Below, piece after piece: positions 1-64,000 of a stretch of DNA of 64,000 bases (the stretch's first letter is position 1; every line of letters starts with the position of its first letter). Location of the stretch: NCBI RefSeq assembly GCF_021533215.1, contig NZ_JAJNKA010000012.1, forward strand, positions 1 through 64,000, in the 5' to 3' direction. A program made the position numbers and the translations under genes. The notes below the pieces were generated by a model. That model was not told the DNA's origin, did no database searches, and saw only the letters and a program-made list of their open reading frames with translations. The stretch is from Portibacter lacus. GTDB lineage: Bacteria; Bacteroidota; Bacteroidia; Chitinophagales; Saprospiraceae.

Positions 1-86
1 TTGACCTTTTTTTTCTTAAACGTTTCACTAAATCTTCGACGTTGCCGCTCTGTCTGATTTAATCCAGAATGTTGTTTTCCACTCAT
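1..86 (-). CDS. Transposase N-terminus (IS3 orfA-like), cut by window edge
   Basis: Reading the minus strand from the ATG at 86 gives 28 codons open to the window edge. The peptide starts MSGKQHSG and continues with RRRFSETFKKKK, which resembles the 'RRxFSxEFKxxxV' start of IS3/IS911-type OrfA transposases (helix-turn-helix DNA-binding subunit). A purine-rich stretch (AAAAGAA) precedes the ATG. Only the N-terminus is visible, so neither family nor intactness can be confirmed. The repeat-rich spacer beside it fits the edge of an insertion, but no terminal inverted repeat was identified. Confidence 0.5.
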   Translation of the reverse strand, partial: MSGKQHSGLNQTERQRRRFSETFKKKKV

Positions 87-137
87 AATTCTTTTAATTT
101 GTGGTCAACTTATTTCAGGCAATGACAATAACCCCGA

Positions 138-198
138 AAGATCTGTAAGCTGAGCGAGGGAGAAGTGTGTGAGGAAAGATTGCAGAGCTGAAGGTGTG
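138..198. repeat. 61-bp direct repeat, copy 1
   Basis: This stretch matches 361-421 at 58 of 61 positions without gaps. Both copies start AAGATCTGTAAGCTGAGCG and end in GGTGTG. The origin is unknown; a decayed mobile-element end is possible. Confidence 0.85.
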
Positions 199-360
199 CA
201 TTCATATGGTTAATATTCGAAAAACATTCATAGCCTCACTAGATGTGAGACGATGAGTTTTTCACAAGCCTGATTAAATGTAACATTCCTAGCCTTCAGT
301 TGGAAAACGGACACGCGCTGAATGTGAGACCATGAGTTTTCCTCTCTTTAAATGTAAAGT

Positions 361-421
361 AAGATCTGTAAGCTGAGCGAGGGAGATGAGTGTGAGGAAA
401 GATTGCAGAGCTGGAGGTGTG
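361..421. repeat. 61-bp direct repeat, copy 2
   Basis: Second copy of the repeat at 138-198, offset by 223 bp, with three substitutions. It ends about 100 bp before the tex start codon, so it could influence tex transcription. Confidence 0.85.
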
Positions 422-524
422 AGTTTTTCTTTAAAATTCAATTCATCACATTTGAAAGAAAATGATATTATCTTCGCAATCAACAAAGCTTTTTTAACGA
501 ACTTTGTAAAGCAAAGAGAAATAA

Positions 525-2627
525 ATGATTATTAAGTTAATAGGAGATCGTAGCGGCATATCGAGAAGCCAAGTAGAGAAAGTAATCACCCTATTCAATG
601 AAGGTGCAACCATTCCCTTTATTGCCAGGTATCGTAAAGAGCACACAGGTTCTCTAGATGAAGTCCAGATTTCAACCATTCAAAGCGAGTACAAGAAACT
701 TCAAGACCTGATCAAAAGAAGAGAAAGTATTCTTAAGTCCATCGAAGAACAAGGTGAACTTACTGCTCAACTCAAATCCACAATCAACGATTGCTGGGAT
801 GAGAAAAAACTCGAGGATTTATACCTTCCCTTTAAGCGAAAAACCCAGACCAAAGCAGCAATCGCTAGAAAAGCTGGATATGAAGGACTTGCTAAAATTA
901 TCATGTCTCAGAAATCAGACAACATCAAAGAGCAAGCAAGGAGATTCGGTAAAGTAGAAGAAGCCATAGAAGGCGCTCAACACATCATTTCTGAATGGGT
1001 CAGTGAGAATCCATCGGTCAGAGATATCATCAGAAATACATTTTCCAGAAAAGCCATGCTATATGCGAAAATGGCAAAAGGAATGGAAGAGAAAGGAGAA
1101 AAATTCAAAGACTACTTTGACTTTCAAGGTTATCTCAATAAAACACCTTCGCATAGACTCCTCGCAGTATTAAGAGGTGAGCAAGAAGGCATTTTGAAAG
1201 TGAAAGTCGATGTGGATTTCGAAGACGTAATGGATAGAATCTGTCGATATTATATCAAAAGAAATAGCGATGCTGTTCCCTATCTTGAAGATGCGATCCA
1301 AGATGCATTAAAGCGATTAATCTTACCGTCTATCAGAAATGAAGTCCTCAAAGATGCGAAGGAAAAAGCAGATGATGAAGCGATACGAGTATTTACTCGA
1401 AATGCTGCTGAATTATTGCTTTCTGCGCCGCTCGGAAGTAAGCGAATTCTAGGAATAGATCCAGGATTTAGGTCGGGCTGTAAGGTCGTATGCCTAGATG
1501 ATTCAGGAAACTTATTGTACAACACAGCCATCTATCCACATCCTCCTCAGAGTCAGATTGCCGCAGCAGAGGAAGTGATATTGAAATTGGCAAAGAAATA
1601 TAAAATAGAAGCAGTAGCAATAGGCAATGGTACAGCAGGACGAGAGACCTACCAGTGGCTCAGGAAAACCTCGCTAAATGATAGTGCTGAAATATTCTTG
1701 GTCAATGAAGATGGAGCCTCTATCTATTCTGCCTCAGAGGTAGCACGTGAAGAATTTCCGGATAAGGACTTAACCGTTCGAGGATCCGTTTCTATCGCTA
1801 GAAGATTGATGGACCCATTGGCAGAATTAGTGAAAATAGATCCGAAATCTATCGGTGTTGGTCAATATCAACACGATGTCAATCAAAAGAAACTTAAAGA
1901 GAGCTTAACTGAGACTGTTGAATCTTGTGTTAATAAAGTAGGCATCAATGTGAATACAGCAAGCAAGCATTTATTGAGTTATGTTTCTGGATTAGGTCCT
2001 ACGCTAGCATCGAATATCATCGATTATAGAACAAGCAAAGGCAAAATTGATAGCATTGAATCTTTGAAAGAAGTGCCAAGACTTGGAGATAAGGCTTTCG
2101 AGCAGTGTGCTGGATTCTTAAGAGTAAAGGAGGGGCGAAATCCATTAGATAATACTGGAGTGCACCCTGAAGTATATGGATTAGTACGCAAGATGGTTAA
2201 GGACACGGGGAAGACCATCAGTCAAGTAATCGCAAACGAAGAAGTACTGAAATCCATTGACCTAAATAAATATACTACAGCAGAAATCGGACTGCCTACA
2301 CTGAATGATATTCTGAAAGAACTAAGCAAACCTGGACTAGATCCAAGAGAAAGTGCGAAACCAAGGGAGTTTACAGAAGGACTGGAAAGTATTAGTGATC
2401 TAAGATCGGGTCAAGTCGTTAGTGGCATTGTTACGAATCTAACAAAGTTCGGAGCATTTCTAGACATTGGCATAAAAGAATCTGCGCTACTTCATATTTC
2501 ACAGATTGTGGATCGGTACATTTCGGATCCAGCAGAAGTCTTGTCTATTAATCAAGAATTGCAGGTAAAAGTACTGGAAGTCGATGAATCTCGTAAACGA
2601 ATTAGTGTAACGGCTAAAGGATTATGA
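525..2627 (+). CDS. tex: Tex, S1-domain transcription accessory protein
   Basis: A 700-residue protein of usual Tex length. Tex is a cytoplasmic nucleic-acid-binding protein thought to act on transcription and RNA; its exact role is unsettled. Visible domains are the helical Tex N-terminal part (about 1-190), a YqgF/RNase H-like fold starting at 'RILGIDPGFRSGCK' (about 307-430), a helix-hairpin-helix region (about 470-540, 'SGLGPTLASNIIDYR') and a C-terminal S1 domain (about 628-697, 'GIVTNLTKFGAFLDIG'). The ATG at 525 follows AAAGAGAAATAA. Its stop overlaps the start of the Crp/Fnr-type gene in an ATGA, so the two are probably co-transcribed. Confidence 0.95.
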   Translation: MIIKLIGDRSGISRSQVEKVITLFNEGATIPFIARYRKEHTGSLDEVQISTIQSEYKKLQDLIKRRESILKSIEEQGELTAQLKSTINDCWDEKKLEDLYLPFKRKTQTKAAIARKAGYEGLAKIIMSQKSDNIKEQARRFGKVEEAIEGAQHIISEWVSENPSVRDIIRNTFSRKAMLYAKMAKGMEEKGEKFKDYFDFQGYLNKTPSHRLLAVLRGEQEGILKVKVDVDFEDVMDRICRYYIKRNSDAVPYLEDAIQDALKRLILPSIRNEVLKDAKEKADDEAIRVFTRNAAELLLSAPLGSKRILGIDPGFRSGCKVVCLDDSGNLLYNTAIYPHPPQSQIAAAEEVILKLAKKYKIEAVAIGNGTAGRETYQWLRKTSLNDSAEIFLVNEDGASIYSASEVAREEFPDKDLTVRGSVSIARRLMDPLAELVKIDPKSIGVGQYQHDVNQKKLKESLTETVESCVNKVGINVNTASKHLLSYVSGLGPTLASNIIDYRTSKGKIDSIESLKEVPRLGDKAFEQCAGFLRVKEGRNPLDNTGVHPEVYGLVRKMVKDTGKTISQVIANEEVLKSIDLNKYTTAEIGLPTLNDILKELSKPGLDPRESAKPREFTEGLESISDLRSGQVVSGIVTNLTKFGAFLDIGIKESALLHISQIVDRYISDPAEVLSINQELQVKVLEVDESRKRISVTAKGL

Positions 2628-3190
2628 CCCAACTTGAGCAATATATTAAAAGTTATTTCGGAATTTCTGAAGCACATCTCAACGCTATTTCTAAGATGTT
2701 CAAGGAAGAGCGAATTGAAAAGAATGACTTTTACCTCAAGAAAGATCAGTTCTGCAATAAACTGAGTTTTATCACTGAGGGCAATCTTCGAATCTTCGAT
2801 ATCGCGGCTAATGGAAAAGAAATTACACAATGGATATCTACACCAGGAGATTTTATTACCGATCTATCCGGATTGATTTTTCGAACAAAGGCCCGTCGTG
2901 ATATTAAAGCATTATCGAACACAAAATTATACACGATTTACAGAACCGATTATGAACTTATAGGAGGTGAAGTTCCAAATTGGGATAAGTTAGAGAAACT
3001 ATTTATTGCCAAGTGTTTCATCACCTTAGAAGACCGCATCTTTTCTTTTTTGTCAATGTATTCTAAAGAACGATATGAACACCTTTTCGCTTATAAGCCA
3101 TCTTTGTTTAATGAAGTTCCTCTACAGTATCTCGCTTCCATGCTCGGCATGTCACCTGAAACTTTAAGCCGTATTCGTTCAAATTCTTGA
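2624..3190 (+). CDS. Crp/Fnr family transcriptional regulator
   Basis: A 188-residue protein with an N-terminal cyclic-nucleotide-binding-type beta-roll (about 20-115, 'LSFITEGNLRIF', 'TPGDFI') and a C-terminal winged helix (about 150-188). The recognition helix reads 'MSPETLSRIR', with the E-x-x-S-R pattern that FNR uses to read TTGAT half-sites. It lacks the N-terminal cysteine cluster of oxygen-sensing FNR, so the signal is unknown. The short end after the recognition helix is common in Bacteroidota members. The start overlaps the tex stop (ATGA). A perfect FNR-type palindrome covers its own stop codon, which suggests local regulation of the next gene. Confidence 0.9.
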   Translation: MTQLEQYIKSYFGISEAHLNAISKMFKEERIEKNDFYLKKDQFCNKLSFITEGNLRIFDIAANGKEITQWISTPGDFITDLSGLIFRTKARRDIKALSNTKLYTIYRTDYELIGGEVPNWDKLEKLFIAKCFITLEDRIFSFLSMYSKERYEHLFAYKPSLFNEVPLQYLASMLGMSPETLSRIRSNS

Positions 3191-3201
3191 TTTATATCAA
3201 G
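3186..3201. promoter_or_regulatory. FNR/Crp-type palindromic operator candidate
   Basis: The sequence CTTGATTTATATCAAG contains TTGAT-N4-ATCAA, exactly the FNR consensus, with one further matching base pair outside. It overlaps the stop codon of the Crp/Fnr-type gene and its centre lies about 48 bp before the SRPBCC start codon. The adjacent regulator carries the matching recognition-helix residues. Use as an operator is inferred. Confidence 0.55.
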
Positions 3202-3241
3202 AGACCAACCTGAAGATGTCTGCAACTTTGTAAAAAAAGTT

Positions 3242-3661
3242 ATGAGACATTCATTAAGAACAGAAATCAAAATCAATGCAGCGCCATCAAAGGTGTGGGC
3301 AGAATTAACAAACACGGAGTCTTACCCAAGTTGGAACCCATTTATCAAATGGATAAAGGGAGATTTGGCAGAAGGAAATAGAATATCAGCCATGATAGGA
3401 AATATGAAATTCAAACCAATGATACTGAAGTGTGAGAAAAACAGAGAATTAAGGTGGATAGGTAGACTTTTGATGCCTGGAGTTTTCGATGGAGAACATA
3501 GATTTGAAATTATCGATCAAGGTGATGGAAGTTGCACTTTGAAACACAGTGAAAAGTTCAAGGGAATATTGGTGGGGATGTTCAAGAAGAAATTGGATAC
3601 TGAAACGTTAGATGGTTTCAAGGCAATGAACGAAGCGCTGAAACTAAGATGTGAAGAATAA
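3242..3661 (+). CDS. SRPBCC (START-like) domain protein
   Basis: A 139-residue protein of the polyketide cyclase/dehydrase-like SRPBCC superfamily: 'INAAPSKVWAELTNTESYPSWNPFI' near the N-terminus, then 'HRFEIIDQGDGSCTLKHSEKFKG' before a C-terminal helix. Such helix-grip folds bind small hydrophobic ligands; the ligand here cannot be told. There is no signal peptide, so it is cytoplasmic. It starts 51 bp after the Crp/Fnr-type gene, with the FNR-like box between them, so it may be a target of that regulator. It ends convergently 18 bp from the GH117-like gene. Confidence 0.85.
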   Translation: MRHSLRTEIKINAAPSKVWAELTNTESYPSWNPFIKWIKGDLAEGNRISAMIGNMKFKPMILKCEKNRELRWIGRLLMPGVFDGEHRFEIIDQGDGSCTLKHSEKFKGILVGMFKKKLDTETLDGFKAMNEALKLRCEE

Positions 3662-3679
3662 AACAGCAACTAAGCAGAA

Positions 3680-4876
3680 TCAGTTCTCTGAAGAGGCTCC
3701 TTTCGCAACATGTCGTTTGATTTTTCTGGAATCAAATCTGGTGATGCTTTGGTAGTCTCCATTGTTGTACACATGTGACAGTCCCCAATCCATAATACCT
3801 ACAGGATCATCATCAGAAGTAAGCCCTCGATTAAGACCGATGGCATGTGGAGCGCCTTTGATAGATGCTTTAATGTCGAAATTAATACCGTCGGGAGACC
3901 ACTGAATGGTATTTTTCTCTGGGCCATCTGTAGTGATTAAAGAAGCGATTCCGCCTTGATATGGCCAGACACAAATTTCATGACCGCTATTGCTGATCGG
4001 ATTATAAGGTGATTTAACATATGGGCCTTTAGGATGATCAGCAATGGCAACACCGTGGCGGATTTGGCGTCCTCCGAATGTGATTTCTTCACCCATTTGT
4101 TCGCCCTTATAATAAAGGTAGAACTTGCCTTTGTAAGGGATGATGCATGGATCATGTACTTTGTGACTATCGAAATCACCTTTCTTTTCTACGGCAAATC
4201 TGTTCTGACTTTCGCCTTTCCATACACCATTGTCAGCAGGACTCAAAATGGGTTCTTCACTTTTAGTCCATGGTCCATCAGGAGATTCAGCCCAAGCCAA
4301 TCCGACTTGATTCTTCACTCTCACATTGTATGGAGATTTTACGGTTTGGTAGCACAGATAGTACATACCTTCGTGCTCCATAATTTCAACGGTGAACACA
4401 GATCGATCATCATAACTACCACTTGGGCCTCTTTCGACTGCTGGCCCTTCTTCTTTCCAAGTCCAACCATCCTCAGAGGTGGCATACCAGATATCGCATC
4501 TGTCCCAAGGAAATACTTTATCCTTATCGATGTCTCCACCGAAACCTTGAGTGGGCCCAATACTTCTTGAATACCACACATAGTACTTTCCGTTAATTTG
4601 TATAAGTGCACTTGGATCTCTTCTCACGATACCTTCCTCATAAGCCAGATCACCTTTTAGCTGCTTCATTTGTCCGAATTCTAAAAACCACTCATTCCCT
4701 ATATTCGGCCATTTCAATGCTCGCTTAGTCGCTGCGCTTAAATGCTTAGCATCTGTAATTCCAAGTCGATCCATTTCTTCTGGAGTAGGAGTAGATGTTA
4801 CAGATGCTTCCTGGTTCTTAGAATTGTAGCAGGAGGTAGTCAGTAGAAGGAAGGATAGAATAACGAAGTTTCTCAT
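3680..4876 (-). CDS. GH117-like glycoside hydrolase lipoprotein
   Basis: A 398-residue lipoprotein with lipobox LTTSC (Cys16), so membrane-anchored outside the cytoplasm. The fold is a GH43/GH117-type five-bladed propeller. The GH117 hallmark SxAxxR is present (Ser47, Ala49, Arg52), as are Asp87 ('RRDPS'), Asp242 ('HDP') and His299-Glu300 ('SGHE'). The spacing 87/242/299/300 fits what I recall of the catalytic set in characterised GH117 enzymes. Known members release 3,6-anhydro-L-galactose from neoagaro-oligosaccharides, but the family also has uncharacterised clades, so the substrate is open. It is a single gene with no SusC/D or agarase beside it. Confidence 0.75.
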
Positions 4877-5040
4877 CGGGATTAAAATCTAGTTTGCCAA
4901 TATTAAGCGGTTACATTTTTTACTATCATTAAAATAAGAAAACTGTTGATTATTTCTTTTATAATTGGGTCACTAAAGAAAAAGAAACAATTTTCTTTTA
5001 AACTTTTAACTTTACTGGACCGTTGAAAAAAGAAACAAAA

Positions 5041-5943
5041 ATGGAAACTACGAGAAGGAAATTTATTCAGTATTCGGGGCTTGGAGTAGCATCTTTGTTA
5101 TTCGCGCCGAAGGCATTTGCAAGTAGTTTCTCTACAGGTGAATTCAAACTACTTCGTAACAACGTAGGTTATTTTACCGGCAGTGGAGGGACGATAGGAT
5201 GGTTAGTGAATAAAGAAGGAATTGTGGTAGTTGATTCTCAATTTCCAGATACGGCGAATGAATTGATCAAAGAAGTAAGAAAGCAAACGGATCGTAAAGT
5301 TAATTACTTGATTAATACGCACCACCATGGTGATCACACCGCAGGAAATATTGCCTTTAAAGATATCGTAGAGCACGTGTTCGCCCATGAAAACTCTAAG
5401 AAGAACCAAGAGCGAGTAGCTAAAGAAAGAGATATTCAGGATAAACAACTTTATCCAGATATGACCTTTAAGAAGGAATGGTCAACGAAGGTGGGAGATG
5501 AAACGATTTCATGTAGTTATCACGGTAGAGGACATACGGATGGAGACATCATCACTCATTTTGAAAATGCGAATGTAGTGCATATGGGTGATTTGGTGTT
5601 TAATAGAAAATTCCCATACATAGATAAATCGGCGGGTGCACACATCGGAAATTGGATCTCAATTTTGGACAATGCAGTTAAGAAATTTGATGATGATGCA
5701 AAGATCATTTGCGGACATGCTGGAGATGGTTATGATATTGTTGTTAATAAAGAGGATATTAAAGCATTTACAAATTATCTTGAGCAATTAATGTTGCAAG
5801 TTGAAAAAGGCATAACTGCTGGAAAATCATTAGACGATATGAAAAGTGAAATGTCTATTGTGGCAGGCGCACCTGATTGGAAAGGAAAAGGCATCGGAAG
5901 GAGTTTAGATGCTGCATATATAGAATTAACAGAAGAAAAATGA
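5041..5943 (+). CDS. Tat-exported metallo-beta-lactamase-fold hydrolase
   Basis: About 300 residues. The N-terminus METTRRKFIQ followed by a hydrophobic stretch and 'AFA-S' looks like a twin-arginine signal, so a folded, metal-loaded periplasmic protein is expected. The zinc motif HHHGDH (His94, His96, Asp98, His99) is followed by 'GHTDGDI' and 'HMGD' ligands, and 'CGHAGDG' late in the chain. The fold covers lactamases, thiol-ester hydrolases and SoxH-like proteins, so the reaction is not defined. A TTG at 5023 would add six residues (MKKETK); I chose the ATG at 5041. The stop overlaps the OsmC start (ATGA). Confidence 0.85.
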   Translation: METTRRKFIQYSGLGVASLLFAPKAFASSFSTGEFKLLRNNVGYFTGSGGTIGWLVNKEGIVVVDSQFPDTANELIKEVRKQTDRKVNYLINTHHHGDHTAGNIAFKDIVEHVFAHENSKKNQERVAKERDIQDKQLYPDMTFKKEWSTKVGDETISCSYHGRGHTDGDIITHFENANVVHMGDLVFNRKFPYIDKSAGAHIGNWISILDNAVKKFDDDAKIICGHAGDGYDIVVNKEDIKAFTNYLEQLMLQVEKGITAGKSLDDMKSEMSIVAGAPDWKGKGIGRSLDAAYIELTEEK

Positions 5944-6356
5944 CAAAAATAAACATGAAGCGCGTTAATGACAAAGTTCATTTTCGAGCATATAATAGTA
6001 GTGGAAACATAGCTTCCATGGATGGATCTCCAGGAATAGGTGGTGAAGGAAAAGGTGTAAGGCCGATGGAATTATTACTGATGTCAATGGCAGGCTGTAG
6101 TTCTATAGATATTGTTTCTATTTTAGAAAAGATGAGACAAGGCCTCGAAACTCTAGATGTTCAGGTAGAAGGTTTCAGAGAAGAGGGAGCAGTTCCGGCC
6201 GTGTTTACTAAGATACATATCCATTATGTATTAGGAGGAAAGTTAAAGGAAGAGAAGGTGAAACAGGCGATAGATATGTCCTTAGGTAAATATTGCAGTG
6301 TTTCTAAGATGCTTGAAAAGGCGGTGGAAATTACGAGTTCATACGAGATTGTCTAG
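5940..6356 (+). CDS. OsmC family peroxiredoxin-like protein
   Basis: 138 residues from the ATG at 5940, which overlaps the upstream stop (ATGA); an upstream in-frame start at 5877 lies inside the preceding gene and is not credible. The two conserved cysteines of OsmC/Ohr proteins are present ('MAGCSSIDIVSIL' and 'KYCSVSKML'), and the core 'GEGKGVRPMELLLMSMAGC' is typical of the YhfA-like branch. OsmC proteins reduce organic or fatty-acid hydroperoxides using the cysteine pair; the substrate here is unknown. Coupling to the metallo-hydrolase suggests a joint sulfur or redox role. Confidence 0.88.
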   Translation: MTKINMKRVNDKVHFRAYNSSGNIASMDGSPGIGGEGKGVRPMELLLMSMAGCSSIDIVSILEKMRQGLETLDVQVEGFREEGAVPAVFTKIHIHYVLGGKLKEEKVKQAIDMSLGKYCSVSKMLEKAVEITSSYEIV

Positions 6357-6900
6357 GCAATAACCTGTCGCTTTTAGGAAGGTATCGAGAAAAGTAAAGC
6401 TTTCCAGGTGAAATGCAATACGCTCTGTTTTCCTAAAAGACCTTTAATAAGTGGTATCATTTTTCAATGAAGAGGTTATAACTTGTGTAGGAAATAGTGA
6501 ATTAATTATCTACAGGGAGGTCATATCAAATCATGATAATCTAGAACATTTTGGTAAGCTTATCTTAATCCTTTCCATTTAGCATTCTTTTTAGCGAATC
6601 TAATTACAAGAATATCCTTTTTGATGCTTTAGCGTTAGCATTAACATTTTGTAATGCATACAATGTTATCTGGATATTTAACCAATCTTAATTTCATTTA
6701 AAAAAAATTGACCACGAGTCAGCTTTTAATTCTTCAAATTGGTCTAAATTAAAAACAAACACTTGCAATGTCATATCAGATATAGAATGTAATTCTCTTT
6801 TACATTTCGTCGCCAAATAATTATGATATTTCATAAAAATTTTACTAGTATTGTCCAAGGATTAACACCCATTAGATTTTTACGGATAAAACAAAGCACT
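6357..6900. other. Long spacer before SusC locus, with two inverted repeats
   Basis: No gene is seen. Perfect 10-bp arms CTTTTAGGAA (6371-6380) and TTCCTAAAAG (6430-6439) enclose 49 bp and could form a structured 3' end for the OsmC transcript. A second dyad, TAACATT-TT-GTA (6642-6653) against TACAATGTTA (6659-6668), could be an operator for the SusC operon. No confident promoter was recognised. Confidence 0.5.
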
Positions 6901-9900
6901 ATGAAAAACCGCTTTTTGACTAGCATGTTTATGCTATTGTTTGTTTATGCCTCCTTCGCTCAAGTTGGAGAAACAAAATCAATTTCAGGAATAGTTAAAG
7001 ACCAAGATGGAATTGGGTTGCCTGGTGTAACCATTTATACACTGAATAATATCAGTAATGGAACCATTGCTGATGTTAATGGTGAATTCCAAATGACCGC
7101 CGCTGTCGGAGATACCTTGTCATTTTCATTTATAGGGAAGAAAACAGTTACTAAGGTTGTCTCCTCACAAAATGTATATGATATTGAGATGTACGATGAT
7201 GGAAAACTGTTAGATGAGGTGCAGGTCGTTGCCTTTGGTACACAAAAGAAAGAGAGTGTAATCTCATCTATACAAACTGTTCGGGTCGGTGACTTGAAAC
7301 AGCCCTCAACCAACTTAACGAACACCTTAGCAGGGAGAGTTCCAGGGATTATTTCTTATCAAACTTCTGGAGAGCCAGGTAGGGATAATGCTCAATTTTT
7401 TATTAGAGGTGTAACTACTTTTGGGTACAAAACAAATCCACTAATACTAATCGATGGTTTCGAAGCATCCACTAATGATCTTGCAAGATTAGAACCGGAT
7501 AATATAGAAAGTTTTTCGATTCTAAAAGATGCCTCCGCTACCGTGCTTTATGGTCCTAGAGGGGCGAATGGAATTATTCTAGTTGTCACAAAATCAGGAG
7601 CTGAAGGTCCAGCAAAAATTAATGTAAGGTTTGATTATCAAGTAGCTTCACCTACTAGAACTAACGAATTAATCGATGGTGTTAGTTATATGAAGCTTTA
7701 TAATGAAGCAAGAGTTTCAAGATATCCATTGCTAGGTACTTATTATAGTGAGCAAAAAATCCAATCTACAGCAGATAATGTTGATCCTAATATTTTTCCA
7801 AATGTAGATTGGTATGATGAGTTATTTAAGACTTCTACACAGAATACAAGAGGGAATTTTAATATTTCAGGTGGAGGAAAGGTTGCTACTTACTTTGTAG
7901 CAGGAACTGTCCAAAACGAAACTGGACTTCTAAAAGTAGATCCGAAAAATAATTTCAATAACAACATCAACATTAACCGAGTTCAATTAAGAAATAATGT
8001 CATTTTTAAATTGACACCAACGACTAAACTGGATACTAGATTACAGGGTCTTTTCGAAAGATATACTGGACCTCAAGCACCGGCAAACGATATTTTTAAT
8101 ATGGTTATGAACTCTAATCCTGTTGATTTTCCAGCAGTTTTTGAGCCGGACTCAGCTAACTTATACACGGATCATATCTTATTTGGAAATACATTTGTAA
8201 CTGGAAATCTTAAGCAGAATCCTTATGCTGAAATGGTGAGAGGATACGAAGATAGAAATGTTAGTTCTATAACAGGTATGGCGACGCTGTCACAAGAATT
8301 AGATTTTGTAACGGAGGGTCTGAAAATGCAGGCGAAAGCGTCGGTTAATACATGGAGTAGCTACAGTAGTACACGTTCATATGATCCGTTTTACTATGAT
8401 CTAGAGTCTTATAATCAGATTACAGGCGTTCACGAATTGTTTCCTCTTAATGCAACATCAGGAAGACAATATTTAGGAGATGTTAATCCAGGTAGAGATG
8501 CAACAGCGCATTATTATTTCGAAGTAAGAGCGAACTGGGCAAGAGAATTCGGAAAGCATAATGTAAGCTTAATGAATGTGGGAACAGCGGAAGAATATTT
8601 GTTGACAGGTGGAAATAGTCAATCTATTTATGAGACGCTTCCACAGAGAAATATGGGAACATCAGGAAGAGCTTCTTATAATTTTGATAGTAGATATTTT
8701 GTTGAATTTGCATACGGATATAATGGATCTGAGAAATTTAACGGTGACAGACGTTTCGGATTTTTCCCTTCTATAGGAGGTGGATGGATTGTTTCAAATG
8801 AAAAATTTTGGACACCACTGAAAGAAGTGATTAATACTTTAAAATTCAAATTGACATATGGTCTTGTAGGAAATGATGCCATCGCAGCAAACGCAGATCG
8901 ATTCTTCTACTTATCTGAAATTTCTAAAGGTGGAAGAGGTTACCGATGGGGATCGACATTTACCAATGCTTATGGTGGTTTCGAGATCAATAGATATGCT
9001 AATCCAGATATAACATGGGAGGTTTCTACTAAGTCTAACTTGGGGATAGAACTTGGCATGTTTAACGGAGACTTGAATGTACAATGGGATGTTTTCAATG
9101 ATGACCGAAGACAAATTTACCTAACAAGACAAAATTTCCCATCAACGGTTGGTTTAGAAGCAACAATAAATGGAAATGTGGGAAGAGTTGCTTCATGGGG
9201 TCATGAGGGTTCTATAGATTATCAAAAATTCCTAAATAAGGATTTATGGATTTCTATAAGAGCTAACTACACTTATGCCGATAATAAGTATGTAGACTTA
9301 GATGAAAAGAATTACGCTGATGAATACCTGAAGAGAGAAGGACATTCTATCAATCAACGTTGGGGACTTATCGCTGAAAGACTTTTCGTGGACGAAGAAG
9401 AAATTAGAAATTCTCCTAAACAAGATTTTGGTACATACCAGGCGGGAGATATAAAGTATAAAGATATCAACGGAGATGGAATTGTGAACGATAATGATCA
9501 AGTTCCGATTGGTCTTCCTGCTATACCTCTTATTCAATATGGGGTTGGGTTTTCAGGAGGATACAAAGGATTTGACGCTTCCTTCTTTTTCCAAGGAAAT
9601 TCACAAGTTTCCTTATTTATCAACCCAGGAACTGATGATAATGGTATTGCACCATTTGCCAATAGAAGAAATGCACTTTCTATAATTGCTGACGATTATT
9701 GGAGTGAGACCAACCCTGATGTTTATGCATTCTGGCCGCGTATTTCGATCGATCCATTGGATAACAATATCCAACCATCTACATGGTGGCTAAGAGATGG
9801 ATCTTTTGTGAGGCTTAAAAGTGTAGAGATCGGATATAACATTCCGCAAACCTTATATAAATCATCTGCCTTACAAAACTGTAGAGTGTACTTAAGTATG

Positions 9901-10014
9901 CAAAACATGTTTGTATTCAGCAACTTCGATTTATGGGATCCAGAGATGGGAAGTAACGGCTTAGGCTATCCGCCGAATAAGCTTGTTAACGTTGGCGCAC
10001 AAATTTCATTTTAA
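6901..10014 (+). CDS. SusC/RagA family TonB-dependent outer-membrane transporter
   Basis: 1037 residues from the ATG at 6901, which starts a normal signal peptide (MKNRFLTS...YASFAQ); the open frame reaches back to 6823 but that extension spoils the signal. It has a CarboxypepD-reg-like domain (about 25-105, 'GIVKDQDGIGLPGVTIYT'), TonB-dependent plug ('DEVQVVAFGTQKKESV', 'ILKDASATVLYGPRGANGIILV') and a long beta-barrel ending 'VNVGAQISF'. There is no STN domain, so it is not a sigma/anti-sigma-coupled type. Together with the following SusD it imports an oligosaccharide or similar ligand across the outer membrane. Confidence 0.95.
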   Translation: MKNRFLTSMFMLLFVYASFAQVGETKSISGIVKDQDGIGLPGVTIYTLNNISNGTIADVNGEFQMTAAVGDTLSFSFIGKKTVTKVVSSQNVYDIEMYDDGKLLDEVQVVAFGTQKKESVISSIQTVRVGDLKQPSTNLTNTLAGRVPGIISYQTSGEPGRDNAQFFIRGVTTFGYKTNPLILIDGFEASTNDLARLEPDNIESFSILKDASATVLYGPRGANGIILVVTKSGAEGPAKINVRFDYQVASPTRTNELIDGVSYMKLYNEARVSRYPLLGTYYSEQKIQSTADNVDPNIFPNVDWYDELFKTSTQNTRGNFNISGGGKVATYFVAGTVQNETGLLKVDPKNNFNNNININRVQLRNNVIFKLTPTTKLDTRLQGLFERYTGPQAPANDIFNMVMNSNPVDFPAVFEPDSANLYTDHILFGNTFVTGNLKQNPYAEMVRGYEDRNVSSITGMATLSQELDFVTEGLKMQAKASVNTWSSYSSTRSYDPFYYDLESYNQITGVHELFPLNATSGRQYLGDVNPGRDATAHYYFEVRANWAREFGKHNVSLMNVGTAEEYLLTGGNSQSIYETLPQRNMGTSGRASYNFDSRYFVEFAYGYNGSEKFNGDRRFGFFPSIGGGWIVSNEKFWTPLKEVINTLKFKLTYGLVGNDAIAANADRFFYLSEISKGGRGYRWGSTFTNAYGGFEINRYANPDITWEVSTKSNLGIELGMFNGDLNVQWDVFNDDRRQIYLTRQNFPSTVGLEATINGNVGRVASWGHEGSIDYQKFLNKDLWISIRANYTYADNKYVDLDEKNYADEYLKREGHSINQRWGLIAERLFVDEEEIRNSPKQDFGTYQAGDIKYKDINGDGIVNDNDQVPIGLPAIPLIQYGVGFSGGYKGFDASFFFQGNSQVSLFINPGTDDNGIAPFANRRNALSIIADDYWSETNPDVYAFWPRISIDPLDNNIQPSTWWLRDGSFVRLKSVEIGYNIPQTLYKSSALQNCRVYLSMQNMFVFSNFDLWDPEMGSNGLGYPPNKLVNVGAQISF

Positions 10015-10033
10015 TATTCTAAATCATCTGATA

Positions 10034-11989
10034 GTGAAAAAATTAATAGGATTAATAGTCGTAGTATTTACCATTTTTTCTTGTTCTGATTATTTGGATG
10101 TGGTTCCAGATAATACCTTGACATTACAAGATTTATTTAAGCAGAAAGAGGAAGCATGGGATGCTTTAGCAAAAGTATATAGTTATCTTCCTAACATAGA
10201 TCAGACACATAGTTCTGAATGGATAGCAGGAGATGAATGGTTAGGTCGGTTAGACCTGAATTCAGAAACAGGAAATCTAAGAGGGATTAGACTTATGAGA
10301 GGCTTGCAAACGGTTTCAGATCCATTATTAGGATTTTGGTCAGGAACTGGAGGAGCTCAGCCATTATATGCTGGGATTCGTTCGGCGAATATTTTTCTCG
10401 AGAACATTAATAATGTTCCCGACATGACTGATGAAGAGAAGAAGAACTGGTCAGCTCAAGTCAAATTTTTGAAAGCGTATTATAGCTTTATATTAGTTCA
10501 GCATTATGGACCGATTGTAATCGCTGACGAACTTATTCCACCTGATGCGAGCAAAGACGTATTATTCCAGAACAGATCATCTGTAGATGAATGCTTCGAC
10601 TACATTGTAAATTTGATAGATGAGTCGATTCCGGATTTAAAAGAAAAGTCAAGTTCTGAAGAATTTGGACAAGTGAATCAACTAGCCGCTAAGGCGATTA
10701 AAGCAAGAGTTTTATTGTTTAGAGCAAGTCCATTCTTTAATGGAAACAATGAATACTTCGGAGATTTTGTAGATAAAAATGGAAGTCCTTTCTTCCCACT
10801 GAATAAGGACAACGAAAAATGGAAAGCTGCATTAGATGCGGTGAATGAAGCGATCAGCTCATGTGAGTCTAGCGGAGTTCAGTTGTATACTTATGATAAA
10901 GAACCATTTCCATTCGATGCAAGCGCATATAATTCGAATAATGAGGCAATGCAAACATTGTATGACCTGAGAATGGTCATTACAGATCCTTGGAATGAAG
11001 AATTGATCTGGGGTTATTCTAATATCAATATTTACGGCCAAGGAGAGTTAGCTCATTCATCTAATATTAGACTTCCAGAAGGTTATGGAGGTGGTGTGAC
11101 TAATACTCCTTCATATTCATGGCAGTGGATGGGAGCAACTTACCGAATGGCGGAAAGATATTATACGAAAAATGGACTTCCTATAGATGAAGACAAGACT
11201 TATAACCTAGAAAGGAAGTGGGATATTGTAATCACTCCTGGTGTAGAAGATTCCACTTATAAGTCCTTAGATGGCTACATGCAACCAGGTTCTGAAACCA
11301 TTAATCTTTACTTAAATAGAGAGCCTAGATTTTATGCAAATTTAGGGATAACTGGTGGTTACTGGAGAAGTCACGGTGTTCGAATTAACACGATGATGTA
11401 TGGCGGAAGTGACGGTGGATATAATTCATCCCAACACTCTACGGATTTTATTGCAACTGGAATCGGTGTGAAAAAATTCGTTCATCCTGAATCTAAATCT
11501 GGAGCATGGCAAAGAACGATTAAGTTTCCATATCCGATTATCAGAATGGCTGATCTATACTTAATGAAAGCAGAAATACTCAATGAATACAATGGTGGAC
11601 CATCTCAGGAAGCTTATGATGCAATTAATAAAGTAAGGAGAAGGGCAGGAATTCCAGATGTAGAAGCAGTATGGTCTAATAATGATTTGGTTAATACATT
11701 GAACAAACACACCACACAAGAAGGATTTAGAGACATTGTTCTACAAGAAAGAGGTATAGAATTAGCTTTCGAAGGTCAGCGGTTTTGGGATATGATAAGA
11801 ACGAAAAGAGCAGTATCGGAATTCTCATCTGCTGTATGGGGATGGACTCATACTGGAGAAACAGGTAGTTCTTTTTTCAATTTGGAATTAAAGCAGCAAA
11901 GAAAGTTCAGTATTACAGAGAATCTGTGGCCTATTGACTTAAATGAAATTAACACAAACTCGAATTTAGTCCAAAACCCAGGGTGGTAA
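10034..11989 (+). CDS. SusD/RagB family surface lipoprotein
   Basis: 651 residues from the GTG at 10034 (MKKLIGLIVVVFTIFSCSDYLD). The lipobox FSC places Cys at the start of the mature protein, followed by the usual 'SDYLDVVPDNTLTLQD'. The TPR-like SusD core and C-terminal 'RAGIPDVEAVW', 'LQERGIELAFEGQRFWDMIRTKRA' and 'NPGW' motifs are present. SusD caps the SusC barrel and binds the substrate. The upstream in-frame start at 9983 lies inside SusC and was rejected. At 651 residues it is longer than many SusD proteins, possibly for a bulky substrate. Confidence 0.95.
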   Translation: MKKLIGLIVVVFTIFSCSDYLDVVPDNTLTLQDLFKQKEEAWDALAKVYSYLPNIDQTHSSEWIAGDEWLGRLDLNSETGNLRGIRLMRGLQTVSDPLLGFWSGTGGAQPLYAGIRSANIFLENINNVPDMTDEEKKNWSAQVKFLKAYYSFILVQHYGPIVIADELIPPDASKDVLFQNRSSVDECFDYIVNLIDESIPDLKEKSSSEEFGQVNQLAAKAIKARVLLFRASPFFNGNNEYFGDFVDKNGSPFFPLNKDNEKWKAALDAVNEAISSCESSGVQLYTYDKEPFPFDASAYNSNNEAMQTLYDLRMVITDPWNEELIWGYSNINIYGQGELAHSSNIRLPEGYGGGVTNTPSYSWQWMGATYRMAERYYTKNGLPIDEDKTYNLERKWDIVITPGVEDSTYKSLDGYMQPGSETINLYLNREPRFYANLGITGGYWRSHGVRINTMMYGGSDGGYNSSQHSTDFIATGIGVKKFVHPESKSGAWQRTIKFPYPIIRMADLYLMKAEILNEYNGGPSQEAYDAINKVRRRAGIPDVEAVWSNNDLVNTLNKHTTQEGFRDIVLQERGIELAFEGQRFWDMIRTKRAVSEFSSAVWGWTHTGETGSSFFNLELKQQRKFSITENLWPIDLNEINTNSNLVQNPGW

Positions 11990-12030
11990 TTTAGGACAGA
12001 AATTATTTGATAAATGAAAAACAAATCAAA

Positions 12031-13299
12031 ATGAAACATTCTATTTATATCGTATGTGTCATGCTCTTAATAGGAACTTTGTTAGGTTCTTGTTTTAAAG
12101 ATCCGGAGATAAATAATCCCGATAGCACTCCACCGTCGCCTCCTACTGATATTACGTATAAGGCGTTATTAGGTGGTGCGAGAATATTCTACACTATTCC
12201 TAATGATGAAGACTTACTAAGTGTAAACGCTTCCTATACAAATGCGGGTGGTAAGAAATTTTCATTTTCAGCTTCCTATTTTAGAGATTCTTTAGATGTT
12301 ATAGGATTCGGAGATACGGCACCTAAGAAGGTCGAAATTTTCTCTTTAGACAGAGCAAATAACAAATCTGAAGTTGTAACCTTAGAGGTGGTTCCATTAG
12401 AATCTGCTATTTCTAGAGTTGCTAATTCTATTGAACTCAAACCTGCATTTAGTTCTTTTTTCATTGATTGGGAAAACGAGCTGGAGCAGAGTATAAATGT
12501 TTATGTAAAATTCAACTACAACGATGGCGGAACAAACAGAGAATTTACTTCTGTTTTCTCTTCTAATTTGCCTGTTGAGCGAAGATTTATAGACAACTTG
12601 AATTTGCCTGAAAACGAACAAGTTAATGTCAAAATTCAAGTTGCAGATATCTATGGGAATTTTTCTGATTTTAAGGACTTCGGATCTATTTCTCTTCTAA
12701 GTGATGATGAATTACCTAAGTCGGGTTGGTATTTGCCGCAAGCGAACGACTCGATAGGAGGTGTTCCACAAGGCTTTGGTGATGGATTAGAAGGAAGACT
12801 AAGATATTTAGTAGATGGGATTATCGATAGAGGTGATAATTTGAATTTCATGCATACACACAGTAGAGGAAGAACAGGAAACTCAGCTGATGGTAACATG
12901 CCATGGAACGTAATCATTGATCTAGGTGCTGAATATAAATTGAGCAGAATTTTAACCCATCAGAGACACTCTGGAGGTGTCGAAAATATTAGTAGGGGAC
13001 AGTATTATCAGTCAGAAAATGTCGGAATATATGAAATGTATATCTGGGATGAAGATGCTCAAGCGTGGGAATTAATTACAGAGCACAAGATCCCTGTTCC
13101 TGTTGGAAAAAGTGAGCTGGAATTTGTTAAGCTTGGTGAAGCAGGTGACTTAGCTTATATGTTTCCTGATGAGCCTCAGTTTACAAAGCCTACCCGTTAT
13201 TTCCGCTATAGAGCGATGAAAAGTTTTAACGCTAATTATACAAGAGAAGATGCAAATTGTCTTTCCGAAATCACACTTTACGGTAAGAAAGTAAATTGA
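12031..13299 (+). CDS. DUF4959/DUF5126/DUF5000-like surface lipoprotein
   Basis: 422 residues from the ATG at 12031. Signal peptide with lipobox LGSC, then 'PPSPPTDITYKALLGGARIFYTIPNDEDLL', typical of DUF4959, a middle Ig-like part (DUF5126-like) and a C-terminal discoidin-like domain (DUF5000-like, about 245-420: 'YLVDGIIDRGDNLNFMHTHS', 'WNVIIDLGAEYKLSRI'). In Bacteroidota this architecture follows SusCD pairs and is taken to be a surface glycan-binding protein. Binding specificity is unknown. Start choice: a TTG at 12007 would add eight polar residues before the signal peptide. Confidence 0.8.
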   Translation: MKHSIYIVCVMLLIGTLLGSCFKDPEINNPDSTPPSPPTDITYKALLGGARIFYTIPNDEDLLSVNASYTNAGGKKFSFSASYFRDSLDVIGFGDTAPKKVEIFSLDRANNKSEVVTLEVVPLESAISRVANSIELKPAFSSFFIDWENELEQSINVYVKFNYNDGGTNREFTSVFSSNLPVERRFIDNLNLPENEQVNVKIQVADIYGNFSDFKDFGSISLLSDDELPKSGWYLPQANDSIGGVPQGFGDGLEGRLRYLVDGIIDRGDNLNFMHTHSRGRTGNSADGNMPWNVIIDLGAEYKLSRILTHQRHSGGVENISRGQYYQSENVGIYEMYIWDEDAQAWELITEHKIPVPVGKSELEFVKLGEAGDLAYMFPDEPQFTKPTRYFRYRAMKSFNANYTREDANCLSEITLYGKKVN

Positions 13300-13330
13300 C
13301 ATTTAATTAATAAATAAGTATTTAAAAATT

Positions 13331-14992
13331 ATGAACAAGGTTTTATATTTTACGGTTGGATTAATTTGTGTGTTATTTTCTTGTGAAGATATTTATGATG
13401 AGCATGCTGAATTTCGAGGAGAAGTAGTTTATCCAGCGAGATACGACACAATCATCGGTAACATCGGATATGAAAGAGTCGAGCTTGACTTATTTAAAGC
13501 AGGTAGAATTCCAAGTAGTCAACTCAATCTGGGTAAAGCGGTTTCTACAAGAATAGAGTATGAAGATAAAGAGATTCTCATTGATTCTTTAGTTTCTTAC
13601 GTTAACATCAGTGGTCTGACACAGTCTAAGTTGTATAGATTTGATGTATTTACGGTTGATGAATTTGGAAACAATTCTGTGCCTCAGAATATAGCATTAA
13701 TACCATATACTAATGAGGATCTAAATAATTTAGTAGTTGCTCCACCTAGAATTGTAGCATCTCCTTCTGCAGCTGTAGTAGAATGGCCATTAGGCTTGTC
13801 TTCTGTTCTGATGGAATACTTGAGTTTAGAATATTCGTACGTGGATAATGATGGTGTTACGAAAAGTGGCACAGCTGGAGAGACACCAAGATTCTTTATT
13901 GGAAACATAAAACCAGGTCAGCCTATAGATATTAATATGACTTACCATGTAGTTCCTAGAATAAACCAACAGAATATATTAGATACCATTGCTTTCGATG
14001 ACGTAATTACGATTAATATGCCGCTGGAAACAACTGAGTTTTCACCTGCAGAAAGACAGATTCTAATTGATAATGGAATTACAACATTTACAGCTCAGGC
14101 GATTTCGTCAGTTGAAAAATTAGTGTATCCGGTTCATACCAATTCACTTCAAGATATTTTCTATTTTCCTAACATTAAAGAAATTGACTTAACAGGTGGA
14201 GATTTATTTGATCTTCCTAGTTTGATTTATGATAGAAATGATGTTGTAGATGAAGTAGGTGGCGGAAAGTATGTTCCATTTATCAAAAAATCAGGTGGAA
14301 TTAGTGTAAGTGATTATCAGGTTTTAATCGATTTTTTAGATGCTGGTATTTTAGAGAAAGTAACCTATTATGCTAATTCTATGGGATTAGATGAAGCTCT
14401 TGCACCTTATGTGGAAACTGGAATAGTTGAAATTATCGAAAATCCAGCAGAGTCCTTAATTCCGAATGAATTCCATCTAGATGGAATTGTACAAGATCAT
14501 AACTGGAGCGTGGAAGTGGATTACCCAGTTACAGATGCACCTAATCCGAATGGAGCAGACTTAAGTGAAGTGTACAAGGTAAACTTGAGAGCGAGGAATG
14601 CAACTTTTGTATTTGCATTGCCAGCGGAATATGAATTTAAAACGGATGATTATAAGTATTTGAAAATGTCAGTTCTTGCGCCAGAGAAATCATTTTTTGC
14701 TGGCAAGTTTGAGCCTTATCAAAGATTGTGGCCTAGATTTATGAATAACATGTGGTCATTCGGTCAGAATAGTAATTTTGGTCAGGAATATTGGGCTAAG
14801 GATCCATTTTATATTCCAGATGAGGCTTTGAATACTTGGCATGAAGTAACGATAGATTTAGCAGATGCAGTAGGAAAGCATAACAGAGTAATTGTTTTAA
14901 ATATCGGGGGAGAGCCAGGAGGCATAGGAGACTGGGATCCACCTGCAGATATTGTTTACTACTTTGCTAATATGAGATTTACGAAGGAGTAG
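13331..14992 (+). CDS. DUF4998-like SusCD-associated lipoprotein
   Basis: 553 residues with lipobox FSC at the signal end (MNKVLYFTVGLICVLFSCED). The N-terminal 'YDEHAEFRGEVVYPARYDTIIGNIGYERVELDLF' followed by fibronectin-like strands is typical of DUF4998. The C-terminal half (about 390-553) looks like a beta-sandwich binding domain ('HNWSVEVDYPVTDAPNPNGADLS', 'WHEVTIDLADAVGK'). It is the last gene of the SusC operon, 31 bp after its neighbour. Probable surface glycan binding; the substrate is not apparent and no hydrolase lies in the operon. Confidence 0.75.
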   Translation: MNKVLYFTVGLICVLFSCEDIYDEHAEFRGEVVYPARYDTIIGNIGYERVELDLFKAGRIPSSQLNLGKAVSTRIEYEDKEILIDSLVSYVNISGLTQSKLYRFDVFTVDEFGNNSVPQNIALIPYTNEDLNNLVVAPPRIVASPSAAVVEWPLGLSSVLMEYLSLEYSYVDNDGVTKSGTAGETPRFFIGNIKPGQPIDINMTYHVVPRINQQNILDTIAFDDVITINMPLETTEFSPAERQILIDNGITTFTAQAISSVEKLVYPVHTNSLQDIFYFPNIKEIDLTGGDLFDLPSLIYDRNDVVDEVGGGKYVPFIKKSGGISVSDYQVLIDFLDAGILEKVTYYANSMGLDEALAPYVETGIVEIIENPAESLIPNEFHLDGIVQDHNWSVEVDYPVTDAPNPNGADLSEVYKVNLRARNATFVFALPAEYEFKTDDYKYLKMSVLAPEKSFFAGKFEPYQRLWPRFMNNMWSFGQNSNFGQEYWAKDPFYIPDEALNTWHEVTIDLADAVGKHNRVIVLNIGGEPGGIGDWDPPADIVYYFANMRFTKE

Positions 14993-15029
14993 GATGATGA
15001 ACCTCAGGCAGCATTGCGAGAGGAAATTA

Positions 15030-15054
15030 GACATTGGATTTTAGTCCGAGAGAA
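15030..15054. repeat. Dispersed 25-bp intergenic repeat, copy 1
   Basis: Matches 36041-36065 at 23 of 25 positions around a core ending TTTAGTCCGAG. Both copies lie just behind the stop codon of a plus-strand gene with a minus-strand gene converging. Function unknown. Confidence 0.7.
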
Positions 15055-15215
15055 GAAATAAACAGATGGATTAGCATTCACAATTATATTAGGTGATTGC
15101 TAGTCCATTTCTATTTTATTTTCATTTGTAGAATTAAGATTTTCGACCCTGAGAGTGTAGCCCTAGAAATACATTTTATATTAATTGAATGTGGTTAATT
15201 TACTTCGTTTACTAG

Positions 15216-16199
15216 TTAATCGTAGTATTCGTACTCATAATTCGTGATGAAAAAGAGCTGGTCATTTACAAATTCCTTAAGCTCAATTACAAGACCACTT
15301 TCACCACGTTGCACTTCCATTTTATAGTGATCTCCTTGCTTCAGAAACAATTTTTCAGATAATCTATAACCCTGTTTTTGAACAAAAATCTCCTTTCCAG
15401 TAAATAGACCTTTTTCATTATAAGATTGTATCTGATTGAGTGCCCAATCTTTCTTTCCTTGTGAGACAAAGAAAGACATCGTATGAATAGATGGGTCAAA
15501 TTCTATTTTAAGATTATTTTCTTTCGTTTTATTTCTTTTTCTCTTTCCATTGATCCACGTTTTGGATTCAGATTGTAGAATATGTTTACCATTTCTCATG
15601 GACTCTTTATATGAATATTCATATTTAAAGTACATACTAGAATTGGTTTTCTTCTTAACTTCTAAAGAACTGTCAAGAGAATCTTTATTATCGTGGAATG
15701 TTGTATCATATTTAGCAACATGATAAGCAACCAAAGGTTTGCGCTGTTTATCAAGATCGAAGGGAGGTTTCATTACCGCGTAGGTAGTAGGTGTGAATCC
15801 ATTATCTAAAGTTTTATACAATTTATTATCATCTTCAGACCATACGAGATCGTAGCAATTTTCTATAAGATTACTTGGAATAGAAGTGCAGACACGAACC
15901 TTAGAATAAAGTGAACTGTATTGATAAGTGTGGGTTACTGAAGCTTGACCATCAACATATTGTGTATTGGATTGCTCACGACCATCCTTTCCATATGTCC
16001 TAATGACAATACCATCGTTTTGTAAAGAATCGATGGGACTTTTAAATGAAAGCGTTTCCTTTGCGACCTTATTTTTGCTAATGACTTCCATTTTTTGACC
16101 AACTGTAATAAAGTCAAAGGGTTTGGAATTTTGTGCGAAGCATAGATACGCATTGACAAGAAAAACAATAAAAATCTCATATTTTAGGTGAAAATTCAT
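15216..16199 (-). CDS. Exported protein of unknown function
   Basis: 327 residues; not recognised. The N-terminus (MNFHLKYEIFIVFLVNAYLCFAQ) is a signal peptide with cleavage after FAQ, so it is periplasmic or surface located. The rest is beta-rich with short repeat-like segments such as 'GIVIRTYGKDGREQSNTQYVDGQ' and 'NEKGLFTGKEIFVQKQGYRL', reminiscent of MORN/toxin-type hairpin repeats, but no family is claimed. It lies 35 bp downstream of thiL on the same strand and could be read with it. Confidence 0.7.
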   Translation of the reverse strand: MNFHLKYEIFIVFLVNAYLCFAQNSKPFDFITVGQKMEVISKNKVAKETLSFKSPIDSLQNDGIVIRTYGKDGREQSNTQYVDGQASVTHTYQYSSLYSKVRVCTSIPSNLIENCYDLVWSEDDNKLYKTLDNGFTPTTYAVMKPPFDLDKQRKPLVAYHVAKYDTTFHDNKDSLDSSLEVKKKTNSSMYFKYEYSYKESMRNGKHILQSESKTWINGKRKRNKTKENNLKIEFDPSIHTMSFFVSQGKKDWALNQIQSYNEKGLFTGKEIFVQKQGYRLSEKLFLKQGDHYKMEVQRGESGLVIELKEFVNDQLFFITNYEYEYYD

Positions 16200-16234
16200 G
16201 TGTTTGAAGTATGAATTTGAATTATCGTATAGTC

Positions 16235-17260
16235 CTAAAAGTGTTTCCAGCCTTGAGCTTTCATTGTATGAAGGTTTCCACTAGTTGTTTTTAGCTTGAT
16301 TCCACCTTCAGCTTCCACCATTTCTCCAATGATGAAAATATCATCCATTGTTCTCACTTTTCCTAAGTCGTTAGGATCTATCGTGAAAAGCAATTCGTAA
16401 TCTTCGCCTCCGTTCAGTGCACAAGTCACTGGATCCAGTTGAAATTTCAATGCCATCGTTTCCGTATCTGGATGAAGCGGAATTTTTGATTCCTCTACGA
16501 TTGCTCCAGTTTTCGATTGCTTACATAAGTGAAAGATTTCAGAAGCTAAACCATCTGATACATCGATCATAGAAGTAGGAATAAGTCCTGAATCTCGGAA
16601 TGCTTTTATAATATCCCACCTTGCTTCTGGTTTTAATTGTCGACCTATGATATATTGCTGGTCCTCTAGATCAGTTTTCAAGTTCGGATCATCAAGAAAC
16701 AATTGCTTCTCACGTTCTAGAATCTGGAGTCCTATATATGCTGCACCCAGATCACCTGAAATACAGATTAAATCACCTGCTTTTGCTCCATTTCTATACA
16801 CTAAGTTTTCTTTAGGCGCACTTCCTATGGCCGTTACAGAGATAACCATTCCTTTCGGAGAAGAAGTCATGTCACCACCGACTAGGTCTACTTTATAATA
16901 TTCGCATGCAGCCAATATTCCTGAATATAATTCATCTAATGCTTCTACTGAAAAGCGGTTAGAAATAGCAAGAGAAACCGTAATCTGTCCTGGAACTGCA
17001 TTCATTGCATAGATATCAGATAGGTTCACAACAACAGCTTTATATCCAAGGTGCTTTAACGGACTGTACATTAAATCGAAATGTATTCCTTCGACTAGCA
17101 TATCTGTAGAAACCACTGTCGTTAGATTATTATTATCGATCACGGCAGCATCATCGCCTACACCTTTCACGGTTGTCGGGTTCTGATCTACGAAGTATTT
17201 AGTTAAATGTTCTATAAGGCCGAATTCGCCAAATTCGTTTACGTCTGTTCTTGTTTCCAT
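16235..17260 (-). CDS. thiL: Thiamine-monophosphate kinase
   Basis: 341 residues, usual ThiL length. ThiL phosphorylates thiamine monophosphate to thiamine diphosphate with ATP in the cytoplasm, the last step of cofactor synthesis. The PurM/AIR-synthase-like N-terminal domain shows 'VKGVGDDAAVID' and 'TDMLVEGIHFD', metal-binding stretches of the family, with 'DLVGGDMTSS' and 'SMIDVSDGLASEIFHL' following, and 'NGGEDYELLFTI' near residue 280. It overlaps the end of the pseudouridine synthase gene by 22 bp, so they are co-transcribed. No TPP riboswitch is visible. Confidence 0.95.
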   Translation of the reverse strand: METRTDVNEFGEFGLIEHLTKYFVDQNPTTVKGVGDDAAVIDNNNLTTVVSTDMLVEGIHFDLMYSPLKHLGYKAVVVNLSDIYAMNAVPGQITVSLAISNRFSVEALDELYSGILAACEYYKVDLVGGDMTSSPKGMVISVTAIGSAPKENLVYRNGAKAGDLICISGDLGAAYIGLQILEREKQLFLDDPNLKTDLEDQQYIIGRQLKPEARWDIIKAFRDSGLIPTSMIDVSDGLASEIFHLCKQSKTGAIVEESKIPLHPDTETMALKFQLDPVTCALNGGEDYELLFTIDPNDLGKVRTMDDIFIIGEMVEAEGGIKLKTTSGNLHTMKAQGWKHF

Positions 17261-17958
17261 TTCTCGTATTTATTTTCGCCAATTTCTGGAAGAATTTCCT
17301 TAAATGCTTCCCACACAGGTTCATTAGGAATAGCAGCTTGTAATTTTATCAACTCATTATCGTAAAGAAGATGAAAAGACAATTTATAAGAATGAAGGTT
17401 GATGCTTCTATCCTTATTTCCTCTACGTGCACCATATTTCACATCTCCTTTAATCGGAGAACCGATAGATGATAATTGGGCTCTAATTTGATGAAACCTA
17501 CCAGACTCTAAGGATACTTCTAGTAAGGTATAATTTTCTATTTTGGTCAATGTTTTATAGGTCAATGTTCCAATTTTCGCTTGCTTATTAGCTTCCTTGG
17601 AAATAAAACACTTTTTCAATTTTGTATCATGGTAGAGGTAATTCGTTAATTCACCTTCAGGTTCTTTAGGTGCGTTCTTAACTGCAGCAAGGTATTTTTT
17701 CTCGGATCCTTTCTGCGCCATTAATTTACTAAAATGAGCAGCTGCTTTGTTTTTCTTAGCAAAAACCATTACTCCACTAGTCGGCCGGTCAAGTCTGTGA
17801 ACGACGAACAACTTCTTAGTGCTGAAAGCTTCTAACAATTTATGAAATGATTCACCATCGCTCAGGTCATCTTGAGCACTTATACCAGCAGGTTTATTAG
17901 CAATTAAAAAAGATGCATCTTGATAGATGATACAGTCTTGTATTTCTTTATTTGTCAT
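17239..17958 (-). CDS. RluA family pseudouridine synthase
   Basis: 239 residues. It isomerises uridine to pseudouridine in rRNA or tRNA. The catalytic motif 'HRLDRPTSGVMVFAK' holds the essential Asp; 'SGRFHQIRAQLSSIGSPI' and 'ANKPAGIS' complete the RluA/TruC-like core. There is no N-terminal S4 domain, pointing to the TruC or short RluA-like group; the target nucleotide cannot be told. It overlaps thiL by 22 bp downstream and the small DUF4834-like gene by ATGA upstream. Confidence 0.93.
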   Translation of the reverse strand: MTNKEIQDCIIYQDASFLIANKPAGISAQDDLSDGESFHKLLEAFSTKKLFVVHRLDRPTSGVMVFAKKNKAAAHFSKLMAQKGSEKKYLAAVKNAPKEPEGELTNYLYHDTKLKKCFISKEANKQAKIGTLTYKTLTKIENYTLLEVSLESGRFHQIRAQLSSIGSPIKGDVKYGARRGNKDRSINLHSYKLSFHLLYDNELIKLQAAIPNEPVWEAFKEILPEIGENKYEKWKQEQT

Positions 17959-18107
17959 TCTAATTCTTCATAATCTGTGAAATCTTCCAATTGCTCTTCT
18001 TTCACCCTTGGTTCAGGGAAATCACTTACCCTTTTCTTTCTTTGATCTTGCTTATTATAAAACTTATAAATAAAATAAATGATACCGATTAAAAGAATGT
18101 ACTTCAT
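17955..18107 (-). CDS. DUF4834-like small membrane protein
   Basis: A 50-residue gene: MKYILLIGIIYFIYKFYN, then a basic stretch (KQDQRKKRV) and an acidic tail ending DFTDYEELE. One N-terminal membrane helix with a charged cytoplasmic tail matches the Bacteroidota DUF4834 pattern as I remember it. Its TGA overlaps the ATG of the pseudouridine synthase (ATGA), strong support for translation. Function unknown. Confidence 0.75.
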   Translation of the reverse strand: MKYILLIGIIYFIYKFYNKQDQRKKRVSDFPEPRVKEEQLEDFTDYEELE

Positions 18108-18193
18108 AATGTAAATGATTGCTGTAAAGGTATAACATAAAAACTAGGTAATAACAATTTAGATTGAGAATGTTCATTCACCATAGAAACACA

Positions 18194-18230
18194 AAGTCCA
18201 CAGATCCCTTTTATTGGAGACTGCGGACTT
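18194..18230 (-). terminator. Probable terminator of the xylan locus
   Basis: AAGTCCACAG and CTGCGGACTT form a 10-bp stem with one mismatch and a 17-nt loop. It lies 49 bp behind the GH10 stop; on the minus strand a T-containing run (TGTGTTTC) follows. Confidence 0.5.
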
Positions 18231-18278
18231 GGTTATATTATTCTTGAAACTTTGTTAAGCTTGTTGATGTCTTTTTTC

Positions 18279-20399
18279 TTACTGGACAACCACTTTTTTA
18301 GTAATAACACCTTCTTCAGTATTTATTTTAACGAAATAAACGCCTGATGGAATGTCAATGTTAATTTTTGAGCCTAATCGAGGAGTATCAAAATTAGAAA
18401 CAATCTTGCCACTCACACTTAAAAATTGGATGCTGTTTATGTGTAGGTCGTTTTCTGAAGTGACCATAAAGTAACCATCGGAAATCAAACTTGGTTGAAT
18501 AGAAAGATTACTTGAAATCGTATTTGCAACAGAAGATACACCTTCTAAAGCAACCACTACTTCACCGTCATCGCCTAGAACAACTTCCATTTCCGTGCTT
18601 TCTCCATCCTTGGTTACCGTAATTTTATGTGTACCTCTGAAGGCTCTTAATTCTGCAATACCATTCTCATTAGACTGAACCGTTTCATCCGTCCACCATT
18701 CTACGAAAACTTTATCAATAAAGGCTTGTCCGGAAGGCTTTAGATTCCAGTTCATGTCAAACATTGGCGCATTTCCTTTCCAGTGATTTCCATCCCAGAA
18801 ACCCCACATGATGAATGCGTCCATAGATGGATGACTGAAGGTTATCGTCAAGAAATCCGCTAAGTATTTAGCCTGTATTTCAGGATCTACTAAGTCACTG
18901 ATGTCATATTCTGTAACACTTTGCCGCGTACCATATCTTTCATAAAAATCATCGAATACACTCTTGATTTTTGGAATTGATGTCGGTGTGGAGCCAATGT
19001 GACCTTGGAATCCGATTCCATCAAATGGCTGATCACTATTATAAATTTCGTCTAAGTATTCTTTGTATCGGTTAACAACACTTGTACTTGTTCCGCCACC
19101 TGAAAGGACTACGTAGTCATTAATGTATAATTTTAGATCAGGATCTAACGTCCTAACATCCTTGATTATTTCTTGGTAAATTTCTCTGCCAGTTGTAAAG
19201 TTTGGATCTTCATCGAAGGCAAATTCCAGATCTCTATTTTGAGTAATTTCATTGAAAATATCCCATTCTCTGACAATAGGAGCCATAACAGGATGATTAA
19301 TCATTTCATCAATTCTTGTCGCAATTCTATTTCTAAGATAGTTAAGATCAGTCTTGTTCTCTTGAATATCATCAGGCATTTTATCATATCCTGGCCAGAA
19401 TAATGTGTGACCTCTCATTTGAACACCATTATCAGAAAGGTATTTTACGGCTGCAGCTGTTTGGTCAGGTGTACCGATCCATTCTTCTTCCCATCCGTCC
19501 CACTTCATTGCATTTTCGGTTACACCTGCATTGAAGCCATGACCTTTTCCATCTAGATCGAATATTTTGTTAACGTATTTTGAGTTATAACAACGATTTC
19601 CTTGAAACCTGCAAGTTACGAAAGCAGAACCAAATTGGAATTCATGAGATTGCATTTCCACGTGTACTTCTGCGTCAGGTAGTGGATTCCCATTCATATC
19701 TTGCACAAGAATTTTTAGATTTGATTTTCTTATACTTTCTATACTTTCTGCTGCTTCTGCTCTCCATGGAGCATCTTCTTCCACACCTTCATATCCACCG
19801 GTACTAAAGCTAGAAGGAACAGATTCTATGTCTATTTGACCAAAATTAAAAGCAGTAAATCCTGCTAGTTCGAAGTCTTGTGCAATGCCTGCTAAGTGAA
19901 AGCCTGCTACTAGTTTTGCAATACCATAATCTTTAGACGCAGTAATGGCAATGTAATATTGATTCCAGTCAGGTGAAAAGCTGATGGATTGGTAGAACTC
20001 CTTTTCATAAGTTCCAGTATCTTCTATAAAAAAATGGGTTTCAGAATTAGTACTTGACTTTCTGGCCCAAAAAGTGAAAACAAGCACATCATTCGTTTTC
20101 ACACTTGTTTTACTATTAATTCCCGCACCGGAGTCCCAGGCATTAGCACCAGCAGTAGGAATGGAGAATGAAGTTTGACGTTCGAAGTCAAATCCTTCTA
20201 CGGTTTTAGTGGAAATCGAAGTGGTTCCATATATATACATTCTAGAAAGATTAGCCGCTTCGTTATCTAAAAACAAATATGCTGGTGCTTCCAGATTATA
20301 ATCTTCTTGAAAAGAAGAAAGTAGCTCAAGATGATAATTATCTTGTGTATAGGCGTTGCCTAAAAATAATAGGAAAAAAAAGGTAAGGATTCTACTCAT
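18279..20399 (-). CDS. GH10 endo-1,4-beta-xylanase, T9SS-secreted
   Basis: 706 residues. After a signal peptide (cleavage near 'AYTQD') comes a beta-sandwich module (about 25-200, CBM-like), then a GH10 barrel (about 225-570). Acid/base is Glu384 in 'WDIFNEI', nucleophile Glu497 in 'SVTEYDIS'; 'HTLFWPG' and 'GIGFQGHIG' are further GH10 marks. GH10 enzymes cleave beta-1,4-xylosyl bonds in xylan. The C-terminal 75 residues, ending 'GVYFVKINTEEGVITKKVVVQ', are a type A T9SS sorting domain, so it is secreted or held at the surface. It is the last gene of the locus, with a terminator-like hairpin before it. Confidence 0.93.
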   Translation of the reverse strand: MSRILTFFFLLFLGNAYTQDNYHLELLSSFQEDYNLEAPAYLFLDNEAANLSRMYIYGTTSISTKTVEGFDFERQTSFSIPTAGANAWDSGAGINSKTSVKTNDVLVFTFWARKSSTNSETHFFIEDTGTYEKEFYQSISFSPDWNQYYIAITASKDYGIAKLVAGFHLAGIAQDFELAGFTAFNFGQIDIESVPSSFSTGGYEGVEEDAPWRAEAAESIESIRKSNLKILVQDMNGNPLPDAEVHVEMQSHEFQFGSAFVTCRFQGNRCYNSKYVNKIFDLDGKGHGFNAGVTENAMKWDGWEEEWIGTPDQTAAAVKYLSDNGVQMRGHTLFWPGYDKMPDDIQENKTDLNYLRNRIATRIDEMINHPVMAPIVREWDIFNEITQNRDLEFAFDEDPNFTTGREIYQEIIKDVRTLDPDLKLYINDYVVLSGGGTSTSVVNRYKEYLDEIYNSDQPFDGIGFQGHIGSTPTSIPKIKSVFDDFYERYGTRQSVTEYDISDLVDPEIQAKYLADFLTITFSHPSMDAFIMWGFWDGNHWKGNAPMFDMNWNLKPSGQAFIDKVFVEWWTDETVQSNENGIAELRAFRGTHKITVTKDGESTEMEVVLGDDGEVVVALEGVSSVANTISSNLSIQPSLISDGYFMVTSENDLHINSIQFLSVSGKIVSNFDTPRLGSKINIDIPSGVYFVKINTEEGVITKKVVVQ

Positions 20400-20421
20400 T
20401 ATTTGATTTTACATAAAAATA

Positions 20422-20447
20422 AGATGGATGCCCGAAAGCACCCATCT
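20422..20447 (-). terminator. Intrinsic-terminator-like hairpin ahead of GH10 gene
   Basis: AGATGGATGC and GCACCCATCT pair over 10 bp with one mismatch and a 6-nt loop. On the minus strand TTATTTTTATG follows. It sits in the 64-bp gap between the repeat-protein gene and the GH10 gene, so it could partly uncouple xylanase expression from the rest of the operon. Confidence 0.6.
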
Positions 20448-20463
20448 CTATTAAAAATTACAC

Positions 20464-23415
20464 TTATTTAACAAACACTTTCTGGTAGAAAGCTTCTTTA
20501 TTCGCAATGGTTATTTTTAGGAAATACATTCCTTCTACTAATTGATCAAGTCTTACTAATTTATGGTTACTACCTTTCGTTGCATTACCTAGAGACTGAA
20601 CTTTAACAGTTTTTCCAGAAATGTCAATGAAACTTGCTACCATATTTCCAGCAACCTTAGCATCTAGTTCAAGGTAGAATTCTCCTTTTGCCGGATTAGG
20701 ATAAACTTTAGCTGTTTTAACAACTTCCGTTTCTAATACACTAGAAGTAAGAGGTTCTCCGAATGAAATCCAATCAATTTCTAAGTCACCAGCATAGTTT
20801 CCTTCACCAGCATCAATATAAAGTTGGATATGTGAAATCCTTTCTGGATCTACATTACATGGACCACTTTCACAAGTAGTTCCGCCGTATCCACCATCTT
20901 TATATTTTCCTGTGAAGTCATATTCATATACTTCGAATTCAGTACTCAAAGTTTTCTCAAGTCCAGCTTGAGTTGTGTGGTAACCTCTATTGTCATTAAG
21001 ATCTACTCTTAATGTTGTCGTATCTGTGCTAGCTTTCATTCTGATGAAAACTTTGTTATCGTTATTTGCAGCATTTACAATTAATGAATCTACGCCATCA
21101 TTGATCGTATAACTAGTCGGCGCATAAGCACCAGAAGTTCCATCTCCAGATATTTTTAAAACACCATCTGTTGCACTTAATGCATTTCCTTCTCTTGTGC
21201 TTAAGAAAGCTAAGTCATTCGTCGTGAATTCCTCAGCAAAGTCATCTATACCTGCAGGACCTAGATCAACAGTATCCGTTTCTAGAGGATCAATTGTACT
21301 AATCCAGTCAATAGAAATCTCTCCATCAAACATGCCCGTTCCTGGCTCGATAAAAAAGCTAAAAGAACTAATTTTTGTTCCATCTACGGCACATGGTTTG
21401 TTTTCTTCATTACATGAAGTTCCACCATAAGCACCATCTGTATACGTTCCAGCGAAGTCAAACTCTATGATCTGATATTCCTCCGTTATAGAAACAGAAG
21501 TTGCTGGCTCAGTAGTTGCGAACCCATCAGAATCTTTTAAATCTAATCTTACTGTAACTGGAGTAGTAGATTTCGCTTTCATGTAGATTTTATCTGTAGG
21601 TGTGATGTCTAAGATATAATCTTCGAATGTCTCCGCATTGTGTGGTGTGTATACCATTGCTGCCCATGCAGATGAAGTTCCATCACCTTTCCATGTCATT
21701 ACGCCTTCCGACTCTGTAATTTCTACACCAGTAGCCATTGTTATTTTAGAAATGTCTCCATCTTCGAATTGGTCCGCATATTTAAATTCTACAACTTCCT
21801 CTCCTAATGGCTTTCCGAAAGAAATGTAGTCAATTTCAATAGTTCCTGCGAATCCTCCATCTGCTGGATTAGGATATAAGTACATCGTCTTAATTGCAGT
21901 TCCATCTACATCACATGGACCACTTTCACAAGGAGTTCCTCCGTAACCTGCATCGGTGTATTGATTAGAGTAGTTAAGTTCGATTACTTGGAAGTCTGTG
22001 CTCAATACTCTTGTAAGAGAAGGTTGTGTAGTTGAGTAGCCTACTGAATCTAATAAGTCTACTCTTAGAAGTGTGTTAGGTTCTGTTGATCTTGCTTTAA
22101 TAAATACTTTATTGTTACCAGTTGCATTAATTGCTATACCAGTTTCTTCATCATTTAAACTGTACGCGATGTTAGAATAAGCAACATCTTCTCCACTTCC
22201 TGTAATAGAAAGAATAGAATTTTCTACTGCTATTTCATATGTTCCACTAGAAGATACATAGTCAGTTGTTGCACTAAAATGATCTCCATATACTAATTCA
22301 TCATTTGTATCTATGATCTCTAAAGCAGTTCCTACAGAAATATAATCGATCGATACTTCTCCAGCGAATGCTTCAGTTCCTGGATTAATAAAGAAGATCA
22401 TATTTGCTATTCTTTCTGGGTCTACATCACATGCTGGTCCGCCTTCTGTACATCCTGTTCCACCATAAGCTAAATCTTGGTAAGAACCTGCATAGTTGAA
22501 TTCATATGTCTCAAATTCATCAGTGATTACTTGAGTAATACTTCCTCCTGTTGTTGCAAATGAATTAATATCTTGGACATCTATTCTAATCGCAGTACCA
22601 GGAACTGTAGATTTCATTCTCACAAATAGTTTATTTTCACCATCAGCAAGAGAGATATCTACGGTGTCTTTTGTTGCTGGATTAAATGTAAGCATACTTA
22701 CTACATCCCACATTCCATTAGTACCGTCACCTTTGATTTTCCATTGAGAATCTTCAAGGGTATTCGTGTAACCAGTTGCTTCAGTCATGATAAAACCTCT
22801 ATCTTCTGGATCATCAAAATGTACTTGAAAAACATCTGACATAGGACCCACTTGAGGTTCAGAACCTACAGAGATGAAATCTAGAATCACAGTACCAGCG
22901 AAGCCTCCTTGATCAGCATTGATGTAAAATTGGAATTCAACGATTTTTGTTGGATCTACATCACAAGGCTTTGTATCTTCAGTACATGATGTACCTCCAT
23001 AACCTCCATCTTGAAGTTTTCCTGAAAAGTCAAATTCATAAACGGTGTAATTAGCAACCATAAATTTGTTAAGACCTGCAAGAGAAGTGGTATAACCATC
23101 AGCATCTTTTAAATCCAGTCTAAGCTGAGTCCCGTTATTACTCGCTTTTACTCTAACATAAATTTTGTTGTTTCCTGAAACATCCAGTGCAGTAGGTACT
23201 CCGTCTGCATCTCCTGGAAGGTAAGCGAAGATGCTGTATGCTCCTGCTGTACCGTCCCCTGTAATGGTCCATTCTCCATCAGCAACGGAGCTAGTGTAAC
23301 CATCACTTAACCAGAATTGGCCTTCAATGTCTTCATCGAATTGCTCGATATATTCCTGACCAAATGTCATAAAACACATGGATAGGAATAAAAGTGTAAA
23401 TGTAATCTTATTCAT
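20464..23415 (-). CDS. Five-repeat extracellular binding-like protein, T9SS-sorted
   Basis: 983 residues. After the signal peptide (cleavage after TFGQ) come five homologous domains of about 160 residues (roughly 25-184, 198-362, 378-534, 546-706, 726-886). Each has 'GDGT..A' near its start, 'xxRxDLxDxxGYxTT' in the middle and 'GGYGGTxC...CDVDPxxI...FAGxxxIDWISxG' at its end, so each carries a cysteine pair around the loop. The C-terminus (about 903-983, 'KVYPNPAKGEFYLEL' to 'YQKVFVK') is a T9SS domain. Jelly-roll carbohydrate-binding modules are the likeliest reading given the xylan operon; no catalytic motif is seen. The preceding gene ends 7 bp upstream. Confidence 0.8.
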   Translation of the reverse strand: MNKITFTLLFLSMCFMTFGQEYIEQFDEDIEGQFWLSDGYTSSVADGEWTITGDGTAGAYSIFAYLPGDADGVPTALDVSGNNKIYVRVKASNNGTQLRLDLKDADGYTTSLAGLNKFMVANYTVYEFDFSGKLQDGGYGGTSCTEDTKPCDVDPTKIVEFQFYINADQGGFAGTVILDFISVGSEPQVGPMSDVFQVHFDDPEDRGFIMTEATGYTNTLEDSQWKIKGDGTNGMWDVVSMLTFNPATKDTVDISLADGENKLFVRMKSTVPGTAIRIDVQDINSFATTGGSITQVITDEFETYEFNYAGSYQDLAYGGTGCTEGGPACDVDPERIANMIFFINPGTEAFAGEVSIDYISVGTALEIIDTNDELVYGDHFSATTDYVSSSGTYEIAVENSILSITGSGEDVAYSNIAYSLNDEETGIAINATGNNKVFIKARSTEPNTLLRVDLLDSVGYSTTQPSLTRVLSTDFQVIELNYSNQYTDAGYGGTPCESGPCDVDGTAIKTMYLYPNPADGGFAGTIEIDYISFGKPLGEEVVEFKYADQFEDGDISKITMATGVEITESEGVMTWKGDGTSSAWAAMVYTPHNAETFEDYILDITPTDKIYMKAKSTTPVTVRLDLKDSDGFATTEPATSVSITEEYQIIEFDFAGTYTDGAYGGTSCNEENKPCAVDGTKISSFSFFIEPGTGMFDGEISIDWISTIDPLETDTVDLGPAGIDDFAEEFTTNDLAFLSTREGNALSATDGVLKISGDGTSGAYAPTSYTINDGVDSLIVNAANNDNKVFIRMKASTDTTTLRVDLNDNRGYHTTQAGLEKTLSTEFEVYEYDFTGKYKDGGYGGTTCESGPCNVDPERISHIQLYIDAGEGNYAGDLEIDWISFGEPLTSSVLETEVVKTAKVYPNPAKGEFYLELDAKVAGNMVASFIDISGKTVKVQSLGNATKGSNHKLVRLDQLVEGMYFLKITIANKEAFYQKVFVK

Positions 23416-23422
23416 AATTAAT

Positions 23423-24514
23423 TTAATTGATTTGAACGAATTTTAAATTGTCAACATTAACCTGAAGCCTTTTAGTTACTCCTAGTTCGTTGTATAAATG
23501 TAATTTTATGTTTTTTATTTTACTGGGGTCAATGCTTGCGCCTGAAACGTCGTTGAACCTGTTTAAAGGCACACTAAATTTCTGCCAGCCATCCCAATCC
23601 ACATGAATTGTTTCTGTGAAATCATTAGGGGAACCTCCTCTTTCTGTAAGCACGATTATCAGATAAGTATCTTTCGCATTGTTGCTATTAAGATCCATTT
23701 CGAAGAAGGTGTTATTAATGTTGCTCTCGATATTGAACACATCGAAAACATCCACATCATTCGCATTGCTTTCAGTTCCTCCGATCCATATAGATCCTGG
23801 GTCTACACCTGATATTTTAAGGAAATTACCGTCTATCGGCGCTGGATTCGACTGATGAATAGCGCTTCCTGCATTCTGGTCTATGTTTCCGTAAAATAAC
23901 CATTTATCTGTTTCTGAACGAACGCCATTTCCATCAAAATCATTGATCAGTATGTTTTTCGTCGTAAAGAATACTTCAGATGTATAAGCATCTCCTCCAT
24001 TTGCTTTAACTTTTAATCTACCCTTTGTAACACCAGCAGGAACTTCTACTTTAATGGAATCAGGAGACTTAAAAATGATGTTTCCTGGAATACTATCAAA
24101 AAATAGTACTTCTAGCGGTTCGAAAAAATTCTCTCCTTGAATGGTTACAATATCTCCAGTATTAGCTGAAGTAGGTCCGAATTTTGTAATTTCTGGTGGC
24201 TCTAAAGTCACTCTGAATGGGAAGTGTGTTTCACCGTCCAAGGTAACGATCTTAACCATGTTCTCACCTAAGGGTGCCTTTTCAGGAACTCTAAATAGTA
24301 GCGCCGTCTCTGTTCCATAAGATGGATTAAAATCAGCAGGCACATCATCATTAAAGTTGATAGCGATCACATCATCAAAATTCATTCCTTCGACAACTAT
24401 AAGCGTCTCTTCAAACCCGAAATCTGGTTCAAAAGTAGTAACTACTGGAGGTTCTCCTTTGCCACAGCTGATCAGAAGAACAAGTAATACGATATAATTT
24501 AAATTTTTAGTCAT
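23423..24514 (-). CDS. IPT/TIG-domain surface glycan-binding lipoprotein
   Basis: About 363 residues from the ATG at 24514 (MTKNLNYIVLLVLLISCGKG, lipobox LISC). Two IPT/TIG Ig-like domains follow (about 20-105 and 107-190, 'PEITKFGPTSANTGDIVTIQGENF'), then a C-terminal beta-sandwich (about 190-363, 'WDGWQKFSVPLNRF'). This resembles the SusE-position lipoprotein of Bacteroides xylan loci, which binds xylan at the surface. An ATG at 24529 would overlap the SusD end by 14 bp and add MKGTN; the internal start gives a cleaner signal and has AAGG upstream. Confidence 0.8.
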   Translation of the reverse strand: MTKNLNYIVLLVLLISCGKGEPPVVTTFEPDFGFEETLIVVEGMNFDDVIAINFNDDVPADFNPSYGTETALLFRVPEKAPLGENMVKIVTLDGETHFPFRVTLEPPEITKFGPTSANTGDIVTIQGENFFEPLEVLFFDSIPGNIIFKSPDSIKVEVPAGVTKGRLKVKANGGDAYTSEVFFTTKNILINDFDGNGVRSETDKWLFYGNIDQNAGSAIHQSNPAPIDGNFLKISGVDPGSIWIGGTESNANDVDVFDVFNIESNINNTFFEMDLNSNNAKDTYLIIVLTERGGSPNDFTETIHVDWDGWQKFSVPLNRFNDVSGASIDPSKIKNIKLHLYNELGVTKRLQVNVDNLKFVQIN

Positions 24515-24515
24515 A

Positions 24516-25985
24516 TTAGTACCCTTCATTTTGTGTTAAATTTGGATTAATCGCCAGTTCCTGTGTTGGAATAGGGAATAGTATATTGTGATCTTGCATT
24601 TGCTTTCCATGAAGTTGCATTGTTTTCTGGATATTTCCTTCTCTGAGCAAATCGAACCATCTATGATTTTCGAATGCGAATTCTAGTCTTCTTTCTTTGT
24701 ACACCATTTCAGTTGTAATGACTTCTTCTTTGCTTAAGCCAGCTCTTTCTCTTACTTGATTAAAAGCACTTACTACTTCTGGCGTGACACTTAATCCACC
24801 ATTTCTTTTGCAAGATGCTTCTGCTAACATGAGTAGAACATCAGCATATCTAATGACATGGTAATTCTGAGGTGTGCTCATAAAGCAGACATCATTTCCT
24901 CCACCGATTACATATTTCTTTATGTTCACTTGTGCTCTAGAGGCTCCTTGAGATGGGTATTTATATCCTCCTTCAGAAGGGTTTATCATTGGATACTCAT
25001 CTCCCGCAGTCATAATCGAATGGTACTTTCTTAAATCCTCCGATTTGAAAGCATCCTTAATCGTTGTTCCCGGATTATCTATCGTAGGTGCTGTAGGAAT
25101 CTGAGATCCCCATCCATCAGAATTTTGCGTAATTCCTTGTCCCCATGGAGCGAAGAAAGCTTGTAGCGCATTTCCTGTTCCAAGTGGTCCACAACCGACG
25201 TATTGCACTTGCCATATAGCTTCTGCATTGTTATCGCTGACATCTCTAAGCCAGTTATCTGCAACCGGCACTAACTTATACTGATTCGAATTGATTATAT
25301 CAGTACATAGTGTTATGCTTTTATCATATTCCCCTGTAGTTAAGTAAACTTTAGAGAGGATTGCTTTAGCTGCGTAAGATGTTGCTCTACCCATGTCAGA
25401 TGAAGGTCTAGTGTCAGGCAAGTTTTCTGTTGCAAACAATAAATCGTCTATGATTAATTGGTAGACTTCTGAAACAGGCGATCTCGGTATTAAAAGATCT
25501 TGACCTAATTCTGGAAGTGTGGTAACAATAGGAACATCGCCATAAATCCTGACCAAGTCAAAGTATGAAAATGCCCTCATAAAATATGCCTCTGCTAGAT
25601 ATCCAGATTTTATTTCTTCATCCATTTCAATTCCAGGAACATATGTTAAAACTTGATTCGCTAATGTGATCAGTTTATAGTGTTGCTGCCAATATTGAGT
25701 ATTAGGTGAGTTATCAGCGCTAATCGTAAAATTGTCTATCGGTGAAAAATCTGGATCATTTCCACCTACTGTGGTATTATCGGTAGGAATTTCAGTAATC
25801 ATCCACGATAATCCAAACCAATTGATACTTCCTGTGACAGAATACATCGATATAGTAGCAAGATTGGCGTCTGAAGCGGTCTTGTAAAAATTACCTTGTG
25901 TAATTTGGTCTAAAGGTTCTTTATCCAAAAAATCTGAACAAGAAACACTTAAAAAGACTAGACTTAATATTATAAGTTTTCTCAT
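24516..25985 (-). CDS. SusD/RagB family surface lipoprotein (xylan locus)
   Basis: 489 residues, typical SusD length. Lipobox VSC at Cys16 followed by 'SDFLDKEPLDQITQGNFYKT'. The helical TPR-like core ('AEAYFMRAFSYFDLVRIYGDVPIVT') and the C-terminal 'RERAGLS', 'YKERRLEFAFENHRWFDLLREG' and 'NPNLTQNEGY' signatures are clear. It forms the substrate-binding lid of the SusC pore. Its start codon lies 3 bp from the SusC stop, and the downstream lipoprotein starts next to its stop, so translation is probably coupled. Confidence 0.95.
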   Translation of the reverse strand: MRKLIILSLVFLSVSCSDFLDKEPLDQITQGNFYKTASDANLATISMYSVTGSINWFGLSWMITEIPTDNTTVGGNDPDFSPIDNFTISADNSPNTQYWQQHYKLITLANQVLTYVPGIEMDEEIKSGYLAEAYFMRAFSYFDLVRIYGDVPIVTTLPELGQDLLIPRSPVSEVYQLIIDDLLFATENLPDTRPSSDMGRATSYAAKAILSKVYLTTGEYDKSITLCTDIINSNQYKLVPVADNWLRDVSDNNAEAIWQVQYVGCGPLGTGNALQAFFAPWGQGITQNSDGWGSQIPTAPTIDNPGTTIKDAFKSEDLRKYHSIMTAGDEYPMINPSEGGYKYPSQGASRAQVNIKKYVIGGGNDVCFMSTPQNYHVIRYADVLLMLAEASCKRNGGLSVTPEVVSAFNQVRERAGLSKEEVITTEMVYKERRLEFAFENHRWFDLLREGNIQKTMQLHGKQMQDHNILFPIPTQELAINPNLTQNEGY

Positions 25986-25988
25986 TTC

Positions 25989-28900
25989 TTAAAAATTTAT
26001 GTTTGCCCCACAAGTAATAGACCTTCCGACAGGGAATCGGCCATTATCTACACCATTAATAAGTGGGTTTTGATTAAAGGATCCAATTTCAGGATCATAG
26101 CCTGAATATTTAGAAAATGTAAATAAGTTTTGGCCACTAGCATATAGCCTTATCAGCGATATTTTATACTTATTCGTAAGTACTTTGGGTAGTGTATATC
26201 CAATGCTTGCATTTTGTAATCTGATGTAAGACCCATCTTCTACAAACCTAGAAGAAATCCTTCTGTTTGAATTAGGGTCATTACCATTTGCTCTTGGAAC
26301 TTCTGCGTCTAAGTTGTCAGTAGTCCATCTATCCAGAACCACTTGTGATTGATTAACCCAAGCTCCAGTTCCTTCTATATCTCTTGCAAGCATATTAAAT
26401 ACTTCATTACCGTAAACACCGCGTATGAAAATACTAATGTCAAAGTTTCCAATATTGATATCGTTAATAACATTTACCGTGAAATCAGGATGTGGACTAC
26501 CTATAAATGTTTTATCAGCATCATTTATAACACCATCACCATTTATATCTCGAAATTTAATGTCACCAGGTCTTGTACCTGTTTCTTGGAAAGGCGCTTC
26601 AGCGATTTCTGATAAATCATTAAAAATCCCATCAGCAATATGGCCATAATATTGACCTATAGGAAGACCTTCTACTGTTCTGGTAATAGGAAGTTGTTGG
26701 ATAATACCCGTTAAAGAACCAGTAGAGCCAAGATTAACCACTTCATTTCTATTGATAGAGAAGTTTGCAGAAGTTTTCCAATTCGTTTTTCCTGTTAAAT
26801 TTTGAGTGTTTAATGTTAATTCTAGTCCATTATTTCTCATCTCTCCTATATTGATAAATGGAGGATTTAAACCTCCCGCTGTCGCAGGCAAAATCGCTGG
26901 CAAAAGCATATCTCGAGAAGTTTTATTGTAAATGTCTACGATGAATTCTATTCTATTGTTAAAAAGACCTAAGTCCATTCCGAGGTTGAACTGAATAGAG
27001 CTTTCCCATTTCACATCTTCATTCGCAATGTTATCTGGTGCAAATGCAGTTAATAATTGGTTACCGATTACCGCATTAGTCGCTCTTAAATTAGAAGCAA
27101 ATGAATACAATCCGATTTCCTGGTTTCCTACAGCTCCATAACCGACTCTAAATTTCAAGTTAGAAAGTTGCTTAACATCCTTTAGGAAATTTTCTTGAGA
27201 AGTTCTCCATGCGAATGCTAAAGATGGAAATAAACCATACTTATTATTCGCTCCGAATCGGGACGAACCATCGGCTCTAAGTGTACTTGTTAATAGATAG
27301 CGATCTGCGTAACCATAATTCAATCTCCCGAAATATGATAGTAACGCCCAGTGTCCAGCTCCTCCGTTCACTACTTGTGTACCAGCATCTCCTAAGTTTA
27401 ATTCCATAAGATCATTCGATGGTAAGTTTTCTCTCGAAGCACTTAACCATTCATAAGTCCCTTCTTGAGCTTCGAAACCTGCCAAAACTGTTACGTTGTG
27501 ATCTTTCGCTATGGTTTTCTGAAAAGTTAACAGATGTTTGTTAAGCCAGTAAAGACTGTTGTTGTTATTTCTTCTAACTTTTGATTTTCGGCTTACTGTT
27601 CCTCTATCGTATGCTGGCCAGAATGTATTATGGTTAGTATACAATACGTCTGTAGCTAACTCCATTCTGTATTTTAACCAACTCGTTACATCGAACTCAG
27701 CATAAATACTTCCTAGAAGTCTAGATTTTCTATTGATATCTTCTATTTCTACCGCGTTAGCAAGTGGATTGTCAAACTGGAGTACAATGTTATTCCCGTC
27801 TGGTGGAGCACCAAAATTACCGTCCAATGTTTTCGCAGGCACTAATGGTGGAGTAAGTAAGGCAGTGTATATAACACCATTACTATTATCATTAAAGGTT
27901 ATGTTCTCCTTCGTTCTAGAAGCTAGAATATTTGCTCCAATTCTGACCTTCTTATTAAATGAGTGATCAACGTTTAATTTGGTTGAATTTCTTGAAAAAT
28001 CAGATCCGATGACGATTCCATTTTTCTTATGAACGCCAGCCGTAAAAGAAAATCTTGTTTTTTCAGAACCACCTGTTAGTGAGAACTGATTATTACGCAT
28101 AAATGCATTCCTGAAAATAACATCCTGCCAGTCCGTTCCAGGTCCTAGTAAATCTAGATTCTCAAACTCTTCTACATTTGTTCCAAGCCCAATATCTTGA
28201 AGATACTCTGCATATTGACGCAAGTCCATAACAGGGATCGTCTTATACAATTGTTGCATTCCGACATAGCTGTCAAACGAGATAGTCTGAGAACCACTAG
28301 TTCCTTTTTTCGTAGTTATTAAAACAACTCCGTTAGCGGCTCTTGCTCCATATATTGCAGTTGCTGATGCATCTTTTAGGATTTCTATAGATTCAATGTC
28401 ATTCGGATTAATCGTTGTAAGTGCACTGCTATATTGTCCACCGCCATCTCTTTCGAACGTTGCCGATGTTCCTTGATTATCATTTACAATCGGAATTCCA
28501 TCTATTACATATAATGGCTCTGCAGTTAAAGTAGATCCCGTTCCTCTAATTCTTACACTCATTCCTCCACCTGGAGCACCACTATTCTGTGTGATAAAAA
28601 CTCCAGCAGATCTACCTTGTAATGCTTGTTCTAATCCAGTAGAAGGCAGTTGCTCTAACTCTTTTAGGCCAATGCTAGAAACAGCACCTGTAAGGTCACT
28701 TTTCTTTTGCGATCCGTATCCTACGACGACTACTTCATCCAGTATTTTAGCACTTTTAGAAAGAAAGATGTTCATCTCTCCAGCGCTTTTTGCAATTACT
28801 TCTTTAGATTCATAACTGATATAACTAACATCTAGGACTGCGCCTTCTTCTACTGTCAATTCATAGTTTCCATCTATATCGGCGATGGTTCCTTGTTTAG

Positions 28901-29357
28901 TTTTCGCTTCTATGATATTCGCTCCGATTAAAGGTTCTCTTGTTTCGGAATCCATGATGACACCATAGATTTTAATTTTTTCTATTTTCTTAATTTCAGT
29001 TGTCTTGTTTGAAATAGAAGTCGAACCATCTTTCTTTAGTTTAATGACATAAGTCTGGTCGTTTAATTTTTTATAATCTAGTCCAGTTGTTTTTAGAACT
29101 TTCTTCAGAATTTGGTCAATAGGTTGGTCGTAAGATTGTTTTTCTACCATTAACTTGTCGACTTGTTCCGCGTCGAAGATTATTCCTACACCATAATGTT
29201 TCGAAATTTCATTAAGCAGATTACTCAACTTAACTTTTTGTGTGTCGTTTTGGGTAGAAACATATGAAGTTTTACCTAAGGCGAGGGAGATATTTTGAGA
29301 ACTACTTATTAAGCCTAGAAGGATTAATAAAAATATATTTTTAGTAATTTTTTTCAT
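25989..29357 (-). CDS. SusC/RagA family transporter with STN signalling domain (xylan locus)
   Basis: 1122 residues. After the signal peptide lies an STN (secretin/TonB short N-terminal) domain (about 40-108, 'LLNEISKHYGVGIIFDAEQVD'), then a CarboxypepD-reg-like domain (about 130-205), TonB box 'DEVVVVGYGSQKKSDLTGAV', plug ('VRIRGTGSTL', 'ILKDASATAIYGARAANGVVLITTK') and barrel ending 'ITCGANINF'. An STN domain usually touches a FecR anti-sigma factor and signals substrate binding, matching the FecR gene 1 bp upstream. With SusD it would import xylo-oligosaccharides. Confidence 0.95.
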   Translation of the reverse strand: MKKITKNIFLLILLGLISSSQNISLALGKTSYVSTQNDTQKVKLSNLLNEISKHYGVGIIFDAEQVDKLMVEKQSYDQPIDQILKKVLKTTGLDYKKLNDQTYVIKLKKDGSTSISNKTTEIKKIEKIKIYGVIMDSETREPLIGANIIEAKTKQGTIADIDGNYELTVEEGAVLDVSYISYESKEVIAKSAGEMNIFLSKSAKILDEVVVVGYGSQKKSDLTGAVSSIGLKELEQLPSTGLEQALQGRSAGVFITQNSGAPGGGMSVRIRGTGSTLTAEPLYVIDGIPIVNDNQGTSATFERDGGGQYSSALTTINPNDIESIEILKDASATAIYGARAANGVVLITTKKGTSGSQTISFDSYVGMQQLYKTIPVMDLRQYAEYLQDIGLGTNVEEFENLDLLGPGTDWQDVIFRNAFMRNNQFSLTGGSEKTRFSFTAGVHKKNGIVIGSDFSRNSTKLNVDHSFNKKVRIGANILASRTKENITFNDNSNGVIYTALLTPPLVPAKTLDGNFGAPPDGNNIVLQFDNPLANAVEIEDINRKSRLLGSIYAEFDVTSWLKYRMELATDVLYTNHNTFWPAYDRGTVSRKSKVRRNNNNSLYWLNKHLLTFQKTIAKDHNVTVLAGFEAQEGTYEWLSASRENLPSNDLMELNLGDAGTQVVNGGAGHWALLSYFGRLNYGYADRYLLTSTLRADGSSRFGANNKYGLFPSLAFAWRTSQENFLKDVKQLSNLKFRVGYGAVGNQEIGLYSFASNLRATNAVIGNQLLTAFAPDNIANEDVKWESSIQFNLGMDLGLFNNRIEFIVDIYNKTSRDMLLPAILPATAGGLNPPFINIGEMRNNGLELTLNTQNLTGKTNWKTSANFSINRNEVVNLGSTGSLTGIIQQLPITRTVEGLPIGQYYGHIADGIFNDLSEIAEAPFQETGTRPGDIKFRDINGDGVINDADKTFIGSPHPDFTVNVINDINIGNFDISIFIRGVYGNEVFNMLARDIEGTGAWVNQSQVVLDRWTTDNLDAEVPRANGNDPNSNRRISSRFVEDGSYIRLQNASIGYTLPKVLTNKYKISLIRLYASGQNLFTFSKYSGYDPEIGSFNQNPLINGVDNGRFPVGRSITCGANINF

Positions 29358-29358
29358 A

Positions 29359-30294
29359 CTATTTTAAAACGATTTTACCATTTTGATGAATGAGTCTAAT
29401 GTTATATATCTCAGCTATTGCATTAAGAAGTAATAGCGGATCATTTTGATTTATGGTCGTTGTGATTTTTCTGTCCTTTAGTTTGGGGTTACCAAGGCTA
29501 ACATCTAATTCATAAGAATTATTTATAGTATTAATTACCTCCTGTAGGGGCATATTTTTAAAAGCCAGCGAATTTTTCATCCAAGAATCAAAAATTTGGA
29601 TATCATTATTGGATTGCATAGCTACTTGGCCATTAGATAAAGTAAGCAAATCACCAGGTGCCATTTCAAAGGTTCTGTCATTGTTCTTGAAATTGATTTT
29701 GCCTTCTTCTAGAATTACTCGAGTATAGATGGAATCTGACTTAACAAGAAACTTAGTGCCTAGTACTGTAATGGATCCATTCGGCAGATTCACAATGAAT
29801 GGTTTACTTTTAGTAACTTCAAAGTAAGCTTCCCCGGTTAACCAGAGTTCTCTTTTTTTACTACCACTCCACGATTCTTTGTAGGTGATGGTTCCTCCCT
29901 TTCTTAGATGAACTTGGGTTAGATCAGAAAGGTGAACTTCTAAATTCTGAAAAGTTGCTTCTTTCGTGATCATTGGGTAATCCTCCTTTAAGTACTGATT
30001 AAAAACAGCTACTGTTCCTAATGCGAATACAAAGACAGCGCAAATTTTCAAAAGAGGATAAATTTTTCTTTTCAAAAGTGATGGCTGTGTTACCTTGCTC
30101 TTTGGCGTGAACATCATTACCAAGAATTTAGCGTCCATTATTTCATCTTGCAAATGGGGATACCTTTTTATAATATATTCCCATTTTTTAACGGAGGATC
30201 TAGGACTTCCCTGACAGTATTCCTGGAAATCTTCTTTTGCAGCAATCTCTTCTGCAGTAGAATTTTTTCTAATAAAATGCTTTTTTCGTAACAT
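29359..30294 (-). CDS. FecR family anti-sigma factor
   Basis: 311 residues with a cytoplasmic N-terminal part, one membrane helix (about 84-102, 'ICAVFVFALGTVAVFNQYL') and a periplasmic FecR domain ('TVLGTKFLVKSDS', 'RKGGTITYKESWSGSKKRELWLTGEAYFEV', 'EEGKINFKNNDRTFEMAPGDLLTLSNG'), plus the C-terminal STN-like segment usual in Bacteroidota ('NMPLQEVINTINNSYELDVSL'). It would relay the state of the STN-type SusC to an ECF sigma factor. That sigma factor normally lies just upstream; here there are only 125 non-coding bases and then a TonB-domain gene. Confidence 0.92.
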   Translation of the reverse strand: MLRKKHFIRKNSTAEEIAAKEDFQEYCQGSPRSSVKKWEYIIKRYPHLQDEIMDAKFLVMMFTPKSKVTQPSLLKRKIYPLLKICAVFVFALGTVAVFNQYLKEDYPMITKEATFQNLEVHLSDLTQVHLRKGGTITYKESWSGSKKRELWLTGEAYFEVTKSKPFIVNLPNGSITVLGTKFLVKSDSIYTRVILEEGKINFKNNDRTFEMAPGDLLTLSNGQVAMQSNNDIQIFDSWMKNSLAFKNMPLQEVINTINNSYELDVSLGNPKLKDRKITTTINQNDPLLLLNAIAEIYNIRLIHQNGKIVLK

Positions 30295-30419
30295 TACTAT
30301 TATAGAGCATCTCAGAATTGTTTTTTACTATAGAATCAAAATTTATTTTGTAGATAAATTTAGTAAGCTTTAATAAGTCTTTGTTTATAGCCGTTTCAGC
30401 GAATAATATTTTTTAAGAG

Positions 30420-30890
30420 CTAATCTGGCTTCGAGGAGGTTCTAATCGTGTAGTTATAGCTTGTAGATGTGCTACTTGTACTAGAAATAGTATAAGAGTT
30501 GTTGCTAAGCTTAGGATCTTGATTTGGACCTTGCTTAGGAAGTGACTTCGGAAGTGGAGTGACCACTTTCTTCAGTCGGAAGTGAATATTTATTTTTTTC
30601 TGAAAACCAATCTTTTTCTTGTACGACTTCGGAACTTCATATTTAAGATTAGAAACTATTCTGATAGCTTCTTCATCACATCCATGACCGATACCAGAAA
30701 TCACTTTTACACTATGTACTTTGCCCTGATAATTGACATGAAACTTTAGATTGACCGTCCCTTGGATTCCTTCTTTTTTCGCTAATTCAGGATATTGTAA
30801 TTCATTTTGTATAAAGCGTTTTAAGGCCTCCATGCCGCCTTTGTAAAACGCTCTTTGTATAAAATGTTTTTCTTTTTTTGATCTTTTCAA
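30420..30890 (-). CDS. Stand-alone TonB C-terminal domain protein
   Basis: 156 residues. The core (about 14-106, 'LQYPELAKKEGIQGTVNLKFHV', 'VKVISGIGHGCDEEAIRIVSNL') is the TonB C-terminal domain that normally contacts outer-membrane receptors. There is no membrane anchor and no signal peptide; the N-terminus is basic (MKRSKKEKHF) and the tail is rich in Ser, Thr and Pro. Whether it is exported is unclear. It starts 9 bp after parC on the same strand, so it is probably read with parC. It could be a remnant of a longer TonB or an adaptor. Confidence 0.75.
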   Translation of the reverse strand: MKRSKKEKHFIQRAFYKGGMEALKRFIQNELQYPELAKKEGIQGTVNLKFHVNYQGKVHSVKVISGIGHGCDEEAIRIVSNLKYEVPKSYKKKIGFQKKINIHFRLKKVVTPLPKSLPKQGPNQDPKLSNNSYTISSTSSTSTSYNYTIRTSSKPD

Positions 30891-30899
30891 GTTTCGTTA

Positions 30900-33572
30900 T
30901 TAAACATCAAATTCAATGGTATCTCCAGTATTTAAATCATCATCCTTTTTTGGTGGATCTACACTGCCGAATAAGTCAACCTGCTTCGGTTCTTCTTCAG
31001 ATTTATTATCTTCAGATGATGTATCTTCTACTATAATTTCAGGGGAAATATCTTTGGTCGATAATAATTTATAATCTCCTAATTTATTTCCAAGTGCCTT
31101 CCATCCTTTAATATCGATAAATTCTTGAAGAACAAGATCTTCTTCGAATTTCTCATTTTGGGACTTATAGGTATAATGTAATGTTGCTTGAGGATGAGTA
31201 CTTACATAGAATAGTTTAGAAGACCTATGTTCTGTAATAAAATGGAACCTTGTGGATAAGGTAGAAGTTTCAATCTGAAACCGCTTCACCATAGTCCATC
31301 CTTTTTCACCTTCATAATAAACGACACTTACGGGAGCATCCGGATTAAATTTCTCGATGATTTCTAACTCTTTTACATCATACTTAAGAAATTCGTCTGG
31401 CTCCTTAAGCTCGTAACTTCCATCTTTGTAAATAGCTAAAATTAAGTCTCCAGTATCAAATTGACCTAAATACTTACCTCTTTCTTCTTTATTAAGTCTT
31501 CCACTTACTTCGTCCATGTAGTATTTCAATGCACCTAACGAAGATTTACCAACTTCAATTTGCGTAACTTTCTTAATCGGATATTTAGTAACGATATTTC
31601 CACCTGCTCCTCTTCCTTTAATCGCAATATCATTAAAATCAAATTCGAAAACCTTCTTTTTCGCACTACAACCAGGAGAAAGTTGAACAGAAACGGTTTC
31701 TATTTCACCATTAGGATTGCTTGTAAAATATAAGACTTTAGAACCTTCGCCGCCTTTTGTAAGGTCGTATGATTTATCACGTGTGATGCTCTGAACTTGG
31801 AATCTTTTCGCCATGGTACGGCCCGTTTTCGAGTCCACATAGAACATATTATAGGTAGTCCGGTCATCACCTTTTTTCCATACGGCTGCGTGGATGATAT
31901 TCTTCCCTACGAATACTTTATCACTTACTCTTGAAACCTGGAAGCTTCCATCTTTCTTGAATGCAATGATGTCATCGATGTCTGAACATGGTCCGATAAA
32001 TTCGTCCTTCTTTAATCCTGTTCCAACGAAACCTTCTTTGTAATTCACATACAATTTCGCATTATTCGCTACTACCTGACGTGCTTCTATCGTTTCTAAA
32101 GTGGTAATGGTTGTTTTTCTTTCTTGATCCTTGCCATACTTAGACAAAAGTCTTTCGAAATAAGCGATCGTATATTCCGTCAGTGTTGCAAGATTCTGCT
32201 CCACCTCACTAAGCTCTTGCTCAATATTCGCGATCAGTTCGTCCGCTTTGAACGTATTAAACTTAGAAATTCTCTTGATTTTTATTTCGGTCAATCTAAG
32301 AATATCGTCTTCCGTAATATCTCTTGTTAATCTAATCTTCCCTGCAGGATCGGCATCCGTCATTCCAGGTGTGATGATGTATTTCTTAAGTCCGACATCG
32401 ATTGCTTCGATAACTTCCTCCCAAGTTTCACACTCTTCTATATCTCTGTATATCCTATTTTCAATAAAGATCTTCTCAAGACTAGCAAAATGCCATTTTT
32501 CTTCTAGTTCACCCTTACGAATTTCCAGCTCTTGTCTAAGTAAGTCCTTAGTGTTAAACGTCGAAGTCTCTAGAATTTCCTCAACGGTTAGGAAATGGGG
32601 TTTGTTGTCAATGATTACACAAGCATTAGGTGAGATACTTATTTCACATAATGTAAATGCATATAAGGCATCCATGGTGACCTCAGGAGAAACGCCTGAA
32701 GCTAATTCTATTAAAACCTCTACATCTCTTGCGGTATTATCTATAACCTTCTTGATTTTTATTTTTCCCTTATCATTCGCTTTGATAATACTGTCTATAA
32801 GGGAAGTTGTTGTGGTTGCATAAGGCAACTCTTTTATCGCAAGGAAATTTTTATCTGTTATTTCAATTTTAGATCTTACTTTAACTTTTCCACCTCTTTT
32901 CCCGCCATTGTACTCTGAAACATCTATCGATCCGCCTGTATCGAAGTCTGGGTAAATGTTTACTTTTTTCCCTTGAAGAATTTTTATAGAAGCTTTTATT
33001 AATTCGTTAAAATTGTGGGGAAGAATTTTTGTAGATAATCCTACTGCAATTCCATCAGCTCCTTGTGAAAGAAGTAGTGGAAATTTAACTGGAAGGTTAA
33101 TCGGTTCTTTATTTCGACCGTCATAACTTAATTGCCAGTTTGTTGTCTGGGCATTGAAACCAACTTCTAGGGCAAACTTTGTTAATCTTGCTTCTATATA
33201 CCTTGCTGCGGCTGCAGAGTCACCAGTCCGAGTATCTCCCCAGTTACCTTGGCAATCGATCATCAAGTCTTTCTGCCCTAGCTTTACAAGTGCATCTCCG
33301 ATTGCTGCATCACCATGCGGGTGATACTGCATAGTGTGTCCGATGAGGTTAGCTACTTTATGATAACGGCCATCATCTTTTTCCTTCATAGAATAAAGAA
33401 TCCTACGCTGAACTGGTTTCAGACCATCATTAATCGTAGGAATTGCTCGTTCTAGGATTACGTAAGATGCGTAATCCAGAAAATAATCTTCATACATTCC
33501 TGAAATAGAAACGATATTTTCATCAGAGTTTGCTTCGCCTTTAAGGTTACCGTTGTTCTTATCTTCTTCCAT
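30900..33572 (-). CDS. parC: DNA topoisomerase IV subunit A
   Basis: 890 residues. With ParE it decatenates daughter chromosomes. The N-terminal breakage-rejoining core contains 'DGLKPVQRRILYSM', 'HPHGDAAIG' (the fluoroquinolone-resistance region) and catalytic Tyr125 in 'AAARYIEARL'. The C-terminal beta-pinwheel lacks a GyrA box (QRRGGKG type), which together with the 'SGMYEDYFLDYASYVILERAIP' start and the length supports ParC over GyrA. The acidic tail ('DLFGSVDPPKKDDDLNTGDTIEFDV') is common in Bacteroidota ParC. It is divergent from the ECF sigma gene. Confidence 0.93.
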   Translation of the reverse strand: MEEDKNNGNLKGEANSDENIVSISGMYEDYFLDYASYVILERAIPTINDGLKPVQRRILYSMKEKDDGRYHKVANLIGHTMQYHPHGDAAIGDALVKLGQKDLMIDCQGNWGDTRTGDSAAAARYIEARLTKFALEVGFNAQTTNWQLSYDGRNKEPINLPVKFPLLLSQGADGIAVGLSTKILPHNFNELIKASIKILQGKKVNIYPDFDTGGSIDVSEYNGGKRGGKVKVRSKIEITDKNFLAIKELPYATTTTSLIDSIIKANDKGKIKIKKVIDNTARDVEVLIELASGVSPEVTMDALYAFTLCEISISPNACVIIDNKPHFLTVEEILETSTFNTKDLLRQELEIRKGELEEKWHFASLEKIFIENRIYRDIEECETWEEVIEAIDVGLKKYIITPGMTDADPAGKIRLTRDITEDDILRLTEIKIKRISKFNTFKADELIANIEQELSEVEQNLATLTEYTIAYFERLLSKYGKDQERKTTITTLETIEARQVVANNAKLYVNYKEGFVGTGLKKDEFIGPCSDIDDIIAFKKDGSFQVSRVSDKVFVGKNIIHAAVWKKGDDRTTYNMFYVDSKTGRTMAKRFQVQSITRDKSYDLTKGGEGSKVLYFTSNPNGEIETVSVQLSPGCSAKKKVFEFDFNDIAIKGRGAGGNIVTKYPIKKVTQIEVGKSSLGALKYYMDEVSGRLNKEERGKYLGQFDTGDLILAIYKDGSYELKEPDEFLKYDVKELEIIEKFNPDAPVSVVYYEGEKGWTMVKRFQIETSTLSTRFHFITEHRSSKLFYVSTHPQATLHYTYKSQNEKFEEDLVLQEFIDIKGWKALGNKLGDYKLLSTKDISPEIIVEDTSSEDNKSEEEPKQVDLFGSVDPPKKDDDLNTGDTIEFDV

Positions 33573-33592
33573 ACTTGCTTTAGTGGTAGCTG

Positions 33593-33600
33593 CAAAAATA
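33593..33600 (-). promoter_or_regulatory. Candidate -7 element for parC
   Basis: On the minus strand TATTTTTG fits the Bacteroidota -7 consensus TAnnTTTG, about 20 bp before the parC ATG. No clear -33 TTTG was found at the right distance. Confidence 0.35.
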
Positions 33601-33760
33601 TGAAAGATTATTTACATATATTAATTACTTGGGATTATAGCAGTAATTACTTAACAAAATTTTAAGAATAAGGGCAGATTAAGCAGCGTAGGTTGTTAAA
33701 AAAGCGTTATGGAAATAACTTTAATTAAATAAGTTGGAGCTAAATGGTTAATTTAGTAGC

Positions 33761-34324
33761 ATGGATGTAGTATTGGATTTACAACATAATGAAGAAAGCT
33801 TTATACAGGCTTGTGTTCGCAATGAAAAGTGGGCACAGAAAAAGCTGTATGAGGACTACTATGGTGCTATGATGCCGCTTTGCATGCGATATACGAACAA
33901 TAGGGAAGATGCGCTCGATGTTTTGCATGAAGGATTTATTAAAGTATTTAGAAATATCAGCAAGTATAAGCCTGGGACATCATTAAATTCTTGGATAAGA
34001 AGAATAATGGTCAACACATCCATCGATTACTATCGAAAGATGTCAAGAAGGAGAACAGAAGATCTAGATGCTGTTTTTGATGTGTCGTCTAGTGATCCAG
34101 ATGCACTGAGCGAGATGTCAGCACAAGAGATTATTGATGCGCTTCAGTTGTTAACTCCTGCTTATAGAACAGTATTTAACCTTTATGTAATAGAAGGTTA
34201 TCCACATAAAGAAATTGCAAAAATTCTAAATATTACAGAATCAACCTCCAGATCAAACTTAGTTAAAGCAAGAACAAAATTAAAAAATATACTATTGGCG
34301 AAGTCCAAGATCTATGGAGAATAA
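33761..34324 (+). CDS. ECF-type RNA polymerase sigma factor
   Basis: 187 residues with sigma region 2 (about 25-95, 'YEDYYGAMMPLCMRYTNNREDALDVLHEGFIKVFRNI', 'SWIRRIMVNTSIDYYRK') and region 4 (about 122-175, 'LTPAYRTVFNLYVIEGYPHKEIAKILNITESTSRSNLVKAR'). It belongs to the Bacteroidota ECF type that pairs with membrane anti-sigma proteins. The downstream gene overlaps it by 11 bp and carries the likely anti-sigma region, so the pair regulate together. Its regulon cannot be read from the window. Confidence 0.93.
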   Translation: MDVVLDLQHNEESFIQACVRNEKWAQKKLYEDYYGAMMPLCMRYTNNREDALDVLHEGFIKVFRNISKYKPGTSLNSWIRRIMVNTSIDYYRKMSRRRTEDLDAVFDVSSSDPDALSEMSAQEIIDALQLLTPAYRTVFNLYVIEGYPHKEIAKILNITESTSRSNLVKARTKLKNILLAKSKIYGE

Positions 34325-35978
34325 GTCATTCGACGATATCATCAAATCAAAATTGGAATCCTTTTCTTCGGAAATAGATCCAAATGCTTGGGATCTGTTC
34401 CAGGAAAGTGAAGCTGATGCTACATTTGATGAATCTGTTGCGAGCAAGCTTGATGCATTTGTATTAGATGAAGTTCCTGCAGAATTTGATTTCTTAAATG
34501 AGGAAGTGGAAGGTCCAATTAGTTTCGATGCTTTAATCGGAGCTAAGCTTGCAGGACTCAGTGTTAATGATAATTCTGATTGGGATCAATTCGAAAAAAT
34601 ATTAGATCAAGACCTTGCTTTTGATCAAGAGGTGTCTAACAAGGTTGCCGGCTATGAAGCTCCTTTAAGCGAGAGTCAATGGCCTAAACTAGCCGCTCAT
34701 CTGGAAAAAGTAGAGAAGAGAAGAAGACGTATCGTTATTACTAAACTAATAGAAGCTGCTGTCTTTATTCTGTTCATTCTATCAATAATGCAGCTGTATC
34801 CTATCCATAATATTACTAAGAAATCAGTATATCGAACGCATGGAGTTGTTCAGGATTTAAACAATAGTAAGTCTAATGCACTGGATGCAGTTAATTCTGA
34901 AAAAGAAGAACTACTGGTCAGTCATTCGAAAATAAACGCTAACAATATAGCAAATGATGTTATTGCAGCATCAACGGCTTCAAATATTTCTTTAGAAGGC
35001 AGTAATAATTCAGCTAATATCGTTTCAGCAGAAGGTGCAAGTTTTACTGGTATGAATGGACGACAGGCTATTGTTATGTCTCAGCCATTAGCAAAAAGAA
35101 ATATAGCCTCCTTAGTTTACACAAGAGATGAAGAGGTTAGTTTTAGACAGAAAGAGTCGAGTAATTACATATCCTTAATTGATATTCCTGAAATTCCGAT
35201 TTTGGAAAGAGTAATTGCAGCACCAAGTTTCGATTTAGGAAAGTCTGTTAAGAAAGATCAGTATTGGTTTAATGTATACGGATCTCCTGAATTGAGCATA
35301 ATCAATACTCCATACGATAAGTCATATAACGATGATCGGTTTATTAATACAGAGACACAAGATGTAGAAGCGTATTCGCGCATTACAGATAGTTATAGTT
35401 TAGGAGCTAGTGTATCTAAAGAAACTGCAAATTGGGAAATAGAAGGTGGAATCGAATATACCTCTCTTAATTATTTTCCTAAGCAAGTAAAGGAAGTAAC
35501 AGGAAAGGCAAGTACTGGATATAAAACAACATTACTAAAAGAAATAATTTTTGATATTGTTGAAATCCCTGTTAATCTAAAGTATAGTTTATTTAGGAAG
35601 AAGGGGTGGAAAGTATATGGTACAAATGGTTTTTCAGCAGGTATCGTTGCATTTGCTAACTATGACATAGATGAAGATCCTTCTAAGCCATTATCAGCGG
35701 CATTAGCATCATCAGGTTTCCAAGGAAGAGTTGTAAGTGAAGAATCATTTGTAGATCGTAAGACATTCGATGAGGGATTTTTAAAGACAGAAAATTTCAA
35801 GGAGAATATTTTTGCAAGTGTTAGTGCTGGGTTTGGTGTGAGTAAAGAAATATCAGATAAGATAGCTTTCTATGTACAACCTACTTATCACTATAATCTA
35901 TCTCAAAGTGGGCTAGGCCCTAATAATGATGTTCATCACAGGTTAGCTCTTCAGTTCGGAACAAAAGTTAGAATCTAG
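34314..35978 (+). CDS. Membrane protein with tandem anti-sigma-like repeats and beta-barrel-like C-terminus
   Basis: 554 residues. Four N-terminal repeats start at Phe6, Phe38, Phe71 and Phe103 (period 32-33) with the pattern F-D-x-x-(I/V)-x-x-K-(L/V)-x-(S/A/G)-(F/L/Y), followed by an acidic stretch and W or F. A basic stop-transfer sequence (EKRRRRI) precedes one membrane helix (about 140-161). The last 250 residues resemble the outer-membrane-type beta-barrel domain found at the end of many Bacteroidota anti-sigma-like proteins. The 11-bp overlap with the sigma gene and repeats on the cytoplasmic side suggest anti-sigma function. Repeat-mediated sigma binding is inferred. Confidence 0.75.
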   Translation: MENKSFDDIIKSKLESFSSEIDPNAWDLFQESEADATFDESVASKLDAFVLDEVPAEFDFLNEEVEGPISFDALIGAKLAGLSVNDNSDWDQFEKILDQDLAFDQEVSNKVAGYEAPLSESQWPKLAAHLEKVEKRRRRIVITKLIEAAVFILFILSIMQLYPIHNITKKSVYRTHGVVQDLNNSKSNALDAVNSEKEELLVSHSKINANNIANDVIAASTASNISLEGSNNSANIVSAEGASFTGMNGRQAIVMSQPLAKRNIASLVYTRDEEVSFRQKESSNYISLIDIPEIPILERVIAAPSFDLGKSVKKDQYWFNVYGSPELSIINTPYDKSYNDDRFINTETQDVEAYSRITDSYSLGASVSKETANWEIEGGIEYTSLNYFPKQVKEVTGKASTGYKTTLLKEIIFDIVEIPVNLKYSLFRKKGWKVYGTNGFSAGIVAFANYDIDEDPSKPLSAALASSGFQGRVVSEESFVDRKTFDEGFLKTENFKENIFASVSAGFGVSKEISDKIAFYVQPTYHYNLSQSGLGPNNDVHHRLALQFGTKVRI

Positions 35979-36040
35979 TTATTAGTTTCTGGTTTTTTGT
36001 TTTTAGGGATAAAAGAATTTCAAGCTCATTATGGTAAGAG

Positions 36041-36065
36041 GACATTGGACTTTAGTCCGAGCGAA
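36041..36065. repeat. Dispersed 25-bp intergenic repeat, copy 2
   Basis: Matches 15030-15054 at 23 of 25 positions. This copy contains GGACT-TT-AGTCC, a small palindrome that the other copy has partly lost. Confidence 0.7.
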
Positions 36066-36165
36066 TTGGGTAATCATGGATAAGTCATTCTGAAATAAAG
36101 CATACACTCATGTTGTCAGTTTCCCCCTTTTCAAATAAAACATTCACAGGCTCCGGGCAACTTCT

Positions 36166-37122
36166 TTAGTAATCCACGTTCTTAATCTTTTCAGCTTTAT
36201 TATTCCAAAGCGTAATTTTTCCTTGACTACTAGAAGTGATGACCTGTTTTCCATCCGGTGACCAATCAACACCCCACAAGTAATCTTCGGAAGAAATAGA
36301 TGCGTTTATAAGTTCGCCATCTTTAGTGTAAATACCTAACTTATCCGTTGCAGTGGCCAACTTATTGCCATCAGGGCTCCACCTAATATTTCGGTACTCA
36401 CCTTTGCTTCCAGTGACTTCATGAAGTTTTTCTCCTTTAACATTCCAAAACCTTAATGCTTTATTTTCTGCTTTCTCAAGGTCTCCATAATCGCCGATGA
36501 CAAAGAAGTCACCGCTAGGATGCCATTCAACACAAAGCATGAATATTTCCTTTTCTGTTGGATAAAATGAATTGAGTGTATCACCTTCTAGATTGTAGAT
36601 TCCTATTTGCGAACCGACAGCTACCAACTCATTTTTCAAAGGGTGCCAATCCAGGTCAGTAACGCCCTTTTTATCTCCCCTAAAACTGCTTATGAGGTTT
36701 CCTGAGGTATCAAATATGGAAACAATCCCTTCTAAATCAGAAACAGCAAGATATTCACCAGTATAGTTCCAGTCTACGGCGCGAGAAGCACTGTTTAGTC
36801 CAGAAAGTGCTGTCCATTGATCATGGTCTAAATCTAATATTTTAGCCTTGAATGTTGTGGATTGTGTGATAACGGCCAATTTATTTTGAGTCGGATGCCA
36901 TTTCACTCTGCTGAGAATTACATCTGGGACTTGATAGGTTTTTACTGTTTCTAGCGATTGGGCATCTAGTATCGTTAATACGTCTTGATAACCGCCTGTT
37001 GCAATGTACTTTCCATCGGGGCTGAACATAATGGTCCAAAGTGTTTCTTTCGGATTTTCATTTTGGCTAGATAAAAGTACGGGGAGTAATAAGAGAAAGA
37101 TTGACTTACATAAAATCTTCAT
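36166..37122 (-). CDS. Exported WD40-repeat protein
   Basis: 318 residues. After a signal peptide ending near 'LLSSQNENP' come about seven WD40-type blades: 'TIMFSPDGKYIATGGYQDVLTILD', 'VKWHPTQNKLAVI', 'VDWNYTGEYLAVSDLEGIVSIFD', 'LDWHPLKNELVAVG', 'VEWHPSGDFFVIGD', 'IRWSPDGNKLATATDK' and 'VDWSPDGKQVITSSSQGKITLWN'. It probably forms one propeller in the periplasm or at the surface, a protein-interaction platform of unknown role. Its ATG overlaps the stop of a 45-residue membrane protein (ATGA), so it belongs to a small operon starting at 37522. Confidence 0.88.
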   Translation of the reverse strand: MKILCKSIFLLLLPVLLSSQNENPKETLWTIMFSPDGKYIATGGYQDVLTILDAQSLETVKTYQVPDVILSRVKWHPTQNKLAVITQSTTFKAKILDLDHDQWTALSGLNSASRAVDWNYTGEYLAVSDLEGIVSIFDTSGNLISSFRGDKKGVTDLDWHPLKNELVAVGSQIGIYNLEGDTLNSFYPTEKEIFMLCVEWHPSGDFFVIGDYGDLEKAENKALRFWNVKGEKLHEVTGSKGEYRNIRWSPDGNKLATATDKLGIYTKDGELINASISSEDYLWGVDWSPDGKQVITSSSQGKITLWNNKAEKIKNVDY

Positions 37123-37256
37123 TTTTTTTTGTTAAACCTAAGACGAAATCTCATGATCATAGCAATCAGAAATGCAAAAAGAATGTAAAATATGATGATT
37201 ACATTTAATAGTGAGATCGTCGAGCCCAAGAAAAGAACGAATAATCCTGAACTCAA
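37119..37256 (-). CDS. Small membrane protein (45 residues)
   Basis: From a TTG at 37256 the frame reads MSSGLFVLFLGSTISLLNVI and continues through hydrophobic residues to a basic end (RFRLRFNKKK). It is one or two membrane helices. Its TGA overlaps the ATG of the WD40 gene (ATGA) and it starts 11 bp after the upstream gene. An in-frame stop just before leaves TTG as the most plausible start. No family recognised; translation is inferred from the overlaps. Confidence 0.55.
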   Translation of the reverse strand: MSSGLFVLFLGSTISLLNVIIIFYILFAFLIAMIMRFRLRFNKKK

Positions 37257-37267
37257 AAATCTATAGC

Positions 37268-37522
37268 TTAATTAATGTTAACCGTTCGATCAGCATCAAC
37301 ATCTTTAAATTCAAACGAAGGAATATGTAGGCTGATTTTTTCATAGAAATAGTAGGTCTCTGTATCTTCATTATATTCAATAATATAACGATGATGAATA
37401 TTAACTGGAATATTGAGTTTTTTCCCATTCGGAAAAGTTATGGCCTCGTCTGAAATGGAAAATTCTTGTGCAGATATCCCAATAGATAAGAGTAGAAAGA
37501 ACATTAATTTCGCTTGTTTCAT
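37268..37522 (-). CDS. Small exported protein of unknown function
   Basis: 84 residues with a signal peptide (MKQAKLMFFLLLSIGISAQ, cleavage after SAQ) and about 65 mature residues, acidic and beta-rich, ending 'DVDADRTVNIN'. No family recognised. It is the first gene of a probable operon with the 45-residue membrane protein and the WD40 protein. Confidence 0.7.
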   Translation of the reverse strand: MKQAKLMFFLLLSIGISAQEFSISDEAITFPNGKKLNIPVNIHHRYIIEYNEDTETYYFYEKISLHIPSFEFKDVDADRTVNIN

Positions 37523-37589
37523 TTGCTTTATTTTTACTTGCTAAGTAAATACAAACATAATGGTTAAACCTCTATTTAATCATAGGTTT

Positions 37590-38057
37590 TCACTCAGAAA
37601 CCCAACTTTTAAATTGACCGATAATATCCCTGTTTGCTTCACCCGTCAGATAGCGAAAACGCCCATCCTTGCCTATTATTTCGTAAAGAGGAATGGAGGA
37701 AATGGGATATTTTTGAAACAAACTATCTTTAGGAACAATGGTATTTACCCCATTTAGATCCAACTTCTTAACCGCTTCCTTCCATTTTTCAGCTGAGTCA
37801 TCGATAGAAACATTTAGCAAGACAATTCCCTCGGATGCTAATTGGGATCGTATCTCTTTATACTTTTTAAAGTTTTTAATACATGGCCCGCACCAGCTAG
37901 CCCAGAAACTAATGTAGACTACGTGATCTTTGTAATCACTTAAGCGAGCAGTACTTCCATCCTGAAATTTCATTTCAAAATCTGGGGCATAATCAGTCTG
38001 CTGGGCGGCAACATTGAAGGAAAAAAAGAAAAATAAGATGTAGGTTATGACTTTCAC
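37590..38057 (-). CDS. TlpA-like thioredoxin-fold protein
   Basis: 155 residues. Signal peptide (cleavage near 'NVAAQQ'), then an AhpC/TSA-TlpA fold with redox motif WCGPC in 'SFWASWCGPCIKNFKK' and the cis-proline loop 'ISSIPLYEII'. It acts in the periplasm as a disulfide reductase or resurfacing protein; its partner is unknown. The start overlaps the NhaC stop by ATGA, so translation is coupled to the antiporter, an unusual pairing. Confidence 0.9.
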   Translation of the reverse strand: MKVITYILFFFFSFNVAAQQTDYAPDFEMKFQDGSTARLSDYKDHVVYISFWASWCGPCIKNFKKYKEIRSQLASEGIVLLNVSIDDSAEKWKEAVKKLDLNGVNTIVPKDSLFQKYPISSIPLYEIIGKDGRFRYLTGEANRDIIGQFKSWVSE

Positions 38058-39505
38058 TTACTTGCTAATTGACGAAGCTTAATTTTAAATCCTGCGAAAA
38101 TTAAGGTCATAATTGGACTTAACCAATTGAAAATTGCAAATGCAAAATACTCACCGACACCAACACCGAGCACCCCCGATTGATATGCACCACAAGTATT
38201 CCATGGAATCAATACAGAGGTAACCGTCCCGGAATCTTCAAGTGTTCGACTTAAGTTTTCAGGTGCAAGACCCTTGTCCTCATACGCTTGTTTAAACATT
38301 TTTCCAGGTATAACAATGGCTAAGTATTGATCGGAAGCGATGACATTTAATCCAAGGCAGCTCAAAACAGTGCTTGAAAAAAGTCCGAAAACAGAGCTCG
38401 CTACAGAAAGTAAGGCTTTTGTAATTCTTGATAAAGCGCCGATTCCATCCATAATCCCACCGAAAATCATGGCACATATAATTAGGTAGATGGTCCAGAG
38501 CATTCCTTTTATTCCACCTGCTGTAAACAGATCATTCAATGTTTCATTGTCCGTTACAATAGCGGTATCTGTAAATATTGCATTAATAATTGAAGAAATT
38601 TTAGAACTAGATAGCTCACTTAATATATCTGACTGAAAAATAACAGCAAATATTGCAGCCACAACTACTCCTGCACCTAAGGCAATCAACGGTTTGGTTT
38701 TCATAACTATTAAGGCAACTACTAAAAGTGGAACTGCGAATAACCACGGATTGATATTGAAAGTAGTATCCATCGTCTGAAGAAGACCACTTATATCGGC
38801 ACTTCCACTGGTCTCAATATTTAAACTAAAAAAAGTAAAGACCATTAAAGTTATTAGAATAGTAGGCACTGTCGTATAAGTCATGTACTTGATGTGCGTG
38901 AACAAATCCGTACCGGCCATCGCCGGAGCAAGGTTTGTTGTATCACTCAATGGAGACATTTTATCTCCGAAATAAGCTCCTGAAATAACCGCACCAGCAA
39001 TCATGCCTGTAGGAATTCCCAGTGCAGTTCCGATGCCTATCAAGGCAATACCTACGGTCGCAGATGTAGTCCATGAACTTCCAGTTGCAATAGAAATAAT
39101 GGCCGCAATCACTACAGAGGCAGGCAAAAAGATTCCTGGACTCAATACTTGCAATCCATAATATACCATTGCTGGAATAACGCCACTTACTAACCAAGTT
39201 CCAGCAAGGGCTCCTACCAGAATAAGGATGCAGATCGGAATGAGTACACTTTTTAAGTTCTCGAAGACCTCGCTTACCATGGTGCTTACTGTAGATTTAT
39301 TAAAAAATCCAACAATTGCTGCAATGGCACCACCGATTAGAAGAATAATCTGGTTCGAATAGTCACCGAGCCATGCACCATCTTTAAAGAATATATTGTA
39401 GGCAAGTAGTCCCATTAAGAGAATTACTGGAATCAGTGCTTCCCAAAGATTTAATTCTCTATTATCAACGATATGTTCATCGGTTCGGAATTCATTACTT
39501 GCCAT
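38054..39505 (-). CDS. nhaC: NhaC family Na+/H+ antiporter
   Basis: 483 residues, strongly hydrophobic, with around ten to twelve membrane helices. 'ATGSSWTTSATVGIALIGIGTALG', 'AGAVISGAYFGDKMSPLSDTTNLAPAMAGTDLFTHIKYM' and 'LEDSGTVTSVLIPWNTCGAYQ' are NhaC family signatures. It exchanges sodium for protons across the inner membrane and supports pH and salt homeostasis; some NhaC-like proteins carry malate/lactate, so the substrate is probable rather than certain. The downstream TlpA-like gene overlaps it by four bases. Confidence 0.92.
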   Translation of the reverse strand: MASNEFRTDEHIVDNRELNLWEALIPVILLMGLLAYNIFFKDGAWLGDYSNQIILLIGGAIAAIVGFFNKSTVSTMVSEVFENLKSVLIPICILILVGALAGTWLVSGVIPAMVYYGLQVLSPGIFLPASVVIAAIISIATGSSWTTSATVGIALIGIGTALGIPTGMIAGAVISGAYFGDKMSPLSDTTNLAPAMAGTDLFTHIKYMTYTTVPTILITLMVFTFFSLNIETSGSADISGLLQTMDTTFNINPWLFAVPLLVVALIVMKTKPLIALGAGVVVAAIFAVIFQSDILSELSSSKISSIINAIFTDTAIVTDNETLNDLFTAGGIKGMLWTIYLIICAMIFGGIMDGIGALSRITKALLSVASSVFGLFSSTVLSCLGLNVIASDQYLAIVIPGKMFKQAYEDKGLAPENLSRTLEDSGTVTSVLIPWNTCGAYQSGVLGVGVGEYFAFAIFNWLSPIMTLIFAGFKIKLRQLASK

Positions 39506-39650
39506 TACTTCAAATTTGGTAGACTGTAATAATACAATTTTAGGATTTCGTTTGCAAGTAAAAAAGAATGGAAGTAAATCAGACCTAAATGTATAAGCCT
39601 TGCTGAAATGGGTTCATTGAATTACTGTAAGTGGTATCACGAAGCATAAA

Positions 39651-40208
39651 TTAATCCCATGGATCAAAAGATGTTTTAAATAAAATAGCTTCCTCTGGAG
39701 CAAAATGGTCTACTCCAAAGGTACCAGGTGATTCAGTTAGTTTCCACTTAATCTGTCCATCACCATAAGGCTCTATTGTAGCTTTTCCTTTTTTCATCGC
39801 ATAGCAACTCACAACTTCTAACTCGAGAATTTTTTTGCCCACTAAGTATGGACTTTTCAGATAACACATGTTCACCTCATCTTGGGTGCCACAATCTATC
39901 CTAGAAGCATCTTCATTCATCGCGCAATATTGGCCAGAGACATAGCCGTCCTCCACATAAAACCAAGTACCGAAAGAGAACCCATTTTGATCTTCAGCTT
40001 CCCATTTACCAGAGATGAAATCTGGGTCAAATGGATCCATATACGTATTTGGTTCCTCCATAACGGCTACAAATTCTTCTGCAGCATCTGTAGTTTCTTT
40101 TTCACTTTCAATGTTTTTATTTTCGCTTGATTGTAATCCATTTTTAGGTGAATTGCAACTCATGCACAACAATAAAGAGAGTACAAAGAGGGAAATTAAT
40201 TGATTCAT
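39651..40208 (-). CDS. Cysteine-patterned lipoprotein A
   Basis: 185 residues, lipobox CMSC at the signal end. The domain (about 68-180) shows 'GxWEA', 'SGQYC', 'RIDC', 'NMC', 'VVSC' and 'ESPGTFGVDHFAP'. The lipoprotein at 41653-42174 shares the same four cysteines and the ES-x-G-x-x-G-x-DH motif, so they are paralogs. No known family recognised. It lies 94 bp downstream of the LytTR regulator on the same strand. A surface or periplasmic sensing role is only a guess. Confidence 0.75.
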   Translation of the reverse strand: MNQLISLFVLSLLLCMSCNSPKNGLQSSENKNIESEKETTDAAEEFVAVMEEPNTYMDPFDPDFISGKWEAEDQNGFSFGTWFYVEDGYVSGQYCAMNEDASRIDCGTQDEVNMCYLKSPYLVGKKILELEVVSCYAMKKGKATIEPYGDGQIKWKLTESPGTFGVDHFAPEEAILFKTSFDPWD

Positions 40209-40302
40209 ATTGCTTGGTTTTTATTTCTTCTAAAAATATGGATTACGACCTTTATCCTGACAAGTGGATTCGTAGTTGTACATTTCCAATGAGCAAATGA
40301 CA

Positions 40303-41052
40303 CTATCTGGATAAATCTTTAATCATGTCTTTGTTGCTTCGACTTACAGGGATATTAGAGTTGTCTTCCAGGATAATCTGACCACCATTCCCACGGATAT
40401 ATTTTTTGATAAATTGAAGGTTTATGATATGCGAATTATGTGGTCTTATGAAAAGCTCTTCAGGCAACTTCGCAGCAATTTCCTTCATGGTTTTACTAAT
40501 CAATAATTTACCACCATCAGCAGTATAGACTTCTGTATAATTGCCGCTAGATTCTAGCCTAAGAATATGTTCTGCTTCTATAAATTCAAGACCTTCTGCT
40601 GTGGGAAGTGCGACTTTATTGAACGAGTACCCAGAATTGCTAAGTTTGGCGACTAGTTCTTCTAATTTTTCTTGTTTAGAATCGTAATTGAGCATTTTCT
40701 TTACCTTTTCTATTGCTTCAGTAAGTCGTTCTTCGTCGATGGGTTTTAGCACATAATCAATTGCATTCGCATCAAAAGCTTTAATGGCATACTCATCATA
40801 GGCAGTGACAAAAATGACTTGAAATTTTCGATCCTTGATTTTATTGAGCATATCGAAGCCAGTCATTCTAGGCATTTCGATATCTAGAAAAACCAATTCG
40901 GGTTGATGTTCCAGAATTGCAAGCAATCCTTCTGTAGCGGAAGAACAGGTATCAATGATTTCCACTTCTTCTGCTACCCAAGACAATAGCTTGGTTAAGG
41001 ATCGCTGTGCATGTTCTTCATCATCAATAATGATGGATCGGATGGTTTTCAT
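40303..41052 (-). CDS. LytTR response regulator (RR1)
   Basis: 249 residues. Receiver domain (about 3-118) with acidic pocket 'IIDDEEHAQ', phosphoacceptor Asp57 in 'FLDIEMP', Thr in 'FVTAYDEYAIKAFD' and Lys in 'YVLKPID'. The C-terminal LytTR DNA-binding domain (about 150-248) has 'RLESSGNYTEVYT' and 'FIRPHNSHIINLQFIKKYIRGNGGQ'. It is closely similar to RR2 (52334-53077). No kinase is adjacent; the likely partner is the unpaired kinase at 48961-51018. It is the fourth gene of a probable operon starting with the S74 protein at 44400. Confidence 0.92.
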   Translation of the reverse strand: MKTIRSIIIDDEEHAQRSLTKLLSWVAEEVEIIDTCSSATEGLLAILEHQPELVFLDIEMPRMTGFDMLNKIKDRKFQVIFVTAYDEYAIKAFDANAIDYVLKPIDEERLTEAIEKVKKMLNYDSKQEKLEELVAKLSNSGYSFNKVALPTAEGLEFIEAEHILRLESSGNYTEVYTADGGKLLISKTMKEIAAKLPEELFIRPHNSHIINLQFIKKYIRGNGGQIILEDNSNIPVSRSNKDMIKDLSR

Positions 41053-41065
41053 AGATTATACAGGG

Positions 41066-41596
41066 TCATTTAGTTTTGCCATAGGTGCCGTTTTCTATTC
41101 TAATCTCTTTGATTTCTAGATTGTTAAATTTACCCATTTTGTCTGTGATCAAAAATTTATTCGCCTCGAAATATTTCTTTAATTTTTCAGGTTCATGGGT
41201 AGGAATCCCGAGCACGATTTCTTTTCCCGACTGGAAGACAACAAGAAAACTTCCCCACCCTTTATATTTTTTACCTGGTTGATACCGGTCTCCGAGGCTG
41301 ATCATCGGACTTTTTAATTCCTTACTTTTGTTTCCTAATTTTGAATGAACTGGAGTAAGTCTTAGCGAAAGAAATGGCGTATCAGCAATAATCTTATTAA
41401 GATCGTTAAACGACTTAATGGAATTAAATTGTTGAACAGTCATAGATTCGGGAGCTAAGGACACACTTGCTTTAATGTCCGTATGTTTGAACTCTGGTGA
41501 GATAATCCACATTTCTTCAAAGGTAGACAGACTGCTGCTTTGAGCAAAGCCTGAAATAGATATTCCTAGTGTTAATAATACCATTAAGATTTTCAT
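41066..41596 (-). CDS. Exported protein of unknown function
   Basis: 176 residues from the ATG at 41596, which starts a clean signal peptide (MKILMVLLTLGISISGFAQ); the open frame extends to 41647 but that adds a basic leader without signal character. The mature part has no recognised family; 'TVQQFNSIKSFNDLNKIIAD' and 'GWGSFLVVFQSGKEIVLGI' are its most distinctive stretches. It lies 13 bp before RR1 and 56 bp after lipoprotein B, so it is part of the S74-lipoprotein-RR1 operon. Confidence 0.7.
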   Translation of the reverse strand: MKILMVLLTLGISISGFAQSSSLSTFEEMWIISPEFKHTDIKASVSLAPESMTVQQFNSIKSFNDLNKIIADTPFLSLRLTPVHSKLGNKSKELKSPMISLGDRYQPGKKYKGWGSFLVVFQSGKEIVLGIPTHEPEKLKKYFEANKFLITDKMGKFNNLEIKEIRIENGTYGKTK

Positions 41597-41652
41597 TTTT
41601 TTTGTTTTTTGTAAGATGCATTTGGTGGGATTGTTCTTAAATGGCATCTAGG

Positions 41653-42174
41653 TTATAAAAATGGTTCGTTAGAGATTTTCTTAAGTTTTAAAGATTTAGG
41701 AACTAGGTGATCTTTCCCATATTCTCCAGCAGATTCGACTAATGTAAGCACGATGATGGAGTCTTGTCGCTGGATTTCGCCTTTGCTGACTTCAGCAGTT
41801 ATGCAGCTTTCCATACCTATTTCGATGTTTAAGGAATTTAATGGTCCTCTGACAGAACAATATTCACCTCCGTCATCTCCTGCACAATCTTCAAGGAAAA
41901 ACTTAAGTGCTTTGGAGCAGTATTCACCAGCGACGAAATCTTTGTCTACATTCAGATTAAGAATGAAATTGATGTCTTTATGGTCAATGTTTTGCCAAGT
42001 GCCAAGGATGAACTCTTTGTTCATCCGAGTTTCAACAGGAGTTTTTGCTTCCACAATTTTTTCAACTTGAACTACTTGCTTTTCTGCGATTTCGCTGTCA
42101 GATTCAACCGTCTGAACTTGCTTGCAAGCGCTAAAAATTAGGATTAATGTCAATATTTTAAGGACGACTTTCAT
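41653..42174 (-). CDS. Cysteine-patterned lipoprotein B (paralog of 39651-40208)
   Basis: 173 residues, lipobox FSAC. The domain (about 57-170) has 'GTWQN', 'AGEYC', 'LEDC', 'EYC', 'MESC' and 'ESAGEYGKDHLVP', aligning with lipoprotein A. The cysteines could form two disulfides. It starts 21 bp after the S74 protein B gene, so probably shares its transcript. Function unknown; occurrence on both sides of RR1 suggests the pair belongs to that signalling unit. Confidence 0.75.
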   Translation of the reverse strand: MKVVLKILTLILIFSACKQVQTVESDSEIAEKQVVQVEKIVEAKTPVETRMNKEFILGTWQNIDHKDINFILNLNVDKDFVAGEYCSKALKFFLEDCAGDDGGEYCSVRGPLNSLNIEIGMESCITAEVSKGEIQRQDSIIVLTLVESAGEYGKDHLVPKSLKLKKISNEPFL

Positions 42175-42195
42175 GTATGTCTTGAGTTTAAGAAG

Positions 42196-44400
42196 TTATT
42201 TTATTGCTAATGAATTCTGCTGTGCTTCCTGTAATGCCTTAATCTGTTTTCCTTGCATTTCTACTATTTTCATGAGCTGTTCGATCTGTTCTTGTTGCTC
42301 TTTTACAGCATTAACAAGCATAAAACTAAGGGAGTGATAATTCACAGACTTATAAGTTGTGGATCTTTTATGCTCATCCACATGATCCCATTCAGAAACC
42401 ATGAATGGTGCAACTTTCTCTAAGTCCTGTGCTACAGTACCAACAGTTGTTCCTTCTGGAATGCCAGCAGCGCCTGTGTAAGTGAACCAGACTGGGTTAA
42501 TCTGTTGGATGCTTTTTAGACCTTGATTGAATGGTTTGATATCTCGCTTTAGTCTCCCGTCGGAGGGTACTTCCCAAGTAGATGTTCCTGGCTTCATTGC
42601 AGAATCTGAACCTAAATGTAGAAGTCTCTCAGGTGCATAGTTTCCAAATCCTATCTTACCATTATCAACGGTCATTACATGATCATATTCATCAAGAATA
42701 GTAAAAACATTATCATCCGGACTATAATTTAAAGAGAAACCCCATTCGCCTTGATTCTGAAACCTAATGGCTTGATTGTAACCCTCTAAAACTAAAAAAG
42801 TACCATTTCCACGTGAAAAGTCATAGTTTCCTATTCTTATACCTTTACCTGTATCATTGAGACTAATGTCTAATGCATACTCTGGACTGTTCCTATTAAT
42901 CCCAGTTTTCCCATCCTTTTTAATTACAAAGGCATTATTAGCGCCAAATAAGCTTGAGTTCCCATTCCCTATGCTGAATGCATTGTCATCAGCCATCCAT
43001 TCTGTTTCACTCCCTCCTGTAGCATTATAGCGCCCTAAGGCAAGTTCACCAAAAGAATGAGCTCTAGCATGTGCGCCAATGGCCATAGAATAATTACCCT
43101 CTGCAGAAGATCTATAACCAGTAGCTGTGGCGGCTCGTCCAGAAACAGAATTGTCATCCCCCCAAGCAGTCGCATAAGCTCCTGTTAAGAAATTACCATT
43201 CCCCCAACTGGTAGTTAAGGAATCACGCAGGTTATTGTTATTTCCCCAAGTAGTAGAATTATATCCAGATACTTTGTTGCGGGTTCCCCATGCAGTACTT
43301 AAACTATCCGCACTGACCGTATTATTTGAACCCCAAGCGGTAGCAAAGTGTCCACTTACAAGATTCTCCTTTCCCCATAATGTACCAAAACTAGAATTTT
43401 GATCAGATGTATTGCCATACCCCCAAGTTGTTGAGTAATCCCCATTCGGCCTATTTTCAAAGCCCCATCTTGTTGTATATTTTCCTGTAGGAGTATGCTC
43501 GCTTCGATCCTTTCCCCATGAAAGATGACCATTTCCACCTTCATATTGAAAATACCCAATAGTACTTACGGCTGATCCTATCGTAAAACTGGTTCCTGTT
43601 GTAAGGTCAAGACTATTTTCATTCATTTTTAATGATTTCCCACTATCATTAGATAATGCTAGAATCCTTACTTGGTTTCCATTCGAGATATCTAATTTGT
43701 TATTAGTCGTTCTGAAGAGGAGCGTCTGAGTTGCATCTCCGACCTGCTGATCAATTTCAGACCTTAGATCAACCCAAGAAGTATTTCCCTGAGCATCTGA
43801 CTGAAGAATTCCACCACTCATCTGTGTTCCATCTTCTATTTTAAAAGCTGGATCCGAATGATAAGTTACCATAATTTGATCTAAGTAAGTCTCTGCATTT
43901 TGGCTGTCTTTTAAACCCGAAAGTTTGAAATAGATGATGGATTGAGAAGAACTAGCAATAAAACTAGAGCTACCTATTTTCCAGGTCAATGTATGGCCGA
44001 TTTCTTTTGATTCACTAGGCGTGAAGATTTCGAATTTAACCTCATTGTTAGAATGATCATGTTTATAAGCAAAATTAACGCGAATATCCTTTCCTACTGG
44101 AGTGTTCAAAGTGATTTCAATAACCGCTTCTTCATCTGTCAGAAGTTTTGTTGGTGCTTGGGCGCTATAATTACCATCATAAAATTCCACATTATTAATT
44201 TGCCAATTTTGATCGCCCATTAAATAGGAAGGAGGAATAACCCCTTCATTAAACCCTTCATTTTTAATCGAAATGGTATTGTTATCACCCTTTACGTGTA
44301 ACTTAGCAGAAGGATTACTGGTTCCTATACCCACATTTTGCCCAATAAGACTAATTATACTTATAAAAATCAGGATGATAGTGTAAAGGATTGCTTTCAT
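42196..44400 (-). CDS. S74 endosialidase-chaperone domain surface protein B
   Basis: 734 residues. Signal peptide, then 'QNVGIGTSNPSAKLHVKG', a beta-sandwich region (about 50-185), a run of about ten 14-15-residue beta-roll repeats of the form T-x-W-G-x-x-N-x-V-x-G (about 310-460) ending in YadA-like 'SMAIGAHARAHSFGELALG', and a C-terminal S74 intramolecular chaperone (from about 612, 'SDGRLKRDIKPF', 'GTVAQDLEKV') with a coiled coil at the end. S74 domains trimerise the chain and cut themselves off before the conserved Ser-Asp. A trimeric surface adhesin or fibre is likely; export route unknown. Paralog of 44474-46657. Confidence 0.85.
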   Translation of the reverse strand: MKAILYTIILIFISIISLIGQNVGIGTSNPSAKLHVKGDNNTISIKNEGFNEGVIPPSYLMGDQNWQINNVEFYDGNYSAQAPTKLLTDEEAVIEITLNTPVGKDIRVNFAYKHDHSNNEVKFEIFTPSESKEIGHTLTWKIGSSSFIASSSQSIIYFKLSGLKDSQNAETYLDQIMVTYHSDPAFKIEDGTQMSGGILQSDAQGNTSWVDLRSEIDQQVGDATQTLLFRTTNNKLDISNGNQVRILALSNDSGKSLKMNENSLDLTTGTSFTIGSAVSTIGYFQYEGGNGHLSWGKDRSEHTPTGKYTTRWGFENRPNGDYSTTWGYGNTSDQNSSFGTLWGKENLVSGHFATAWGSNNTVSADSLSTAWGTRNKVSGYNSTTWGNNNNLRDSLTTSWGNGNFLTGAYATAWGDDNSVSGRAATATGYRSSAEGNYSMAIGAHARAHSFGELALGRYNATGGSETEWMADDNAFSIGNGNSSLFGANNAFVIKKDGKTGINRNSPEYALDISLNDTGKGIRIGNYDFSRGNGTFLVLEGYNQAIRFQNQGEWGFSLNYSPDDNVFTILDEYDHVMTVDNGKIGFGNYAPERLLHLGSDSAMKPGTSTWEVPSDGRLKRDIKPFNQGLKSIQQINPVWFTYTGAAGIPEGTTVGTVAQDLEKVAPFMVSEWDHVDEHKRSTTYKSVNYHSLSFMLVNAVKEQQEQIEQLMKIVEMQGKQIKALQEAQQNSLAIK

Positions 44401-44497
44401 TTTAAATGGTTAATTAGTTCTATCCAAACATAAGTTGAATAAGTCATGCTGTCAAAGTCCAGCGACTGGATGGTCAGTTTCGATGAGTGGATGGTAG
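44401..44497. repeat. 97-bp duplicated promoter block, copy 1
   Basis: Matches 46658-46754 without gaps, 89 of 97 positions. It lies just before the start of S74 protein B and includes its promoter; its distal end supplies the last codons of S74 protein A. It marks a tandem gene duplication with period 2257 bp. Confidence 0.9.
44425..44456 (-). promoter_or_regulatory. Bacteroidota sigma-factor promoter of S74 protein B
   Basis: On the minus strand TTTG (44456-44453), 20 bases, then TATGTTTG (44432-44425) matches the -33 TTTG / -7 TAnnTTTG promoter exactly. Transcription would start about 20 bp before the ATG at 44400. The same arrangement occurs in the duplicated block upstream of S74 protein A. 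Confidence 0.75.
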
Positions 44498-46657
44498 CTT
44501 TTTACTTAGAGCCTCTACCTTTGCCTTAAGTTCATCTAATTCAGATTCTAAGTTTTCTACTTTGCTTTTATATTCAATAATCTGTTCTTGCTGCTCTTTT
44601 ATCGCATTGACCAATATAAAATCCATTGCACCATAATCAACAGCCTTGTATTTTTCTCCGTCACGCTCCCAATCAGTTACCATGTAAGGCACTACTCGTT
44701 CTAATTCTTGTGCGATGGTTCCCACGCCTGTTTCTTGTGGCATGGATGCTCTTCCATTATAAGTGAACCACACAGGATTAATTTTCTGAACGAGGTCAAG
44801 ACCTCCCTCGAAAGGCTTGATGTTTTGCTTTAGTCTTCTGTCAGAGGCAACGATCCAAGAGGAAGAAGAAGGTTTTGCAGCGGAGTTGTATCCTAAGTGG
44901 AGGTCATAGCTTGGGCTTGATTCATTTATTCCAATTTCACCTGTTGATGTAATTGTTAGAATATTATCGTCATCATTTTTGACATAAAGTTTTTCAGTAT
45001 CTGTATTATGCAAAATTTCAAAATCACGAAAACTGTTTTTTGCATCTAAAATTATAGATTGTCTTTCCCCTACTAACTTAATAATTGCTCCAGAAGTAGA
45101 ATTTCCATTATAGTCGTTAGTGATTCGAATTCCTTGATACCCTTTTTCATCAGTTTCGATATCCAGAAAATAAGCTGGAATATTTTTGTTAATTCCAACA
45201 TACCCGTTTTTAAGTATTGATAATGCATTATGTCCATATTCTTTTCCGTAGCCATTACCTACACTTAGTAGCATATCATTACTGTCCCAATAATTTACAC
45301 CTTCGACATTTCTTCTTGCATTATTATAGCCAAGGGCTATTTCGCCGAATGATTCGGCTCTTGCATAATTTCCGATGGCGGTTGAATATTCACCAAATGC
45401 TTCAGCTTCATAACCTGACGCAAATGAATTAGTACCATAAGCATAACTTTTATAACCAAATGCGCTAGCAAATTTTTTAGTAGCGGTATTATATTGCCCC
45501 CAAGCAGTCCCATAATTTCCGAGAACTTTATTGTTATTCCCCCAAACCGTTCCAAAACTATCAGATTCTATTGTATTATTACTACCCCAGGCCACCGATC
45601 CATATCCTGCAACACTATTGTCCGTGCCAGATACAGTAGCGTTCTTTCCAGTGAATGTGATGATATTATCCTGCCCCCAGACACTACCATATTCTGCATA
45701 TACTTTATTATTCTTACCCCATCTAACGGAATGTTGAGCATTCGTTATTGAATTACTGATCGGATCAATTCCCCAAGACATACTTCCTCTATCTGCATCA
45801 TAATGGAAGTTGGACTGGTCATTCTGTGATGCAGGAATTTTAAAATGCATTCCTGGAGAAGAAATGATTGAATCAACCGATAATGTAAGTTTTTTCGATT
45901 GAAGATTTGAAAGGCCAGGTAGGTTTATAATATTTCCATTTTCTATGCTAAGTCTGTTCGTTGATGTTATAAATGATAAATCTTGATTAGATTGATTAAC
46001 CTGTTGATCAATTTCTGATCTTAGATCCACCCAAGAGGCGTTACCAAAAGCATCAGACTGTAATATTCCCCCACTCATCTCAGAACCATCTTCGATCATT
46101 AATGCTGGATCTGGGATATAGGTAACTTTAATTTCATCGAGAAAAGTCTCTGCAAATTGTACATCTTGCTCTGCTTCTAACTTAAATTTTATGGTCGATG
46201 GATTGGTGGTTGCTATGAAATTAGTGGTATAACTTTTCCAAGATGGTTGGTGGTCTATGTAGAATGTGCTGCCTGGCTTTACTAATGTGAAGCTTAAATA
46301 ACCTCCTGGATCATTATGATTAGCACTAAAAGCGATTCGAACGTCTTTGCCAATTGGAGTATTAAAAGTGAGTGAAAGTATGGCTGTTTCATTATTTAAC
46401 ATTGCGCTTGGAGCGCCTACTCCATATGAGCCAACAGGAGGATCATCGGTGATAATCTGCCATTTTTTATCCCCCTCATGATATGCTGAGTTTATAACTC
46501 CTTCATTAAATCCATCGTAGAAAGCTGTTACTAATCCTTGATCTGATTTTACATGCAACTTGGCTTTTGGGCTGGTGGTCCCTATTCCCACATTTTGAGC
46601 ATTAAGTCCGAGTAGGCTAGCTAATAAAACACAGAAGGAAATTGTAAATGCTTTCAT
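44474..46657 (-). CDS. S74 endosialidase-chaperone domain surface protein A
   Basis: 727 residues, same layout as protein B: signal peptide, 'QNVGIGTTSPKAKLHVKS', beta-sandwich region, 'W-G-x-x-N' beta-roll repeats mixed with YadA-like 'SFASGYEAEAFGEYSTAIGNYARAESFGEIALG', and a C-terminal S74 domain ('ASDRRLKQNIKPF', 'GTIAQELERV') followed by a coiled coil ('VENLESELDELKAKVEALSKK'). The Ser-Asp of the self-cleavage site is kept. The final residues LPSTHRN are encoded inside the duplicated promoter block of the next gene, so its C-terminus was formed by the duplication. Confidence 0.85.
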   Translation of the reverse strand: MKAFTISFCVLLASLLGLNAQNVGIGTTSPKAKLHVKSDQGLVTAFYDGFNEGVINSAYHEGDKKWQIITDDPPVGSYGVGAPSAMLNNETAILSLTFNTPIGKDVRIAFSANHNDPGGYLSFTLVKPGSTFYIDHQPSWKSYTTNFIATTNPSTIKFKLEAEQDVQFAETFLDEIKVTYIPDPALMIEDGSEMSGGILQSDAFGNASWVDLRSEIDQQVNQSNQDLSFITSTNRLSIENGNIINLPGLSNLQSKKLTLSVDSIISSPGMHFKIPASQNDQSNFHYDADRGSMSWGIDPISNSITNAQHSVRWGKNNKVYAEYGSVWGQDNIITFTGKNATVSGTDNSVAGYGSVAWGSNNTIESDSFGTVWGNNNKVLGNYGTAWGQYNTATKKFASAFGYKSYAYGTNSFASGYEAEAFGEYSTAIGNYARAESFGEIALGYNNARRNVEGVNYWDSNDMLLSVGNGYGKEYGHNALSILKNGYVGINKNIPAYFLDIETDEKGYQGIRITNDYNGNSTSGAIIKLVGERQSIILDAKNSFRDFEILHNTDTEKLYVKNDDDNILTITSTGEIGINESSPSYDLHLGYNSAAKPSSSSWIVASDRRLKQNIKPFEGGLDLVQKINPVWFTYNGRASMPQETGVGTIAQELERVVPYMVTDWERDGEKYKAVDYGAMDFILVNAIKEQQEQIIEYKSKVENLESELDELKAKVEALSKKLPSTHRN

Positions 46658-46754
46658 TTTAGATAGTTAATTAGTTCTATCCAAACTTAAGCCGAATTAG
46701 TCATGCTGTCAAAGTCCGTCGACTGGATGGTCAGTTTCGATGAGTGGATGGTAG
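46658..46754. repeat. 97-bp duplicated promoter block, copy 2
   Basis: Second copy of 44401-44497 upstream of S74 protein A, with eight substitutions. Beyond it the spacer continues into the 123-bp and 20-bp repeats. Confidence 0.9.
46682..46713 (-). promoter_or_regulatory. Bacteroidota sigma-factor promoter of S74 protein A
   Basis: On the minus strand TTTG (46713-46710), 20 bases, then TAAGTTTG (46689-46682), a full match to the TTTG-N20-TAnnTTTG pattern. Both boxes are kept although several bases between them differ from the sister copy. Confidence 0.75.
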
Positions 46755-47063
46755 TCGACTCCTGATGTTATCGCTTTCCGCGATGACATCAATATTGCAA
46801 GTAGAGATCAAACATCGCTAAAAAAGCGCTGTCAGATCAAAGAAAGCGGTGTCAGATCAAAGATGAGTGGATGGTAGTCGACTCCTGATGTTATCGCTTT
46901 CTGCGATGACATCAATATTGCAAGTAGAGATCTAACATCGCTAAAAAAGCGCTGTCAGATCAAAAAAAGCGCTGTCAGATCAAAGATGGCGCTGTCAGAT
47001 CAGGAGAAGCGGTGTCAGATCAGAGTTGTGCATTAGATTTGGAAAACGATGCTGTTAGATCAA
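46739..47063. repeat. Tandem 123-bp duplication with 20-bp repeats
   Basis: Blocks 46739-46861 and 46862-46984 differ at four positions. Each includes a hairpin (GATGTTATCGC against GCGATGACATC) and ends in short repeats GCGCTGTCAGATCAA. The short repeat occurs at 46826, 46846, 46949, 46969, 46989 and 47009, always 20 bp apart within a cluster, with a degenerate copy near 47050. This fills the spacer between S74 protein A and mscS; no gene is seen. Confidence 0.85.
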
Positions 47064-47098
47064 GAAAATGTTCCTGCATCATCTGAAGTAGAGGTGTC

Positions 47099-47106
47099 TA
47101 AGTTTG
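47099..47106 (+). promoter_or_regulatory. Candidate -7 element for the MscS-like gene
   Basis: TAAGTTTG fits TAnnTTTG and lies 28 bp before the ATG at 47134. No TTTG is present at the -33 position, so this is a partial match. Confidence 0.4.
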
Positions 47107-47133
47107 TGTATCTTCGCCAAAAACAAGATAGAT

Positions 47134-48789
47134 ATGTTATTAAGGATTTGCGCTTTTTTTATAATACTTAGTTTTTCTCAAAATTTATTTGCGCAGATTG
47201 ACTCTTCAGAGGTCACGACAAACCCTTACACCGTTATTTATAATCATCTCTACTACCTTCAGTCTGATAGTTACGATCCTGGCAGAGCAGCACTTTCTCT
47301 TCCCGAGAATGTAGCTGATCGTGTAGAATTAAGCATCAAGTTGAAGCAGATCCTGGATGGAAAAGGGTTATACATTGACCTAAATAGAATTCCACAGAAT
47401 GAACTTTATACCGATACAGTCAGGCAAGAACAGGTTTATTTTCTAAGCAAAACAGAACCGTTAATATACGTAGAACGGATCAATGGAGAATGGAGATATT
47501 CTCGGACGACGGTAGAAGCTATACCTGAATTACATAAAGGCGTTTACCCTTTTGGGACGCAAATAATCAGTTACTTTCATGCTCCATTTTGGCAAGTGAA
47601 ATTGCTGACTATTAAGTTGTGGAAGTGGTTAGGAATCTTTGTGCTTGGGATTCTAGCATGGATTGTTGCCGGCTTAACCAGTAAGCTTTCTCAAGGAATT
47701 TTCAGAAATTTTATTAGGAAGAGAATTGATCTAAATGAAGTCGTAGAAAAAGCGATACATCAGCTTGCTAGAATCATCTCTATTCTACTTGGAATCCGAC
47801 TGTTTTTATTTCTAGCACCGATGCTTCAGTTAGCGCCTTTAAAAAATGCTTACATCATCAAAGGGCTAAATATTCTAAGTCTATTTTTGATTATTCTTGT
47901 CATTAAGAATATTGCAAATATCGTATTTCAGTTTTTCAAAAAAGCAGCTGCAAAAACGGAAAACACACTTGATGACCAATTGTTACCTGTAGCGGAGAAG
48001 TTGGTCATGATCATATTGTGGTCATTTGGAGTTATTTACATTCTTGACTATCTGAATGTCAATGTTACAGCATTATTGGCAGGGATATCTATCGGTGGTC
48101 TTGCATTAGCATTAGCTGCTCAAGACACTGTAAAGAATTTTTTCGGATCTATTATGATCTTTCTAGATCGTCCATTTCAGATTGGTGATTGGATTCACTT
48201 TAAAGATGTAGATGGAACGGTAGAGGAAGTTGGGATAAGATCTACAAGAATTAGAACGTTTGCGAATTCACTGACATACGTTCCTAATGCTTTGTTAGCC
48301 GATAGTGTGGTGGATAATATGGGACTTCGGGTATATAGGAGATTCAAAACGGACATTGGAATCACCTATGATACAAAGCCTGAAATTATAGAAAAATTTG
48401 TAGAGGGCATCCGAGAAATTATTAAGATGCATCCAACATCTCGAAAGGATTACTTCGAAGTTCACTTGAATGGATTCGGAGCAAGCTCTATCAATATTCT
48501 GATTTATATGTTTTTCCAAGCGCCTTCATGGACTGATGAATTACGTGGTAAGCATGAAGTTCTGTATGCAATCATTAAGCTTGCGGATCAACTAGGTGTG
48601 CGATTTGCATTTCCTACTCAGACAATACACATCGAAGAGATGCCGAATGCTGGCACAAGTTCGACTCCGAAACCACAACAGGATAAAGAGGCTCAAGCTA
48701 ACCTAGATCAATTCTTACTAGAAATTAAAGATTACTTCGGAGTAGATCGAGATAGTAAGGATAAGATTAAACCAATAGGTGGGGAGTAA
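47134..48789 (+). CDS. MscS-type mechanosensitive ion channel
   Basis: 551 residues from the ATG at 47134, which begins a signal peptide (MLLRICAFFIILSFSQNLFAQ); an in-frame TTG at 47104 overlaps the -7 element and is unlikely. A periplasmic N-terminal region (about 22-160) precedes four or five membrane helices and the MscS core 'NVTALLAGISIGGLALALAAQDTVKNFFGSIMIFLDRPFQIGDWI' with its Gly/Ala-packed pore helix, then a cytoplasmic beta and alpha-beta domain ('TFANSLTYVPNALLAD'). It releases solutes when membrane tension rises. It stands alone on the plus strand. Confidence 0.92.
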   Translation: MLLRICAFFIILSFSQNLFAQIDSSEVTTNPYTVIYNHLYYLQSDSYDPGRAALSLPENVADRVELSIKLKQILDGKGLYIDLNRIPQNELYTDTVRQEQVYFLSKTEPLIYVERINGEWRYSRTTVEAIPELHKGVYPFGTQIISYFHAPFWQVKLLTIKLWKWLGIFVLGILAWIVAGLTSKLSQGIFRNFIRKRIDLNEVVEKAIHQLARIISILLGIRLFLFLAPMLQLAPLKNAYIIKGLNILSLFLIILVIKNIANIVFQFFKKAAAKTENTLDDQLLPVAEKLVMIILWSFGVIYILDYLNVNVTALLAGISIGGLALALAAQDTVKNFFGSIMIFLDRPFQIGDWIHFKDVDGTVEEVGIRSTRIRTFANSLTYVPNALLADSVVDNMGLRVYRRFKTDIGITYDTKPEIIEKFVEGIREIIKMHPTSRKDYFEVHLNGFGASSINILIYMFFQAPSWTDELRGKHEVLYAIIKLADQLGVRFAFPTQTIHIEEMPNAGTSSTPKPQQDKEAQANLDQFLLEIKDYFGVDRDSKDKIKPIGGE

Positions 48790-48960
48790 AAACAATTAGA
48801 TCACTGAGCCAGGAGGAACGACAGGATCATTGACCTGACTTGAAAAGATTCACAAAACAAGCTCGGCGATCTTTCCACTGCGTTTTTAGCATAACGATCT
48901 ATAAAAAACAACGCTTAATTTCTTCTGGCATCGCCATGCTTAAAAAGCATCGCATTATAT

Positions 48961-51018
48961 CTACACTTTCATCCTTACTTCTACCCTCGTTCCTCCTCCA
49001 TTTTCTAAGTCTATAATCTGAACCTGGGCATCTATATCATGGATTCGATTCAGTAAATCGATTCGATCAGATGTGATGTCCATACCATGAGATTTCCGAG
49101 CTCTATCTTTGTGATTCTTCAGGCGCATAGCTTCTTTTCTGCCGACGCCATTATCTGTAATGTCAATTTTAAGTTCTCCATCCTCTTGCCGAACCCATAT
49201 TTCTAAGTTTCCGCTTTCCCTTTTATTTCTTAATCCATGCTTAATCGCATTTTCCACATAAGGTTGCAATAGCATCGTTGGAATTTTAATGTTATCGAGA
49301 TTCAGTTTCTGGTCTACTTTTAATCCAAAATCAAACTTCTCCTTGAACCTGAGATTTTCCATTTCTACATAGAGTTCAAGCGCATTTAATTCCTCTCTCA
49401 GCGTAATCATCTTCTCCTTCGAGTTATTCAGGATTGTTCGCATGAGTTGCGAGAACTTTGTAAGATACTTTGAGGCGAGACGAGGCTCTTCATGAATGAT
49501 GTAATCGTTAATAGAATTAAGACTATTGAATAGGAAGTGTGGATTCATTTGAGAACGCAAAGCAGTGAGTTCTTTTTCCATAACTTGAAGTTCAAAGCCT
49601 ATCGCTTCTTCCTTTTTCTTTTGCTCCAGAAGGAGATTTTTTTGTTTTTGATTTCTATACGCGAACCATACAAGTGTAGCTAACAAGCCTAAAACCAATA
49701 AACTAAAAATTAGTTGATTCTGTCTTCGCTTACTTTTTGCTTCTGATAACTCCTTTTCAATTTGTAAATTTCTATTCTCATTTTCTTTCACAAACAGATC
49801 ATAGGCATTCTTACTCTGCTCAGTAACTTGCAGACCTTGATCTTTATTATAATTTTCAAGCAGTTCAGCTTCTTTCTTCTGATAGCCATAAGCTAATTCA
49901 TATAATCCTTTGTCTGCATTGAGCCGCGCGTAGTTCTGATAGAGTTCTTGTCTATAGGATTCTAATTTTGCATTGTCAATGATGAGTTCCGCTTTTTCTA
50001 GCCATTCTACATTCCCAGAATACAAACCATATTCAAGACAAGCAGCAACGATGTCGGTTTGCTCCTGATTTTTCTCCCCACTTTCAATAGCCATTTGGTA
50101 ATACTTGATGGCCTCATTATGCTCGTTAAGTTTAGCTAAAACATTGGCATAGACTAAGAAGTACTTGCTTAATCTAGTAGGATCGCTCCTCTTTTCATCG
50201 AGTAAGATGGCTTGTTCTATACTCTTTCTAGCAGCTAAAAACTGGTTCATTTCCAGTTGAGTGAGCGCCTGATAATAATAGCACTTGGGCTCAGACTTTT
50301 TATTTTCTACTTCTTGAGAAATCAGGATGCATTCTTCGCAGAGTGATAGGACCGTTTCATAATTACCTGATAGTAAGTATTGTTCCATGAGCATCTGCAT
50401 ATTATAGATCATCCCATGATGATTCTCTGAATTTCGATCTATTTCTAATGTTTTCTCGAAATATACAATCGAGCTATCTCGCATTCCCAGATCTGCATAC
50501 ATCGATGCGAGATTGTAGGTGTGGTCGCTGAGATCTCGAATATCACCGGTGTTCCTGGAAATGGTTAGGTTTTGCTTGATTAGATTTAATGCACCTACTT
50601 TATCACCTAATTCAGATAGAACAAAAGCTGCATTTCCTACACCAGATGCAGCTAGCATATTCTCGCCTAGATCTTTAGCTTTAGCGGTCAATGTTAAGTA
50701 TTGAATTAATGAACTATCTTTTAGTTCATTGTAATACAGTACATCAGCTGCTATGAAATGAGCAATTAATGGATACCTTTTATCTTCTGAAATATAGGTG
50801 TCCTTGTTATATTTTTCTAGATAATAGTTGGCTTCGTTTAAGCTAACATTTGCATTGAACTCAATTAATCCTGATAGTTCTTCGTATGCTTCGTTTGGAT
50901 TAGAAGCGGCTAAGTATTGTTCAACCTTATTTTCTAGCCCTACATTAACTTGAGCGACCATTGACTTGCTAAATGCAAACAAAAATATAGATAGTAAGAA
51001 CAGTGTTTTATGAAACAT
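48961..51018 (-). CDS. LytS-type histidine kinase with TPR sensor (HK1)
   Basis: 685 residues from the ATG at 51018, giving a clean signal peptide (MFHKTLFLLSIFLFAFSKSMVAQ); an ATG at 51033 adds MTEPH. The periplasmic part (about 24-430) is made of TPR repeats ('SDHTYNLASMYADLGMRDSSIVYFEKTLEI'), then one membrane helix (about 436-454), a coiled coil and a His_kinase domain with His494 in 'RSQMNPHFLFNSLNSIND', followed by an ATPase domain ('QPYVENAIKHGL', 'ITDNGVGR'). It phosphorylates a LytTR regulator. No regulator is adjacent; RR1 at 40303 is the probable partner. Confidence 0.92.
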   Translation of the reverse strand: MFHKTLFLLSIFLFAFSKSMVAQVNVGLENKVEQYLAASNPNEAYEELSGLIEFNANVSLNEANYYLEKYNKDTYISEDKRYPLIAHFIAADVLYYNELKDSSLIQYLTLTAKAKDLGENMLAASGVGNAAFVLSELGDKVGALNLIKQNLTISRNTGDIRDLSDHTYNLASMYADLGMRDSSIVYFEKTLEIDRNSENHHGMIYNMQMLMEQYLLSGNYETVLSLCEECILISQEVENKKSEPKCYYYQALTQLEMNQFLAARKSIEQAILLDEKRSDPTRLSKYFLVYANVLAKLNEHNEAIKYYQMAIESGEKNQEQTDIVAACLEYGLYSGNVEWLEKAELIIDNAKLESYRQELYQNYARLNADKGLYELAYGYQKKEAELLENYNKDQGLQVTEQSKNAYDLFVKENENRNLQIEKELSEAKSKRRQNQLIFSLLVLGLLATLVWFAYRNQKQKNLLLEQKKKEEAIGFELQVMEKELTALRSQMNPHFLFNSLNSINDYIIHEEPRLASKYLTKFSQLMRTILNNSKEKMITLREELNALELYVEMENLRFKEKFDFGLKVDQKLNLDNIKIPTMLLQPYVENAIKHGLRNKRESGNLEIWVRQEDGELKIDITDNGVGRKEAMRLKNHKDRARKSHGMDITSDRIDLLNRIHDIDAQVQIIDLENGGGTRVEVRMKV

Positions 51019-51040
51019 GTGGGGCTCAGTCATAATTATT

Positions 51041-51048
51041 CAAAAATA
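51041..51048 (-). promoter_or_regulatory. Candidate -7 element for HK1
   Basis: On the minus strand TATTTTTG fits TAnnTTTG. Transcription would start close to 51034, which favours the ATG at 51018 over the one at 51033. No -33 TTTG at the right spacing. Confidence 0.35.
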
Positions 51049-51075
51049 AGAATAATTGTGAGTTCTTCCGCTTTA

Positions 51076-52215
51076 CTATTTTAAGATTTCAACCTCTGTA
51101 ATGCTGCACAGATCACAGTAAAATACTTGTAAGAAGTAAATGTAAGTATCATTATCAATGATATTAGCACCCGTTTGTGCTAGAGTCGTTTGAGTAAATA
51201 GTTGATGAACATCTAAAGGAGTATCAGATGCATCTATTCGATAAATAGGAAGAATAGAATTTTCATTTCCTGTAATTTTATTCATTCTGTACACTCCGAC
51301 AAATGCAGTATTATGGACACCTGAGCTTCCAGTCTCATTATTATCTTTTATCAATGCTTTAATTCCGGTAAGTATTGTTCCGTTTTCGAAATGAACTCCG
51401 TGTCTAAGTCTTGTATAATTACTAAAGACATCCTTTTCTGCAAATTCATAACGATTGAAAATCAGTTGATCTGAAGAAGTCTTAATCAGTTTGCCATTAT
51501 TGTCTACGGAAAGATTAGAAGTACCTGTTCCTCCATATTCTGGAAGCCGAAGTTCTCCATTTTTAATTTCTAGCACATTGGTGTTTTCGTCATCTTCTAA
51601 GTAAAAGATATCCAACGATGGGTGGGAATAAAATCGATGAGTATATTGATTCTGCTGCGTATAAAATGTAAGCGAGGGCAAAGGAGAGTTAATGGTCATG
51701 GAGTATGCAGAGTGAGATCCTTCTACTGAAAGGTTACTTTTAATTAAAGCACTCCTATCGACGGTTAAATCCTTAGTCACATTAAGGTAGTCGTTAATCC
51801 TAACCATACCGGCTCTAAAGTCGCCAAAAATCAAAGGGCTAGAAGAAGCTGTATTTGAAATATATAGTTTGTCGTCCCCTATTTCATTAATACCGGCACT
51901 GTACCCTATAAATACATTATTGTTCCCTAGTGCGTTTTCTCCAGCGTATGCGCCTAGAAAAGTGTTTCTAGATCCAGAAGCGACCTTTTTTCCGGCCTCT
52001 ACGCCTAAGAAGGTATTATCTAATCCTGATAATAATTCACTTCCGACATATCTTCCGATTAAGGTGTTGGTTGACTCAATCTGAATGCTTTTTCCGTCAT
52101 AAATCAAATCTGCTTTTCCTGTAATTTTCATTCTTACTTCACTAGTTTGGCTATATAATTGACCTGAAAATAGAGCAACAATAATAAATAGGAATAAGGA
52201 TTTACATTGAAACAT
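51076..52215 (-). CDS. Beta-roll head-repeat surface protein without S74 domain
   Basis: 379 residues. Signal peptide (cleavage near 'LYSQTS'), then 'NTLIGRYVGSELLSGLDNTFLGVEAGKKVASGSRNTFLGAYAG', repeats of the NTxxGxxAG head type common in phage-tail-like and S74 proteins (about 50-125). The rest is beta-rich with no recognised domain; it lacks the S74 chaperone and any T9SS domain. It sits between RR2 and HK1 on the same strand with 57-bp and 118-bp gaps, so it is part of the signalling neighbourhood. Confidence 0.75.
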   Translation of the reverse strand: MFQCKSLFLFIIVALFSGQLYSQTSEVRMKITGKADLIYDGKSIQIESTNTLIGRYVGSELLSGLDNTFLGVEAGKKVASGSRNTFLGAYAGENALGNNNVFIGYSAGINEIGDDKLYISNTASSSPLIFGDFRAGMVRINDYLNVTKDLTVDRSALIKSNLSVEGSHSAYSMTINSPLPSLTFYTQQNQYTHRFYSHPSLDIFYLEDDENTNVLEIKNGELRLPEYGGTGTSNLSVDNNGKLIKTSSDQLIFNRYEFAEKDVFSNYTRLRHGVHFENGTILTGIKALIKDNNETGSSGVHNTAFVGVYRMNKITGNENSILPIYRIDASDTPLDVHQLFTQTTLAQTGANIIDNDTYIYFLQVFYCDLCSITEVEILK

Positions 52216-52333
52216 ATAGCTGTGGGTATTATTTAGAGAACAAATCTGCTAGAAATGAAGGGAGTAGTCCAGTCCAAATTGGTAACTCTGGGAAGTGATT
52301 TGGTACTTGGTTATAATTTGCGAGTAAATTGCG

Positions 52334-53077
52334 CTACATGAAATCAAGGAAGTCATCCTTTCTACTCCTACTCACTGGAATACTTATCCCATCATCCATG
52401 ATAACCTGCCCGCCGTTTCCGCGAATATATTTCTGGATGAAGTCAGAATTAACTAAGTGGGAGTGATGTACACGGATAAATTTGTCACTATTAATCATTT
52501 CGGAAACCTGCTTCAGTGTTTTAGAAAGGTATAGTTTAGGTTTGTTTTTTAAATAGATGTGACAGTAAGCACCATCCGATTCACATCTAATAATATCTGA
52601 TAAATGGGCAAAGAATAATCCGTCAGATACAGGGAAAGCGACTTTATTTTTCGACTGTCCCGCATTCCAATTTGCTAAAAGCGATGTTATTTTTTCGTTT
52701 TGTTGATTTTTGGGAATAGCAACAACCTTAGAAACTGCATTCTGAAGCGCTTCACCATCGATAGGCTTAAGTATGTAATCAATTGCGTTAACCTTGAATG
52801 CTTGTAAGGCAAATGCGTCGTATGCTGTCGTAAAGATAATAGCAAAGTCCTTTTTCGAAAGTCTAGAGATTAAATCAAAGCCAGTTCCATCAGGCATTTC
52901 TATGTCTAGGAAGGCAATATCAGGTTGGATAGAATCAAAGAGTAAAAGTCCACTATCTACATTAGATGCAGTTCCGATTACTTCCACATGAGGGCATGAC
53001 CATTCTAGCTGTTTCTGAAGGGACTCCACACAATGTTCTTCATCATCAATGATGACTGCCGTAAGCTTCTGCTTCAT
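52334..53077 (-). CDS. LytTR response regulator (RR2)
   Basis: 247 residues. Receiver domain with 'IIDDEEHCVE', phosphoacceptor Asp58 in 'FLDIEMP', 'FTTAYDAFALQAF' and 'YILKPID'; LytTR domain (about 150-246) with 'RCESDGAYCHIYLK' and 'FIRVHHSHLVNSDFIQKYIRGNGGQ'. The last motif is almost the same as in RR1, so they are recent paralogs. It overlaps the HK2 gene by 32 bp, so the two are made together as a pair. Confidence 0.93.
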   Translation of the reverse strand: MKQKLTAVIIDDEEHCVESLQKQLEWSCPHVEVIGTASNVDSGLLLFDSIQPDIAFLDIEMPDGTGFDLISRLSKKDFAIIFTTAYDAFALQAFKVNAIDYILKPIDGEALQNAVSKVVAIPKNQQNEKITSLLANWNAGQSKNKVAFPVSDGLFFAHLSDIIRCESDGAYCHIYLKNKPKLYLSKTLKQVSEMINSDKFIRVHHSHLVNSDFIQKYIRGNGGQVIMDDGISIPVSRSRKDDFLDFM

Positions 53078-54932
53078 TTGTAATTCGTTTCAAGGTCAAT
53101 GTAACCTTCGTTCCAGGTGTTAAATCTTCTATTGCTAAGCTCGCATTAAGATCGTAAATCTTATTCAATAAATCTATTCTATTAGAACTGATCTCCATTC
53201 CATGAGATTTCCGATCAAGATCCTGTTTCGATTTAGATTGTAGGGAATGAACTCTTCCGATGCCGTCATCTGCAATTTCAATATGCAACTGTTCATTTTT
53301 TTCAAAGATCTTGATGCTTAAATTGCCAGATGTTTTTTTAGGAAAAAGACCATGCTTAATCGCATTTTCTACATAGGGCTGGATCAGCATGGATGGAATA
53401 AGAAGATGACTTATCCGTACTTCTTTGTCAATGTTTAGATCAAATTTGAATTTAGATTTAAATCGGAGATTTTCTAGTTCTATATAAAGTTGAAGGGCTT
53501 CTATTTCTTGAGAGAGGCTGACAAATTGTTCCTTAGAATTATTTAAAATGTTTCGCATCAGTTGGGAAAATCGGGTCAAGTACCTCGAGGCTTCTTGAGG
53601 GTTTTCCTTCATGATGTAATTGTTGATCGAGCTTAGGCTGTTAAACAAAAAGTGGGGATTCATCTGCGATCTTAAGGCATCTAGTTCTTTCACTAAAAGC
53701 TGGTTTTCTAAGGCTACATTTTTCTCTTTGATTTTGAGATCCATGATTTCTTTTTGCTTGAGTTCTAAATACTGCTTTTCTTGCTTTCTGATTTTGTATC
53801 CGATCCCTAGCGCGAAACAGACCGTTTCTATCAATATTGCCACCTGCGTATAGTTAAATGGATACCAACCATTCTCTGGAATGGCATAAATATTCCAATT
53901 ATATCCACCTATAAGGTTAAGGGAAGTATATAACTCAATGAATGAACCAAGCAATAAGACAATCGATCCTACCAGGATATAATAACGTATCGGATTATTA
54001 GAATTTCGAAAAATTCCGATCACAATTGCGCTTCCTAGTGCAGCTATAAGTAACCATAAGATCGATAGATAATTTTGGACAAATAAGAAATCTCTCGATA
54101 GCCTCATCGTAAATAGAAATATCAAAGAGAAAACAACGGCAGCAATAGCAGTACCATTGACGAATGGGATCATCTTCGGTTTCGTCGTTTTTAATTCTAG
54201 AAATACTTTAATGAAGAGGGTGAAAAATGCATAGATAAACATTTGCAAAAATTCATTAACGTAGTGGTAGTAAATTGGATTTTTCGGAAAGATCACAAAG
54301 ACTTTCAGGAAGGCATCTGCCTGAACCGTATTGTGAATAAGAATAGCCGCTAAGTAAAAGGCGTAGAATTTAAAATCAGGGTTCCCAGTTTGTATCGTTA
54401 ATCCGATGGTGTACAATAGAAATATACAGATGGCTCCCAAGAAGAACACCGTAAAGAGAAGACCTTTTTTAGATTTAGAAATGATTTCGGTAAAGCTGCT
54501 TTCTATTTTTTGGGTAGAAAGCAATGCAGGGTAAATTCCGAAACCAATTTTGGTAAGATTATAAGCTTTTAAGCTGATCGGATTATTCAGCAACAGATTC
54601 GTAGGAATAGTAAAGTGCCGATTGTCCCACTTTTGCGTTAGTTTTCGAATGTTTTGATATTTTCCAGTATAAAAGTTTTGATTTCCTATGGTCAAAATTT
54701 GAACTTCTGCATCGGAAAGGAAGAGCGTCTGAAATGCTTGGCTGCTATCTAACTCACGTATTGAAAAAGTAAGATTAGCGGTGTCGTTAGCTTCATATTG
54801 AATCCCTTCAGTTGCCGGAATAGTATTAAAGTATTCGTTATTTGGATCGAAATGCTGAATAATGATTTGCTGCGAATTGGCAGCAAAAGCAAGAAACAAG
54901 AGGATGAGGAAAAGTCCTTTTTTTAAATGCAA
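53046..54932 (-). CDS. 7TM sensor LytS-type histidine kinase (HK2)
   Basis: 628 residues. Signal peptide, periplasmic beta-sandwich of 7TMR-DISM type (about 22-155), seven membrane helices (about 157-380), a coiled coil and a His_kinase domain with His427 in 'RSQMNPHFLFNSLSSINN', then the ATPase domain ('QPYVENAIKHGLFPKK', 'IADDGIGR'). It phosphorylates RR2, whose gene overlaps its end by 32 bp. The kinase part is closely similar to HK1, so this pair and HK1/RR1 share an ancestor. Confidence 0.92.
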   Translation of the reverse strand: MHLKKGLFLILLFLAFAANSQQIIIQHFDPNNEYFNTIPATEGIQYEANDTANLTFSIRELDSSQAFQTLFLSDAEVQILTIGNQNFYTGKYQNIRKLTQKWDNRHFTIPTNLLLNNPISLKAYNLTKIGFGIYPALLSTQKIESSFTEIISKSKKGLLFTVFFLGAICIFLLYTIGLTIQTGNPDFKFYAFYLAAILIHNTVQADAFLKVFVIFPKNPIYYHYVNEFLQMFIYAFFTLFIKVFLELKTTKPKMIPFVNGTAIAAVVFSLIFLFTMRLSRDFLFVQNYLSILWLLIAALGSAIVIGIFRNSNNPIRYYILVGSIVLLLGSFIELYTSLNLIGGYNWNIYAIPENGWYPFNYTQVAILIETVCFALGIGYKIRKQEKQYLELKQKEIMDLKIKEKNVALENQLLVKELDALRSQMNPHFLFNSLSSINNYIMKENPQEASRYLTRFSQLMRNILNNSKEQFVSLSQEIEALQLYIELENLRFKSKFKFDLNIDKEVRISHLLIPSMLIQPYVENAIKHGLFPKKTSGNLSIKIFEKNEQLHIEIADDGIGRVHSLQSKSKQDLDRKSHGMEISSNRIDLLNKIYDLNASLAIEDLTPGTKVTLTLKRITNEAEAYGSHH

Positions 54933-55121
54933 ATTGGATATTTTAGGTAACCTAATGTCAATATATTGCTTTTCTAGCTGTCATACTTGAAAAGGTAACG
55001 TATTTTGCTTCGGAGGAAGGAAGATTGCATGGAGATCCGTTTTTCGATTAATGTGCTTTTCAAACGTAGAGATTATATTAGAAAGATGGTAAATAGGATT
55101 TTTTTAAATAGATTTAGTGAA

Positions 55122-57227
55122 ATGAAAAGAAGTGTAATTTATTCAGTCGTTGCCATGTTTGTATTTTGGAGTCAAAGTGCAAGTGGTCAAAACATCATCG
55201 ATTATAAGGTTACGATTGCGAGAGACTCCTTTGGTGTTCCGCATATTTTTGGAGAAACGGATGAAGATGTTGCTTATGGAATGGCTTGGGTTCAATGCGA
55301 AGATCAGTTCAAAACCATGCAAGAAATTCTTGCTGCATGTCGAGGGGTATATGGTGAAATCAAGGGAAAAGATGGCGTAATCGCTGATATTGGTATCCAA
55401 TACATGGGTCTTAAGGATTTTGTAGATGAGAATTATGATAATGATGTAAAAGGAGACTTCAAGGGATATCTGGAAAGCTATGTTCAGGGAGTGAATGATT
55501 ATGCCGAAAAGCACCCAGAACGTGTTCTACTGAAAAAGCTATTTCCCATTTCTGGAAGGGAAGTGCTGGTAGGATATATGCTAGGGAATGTTGAAATTTC
55601 AGGAGCTGGAAATGATCTGAAAAGGATCCTGAACGGCAGAGTGAAAAGGAGTCGGACAGAAAAAAAGACCAAGGAAAAAGTGTCATCTGATGGCATCAAT
55701 AGTGATAAAGGTTCGAATGCATTCGCTTTTGCTCCCTCTAAGACCAAGGATGGAAGTACTTACCTAGCGATCAATTCCCATCAACCATTAGAAGGGTGGT
55801 ATTCTTGGTATGAAGCACATCTTCACAGCGAAGAAGGGCTCAATATTATTGGAGGTACATTTGCAGGTGGTGCATCGATATTTCTAGGAGCAAACGAACA
55901 TTTAGGTTGGGCACATACCGTTAATCATGCTGATTTTTCGGATGTTTATGAACTAACCGTGAATGAGGATGGAACAGCGTATCTCTATGATGGAGAATGG
56001 CTCCCATTGACAAAGAAAAAAGCAAAGGCTAAAGTGAAAGTGCTTGGTTTTATGAAAATTCCCATCAAGCGAGCTTACTACGAAAGTGTATATGGTCCCA
56101 CATTTAAGACGGATTCAGGATACTTCGCATGGCGGTTTATGGCTGGTCAGACACTAAAGATGGCTGAGCAATGGTGGAAAATGAACAAAGCGCAGAATCT
56201 AGAAGAGTTCCGGGAAGCGTTGGAGATAAGAGGGATCATAAGTACGAATATCGTTTATGCTGATCGGGAAGGAAACATTTATTATGTGAGTAATGGACGA
56301 ATACCAGAACGAGACCCTGCTTATGATTGGAATGGTGTGCTTCCAGGGAATACTTCTGAAACATTGACCGATAATAATTTAATCCCTTTTGATTCTCTAC
56401 CTCAAGTATTGAATCCGAAAAGTGGTTGGGTTTTTAATACCAACAATACGCCTTTTACCGCTTCAGCATCTGGCTTTTCACCTCGGGAGACGAAGTTAAA
56501 TGGGGTGATGAGCTACCAAGAATCTGGTAGAGAGAACAATAGAAGTGTGCGGTTTTTAGAATTAATGGAAGGAAGGGGGAAGTTGACTTACGAAGACTTT
56601 AAGCGGATAAAGTATGACGATCAGTATCCTAGTAACCTGAGAAAGGTTAGTGGTGTGGATGTCAATGTTTTGTTTCGAATGGATCCGAAATCTTATCCTG
56701 AAGTTGCTGATGCGCTTGAGATAATACAAAATTGGGATAGAAGAAGCAATGTTGAGAGTGAAGGTGCGACCATGTTTTTGGCAACAGCGTATGCGATGAA
56801 AGCGATAGGAGGCAGGCAACTCCAAAGAGAAGAAATGGCTTTAAAAGGCTTAATAGATGCGAAATCTAAGCTGCTGGAGAAATATGGTACGTTGAAAGTT
56901 GCGCTTGGTGATTTTCAGCGGCACATAAGAGGTGATGTAAATTTGCCAATGGCGGGTGCTCCAGATGTATTGGCTTCGATTTATAGTGTTGCTCAAGAGG
57001 ATGGGACTTATAAAGCAGTTGCTGGGGAGTCTTATATTGAATTGGTCCGATTCAGTAAGGAGGGCGTAGAAATCGAAAGCATTAATGCCTATGGGAACTC
57101 AGAAGTTGATGGAGATCCGAATTCAACAAACCAAATGGAATATTTTACGACACAGCGATTGAAAAAAATGACCTTTGACAAAGAAGAAATCCTAAGCAAA
57201 GCGGTCAAGGTTTATAATCTGAAATAG
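55122..57227 (+). CDS. Penicillin acylase (S45) family hydrolase
   Basis: 701 residues from the ATG at 55122 (MKRSVIYSVVAMFVFWSQSASGQ, signal peptide). S45 proteins are Ntn hydrolases that cut themselves into two chains at a Gly-Ser bond; here it is Gly197-Ser198 in 'DKGSNAFAF'. The first chain starts 'VTIARDSFGVPHIFGETDEDVAYGMAWVQCEDQF', typical of the family; the second has 'GWAHTVNHADFSDVYEL' and 'NTNNTPFTAS'. Members cleave amide bonds of penicillins, acyl-homoserine lactones or other N-acyl compounds; the substrate here is open. The frame extends to 55005, but those 39 residues look non-coding. Confidence 0.88.
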   Translation: MKRSVIYSVVAMFVFWSQSASGQNIIDYKVTIARDSFGVPHIFGETDEDVAYGMAWVQCEDQFKTMQEILAACRGVYGEIKGKDGVIADIGIQYMGLKDFVDENYDNDVKGDFKGYLESYVQGVNDYAEKHPERVLLKKLFPISGREVLVGYMLGNVEISGAGNDLKRILNGRVKRSRTEKKTKEKVSSDGINSDKGSNAFAFAPSKTKDGSTYLAINSHQPLEGWYSWYEAHLHSEEGLNIIGGTFAGGASIFLGANEHLGWAHTVNHADFSDVYELTVNEDGTAYLYDGEWLPLTKKKAKAKVKVLGFMKIPIKRAYYESVYGPTFKTDSGYFAWRFMAGQTLKMAEQWWKMNKAQNLEEFREALEIRGIISTNIVYADREGNIYYVSNGRIPERDPAYDWNGVLPGNTSETLTDNNLIPFDSLPQVLNPKSGWVFNTNNTPFTASASGFSPRETKLNGVMSYQESGRENNRSVRFLELMEGRGKLTYEDFKRIKYDDQYPSNLRKVSGVDVNVLFRMDPKSYPEVADALEIIQNWDRRSNVESEGATMFLATAYAMKAIGGRQLQREEMALKGLIDAKSKLLEKYGTLKVALGDFQRHIRGDVNLPMAGAPDVLASIYSVAQEDGTYKAVAGESYIELVRFSKEGVEIESINAYGNSEVDGDPNSTNQMEYFTTQRLKKMTFDKEEILSKAVKVYNLK

Positions 57228-57256
57228 CCTAGTTTTTCTAGTCCAAGATTTGGTGT

Positions 57257-57718
57257 CTAGATGGTAATTTTCTTAATTCGATCGAGTTCGCGTTTGTTAT
57301 CTCGTTCTTTGATTTGGTCACGTTTATCGAATGACTTTTTACCTTTTGCAAGGGCTATTTCGAGTTTAGCGAACCCGCGATCGTTAAAGTATAATTTATA
57401 TGGAACGATGGTATTTCCTTTCTCCTCAACCTTACGAAGCATCTTTTTAAGCTCGGACTTTTTCAGTAGCAACCTCCTAACTCTTCTGGTTTCGTGATTG
57501 TTAAGGTTCCCAAATTTATATTCACCGATATACATGCTGTGTACTTCAAGATTGCCATCTCGAAAGATACAATAAGCATCAGAGAGGTTAGCATTTCCTT
57601 CACGGAGTGCTTTGACCTCTGTCCCTACGAGTTTTAGTCCAGCTTCATAAGTGTCGATAAAGAAGAACTCGAAAGACGCCTTTTTATTTTTGATTACTAC
57701 TTTTTTCGGAAGTGCCAA
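57257..57718 (-). CDS. smpB: SsrA-binding protein SmpB
   Basis: 153 residues, usual length. SmpB carries tmRNA to stalled ribosomes for trans-translation. 'VIKNKKASFEFFFIDTYEAGLKLVGTEVKALREGNANLSDAY' and 'SMYIGEYKFGNLNNHETRRVRRLLLKKSELKKM' are the OB-fold core; 'GKKSFDKRDQIKERDNKRELDRI' is the basic C-terminal tail that enters the mRNA channel. It ends convergently 29 bp from the penicillin-acylase family gene. No tmRNA gene is in the window. Confidence 0.96.
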   Translation of the reverse strand: MALPKKVVIKNKKASFEFFFIDTYEAGLKLVGTEVKALREGNANLSDAYCIFRDGNLEVHSMYIGEYKFGNLNNHETRRVRRLLLKKSELKKMLRKVEEKGNTIVPYKLYFNDRGFAKLEIALAKGKKSFDKRDQIKERDNKRELDRIKKITI

Positions 57719-57835
57719 TATGCTTGTTAATTGTTTATGCTAATAAAAATGATTGTCTATTTCTTTAGTGTAAAGATAGTCGCCAGCCTTTATTTAAGAA
57801 ATATTTATATAAATTTAAGGATTAAACATCCATAA

Positions 57836-58645
57836 ATGTTCATAAAAGTTTTAATTGTTGTTGCAATCGTATACATAGGAATACTGCTGTTTTTCTATCT
57901 GTTCCAACATTATTTCTTTTTCAGGCCTGAGATACTACCTCAGAACTTTCAATATAAATACCCATTTCCTTTCGAAGAAGTTCATTATGAGATGGAAGAT
58001 GGTGGGGCAATTAATGGAATCCACTTTAAGATTCCGAATGCACTGGGCGTAGTTTTCTTTCTAAAGGGTAATTCGAAAAGTGTGAAAGGATGGGGGAAAT
58101 TTGCTAAGGATTATGTAGGAAAAGGCTATGACTTTTTTATGGTTGATTACCGTGGATTTGGGAAAAGTCATGGGCGCCGGAATGAGGCTATTCTTTATAG
58201 TGATGCTCAATTTTTGTACAAGAAATTATTGGAAGAGTATGAAGAAAAGAATGTGGTCATTCTTGGGAGGTCATTTGGGAGTGGAGTAGCGGCTCGGATT
58301 GCATCTTGGAACAATCCGAAGATGTTGATTCTAGATTCGCCATATTATAGTTTTAATTTCAATATGAAGCGGTGGGGATTCTGGATTCCTATTGACTTGT
58401 TATCGAGGTATAAGATTCCTACGAACCAATTTTTGAAAAATGTGAATTGTCCCATACATATCATCCATGGAGATAAAGACCGATTGATCAGTTATAAGCA
58501 AGGAAAGAAACTTTACGAAGAAAATCAGGATCGGGCAAAATTATATACAATCGAAGGCGGATCTCACAATGATCTTCCCGAGTTTCCAGAATTCCATGAA
58601 TACTTATATGATATCCTTGTAGAGCAAGTTATGGTAGAGGCATAA
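57836..58645 (+). CDS. Membrane-anchored alpha/beta hydrolase
   Basis: 269 residues. One N-terminal membrane helix (about 5-24) precedes an alpha/beta hydrolase fold of the ABHD13/BEM46-like type: 'FFLKGNSKSVKGWGKFAKDYVGKGYDFFMVDYRGFGKS', nucleophile Ser in 'LGRSFGSGVA', acid in 'IIHGDKDRLIS', His in 'GGSHNDLPEF'. The catalytic triad is complete. Such proteins are esterases or thioesterases of unknown substrate. It is single on the plus strand; directly after it starts a duplicated repeat region. Confidence 0.88.
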   Translation: MFIKVLIVVAIVYIGILLFFYLFQHYFFFRPEILPQNFQYKYPFPFEEVHYEMEDGGAINGIHFKIPNALGVVFFLKGNSKSVKGWGKFAKDYVGKGYDFFMVDYRGFGKSHGRRNEAILYSDAQFLYKKLLEEYEEKNVVILGRSFGSGVAARIASWNNPKMLILDSPYYSFNFNMKRWGFWIPIDLLSRYKIPTNQFLKNVNCPIHIIHGDKDRLISYKQGKKLYEENQDRAKLYTIEGGSHNDLPEFPEFHEYLYDILVEQVMVEA

Positions 58646-59123
58646 GGTGCATACTCTTGATGACAGCACAAATCTTGATAACAGCACATACTCTTGATGA
58701 CAGCACTCCAAGTGATGTCATCAATGTTTCTAAAGTTGTATTACCTATTTTTTTGGCTCAAGACCCCCTTTAATTTAAAACATCAATAAGATCAAGAATG
58801 AATAAAGCTAGAAGAATGGAGCTTATATCTTAAGGATATTGTTTTCGAGCTTAGAGGTCAAAAAATGTGTTCTTGTTGATAGCACAATCTCTTGATGACA
58901 GCATTTACTCTTGATGACAGCACTCCAAGTGATGTCATCAATGTTCTTAGAAAGTTAATGTTAAATTTTTTGGCTCAATAGTCCCTTCAGTCTGAAACGG
59001 TAATAAAGCCAAGAATGAATGCAACTAAATGTATGAGCTGATATCGCAAGACAAACTCTATTCGGGCTTAGTGGTCCAAAAATTAGTAAGAAAAAGAAGC
59101 TCCAGCGGAGCGACACCTAAATC
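58646..59123. repeat. Two degenerate ~217-bp tandem repeats with a conserved hairpin
   Basis: Two blocks (about 58652-58866 and 58868-59085) share several stretches at an offset of 217 bp. The best conserved part contains TTGATGACA (58694-58702 and 58911-58919) and TGTCATCAA (58716-58724 and 58933-58941), a perfect 9-bp stem with a 13-nt loop, after repeats of CTTGATGACAGCA. No gene is seen in this spacer between the hydrolase and the desaturase. Confidence 0.8.
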
Positions 59124-60182
59124 CTATCTTGCCATTCTCATTCTTTCCAGCTGATAATATTCTTTAAAAGAAAGCATTTTCTCTAATTCTTCATCCCAAA
59201 GCTTGCTTTTTAAAATCTTAAAAGTATCCTTGATTCTAACCACCGTTACGTATTCACTTAGGATCTTATGTTCCTTTAAAGCCTTAGGCAAGTTGTAATT
59301 CGGAATCGAAGCACTTAAGTGATGAATATGATGAATACCAATATTTCCTGTCAACCATTGAAGCGGCTTAGGTAATTTGTAGTAGGTACTTCCTCTTATC
59401 GCAGAAACTAAGAAATCCCAATTCTTCTTCCAATGCTTGTAAGAAAATTCATGTTGGTGTTGAATGTAGAAAAACCAGAAAGCGATTACAGCAAAAACAA
59501 AGATGAGCATGAATTGGATTAGGAAAAACTCTTTCCATCCGATTAACCAAGCAAGACCGATATAAACTGCAGCAATTAAAAAGTTGTTTTTAAAAAGCAT
59601 TTTAAGACTGACTCTTTTCACAGCTTTCCACTCCACACCTAGTCTATTAGAGATTGCGAAGTAGTAAATAGGAGAAATAACGAAAAGAACTAAAGGAGTT
59701 CTTAATAATCTATATTTAAACTTGCCCCATTTGGACATGCTTCTGAATTCATTTGTGGTTTTAAAAGGCACATCTCCGATGTCTCGTGTTTCCAATTGTC
59801 CAGAATGAGCGTGGTGAAAATTATGCACTTTTGCCCAATATTTAAATGGAAGTGAACTGAAAATACTGCACGTCCAACCCACAATTTCGTTCCAACGCTT
59901 CGAAGTTAGGAAAGATTGGTGCCCACAATCGTGTTGAATAATAAAAATTCTTACCAGAAAAAAACCATTAATAACGCCAAGGCCGAGCGTGATCCAGATG
60001 GACCAACTTAAACTATAGTACATTAAAACCCAAAGCGCAATAAATGGAATAAATGAAGTGATGATTTGCATCACAGCCTTAGTATTATCGGGGATCTTGT
60101 AGTTTTCGATAATCTCTTTCCAGTTTTTTAATCTGGATTTTATTTCGTCATCTATTTTGTTTGGGCTAGTTATTTTTTTCAT
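59124..60182 (-). CDS. Fatty acid desaturase
   Basis: 352 residues, a di-iron membrane desaturase. The three histidine boxes are present: 'HDCGHQSF', 'HNFHHAHSG' and 'HHIHHLSASIP'. Several membrane helices (about 48-90, 160-240) separate them. Such enzymes put a double bond in acyl chains of membrane lipids, adjusting fluidity, for example in the cold; position of the bond is not predictable here. There is no linked electron donor. It is divergent from the tRNA-Gln gene. Confidence 0.9.
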   Translation of the reverse strand: MKKITSPNKIDDEIKSRLKNWKEIIENYKIPDNTKAVMQIITSFIPFIALWVLMYYSLSWSIWITLGLGVINGFFLVRIFIIQHDCGHQSFLTSKRWNEIVGWTCSIFSSLPFKYWAKVHNFHHAHSGQLETRDIGDVPFKTTNEFRSMSKWGKFKYRLLRTPLVLFVISPIYYFAISNRLGVEWKAVKRVSLKMLFKNNFLIAAVYIGLAWLIGWKEFFLIQFMLIFVFAVIAFWFFYIQHQHEFSYKHWKKNWDFLVSAIRGSTYYKLPKPLQWLTGNIGIHHIHHLSASIPNYNLPKALKEHKILSEYVTVVRIKDTFKILKSKLWDEELEKMLSFKEYYQLERMRMAR

Positions 60183-60288
60183 AAAATGTATTCTTTCTAA
60201 TAAGGTAAAGGTAATTAAAACGAATATGTTCTACGAAGAGATATAAAAAAATTTGAATAAAGGAATACGAAAATTCAAAATAATGTTT

Positions 60289-60296
60289 TAAATTTG
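60289..60296 (+). promoter_or_regulatory. Candidate -7 element for tRNA-Gln
   Basis: TAAATTTG fits TAnnTTTG and ends 18 bp before the mature tRNA 5' end. The leader includes the palindrome CCGTTAACGG (60301-60310). No -33 TTTG at the usual spacing. Confidence 0.45.
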
Positions 60297-60314
60297 CACT
60301 CCGTTAACGGAAAA

Positions 60315-60385
60315 TGACCCATGGTGTAATGGTAACACTACGGTTTTTGGTACCGTCATTCAAGGTTCGAGTCCTTGTGGGTCAA
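60315..60385 (+). tRNA. tRNA-Gln(TTG)
   Basis: A full cloverleaf folds: acceptor TGACCCA with TGGGTCA, D arm GTG-TAATGGTAA-CAC, anticodon arm ACGGT-TTTTGGT-ACCGT with anticodon TTG, T arm CAAGG-TTCGAGT-CCTTG. CCA is not encoded. A strong terminator follows 9 bp later. The 3' end of this gene is duplicated downstream. Confidence 0.95.
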
Positions 60386-60429
60386 CAAATCAAGTCCTAT
60401 TGAATTTAGTTTCAGTAGGGCTTTTTTGT
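60374..60429. repeat. tRNA 3' end plus terminator, original copy
   Basis: 56 bp running from the T-arm (CTTGTGGGTCAACAA) through the terminator. It matches 60549-60604 at 55 of 56 positions; the first 15 bp recur again at 60720-60734. Confidence 0.9.
60394..60427 (+). terminator. Intrinsic terminator of tRNA-Gln
   Basis: An 11-bp stem (with two G-T pairs) from GTCCTATTGAA and TTCAGTAGGGC, a 6-nt loop and six T residues. The same terminator recurs at 60569-60602. Confidence 0.85.
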
Positions 60430-60452
60430 ATTTAATACTATTCAGTTGAAAA

Positions 60453-60563
60453 TCCCACTCGGACTCGAACGCCACCCATCCTGCTGATTTGCAGCAGGTT
60501 CTCTCCTTATTCCGCTTACAGCGAAATTGCTATGCAACACTCGTTCTGCTTGTGGGTCAACAA
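60453..60563. repeat. Structured unit 1 downstream of tRNA-Gln
   Basis: Starts with an inverted tRNA-like T-arm segment (CCCACTCGGACTCGAACGCC), then hairpin CCTGCTG-ATTTG-CAGCAGG (60480-60498), a 10-nt linker, hairpin ATTCCGCT-TAC-AGCGAAAT (60509-60527, one mismatch), and ends AACACTCGTTCTGC joined to CTTGTGGGTCAACAA. Unit 2 has the same plan. Transcription is not shown; it could be RNA or a DNA-level element. Confidence 0.7.
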
Positions 60564-60604
60564 AGCAAGTCCTATTGAATTTAGTTTCAGTAGGGCTTTT
60601 TTGT
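60549..60604. repeat. tRNA 3' end plus terminator, duplicate copy
   Basis: Copy of 60374-60429 with one substitution, lacking the tRNA 5' part. It follows directly on structured unit 1 and overlaps its last 15 bp. Confidence 0.9.
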
Positions 60605-60627
60605 TTTATGTGATAAAGAAATTAAAT

Positions 60628-60734
60628 TCCCACAAGGACTCGAACGCCTCCGCAGCCGCAAGATATACTTGCGGTTCCCTCGTTATTTTAACGCTGTTAA
60701 AATTAAAACACTCGTTCTGCTTGTGGGTCAACAA
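60628..60734. repeat. Structured unit 2 downstream of tRNA-Gln
   Basis: Starts CCCACAAGGACTCGAAC (exact reverse complement of the tRNA-Gln 3' part), continues ...GCC, then hairpin CCGCAAG-ATATA-CTTGCGG (60656-60674), a 10-nt linker, hairpin ATTTTAAC-GCT-GTTAAAAT (60685-60703), and ends AACACTCGTTCTGC plus CTTGTGGGTCAACAA. Stems differ from unit 1 but stay paired. Confidence 0.7.
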
Positions 60735-61172
60735 TAAAAAACAAAAGCTCTGCATTACACAGAGCTTCTAAAATCTTAAAACCTTTTTAACCAAATAAAA
60801 CTACAATATAGAGGCTGCCCTTAATAAAAATGACAGCCTCTACGTCATTGCTAAAATTAATGGAAGATCATATACGCTTGTAAAAAAAACTTCCTTAATT
60901 TTATTAAAAACTCATTTGTTAAAATGAGCTGGGAATATAAAAAGCCTAATTAAAAGCCTAATCTTAGAAATCAATTATAAAACATAATTACTTGCTATAT
61001 TTCTAATCATAGCACAAATATACGGGAGCTTATCCGCCTGGAATATCCCCCATATGGGCCATATTTTTAGTTGTAAGATTATTTCTAAATGATTCTAAGT
61101 AACTTGGTAGAGAAAGGAGGTTGCCTTGCCTAAGAAACAACCTCCATAAAATATAACCCCAATTTGCAATGT
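60735..61172. other. Gene-free spacer with several inverted repeats
   Basis: No gene is seen. Hairpins: AAGCTCTG/CAGAGCTT (60745-60767), TAGAGGCTG/CAGCCTCTA (60809-60842), CTCATTT/AAATGAG (about 60911-60928) and GGAGGTTG/CAACCTCC (61116-61145), the last suited as terminator for the minus-strand gene ending at 61173. CCCATATGGG (61049-61058) is a palindrome inside a wider AATAT...ATATT dyad. Confidence 0.55.
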
Positions 61173-62210
61173 CTAGTTTATCACTAATAACCGTTTGTTT
61201 TCTGTTTTGTCACCTTCCTTATTTTGGAATTGTAGATGATATACTCCTGGCGTCAAATTCTTTACATCTATTTGACTACCGTTACTAACATTTGAATTCT
61301 GTGAAACCAAAGTTCCATTAGCATTATAGATGCTTAGCTGGTTAGCCGAACCTTTTAACATAGTAGAAACGGTAAATCTATCTGATGTAGGATTCGGATA
61401 AATAGAAACATAACTCATTTCAAAATCAACGCTTCTTACTTCAGAATCTCTTCCTTGTCCATCATTTAAAATGCTTTTTACTTTATAGAAAGCTGTTTTT
61501 GATAATTCCTCACTTATTTGATCATCAAGGAATGAATATTGACCACCATCAAAAGGATTCTTATTCGCTTCTACCGTTGCAATGGTTTCAAAAGTTATAC
61601 CATCTAATGATCGTTGAATTTCAAAATATTTTGATTCATCATATGCTTCAACTTCCCATTTAACAGCTACATTTTCATGTTCTTTATTTGCTGTTATGCC
61701 GGAATTCTGAGCACTAAATACACCACTTGAAAACCCAAATCGGGAAGTCTCATCTGTTCCTGAATTTCCGCCTTGTATGACCGATCCTGGAACTACATTG
61801 ACCTGAAAGCCATTTCTAGCATCTCTATATTGATTAGCATTATTTCTTTTTACAGGAATACAAATTTGTGCCCCACCACCATCATTATCAATACTAGGAA
61901 TATTGTTAATGAGCGTACCTTTTATAACATTATCAGCAAATGGATCTTGTTCCCAATAAAAGAATTCACTATTAAATCCCTCTATTCCTGCAAGGTCAAA
62001 TTCTACCTTACTTAATGTTACTTCCACAGCCAATGGTTTAATAGTTACGGCTAAACCATCTTCTGCAATTAAAGTGAAACAAGCGCTACCATATGTTTTC
62101 ATCATTCCTGGTCTTTCCAGTTTTGCATTTGTCAATGCTACATCTTGAGCTGAAATTGAGCCACCTGCAAGTAGTAATGCAGCCGTCATTATTTTTATAT
62201 ATTTTTTCAT
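61173..62210 (-). CDS. T9SS-sorted exported protein of unknown function
   Basis: 345 residues from the ATG at 62210 (MKKYIKIMTAALLLAGGSISAQ); the frame extends to 62270 but that leader lacks signal character. The first half (about 23-190) is unrecognised beta-rich sequence; a fibronectin-like stretch follows ('VAVKWEVEAYDESKYFEIQRSLDGITFETI', about 200-270), and the C-terminus ('SIYPNPTSDRFTVSTM' to 'NKRLLVIN') is a type A T9SS sorting domain. It is 103 bp downstream of the M36 gene, with a strong hairpin between them, so co-transcription is doubtful. Confidence 0.8.
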   Translation of the reverse strand: MKKYIKIMTAALLLAGGSISAQDVALTNAKLERPGMMKTYGSACFTLIAEDGLAVTIKPLAVEVTLSKVEFDLAGIEGFNSEFFYWEQDPFADNVIKGTLINNIPSIDNDGGGAQICIPVKRNNANQYRDARNGFQVNVVPGSVIQGGNSGTDETSRFGFSSGVFSAQNSGITANKEHENVAVKWEVEAYDESKYFEIQRSLDGITFETIATVEANKNPFDGGQYSFLDDQISEELSKTAFYKVKSILNDGQGRDSEVRSVDFEMSYVSIYPNPTSDRFTVSTMLKGSANQLSIYNANGTLVSQNSNVSNGSQIDVKNLTPGVYHLQFQNKEGDKTENKRLLVIN

Positions 62211-62239
62211 TTGAATTTTAATTTTATGGTTTGAAAATG

Positions 62240-62283
62240 AAGTAATTCCGACCACTTTGATGGTTTTCAATTCGGAATTACTT
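62240..62283 (-). terminator. Probable terminator behind the M36 peptidase gene
   Basis: AAGTAATTCCGA and TCGGAATTACTT form a perfect 12-bp stem with a 20-nt loop, 31 bp behind the M36 stop. On the minus strand CATTTTC follows, a weak T-run. Confidence 0.55.
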
Positions 62284-62313
62284 CTAGATCATTTTTCGTT
62301 TTGATGATTGTAA

Positions 62314-64000
62314 TTAATCGTTGTTGTTACCTATTGAGTAATTGATCGTTTCAGAATCTCTATCATTTGAAGAATTTGTCTCAAGAGGGCTAACACATGA
62401 AGTTTTTGCCGTAATGGAAACATCTCCTTGACCACTTGCATTAAAAGTCCCCGTGAATCCAAACTTAGTAGAACCTAACTCGTCTATCTTAGCAAAACTT
62501 GTAAACTCCCAGAATAAAAAGTTTTCGCTATAAGTCCAGCTGCTATTATCAACAGCCACTCCACCGACTACCGTTAAACTTGGATCGAAATCAAATCCTA
62601 AATAATCATTTTTACTAATTCTAACTTTGATGGGACCCGAAGTTTCATTTCCTGACATCTCGATTACATCGACTAAAACCCTCATCGGAGTAGAACTTTC
62701 ATTTACAACTCCAGGAACGATCGATAGCGAAGGCTTCACGTCAAATGGTGCTTTAGTAGATGGCAGAATTAATGTAAAAGTTTCATCAACATATACTCTT
62801 CCTCCACTACTGATTGGGTCTGTTGCAGTAACTGCACTTCCCAATACTACTGGGTTTTCAACAATCTTAATATTATCAATCCACCATCCGTCTCCGCCAC
62901 CTGATCCAACGTCCTCCGAAAAAACAAACCTTACTTTAGTAGTACCTGCTGGTAATAAACCTGCAGATTCAGTATACTCAGCAAAGCTACCAGTAAATGC
63001 AGCTCCAGTACTTACTGGATTATAAAGTGAGCTTAATACACCATTGTATCCATTTTCTTGTAGTGCTAGTCTTGTCCACGTGATCCCGTCTGTTGTTGTT
63101 TCCAAGAATCCACCATCATAACCTGAATCCGTGTTGAATTTATGCCAGAATCTGATTTGACGCTGATTGTTAGATGAAGGAAGCTCAGGACTTTCTAATG
63201 TTGTATTTGCACCAGTTAATCCTGCGTTTGTTGTATAAAAATATGCATTTCCATCTTGGGCATCTCCATCATCTCTTCTTTCAAAGGTGTTTCCACCACC
63301 TGTCACTGCTAACCAACCTTCTTCACCAGCTTCAAATGAATACTGAACAACGATATTCGAAGTGTTTTCTGTTAAAACATACCCATTTACGGTTAATTCA
63401 ACAAAGCCATCAGCAGGGATAGAAGCGATCGTAAAAGTCAACATTCTACCATTTTGGACATAAGTAGCTCCTTCTACAGAAGAGATTGAGAAATTATTTG
63501 GAATGGCATCTGTAACTACAATATTTTCACTTTCTATACCTGAAGTATTAGTTACTTTAATAGTATACGATAGGTCAGAATCGTTTTCTAAAAGTGAAGG
63601 TGCAGTAATTTCGATGTCATGAAATGCTTGGGCTGGACCACATGGTGTTGCATATCCATCTCTTTCATCTCCAATATTGTTAGTAGGATTGATTGCATCA
63701 ATTCCTAATCCTCTTTTTGCAAATGCTTTCCAGATTAGACATCCATGAGCACCATCATAATGCAAGCTATCTGCAAGTAAGATCGCGTCTCTCATGTCCA
63801 AGAATGTTGGACTTGGCTTTTGCAGTCTGATCCCTTCTTGGATCAATTTAAGAGCAAGGTTATTTCCAGCATTATTAGCTGCTATTGCTGCAATGTCTCC
63901 ACTCGGAGGATTATAAGTAATTGCATTGTTAAATCCATATTCATCCACAAGATTTTGGGCAACTTCCCAAAGCATCGTACACCAGATGAATCCGATACCA
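62314..64000 (-). CDS. M36 (fungalysin-like) metallopeptidase, C-terminal part
   Basis: The reading frame is open to the window edge, so the N-terminus with the zinc site is missing; upstream of the first ATG (63975) it reads GIGFIWCT. The end of the M36 catalytic domain is visible ('MLWEVAQNLVDEYGF', 'NNLALKLIQEGIRLQKPSPTFLDMRDAILLAD', 'CLIWKAFAKRGLG'). Then come a DUF11-like repeat (about 125-205 of the visible ATG-started part), a MAM/choice-of-anchor-type sandwich (about 208-375) and further beta domains. It ends YSIGNNND without a T9SS domain. Secreted protein degradation is likely; the export route is unclear. Confidence 0.85.
   Translation of the reverse strand, partial: GIGFIWCTMLWEVAQNLVDEYGFNNAITYNPPSGDIAAIAANNAGNNLALKLIQEGIRLQKPSPTFLDMRDAILLADSLHYDGAHGCLIWKAFAKRGLGIDAINPTNNIGDERDGYATPCGPAQAFHDIEITAPSLLENDSDLSYTIKVTNTSGIESENIVVTDAIPNNFSISSVEGATYVQNGRMLTFTIASIPADGFVELTVNGYVLTENTSNIVVQYSFEAGEEGWLAVTGGGNTFERRDDGDAQDGNAYFYTTNAGLTGANTTLESPELPSSNNQRQIRFWHKFNTDSGYDGGFLETTTDGITWTRLALQENGYNGVLSSLYNPVSTGAAFTGSFAEYTESAGLLPAGTTKVRFVFSEDVGSGGGDGWWIDNIKIVENPVVLGSAVTATDPISSGGRVYVDETFTLILPSTKAPFDVKPSLSIVPGVVNESSTPMRVLVDVIEMSGNETSGPIKVRISKNDYLGFDFDPSLTVVGGVAVDNSSWTYSENFLFWEFTSFAKIDELGSTKFGFTGTFNASGQGDVSITAKTSCVSPLETNSSNDRDSETINYSIGNNND

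Follow-up and report, generated by a model that had tools for sequence, protein, structure and literature searches.

The window analysed here is a stretch of 64,000 nt from Portibacter lacus (assembly GCF_021533215.1, contig NZ_JAJNKA010000012.1, positions 1 to 64,000 of the forward strand). It contains an intact tRNA-Gln(TTG) gene followed by an array of two units, the parts of which are listed in Table 1. Each unit has at its centre a hairpin element, here called E, flanked on the left by the host T-arm in inverted copy and on the right by the tRNA 3' edge in direct copy, and the first two edge copies extend into the tRNA trailer and a terminator-like hairpin.

Table 1. Features of the array behind tRNA-Gln(TTG); positions are those of the window.
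Feature	Position	Strand	Evidence and remarks
tRNA-Gln(TTG), intact host gene of the array	60315..60386	+	ARAGORN; Rfam tRNA 61.7 bits
tRNA 3' edge, trailer and terminator-like hairpin (60392-60423), copy 1	60374..60429	+	
Unit 1 left arm, inverse of the tRNA-Gln T-loop and 3' T-stem (60365-60381)	60454..60470	+	15/17 identical
Unit 1 element E	60471..60548	+	Model R1 71.7 bits; one of the model's seven seeds; hp1 60480-60498, linker 60499-60508, hp2 60509-60527, hp3 60527-60537, end CACTCGTTCTG
tRNA 3' edge, trailer and terminator-like hairpin (60567-60598), copy 2	60549..60604	+	55/56 identical to copy 1
Unit 2 left arm, inverse of the tRNA-Gln T-arm (60365-60381)	60629..60645	+	17/17 identical
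Unit 2 element E	60646..60719	+	Model R1 72.6 bits; also a seed of the model; hp1 60656-60674, linker 60675-60684, hp2 60685-60703, no hp3
tRNA 3' edge, copy 3 (15 bp)	60720..60734	+	CTTGTGGGTCAACAA
Last hairpin, AAAGCTCTG..CAGAGCTT	60742..60770	.	Terminator-like on the - strand only (scan)

A first-pass annotation, made from the letters of the window alone, had described a 56-bp repeat of the tRNA end plus terminator, a third occurrence of its first 15 bp, and two units of the same plan between the copies. Both the repeat and the third occurrence were recovered; of the 15 bp shared by all three edge copies 13 nt are tRNA, the first two copies lie within the 55/56 duplication, and the array has a period of 175 and 171 bp. 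The order of parts is shared between the units as described, but unit 1 alone has a third small hairpin (TTGC-TAT-GCAA). Re-derivation from the letters gave the same first stem of 7 bp with a 5-nt loop, four of the seven positions being compensated between the units, and the same pair of similar 10-nt linkers (TTCTCTCCTT / TTCCCTCGTT). The second stem has the 8 bp and 3-nt loop ascribed to it, with four of eight positions compensated, but also one C.A mismatch in unit 1 that had been omitted. The inverted T-arm-like blocks are likewise present, and cover the T-loop, the 3' T-stem and four acceptor bases of the adjacent tRNA-Gln. About 3e-8 exact 17-nt inverses would be expected within 600 nt, assuming equal base use, and the left arms score 13 and 17 as inverses, compared with 9 and 10 for the best of 300 arm shuffles. 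Rfam returned the tRNA plus five sub-threshold matches only for the array region, and the RtT family (RF00391) gave no match up to E 5 at 59800-61400. A degenerate reverse-strand tRNA with a long variable arm was considered and dropped, as its arms make no T-stem by eye.

E also exists as scattered copies that carry no tRNA sequence. The first-pass annotation had made its proposal hinge on further copies in related genomes with stems that keep pairing, and a covariance-model search of relatives returned many such copies. Model R1, built from seven copies including the two units of the window, found at least 28, at least 29 and at least 30 copies in three Portibacter genomes at E≤1e-3, and at least 33, at least 31 and at least 42 matches at E≤1 (150 candidates scored per genome); the cluster analysis below was run at E≤1e-3 and omits the 19 of 106 matches with E above that value. 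A DNA search of the genus also found copies of the core away from tRNAs. In a Saprospiraceae sample 15 of 150 genomes were positive at E≤1e-3, two of them Portibacter, a pattern scan of genome contigs found five stretches, two of them in P. marinus, and phage records gave no match. Some copies of E stand in core arrays of 72-75 bp and others in arrays of 160-260 bp. In the third genome several copies have near-identical flanks on both sides (L084, L092, L093, L094, L096-L099), and part of the E copy number of this genome therefore reflects a larger repeat.

At two sites E was found alone inside coding genes, where comparison with intact paralogues showed about 10 bp replaced and no inverted arm. 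Because these insertions carry no inverted arm, E is taken to be about 75-80 bp long with the inverted arm not part of it, and the ends of E in unit 1 were inferred from the same insertions. The units do have the tRNA-derived inverted ends that had been attributed to them, but these ends derive from the target and lie outside E.

Clusters of E lie within 300 bp of a tRNA gene in 3/16 cases in the window genome (P 2e-5; 2/15, P 0.0012, without the window itself) and in 4/10 cases in P. marinus (P 8e-8; 3/10, P 1e-5, without a generic copy at tRNA-Leu(GAG)), the expected shares being 0.34% and 0.44%, respectively. None of the 27 clusters of the third genome, which is assembled in 190 contigs and has about the same copy number, is near a tRNA. 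The earlier suggestion of a mobile hairpin element that targets the tRNA end is thus supported by dispersed insertion and by enrichment at tRNAs in two of three genomes, but 46 of the 53 clusters in all three genomes lie more than 300 bp from a tRNA.

Units were also sought beside other tRNA genes, as had been suggested, and were found at Leu(CAA), Cys, Gly, Leu(TAA) and Asp. The arrays of the window genome are at Gln, at Leu(CAA) (four units of 260 bp) and at Cys, and those of P. marinus at Asp, Leu(TAA) and Cys, plus one at a tRNA remnant; there are two units at Gln and one to four at the other tRNA loci seen. Three cases were added by eye. One is a single unit at tRNA-Gly, which model R1 scores at only 15.3 bits (E 0.033); the second, at Leu(TAA), is truncated; the third stands on the 5' side of tRNA-Asp and is seen in the window genome as well as in P. 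marinus. The 5'-side units at tRNA-Asp have the opposite orientation and come with copies of the 5' half of the tRNA and of its promoter flank (L077:5340-5800, L184:840-1040). In the window genome, each 260-bp period of the Leu(CAA) array contains two E cores that differ from each other (L066:5080-5970). The tRNA remnant (GGTTCGAATCC...CACAGCC), which was not called by ARAGORN and seems to have lost its 5' half, is followed by three units (L078:5800-6360).

In most cases the left arm corresponds to the particular tRNA that was hit. When the left arms of 17 units were scored against the inverse of their own tRNA and of 46-47 other tRNAs, the own tRNA beat all others for ten; five were matched or beaten by one other tRNA, which for three of these was the same tRNA-Leu(CAA) of the sister species, and one by six. 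The Leu(GAG) copy has an arm that does not come from its tRNA, 31 others scoring at least as high. In a scan of 38 Saprospiraceae tRNAs, a partial set chosen in part because E was near, the inverse scored above all 30 shuffles at eight tRNAs, all of which have units or a truncated unit; three unit-free tRNAs tied with the best shuffle, and the inverse at tRNA-Gly, only 7 nt long, failed the shuffle test. In G156, a genome of another genus, the T-stem of tRNA-Gln differs and the left arms follow it (CCCATTAGGACTC, compared with CCCACAAGGACTC following the tRNA-Gln of the window). In another genome, G115, a unit lies between two tRNA-Gln-like 3' ends with terminator (L174:560-790); no tRNA was found in the 1301 nt examined, of which about 550 nt are upstream, and the array is an orphan. 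These results bear on the idea that a tandem tRNA-Gln duplication simply decayed and that the hairpins in its gap are unrelated. One related genome does have a tandem tRNA-Gln pair with a 221-bp period, but duplication would not be expected to yield the inverted arm, which is seen again at other tRNAs, and the content of the gap is a defined family also found elsewhere, away from tRNAs; such decay is therefore a highly improbable origin for the array.

Across 88 copies of E (78 distinct), in an alignment that was itself fitted to the covariance model and includes units of the same array that are not independent of each other, 92.5% of cells were paired (65.7% when shuffled) and the covariation score was 0.61 (0.18 when shuffled; reached by 0 of 500 shuffles). 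Of five measures, three place the pairing and covariation of both stems above shuffles; the other two, the number of pairs changed on both sides (12, shuffled 11.2) and of further pair types (38, shuffled 37.0), were not above shuffles in the same 88 copies. A closing helix between linker and right arm reaches 8 bp in some copies and is weak overall, with a mean of 9.75 compared with 9.20 when swapped (5 of 500 reach 9.75) in 59 of 63 copies that were hand-picked from 88 and 36 matches, the four without a recognisable linker having been dropped. Folding z-scores of the two units, by single-base shuffles, were modest at -2.1 and -4.3 on the + strand and -1.2 and -2.4 on the - strand.

Stems that vary while pairing persists would suit small regulatory RNAs cut from read-through tRNA transcripts, their structure under selection, as in the role proposed for RtT and tRNA-linked repeat (TLR) RNAs, and so would the tRNA-Cys array common to the two species, in which the stems differ by eye. 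Dispersed REP-type DNA can covary too, however, and most clusters of E are away from tRNAs, the folding scores are modest, and a terminator scan placed a terminator-like hairpin ahead of each unit. Among E. coli TLRs, transcription and binding to Hfq and CsrA are reported for three RNAs of rRNA operons, but the available text of the same 2021 paper describes TLRs as so far without known function and the tyrT claim as retracted (PMC8144298); Northern signals are given for two RtT-family RNAs near Actinobacillus tRNA genes in the portion consulted of PMC4986893. Overall, a regulatory RNA is considered an unlikely explanation of the units.

E-free sites corresponding to filled ones were found in relatives. 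The tRNA-Gln of both relatives has no unit, one of the two stretches containing a run of N. The spacer between tRNA-Gly and tRNA-Leu is short and E-free in both relatives, and in the window genome it contains a single E between the copies of an exact direct repeat of 32 bp; to the left of E stands GGGATTC, which is the Gly T-stem inverted. The duplicated segment is clean only at Gly because terminators differ between copies within the arrays, and the inverted arm sets the junction apart from a simple target-site duplication. By eye, the native-looking terminator stands only behind the last edge copy at tRNA-Gln, where the last hairpin resembles the tRNA-Gln terminators of both related genomes.

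The position of that terminator, and the direct repeats of the tRNA 3' end that flank each unit, would agree with tiny cassettes integrated site-specifically at the tRNA 3' end by a tyrosine recombinase, in the manner of integrons or of island attL/attR. At tRNA-Asp, however, the native-type terminator is tRNA-proximal (by eye), the opposite of Gln, and a unit sits on the 5' half of the gene; different tRNAs are hit within one genome with differing cores, and the units contain no ORF of at least 60 aa except a 79-aa frame that crosses the repeats. Integration of this kind is judged very unlikely.

No active transposase is tied to E. Matches to PF01797 at E≤1e-3 numbered three in the window genome and zero in the two relatives, and around the one Y1 gene that was checked in the window genome (L063:1489-1959) no E was found within 1.5 kb. 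This gene is IS200-like, with PDHIH and YIMDQEEHH motifs, and resembles subclass 1.2 as described in the accessible part of PMC6006769. One Portibacter relative has 35 matches, some of them fragments, of a family of proteins of about 234 aa that gave no match in the other two genomes (L203-L222), and five gene copies of this family were seen interrupted by E. The family has a Y1/RAYT-like predicted fold (AlphaFold mean pLDDT only 59), and among its first 29 Foldseek matches, which are IS200/IS605-type transposases and one TnpA-REP, query TM was 0.29-0.39 and two were at E≤0.001. From its sequence, the HUH motif is apparently lost, having been replaced by DNQWE-like letters.

TLRs were first described in E. 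coli in 1978. They are treated as a named family in PMC8144298, which in the part consulted gives the length of the copied tRNA end as 18-19 bp, and rttR of E. coli is counted among sRNAs with a predicted REP in the text available of PMC12306157. The array of the window is like TLRs in having units in tandem immediately after a tRNA, each closed by a copy of the tRNA 3' end, in a hairpin-rich core, in its place inside a tRNA or rRNA operon with one to five units per locus, and in its period, the E. coli tyrT/rttR period being 178 bp. In a scan of 27 E. coli K-12 genes (26 tRNAs and one 5S in seven regions, a partial set), lysV, argQ, argZ, argV, tyrV and tyrT were followed, 116-160 nt downstream, by a direct copy of 18-19 bases of their own end, and for argY such a copy lies further down the arg operon. 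The inverted T-arm is a further likeness: it is found in each of the tyrT/tyrV repeats at their 178-bp spacing, and at tyrT, tyrV and lysV it scored above 60 shuffles 51-60 nt behind the tRNA. At argV and argQ an inverse at the same place was not above shuffles (9.0 vs 9.5; 6.5 vs 9.0), at argZ and argY the inverse was not resolved, and serV (10.0 vs 9.0) and 5S (9.0 vs 8.5) were slightly above shuffles at other positions, which counts against the specificity of the inverted T-arm. The array differs from TLRs in lacking RtT homology, in a copied end that is of the same kind but shorter (13 tRNA nt plus trailer), and in a core that is dispersed in Saprospiraceae, whereas the E. coli core occupies a median of three places per genome (E≤1e-5, in 4695 of 5426 genomes). 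Those three places are read here as the tyrT array itself; in Klebsiella, the matches to that core fall at the tRNA-Tyr pair, with purU adjoining in both records.

With REP and REPIN sequences E shares short palindromes in many dispersed copies, tandem clusters that include flanking DNA, as reported in the accessible portion of PMC3116915, and insertions inside RAYT-type genes, for which the part consulted of PMC6006769 gives a parallel. The published RAYT-gene insertions keep the reading frame, whereas those of E run into a stop. E differs further in having two to three hairpins per 75-80-bp unit and in the absence of a GTAG/GTGG/CGTC tag from the 88-copy consensus (62 model positions, not the outer ends). 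No active RAYT was linked to it in genome searches and one neighbourhood. Genomic islands likewise have a direct repeat of the tRNA 3' end; the repeats here enclose no integrase and cargo but units of about 175 bp without plausible genes, there is an inverted T-arm, and several tRNAs are hit by one family.

The region is probably a two-unit TLR-type array, made by a REP-like hairpin element that entered the tRNA T-arm, with the edge and flank duplicated and the tRNA left intact. E would be a non-autonomous mobile element whose point of entry into tRNA genes is the T-arm, which also forms a hairpin; the short inverted copy might come from a template switch on this hairpin in the course of insertion or repair. 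Duplication of the tRNA edge and flank at insertion would leave an intact tRNA upstream, and slippage or unequal recombination could add further units as tandem duplications through the edge repeats, after which their stems would drift with pairing kept.

TLR arrays of E. coli are already known; the inverted T-arm in TLRs and the occurrence of TLRs in Bacteroidota are what is added here, and no earlier description of either was found in a search of REP/RAYT and TLR papers, many available only in part (e.g. PMC3733652, PMC4986893, PMC9897764, PMC2817692, PMC3116915, PMC12306157), whose scope largely excluded subscription and older TLR papers. It is conceivable, if somewhat short of probable, that the TLRs of the two phyla share an origin in which a hairpin element enters the T-arm, gains an inverted copy and duplicates edge and flank; the same process would then have produced the E. 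coli TLRs long ago, with the inverted T-arm as its overlooked signature. With the same architecture, a likely source in a dispersed hairpin element, and empty and filled sites in Portibacter, the origin of TLRs becomes testable. The arrays suggest a possible way for a mobile element to exploit tRNA genes while leaving them intact, and if the shared origin is true, essential tRNA genes would be open to colonisation without harm.
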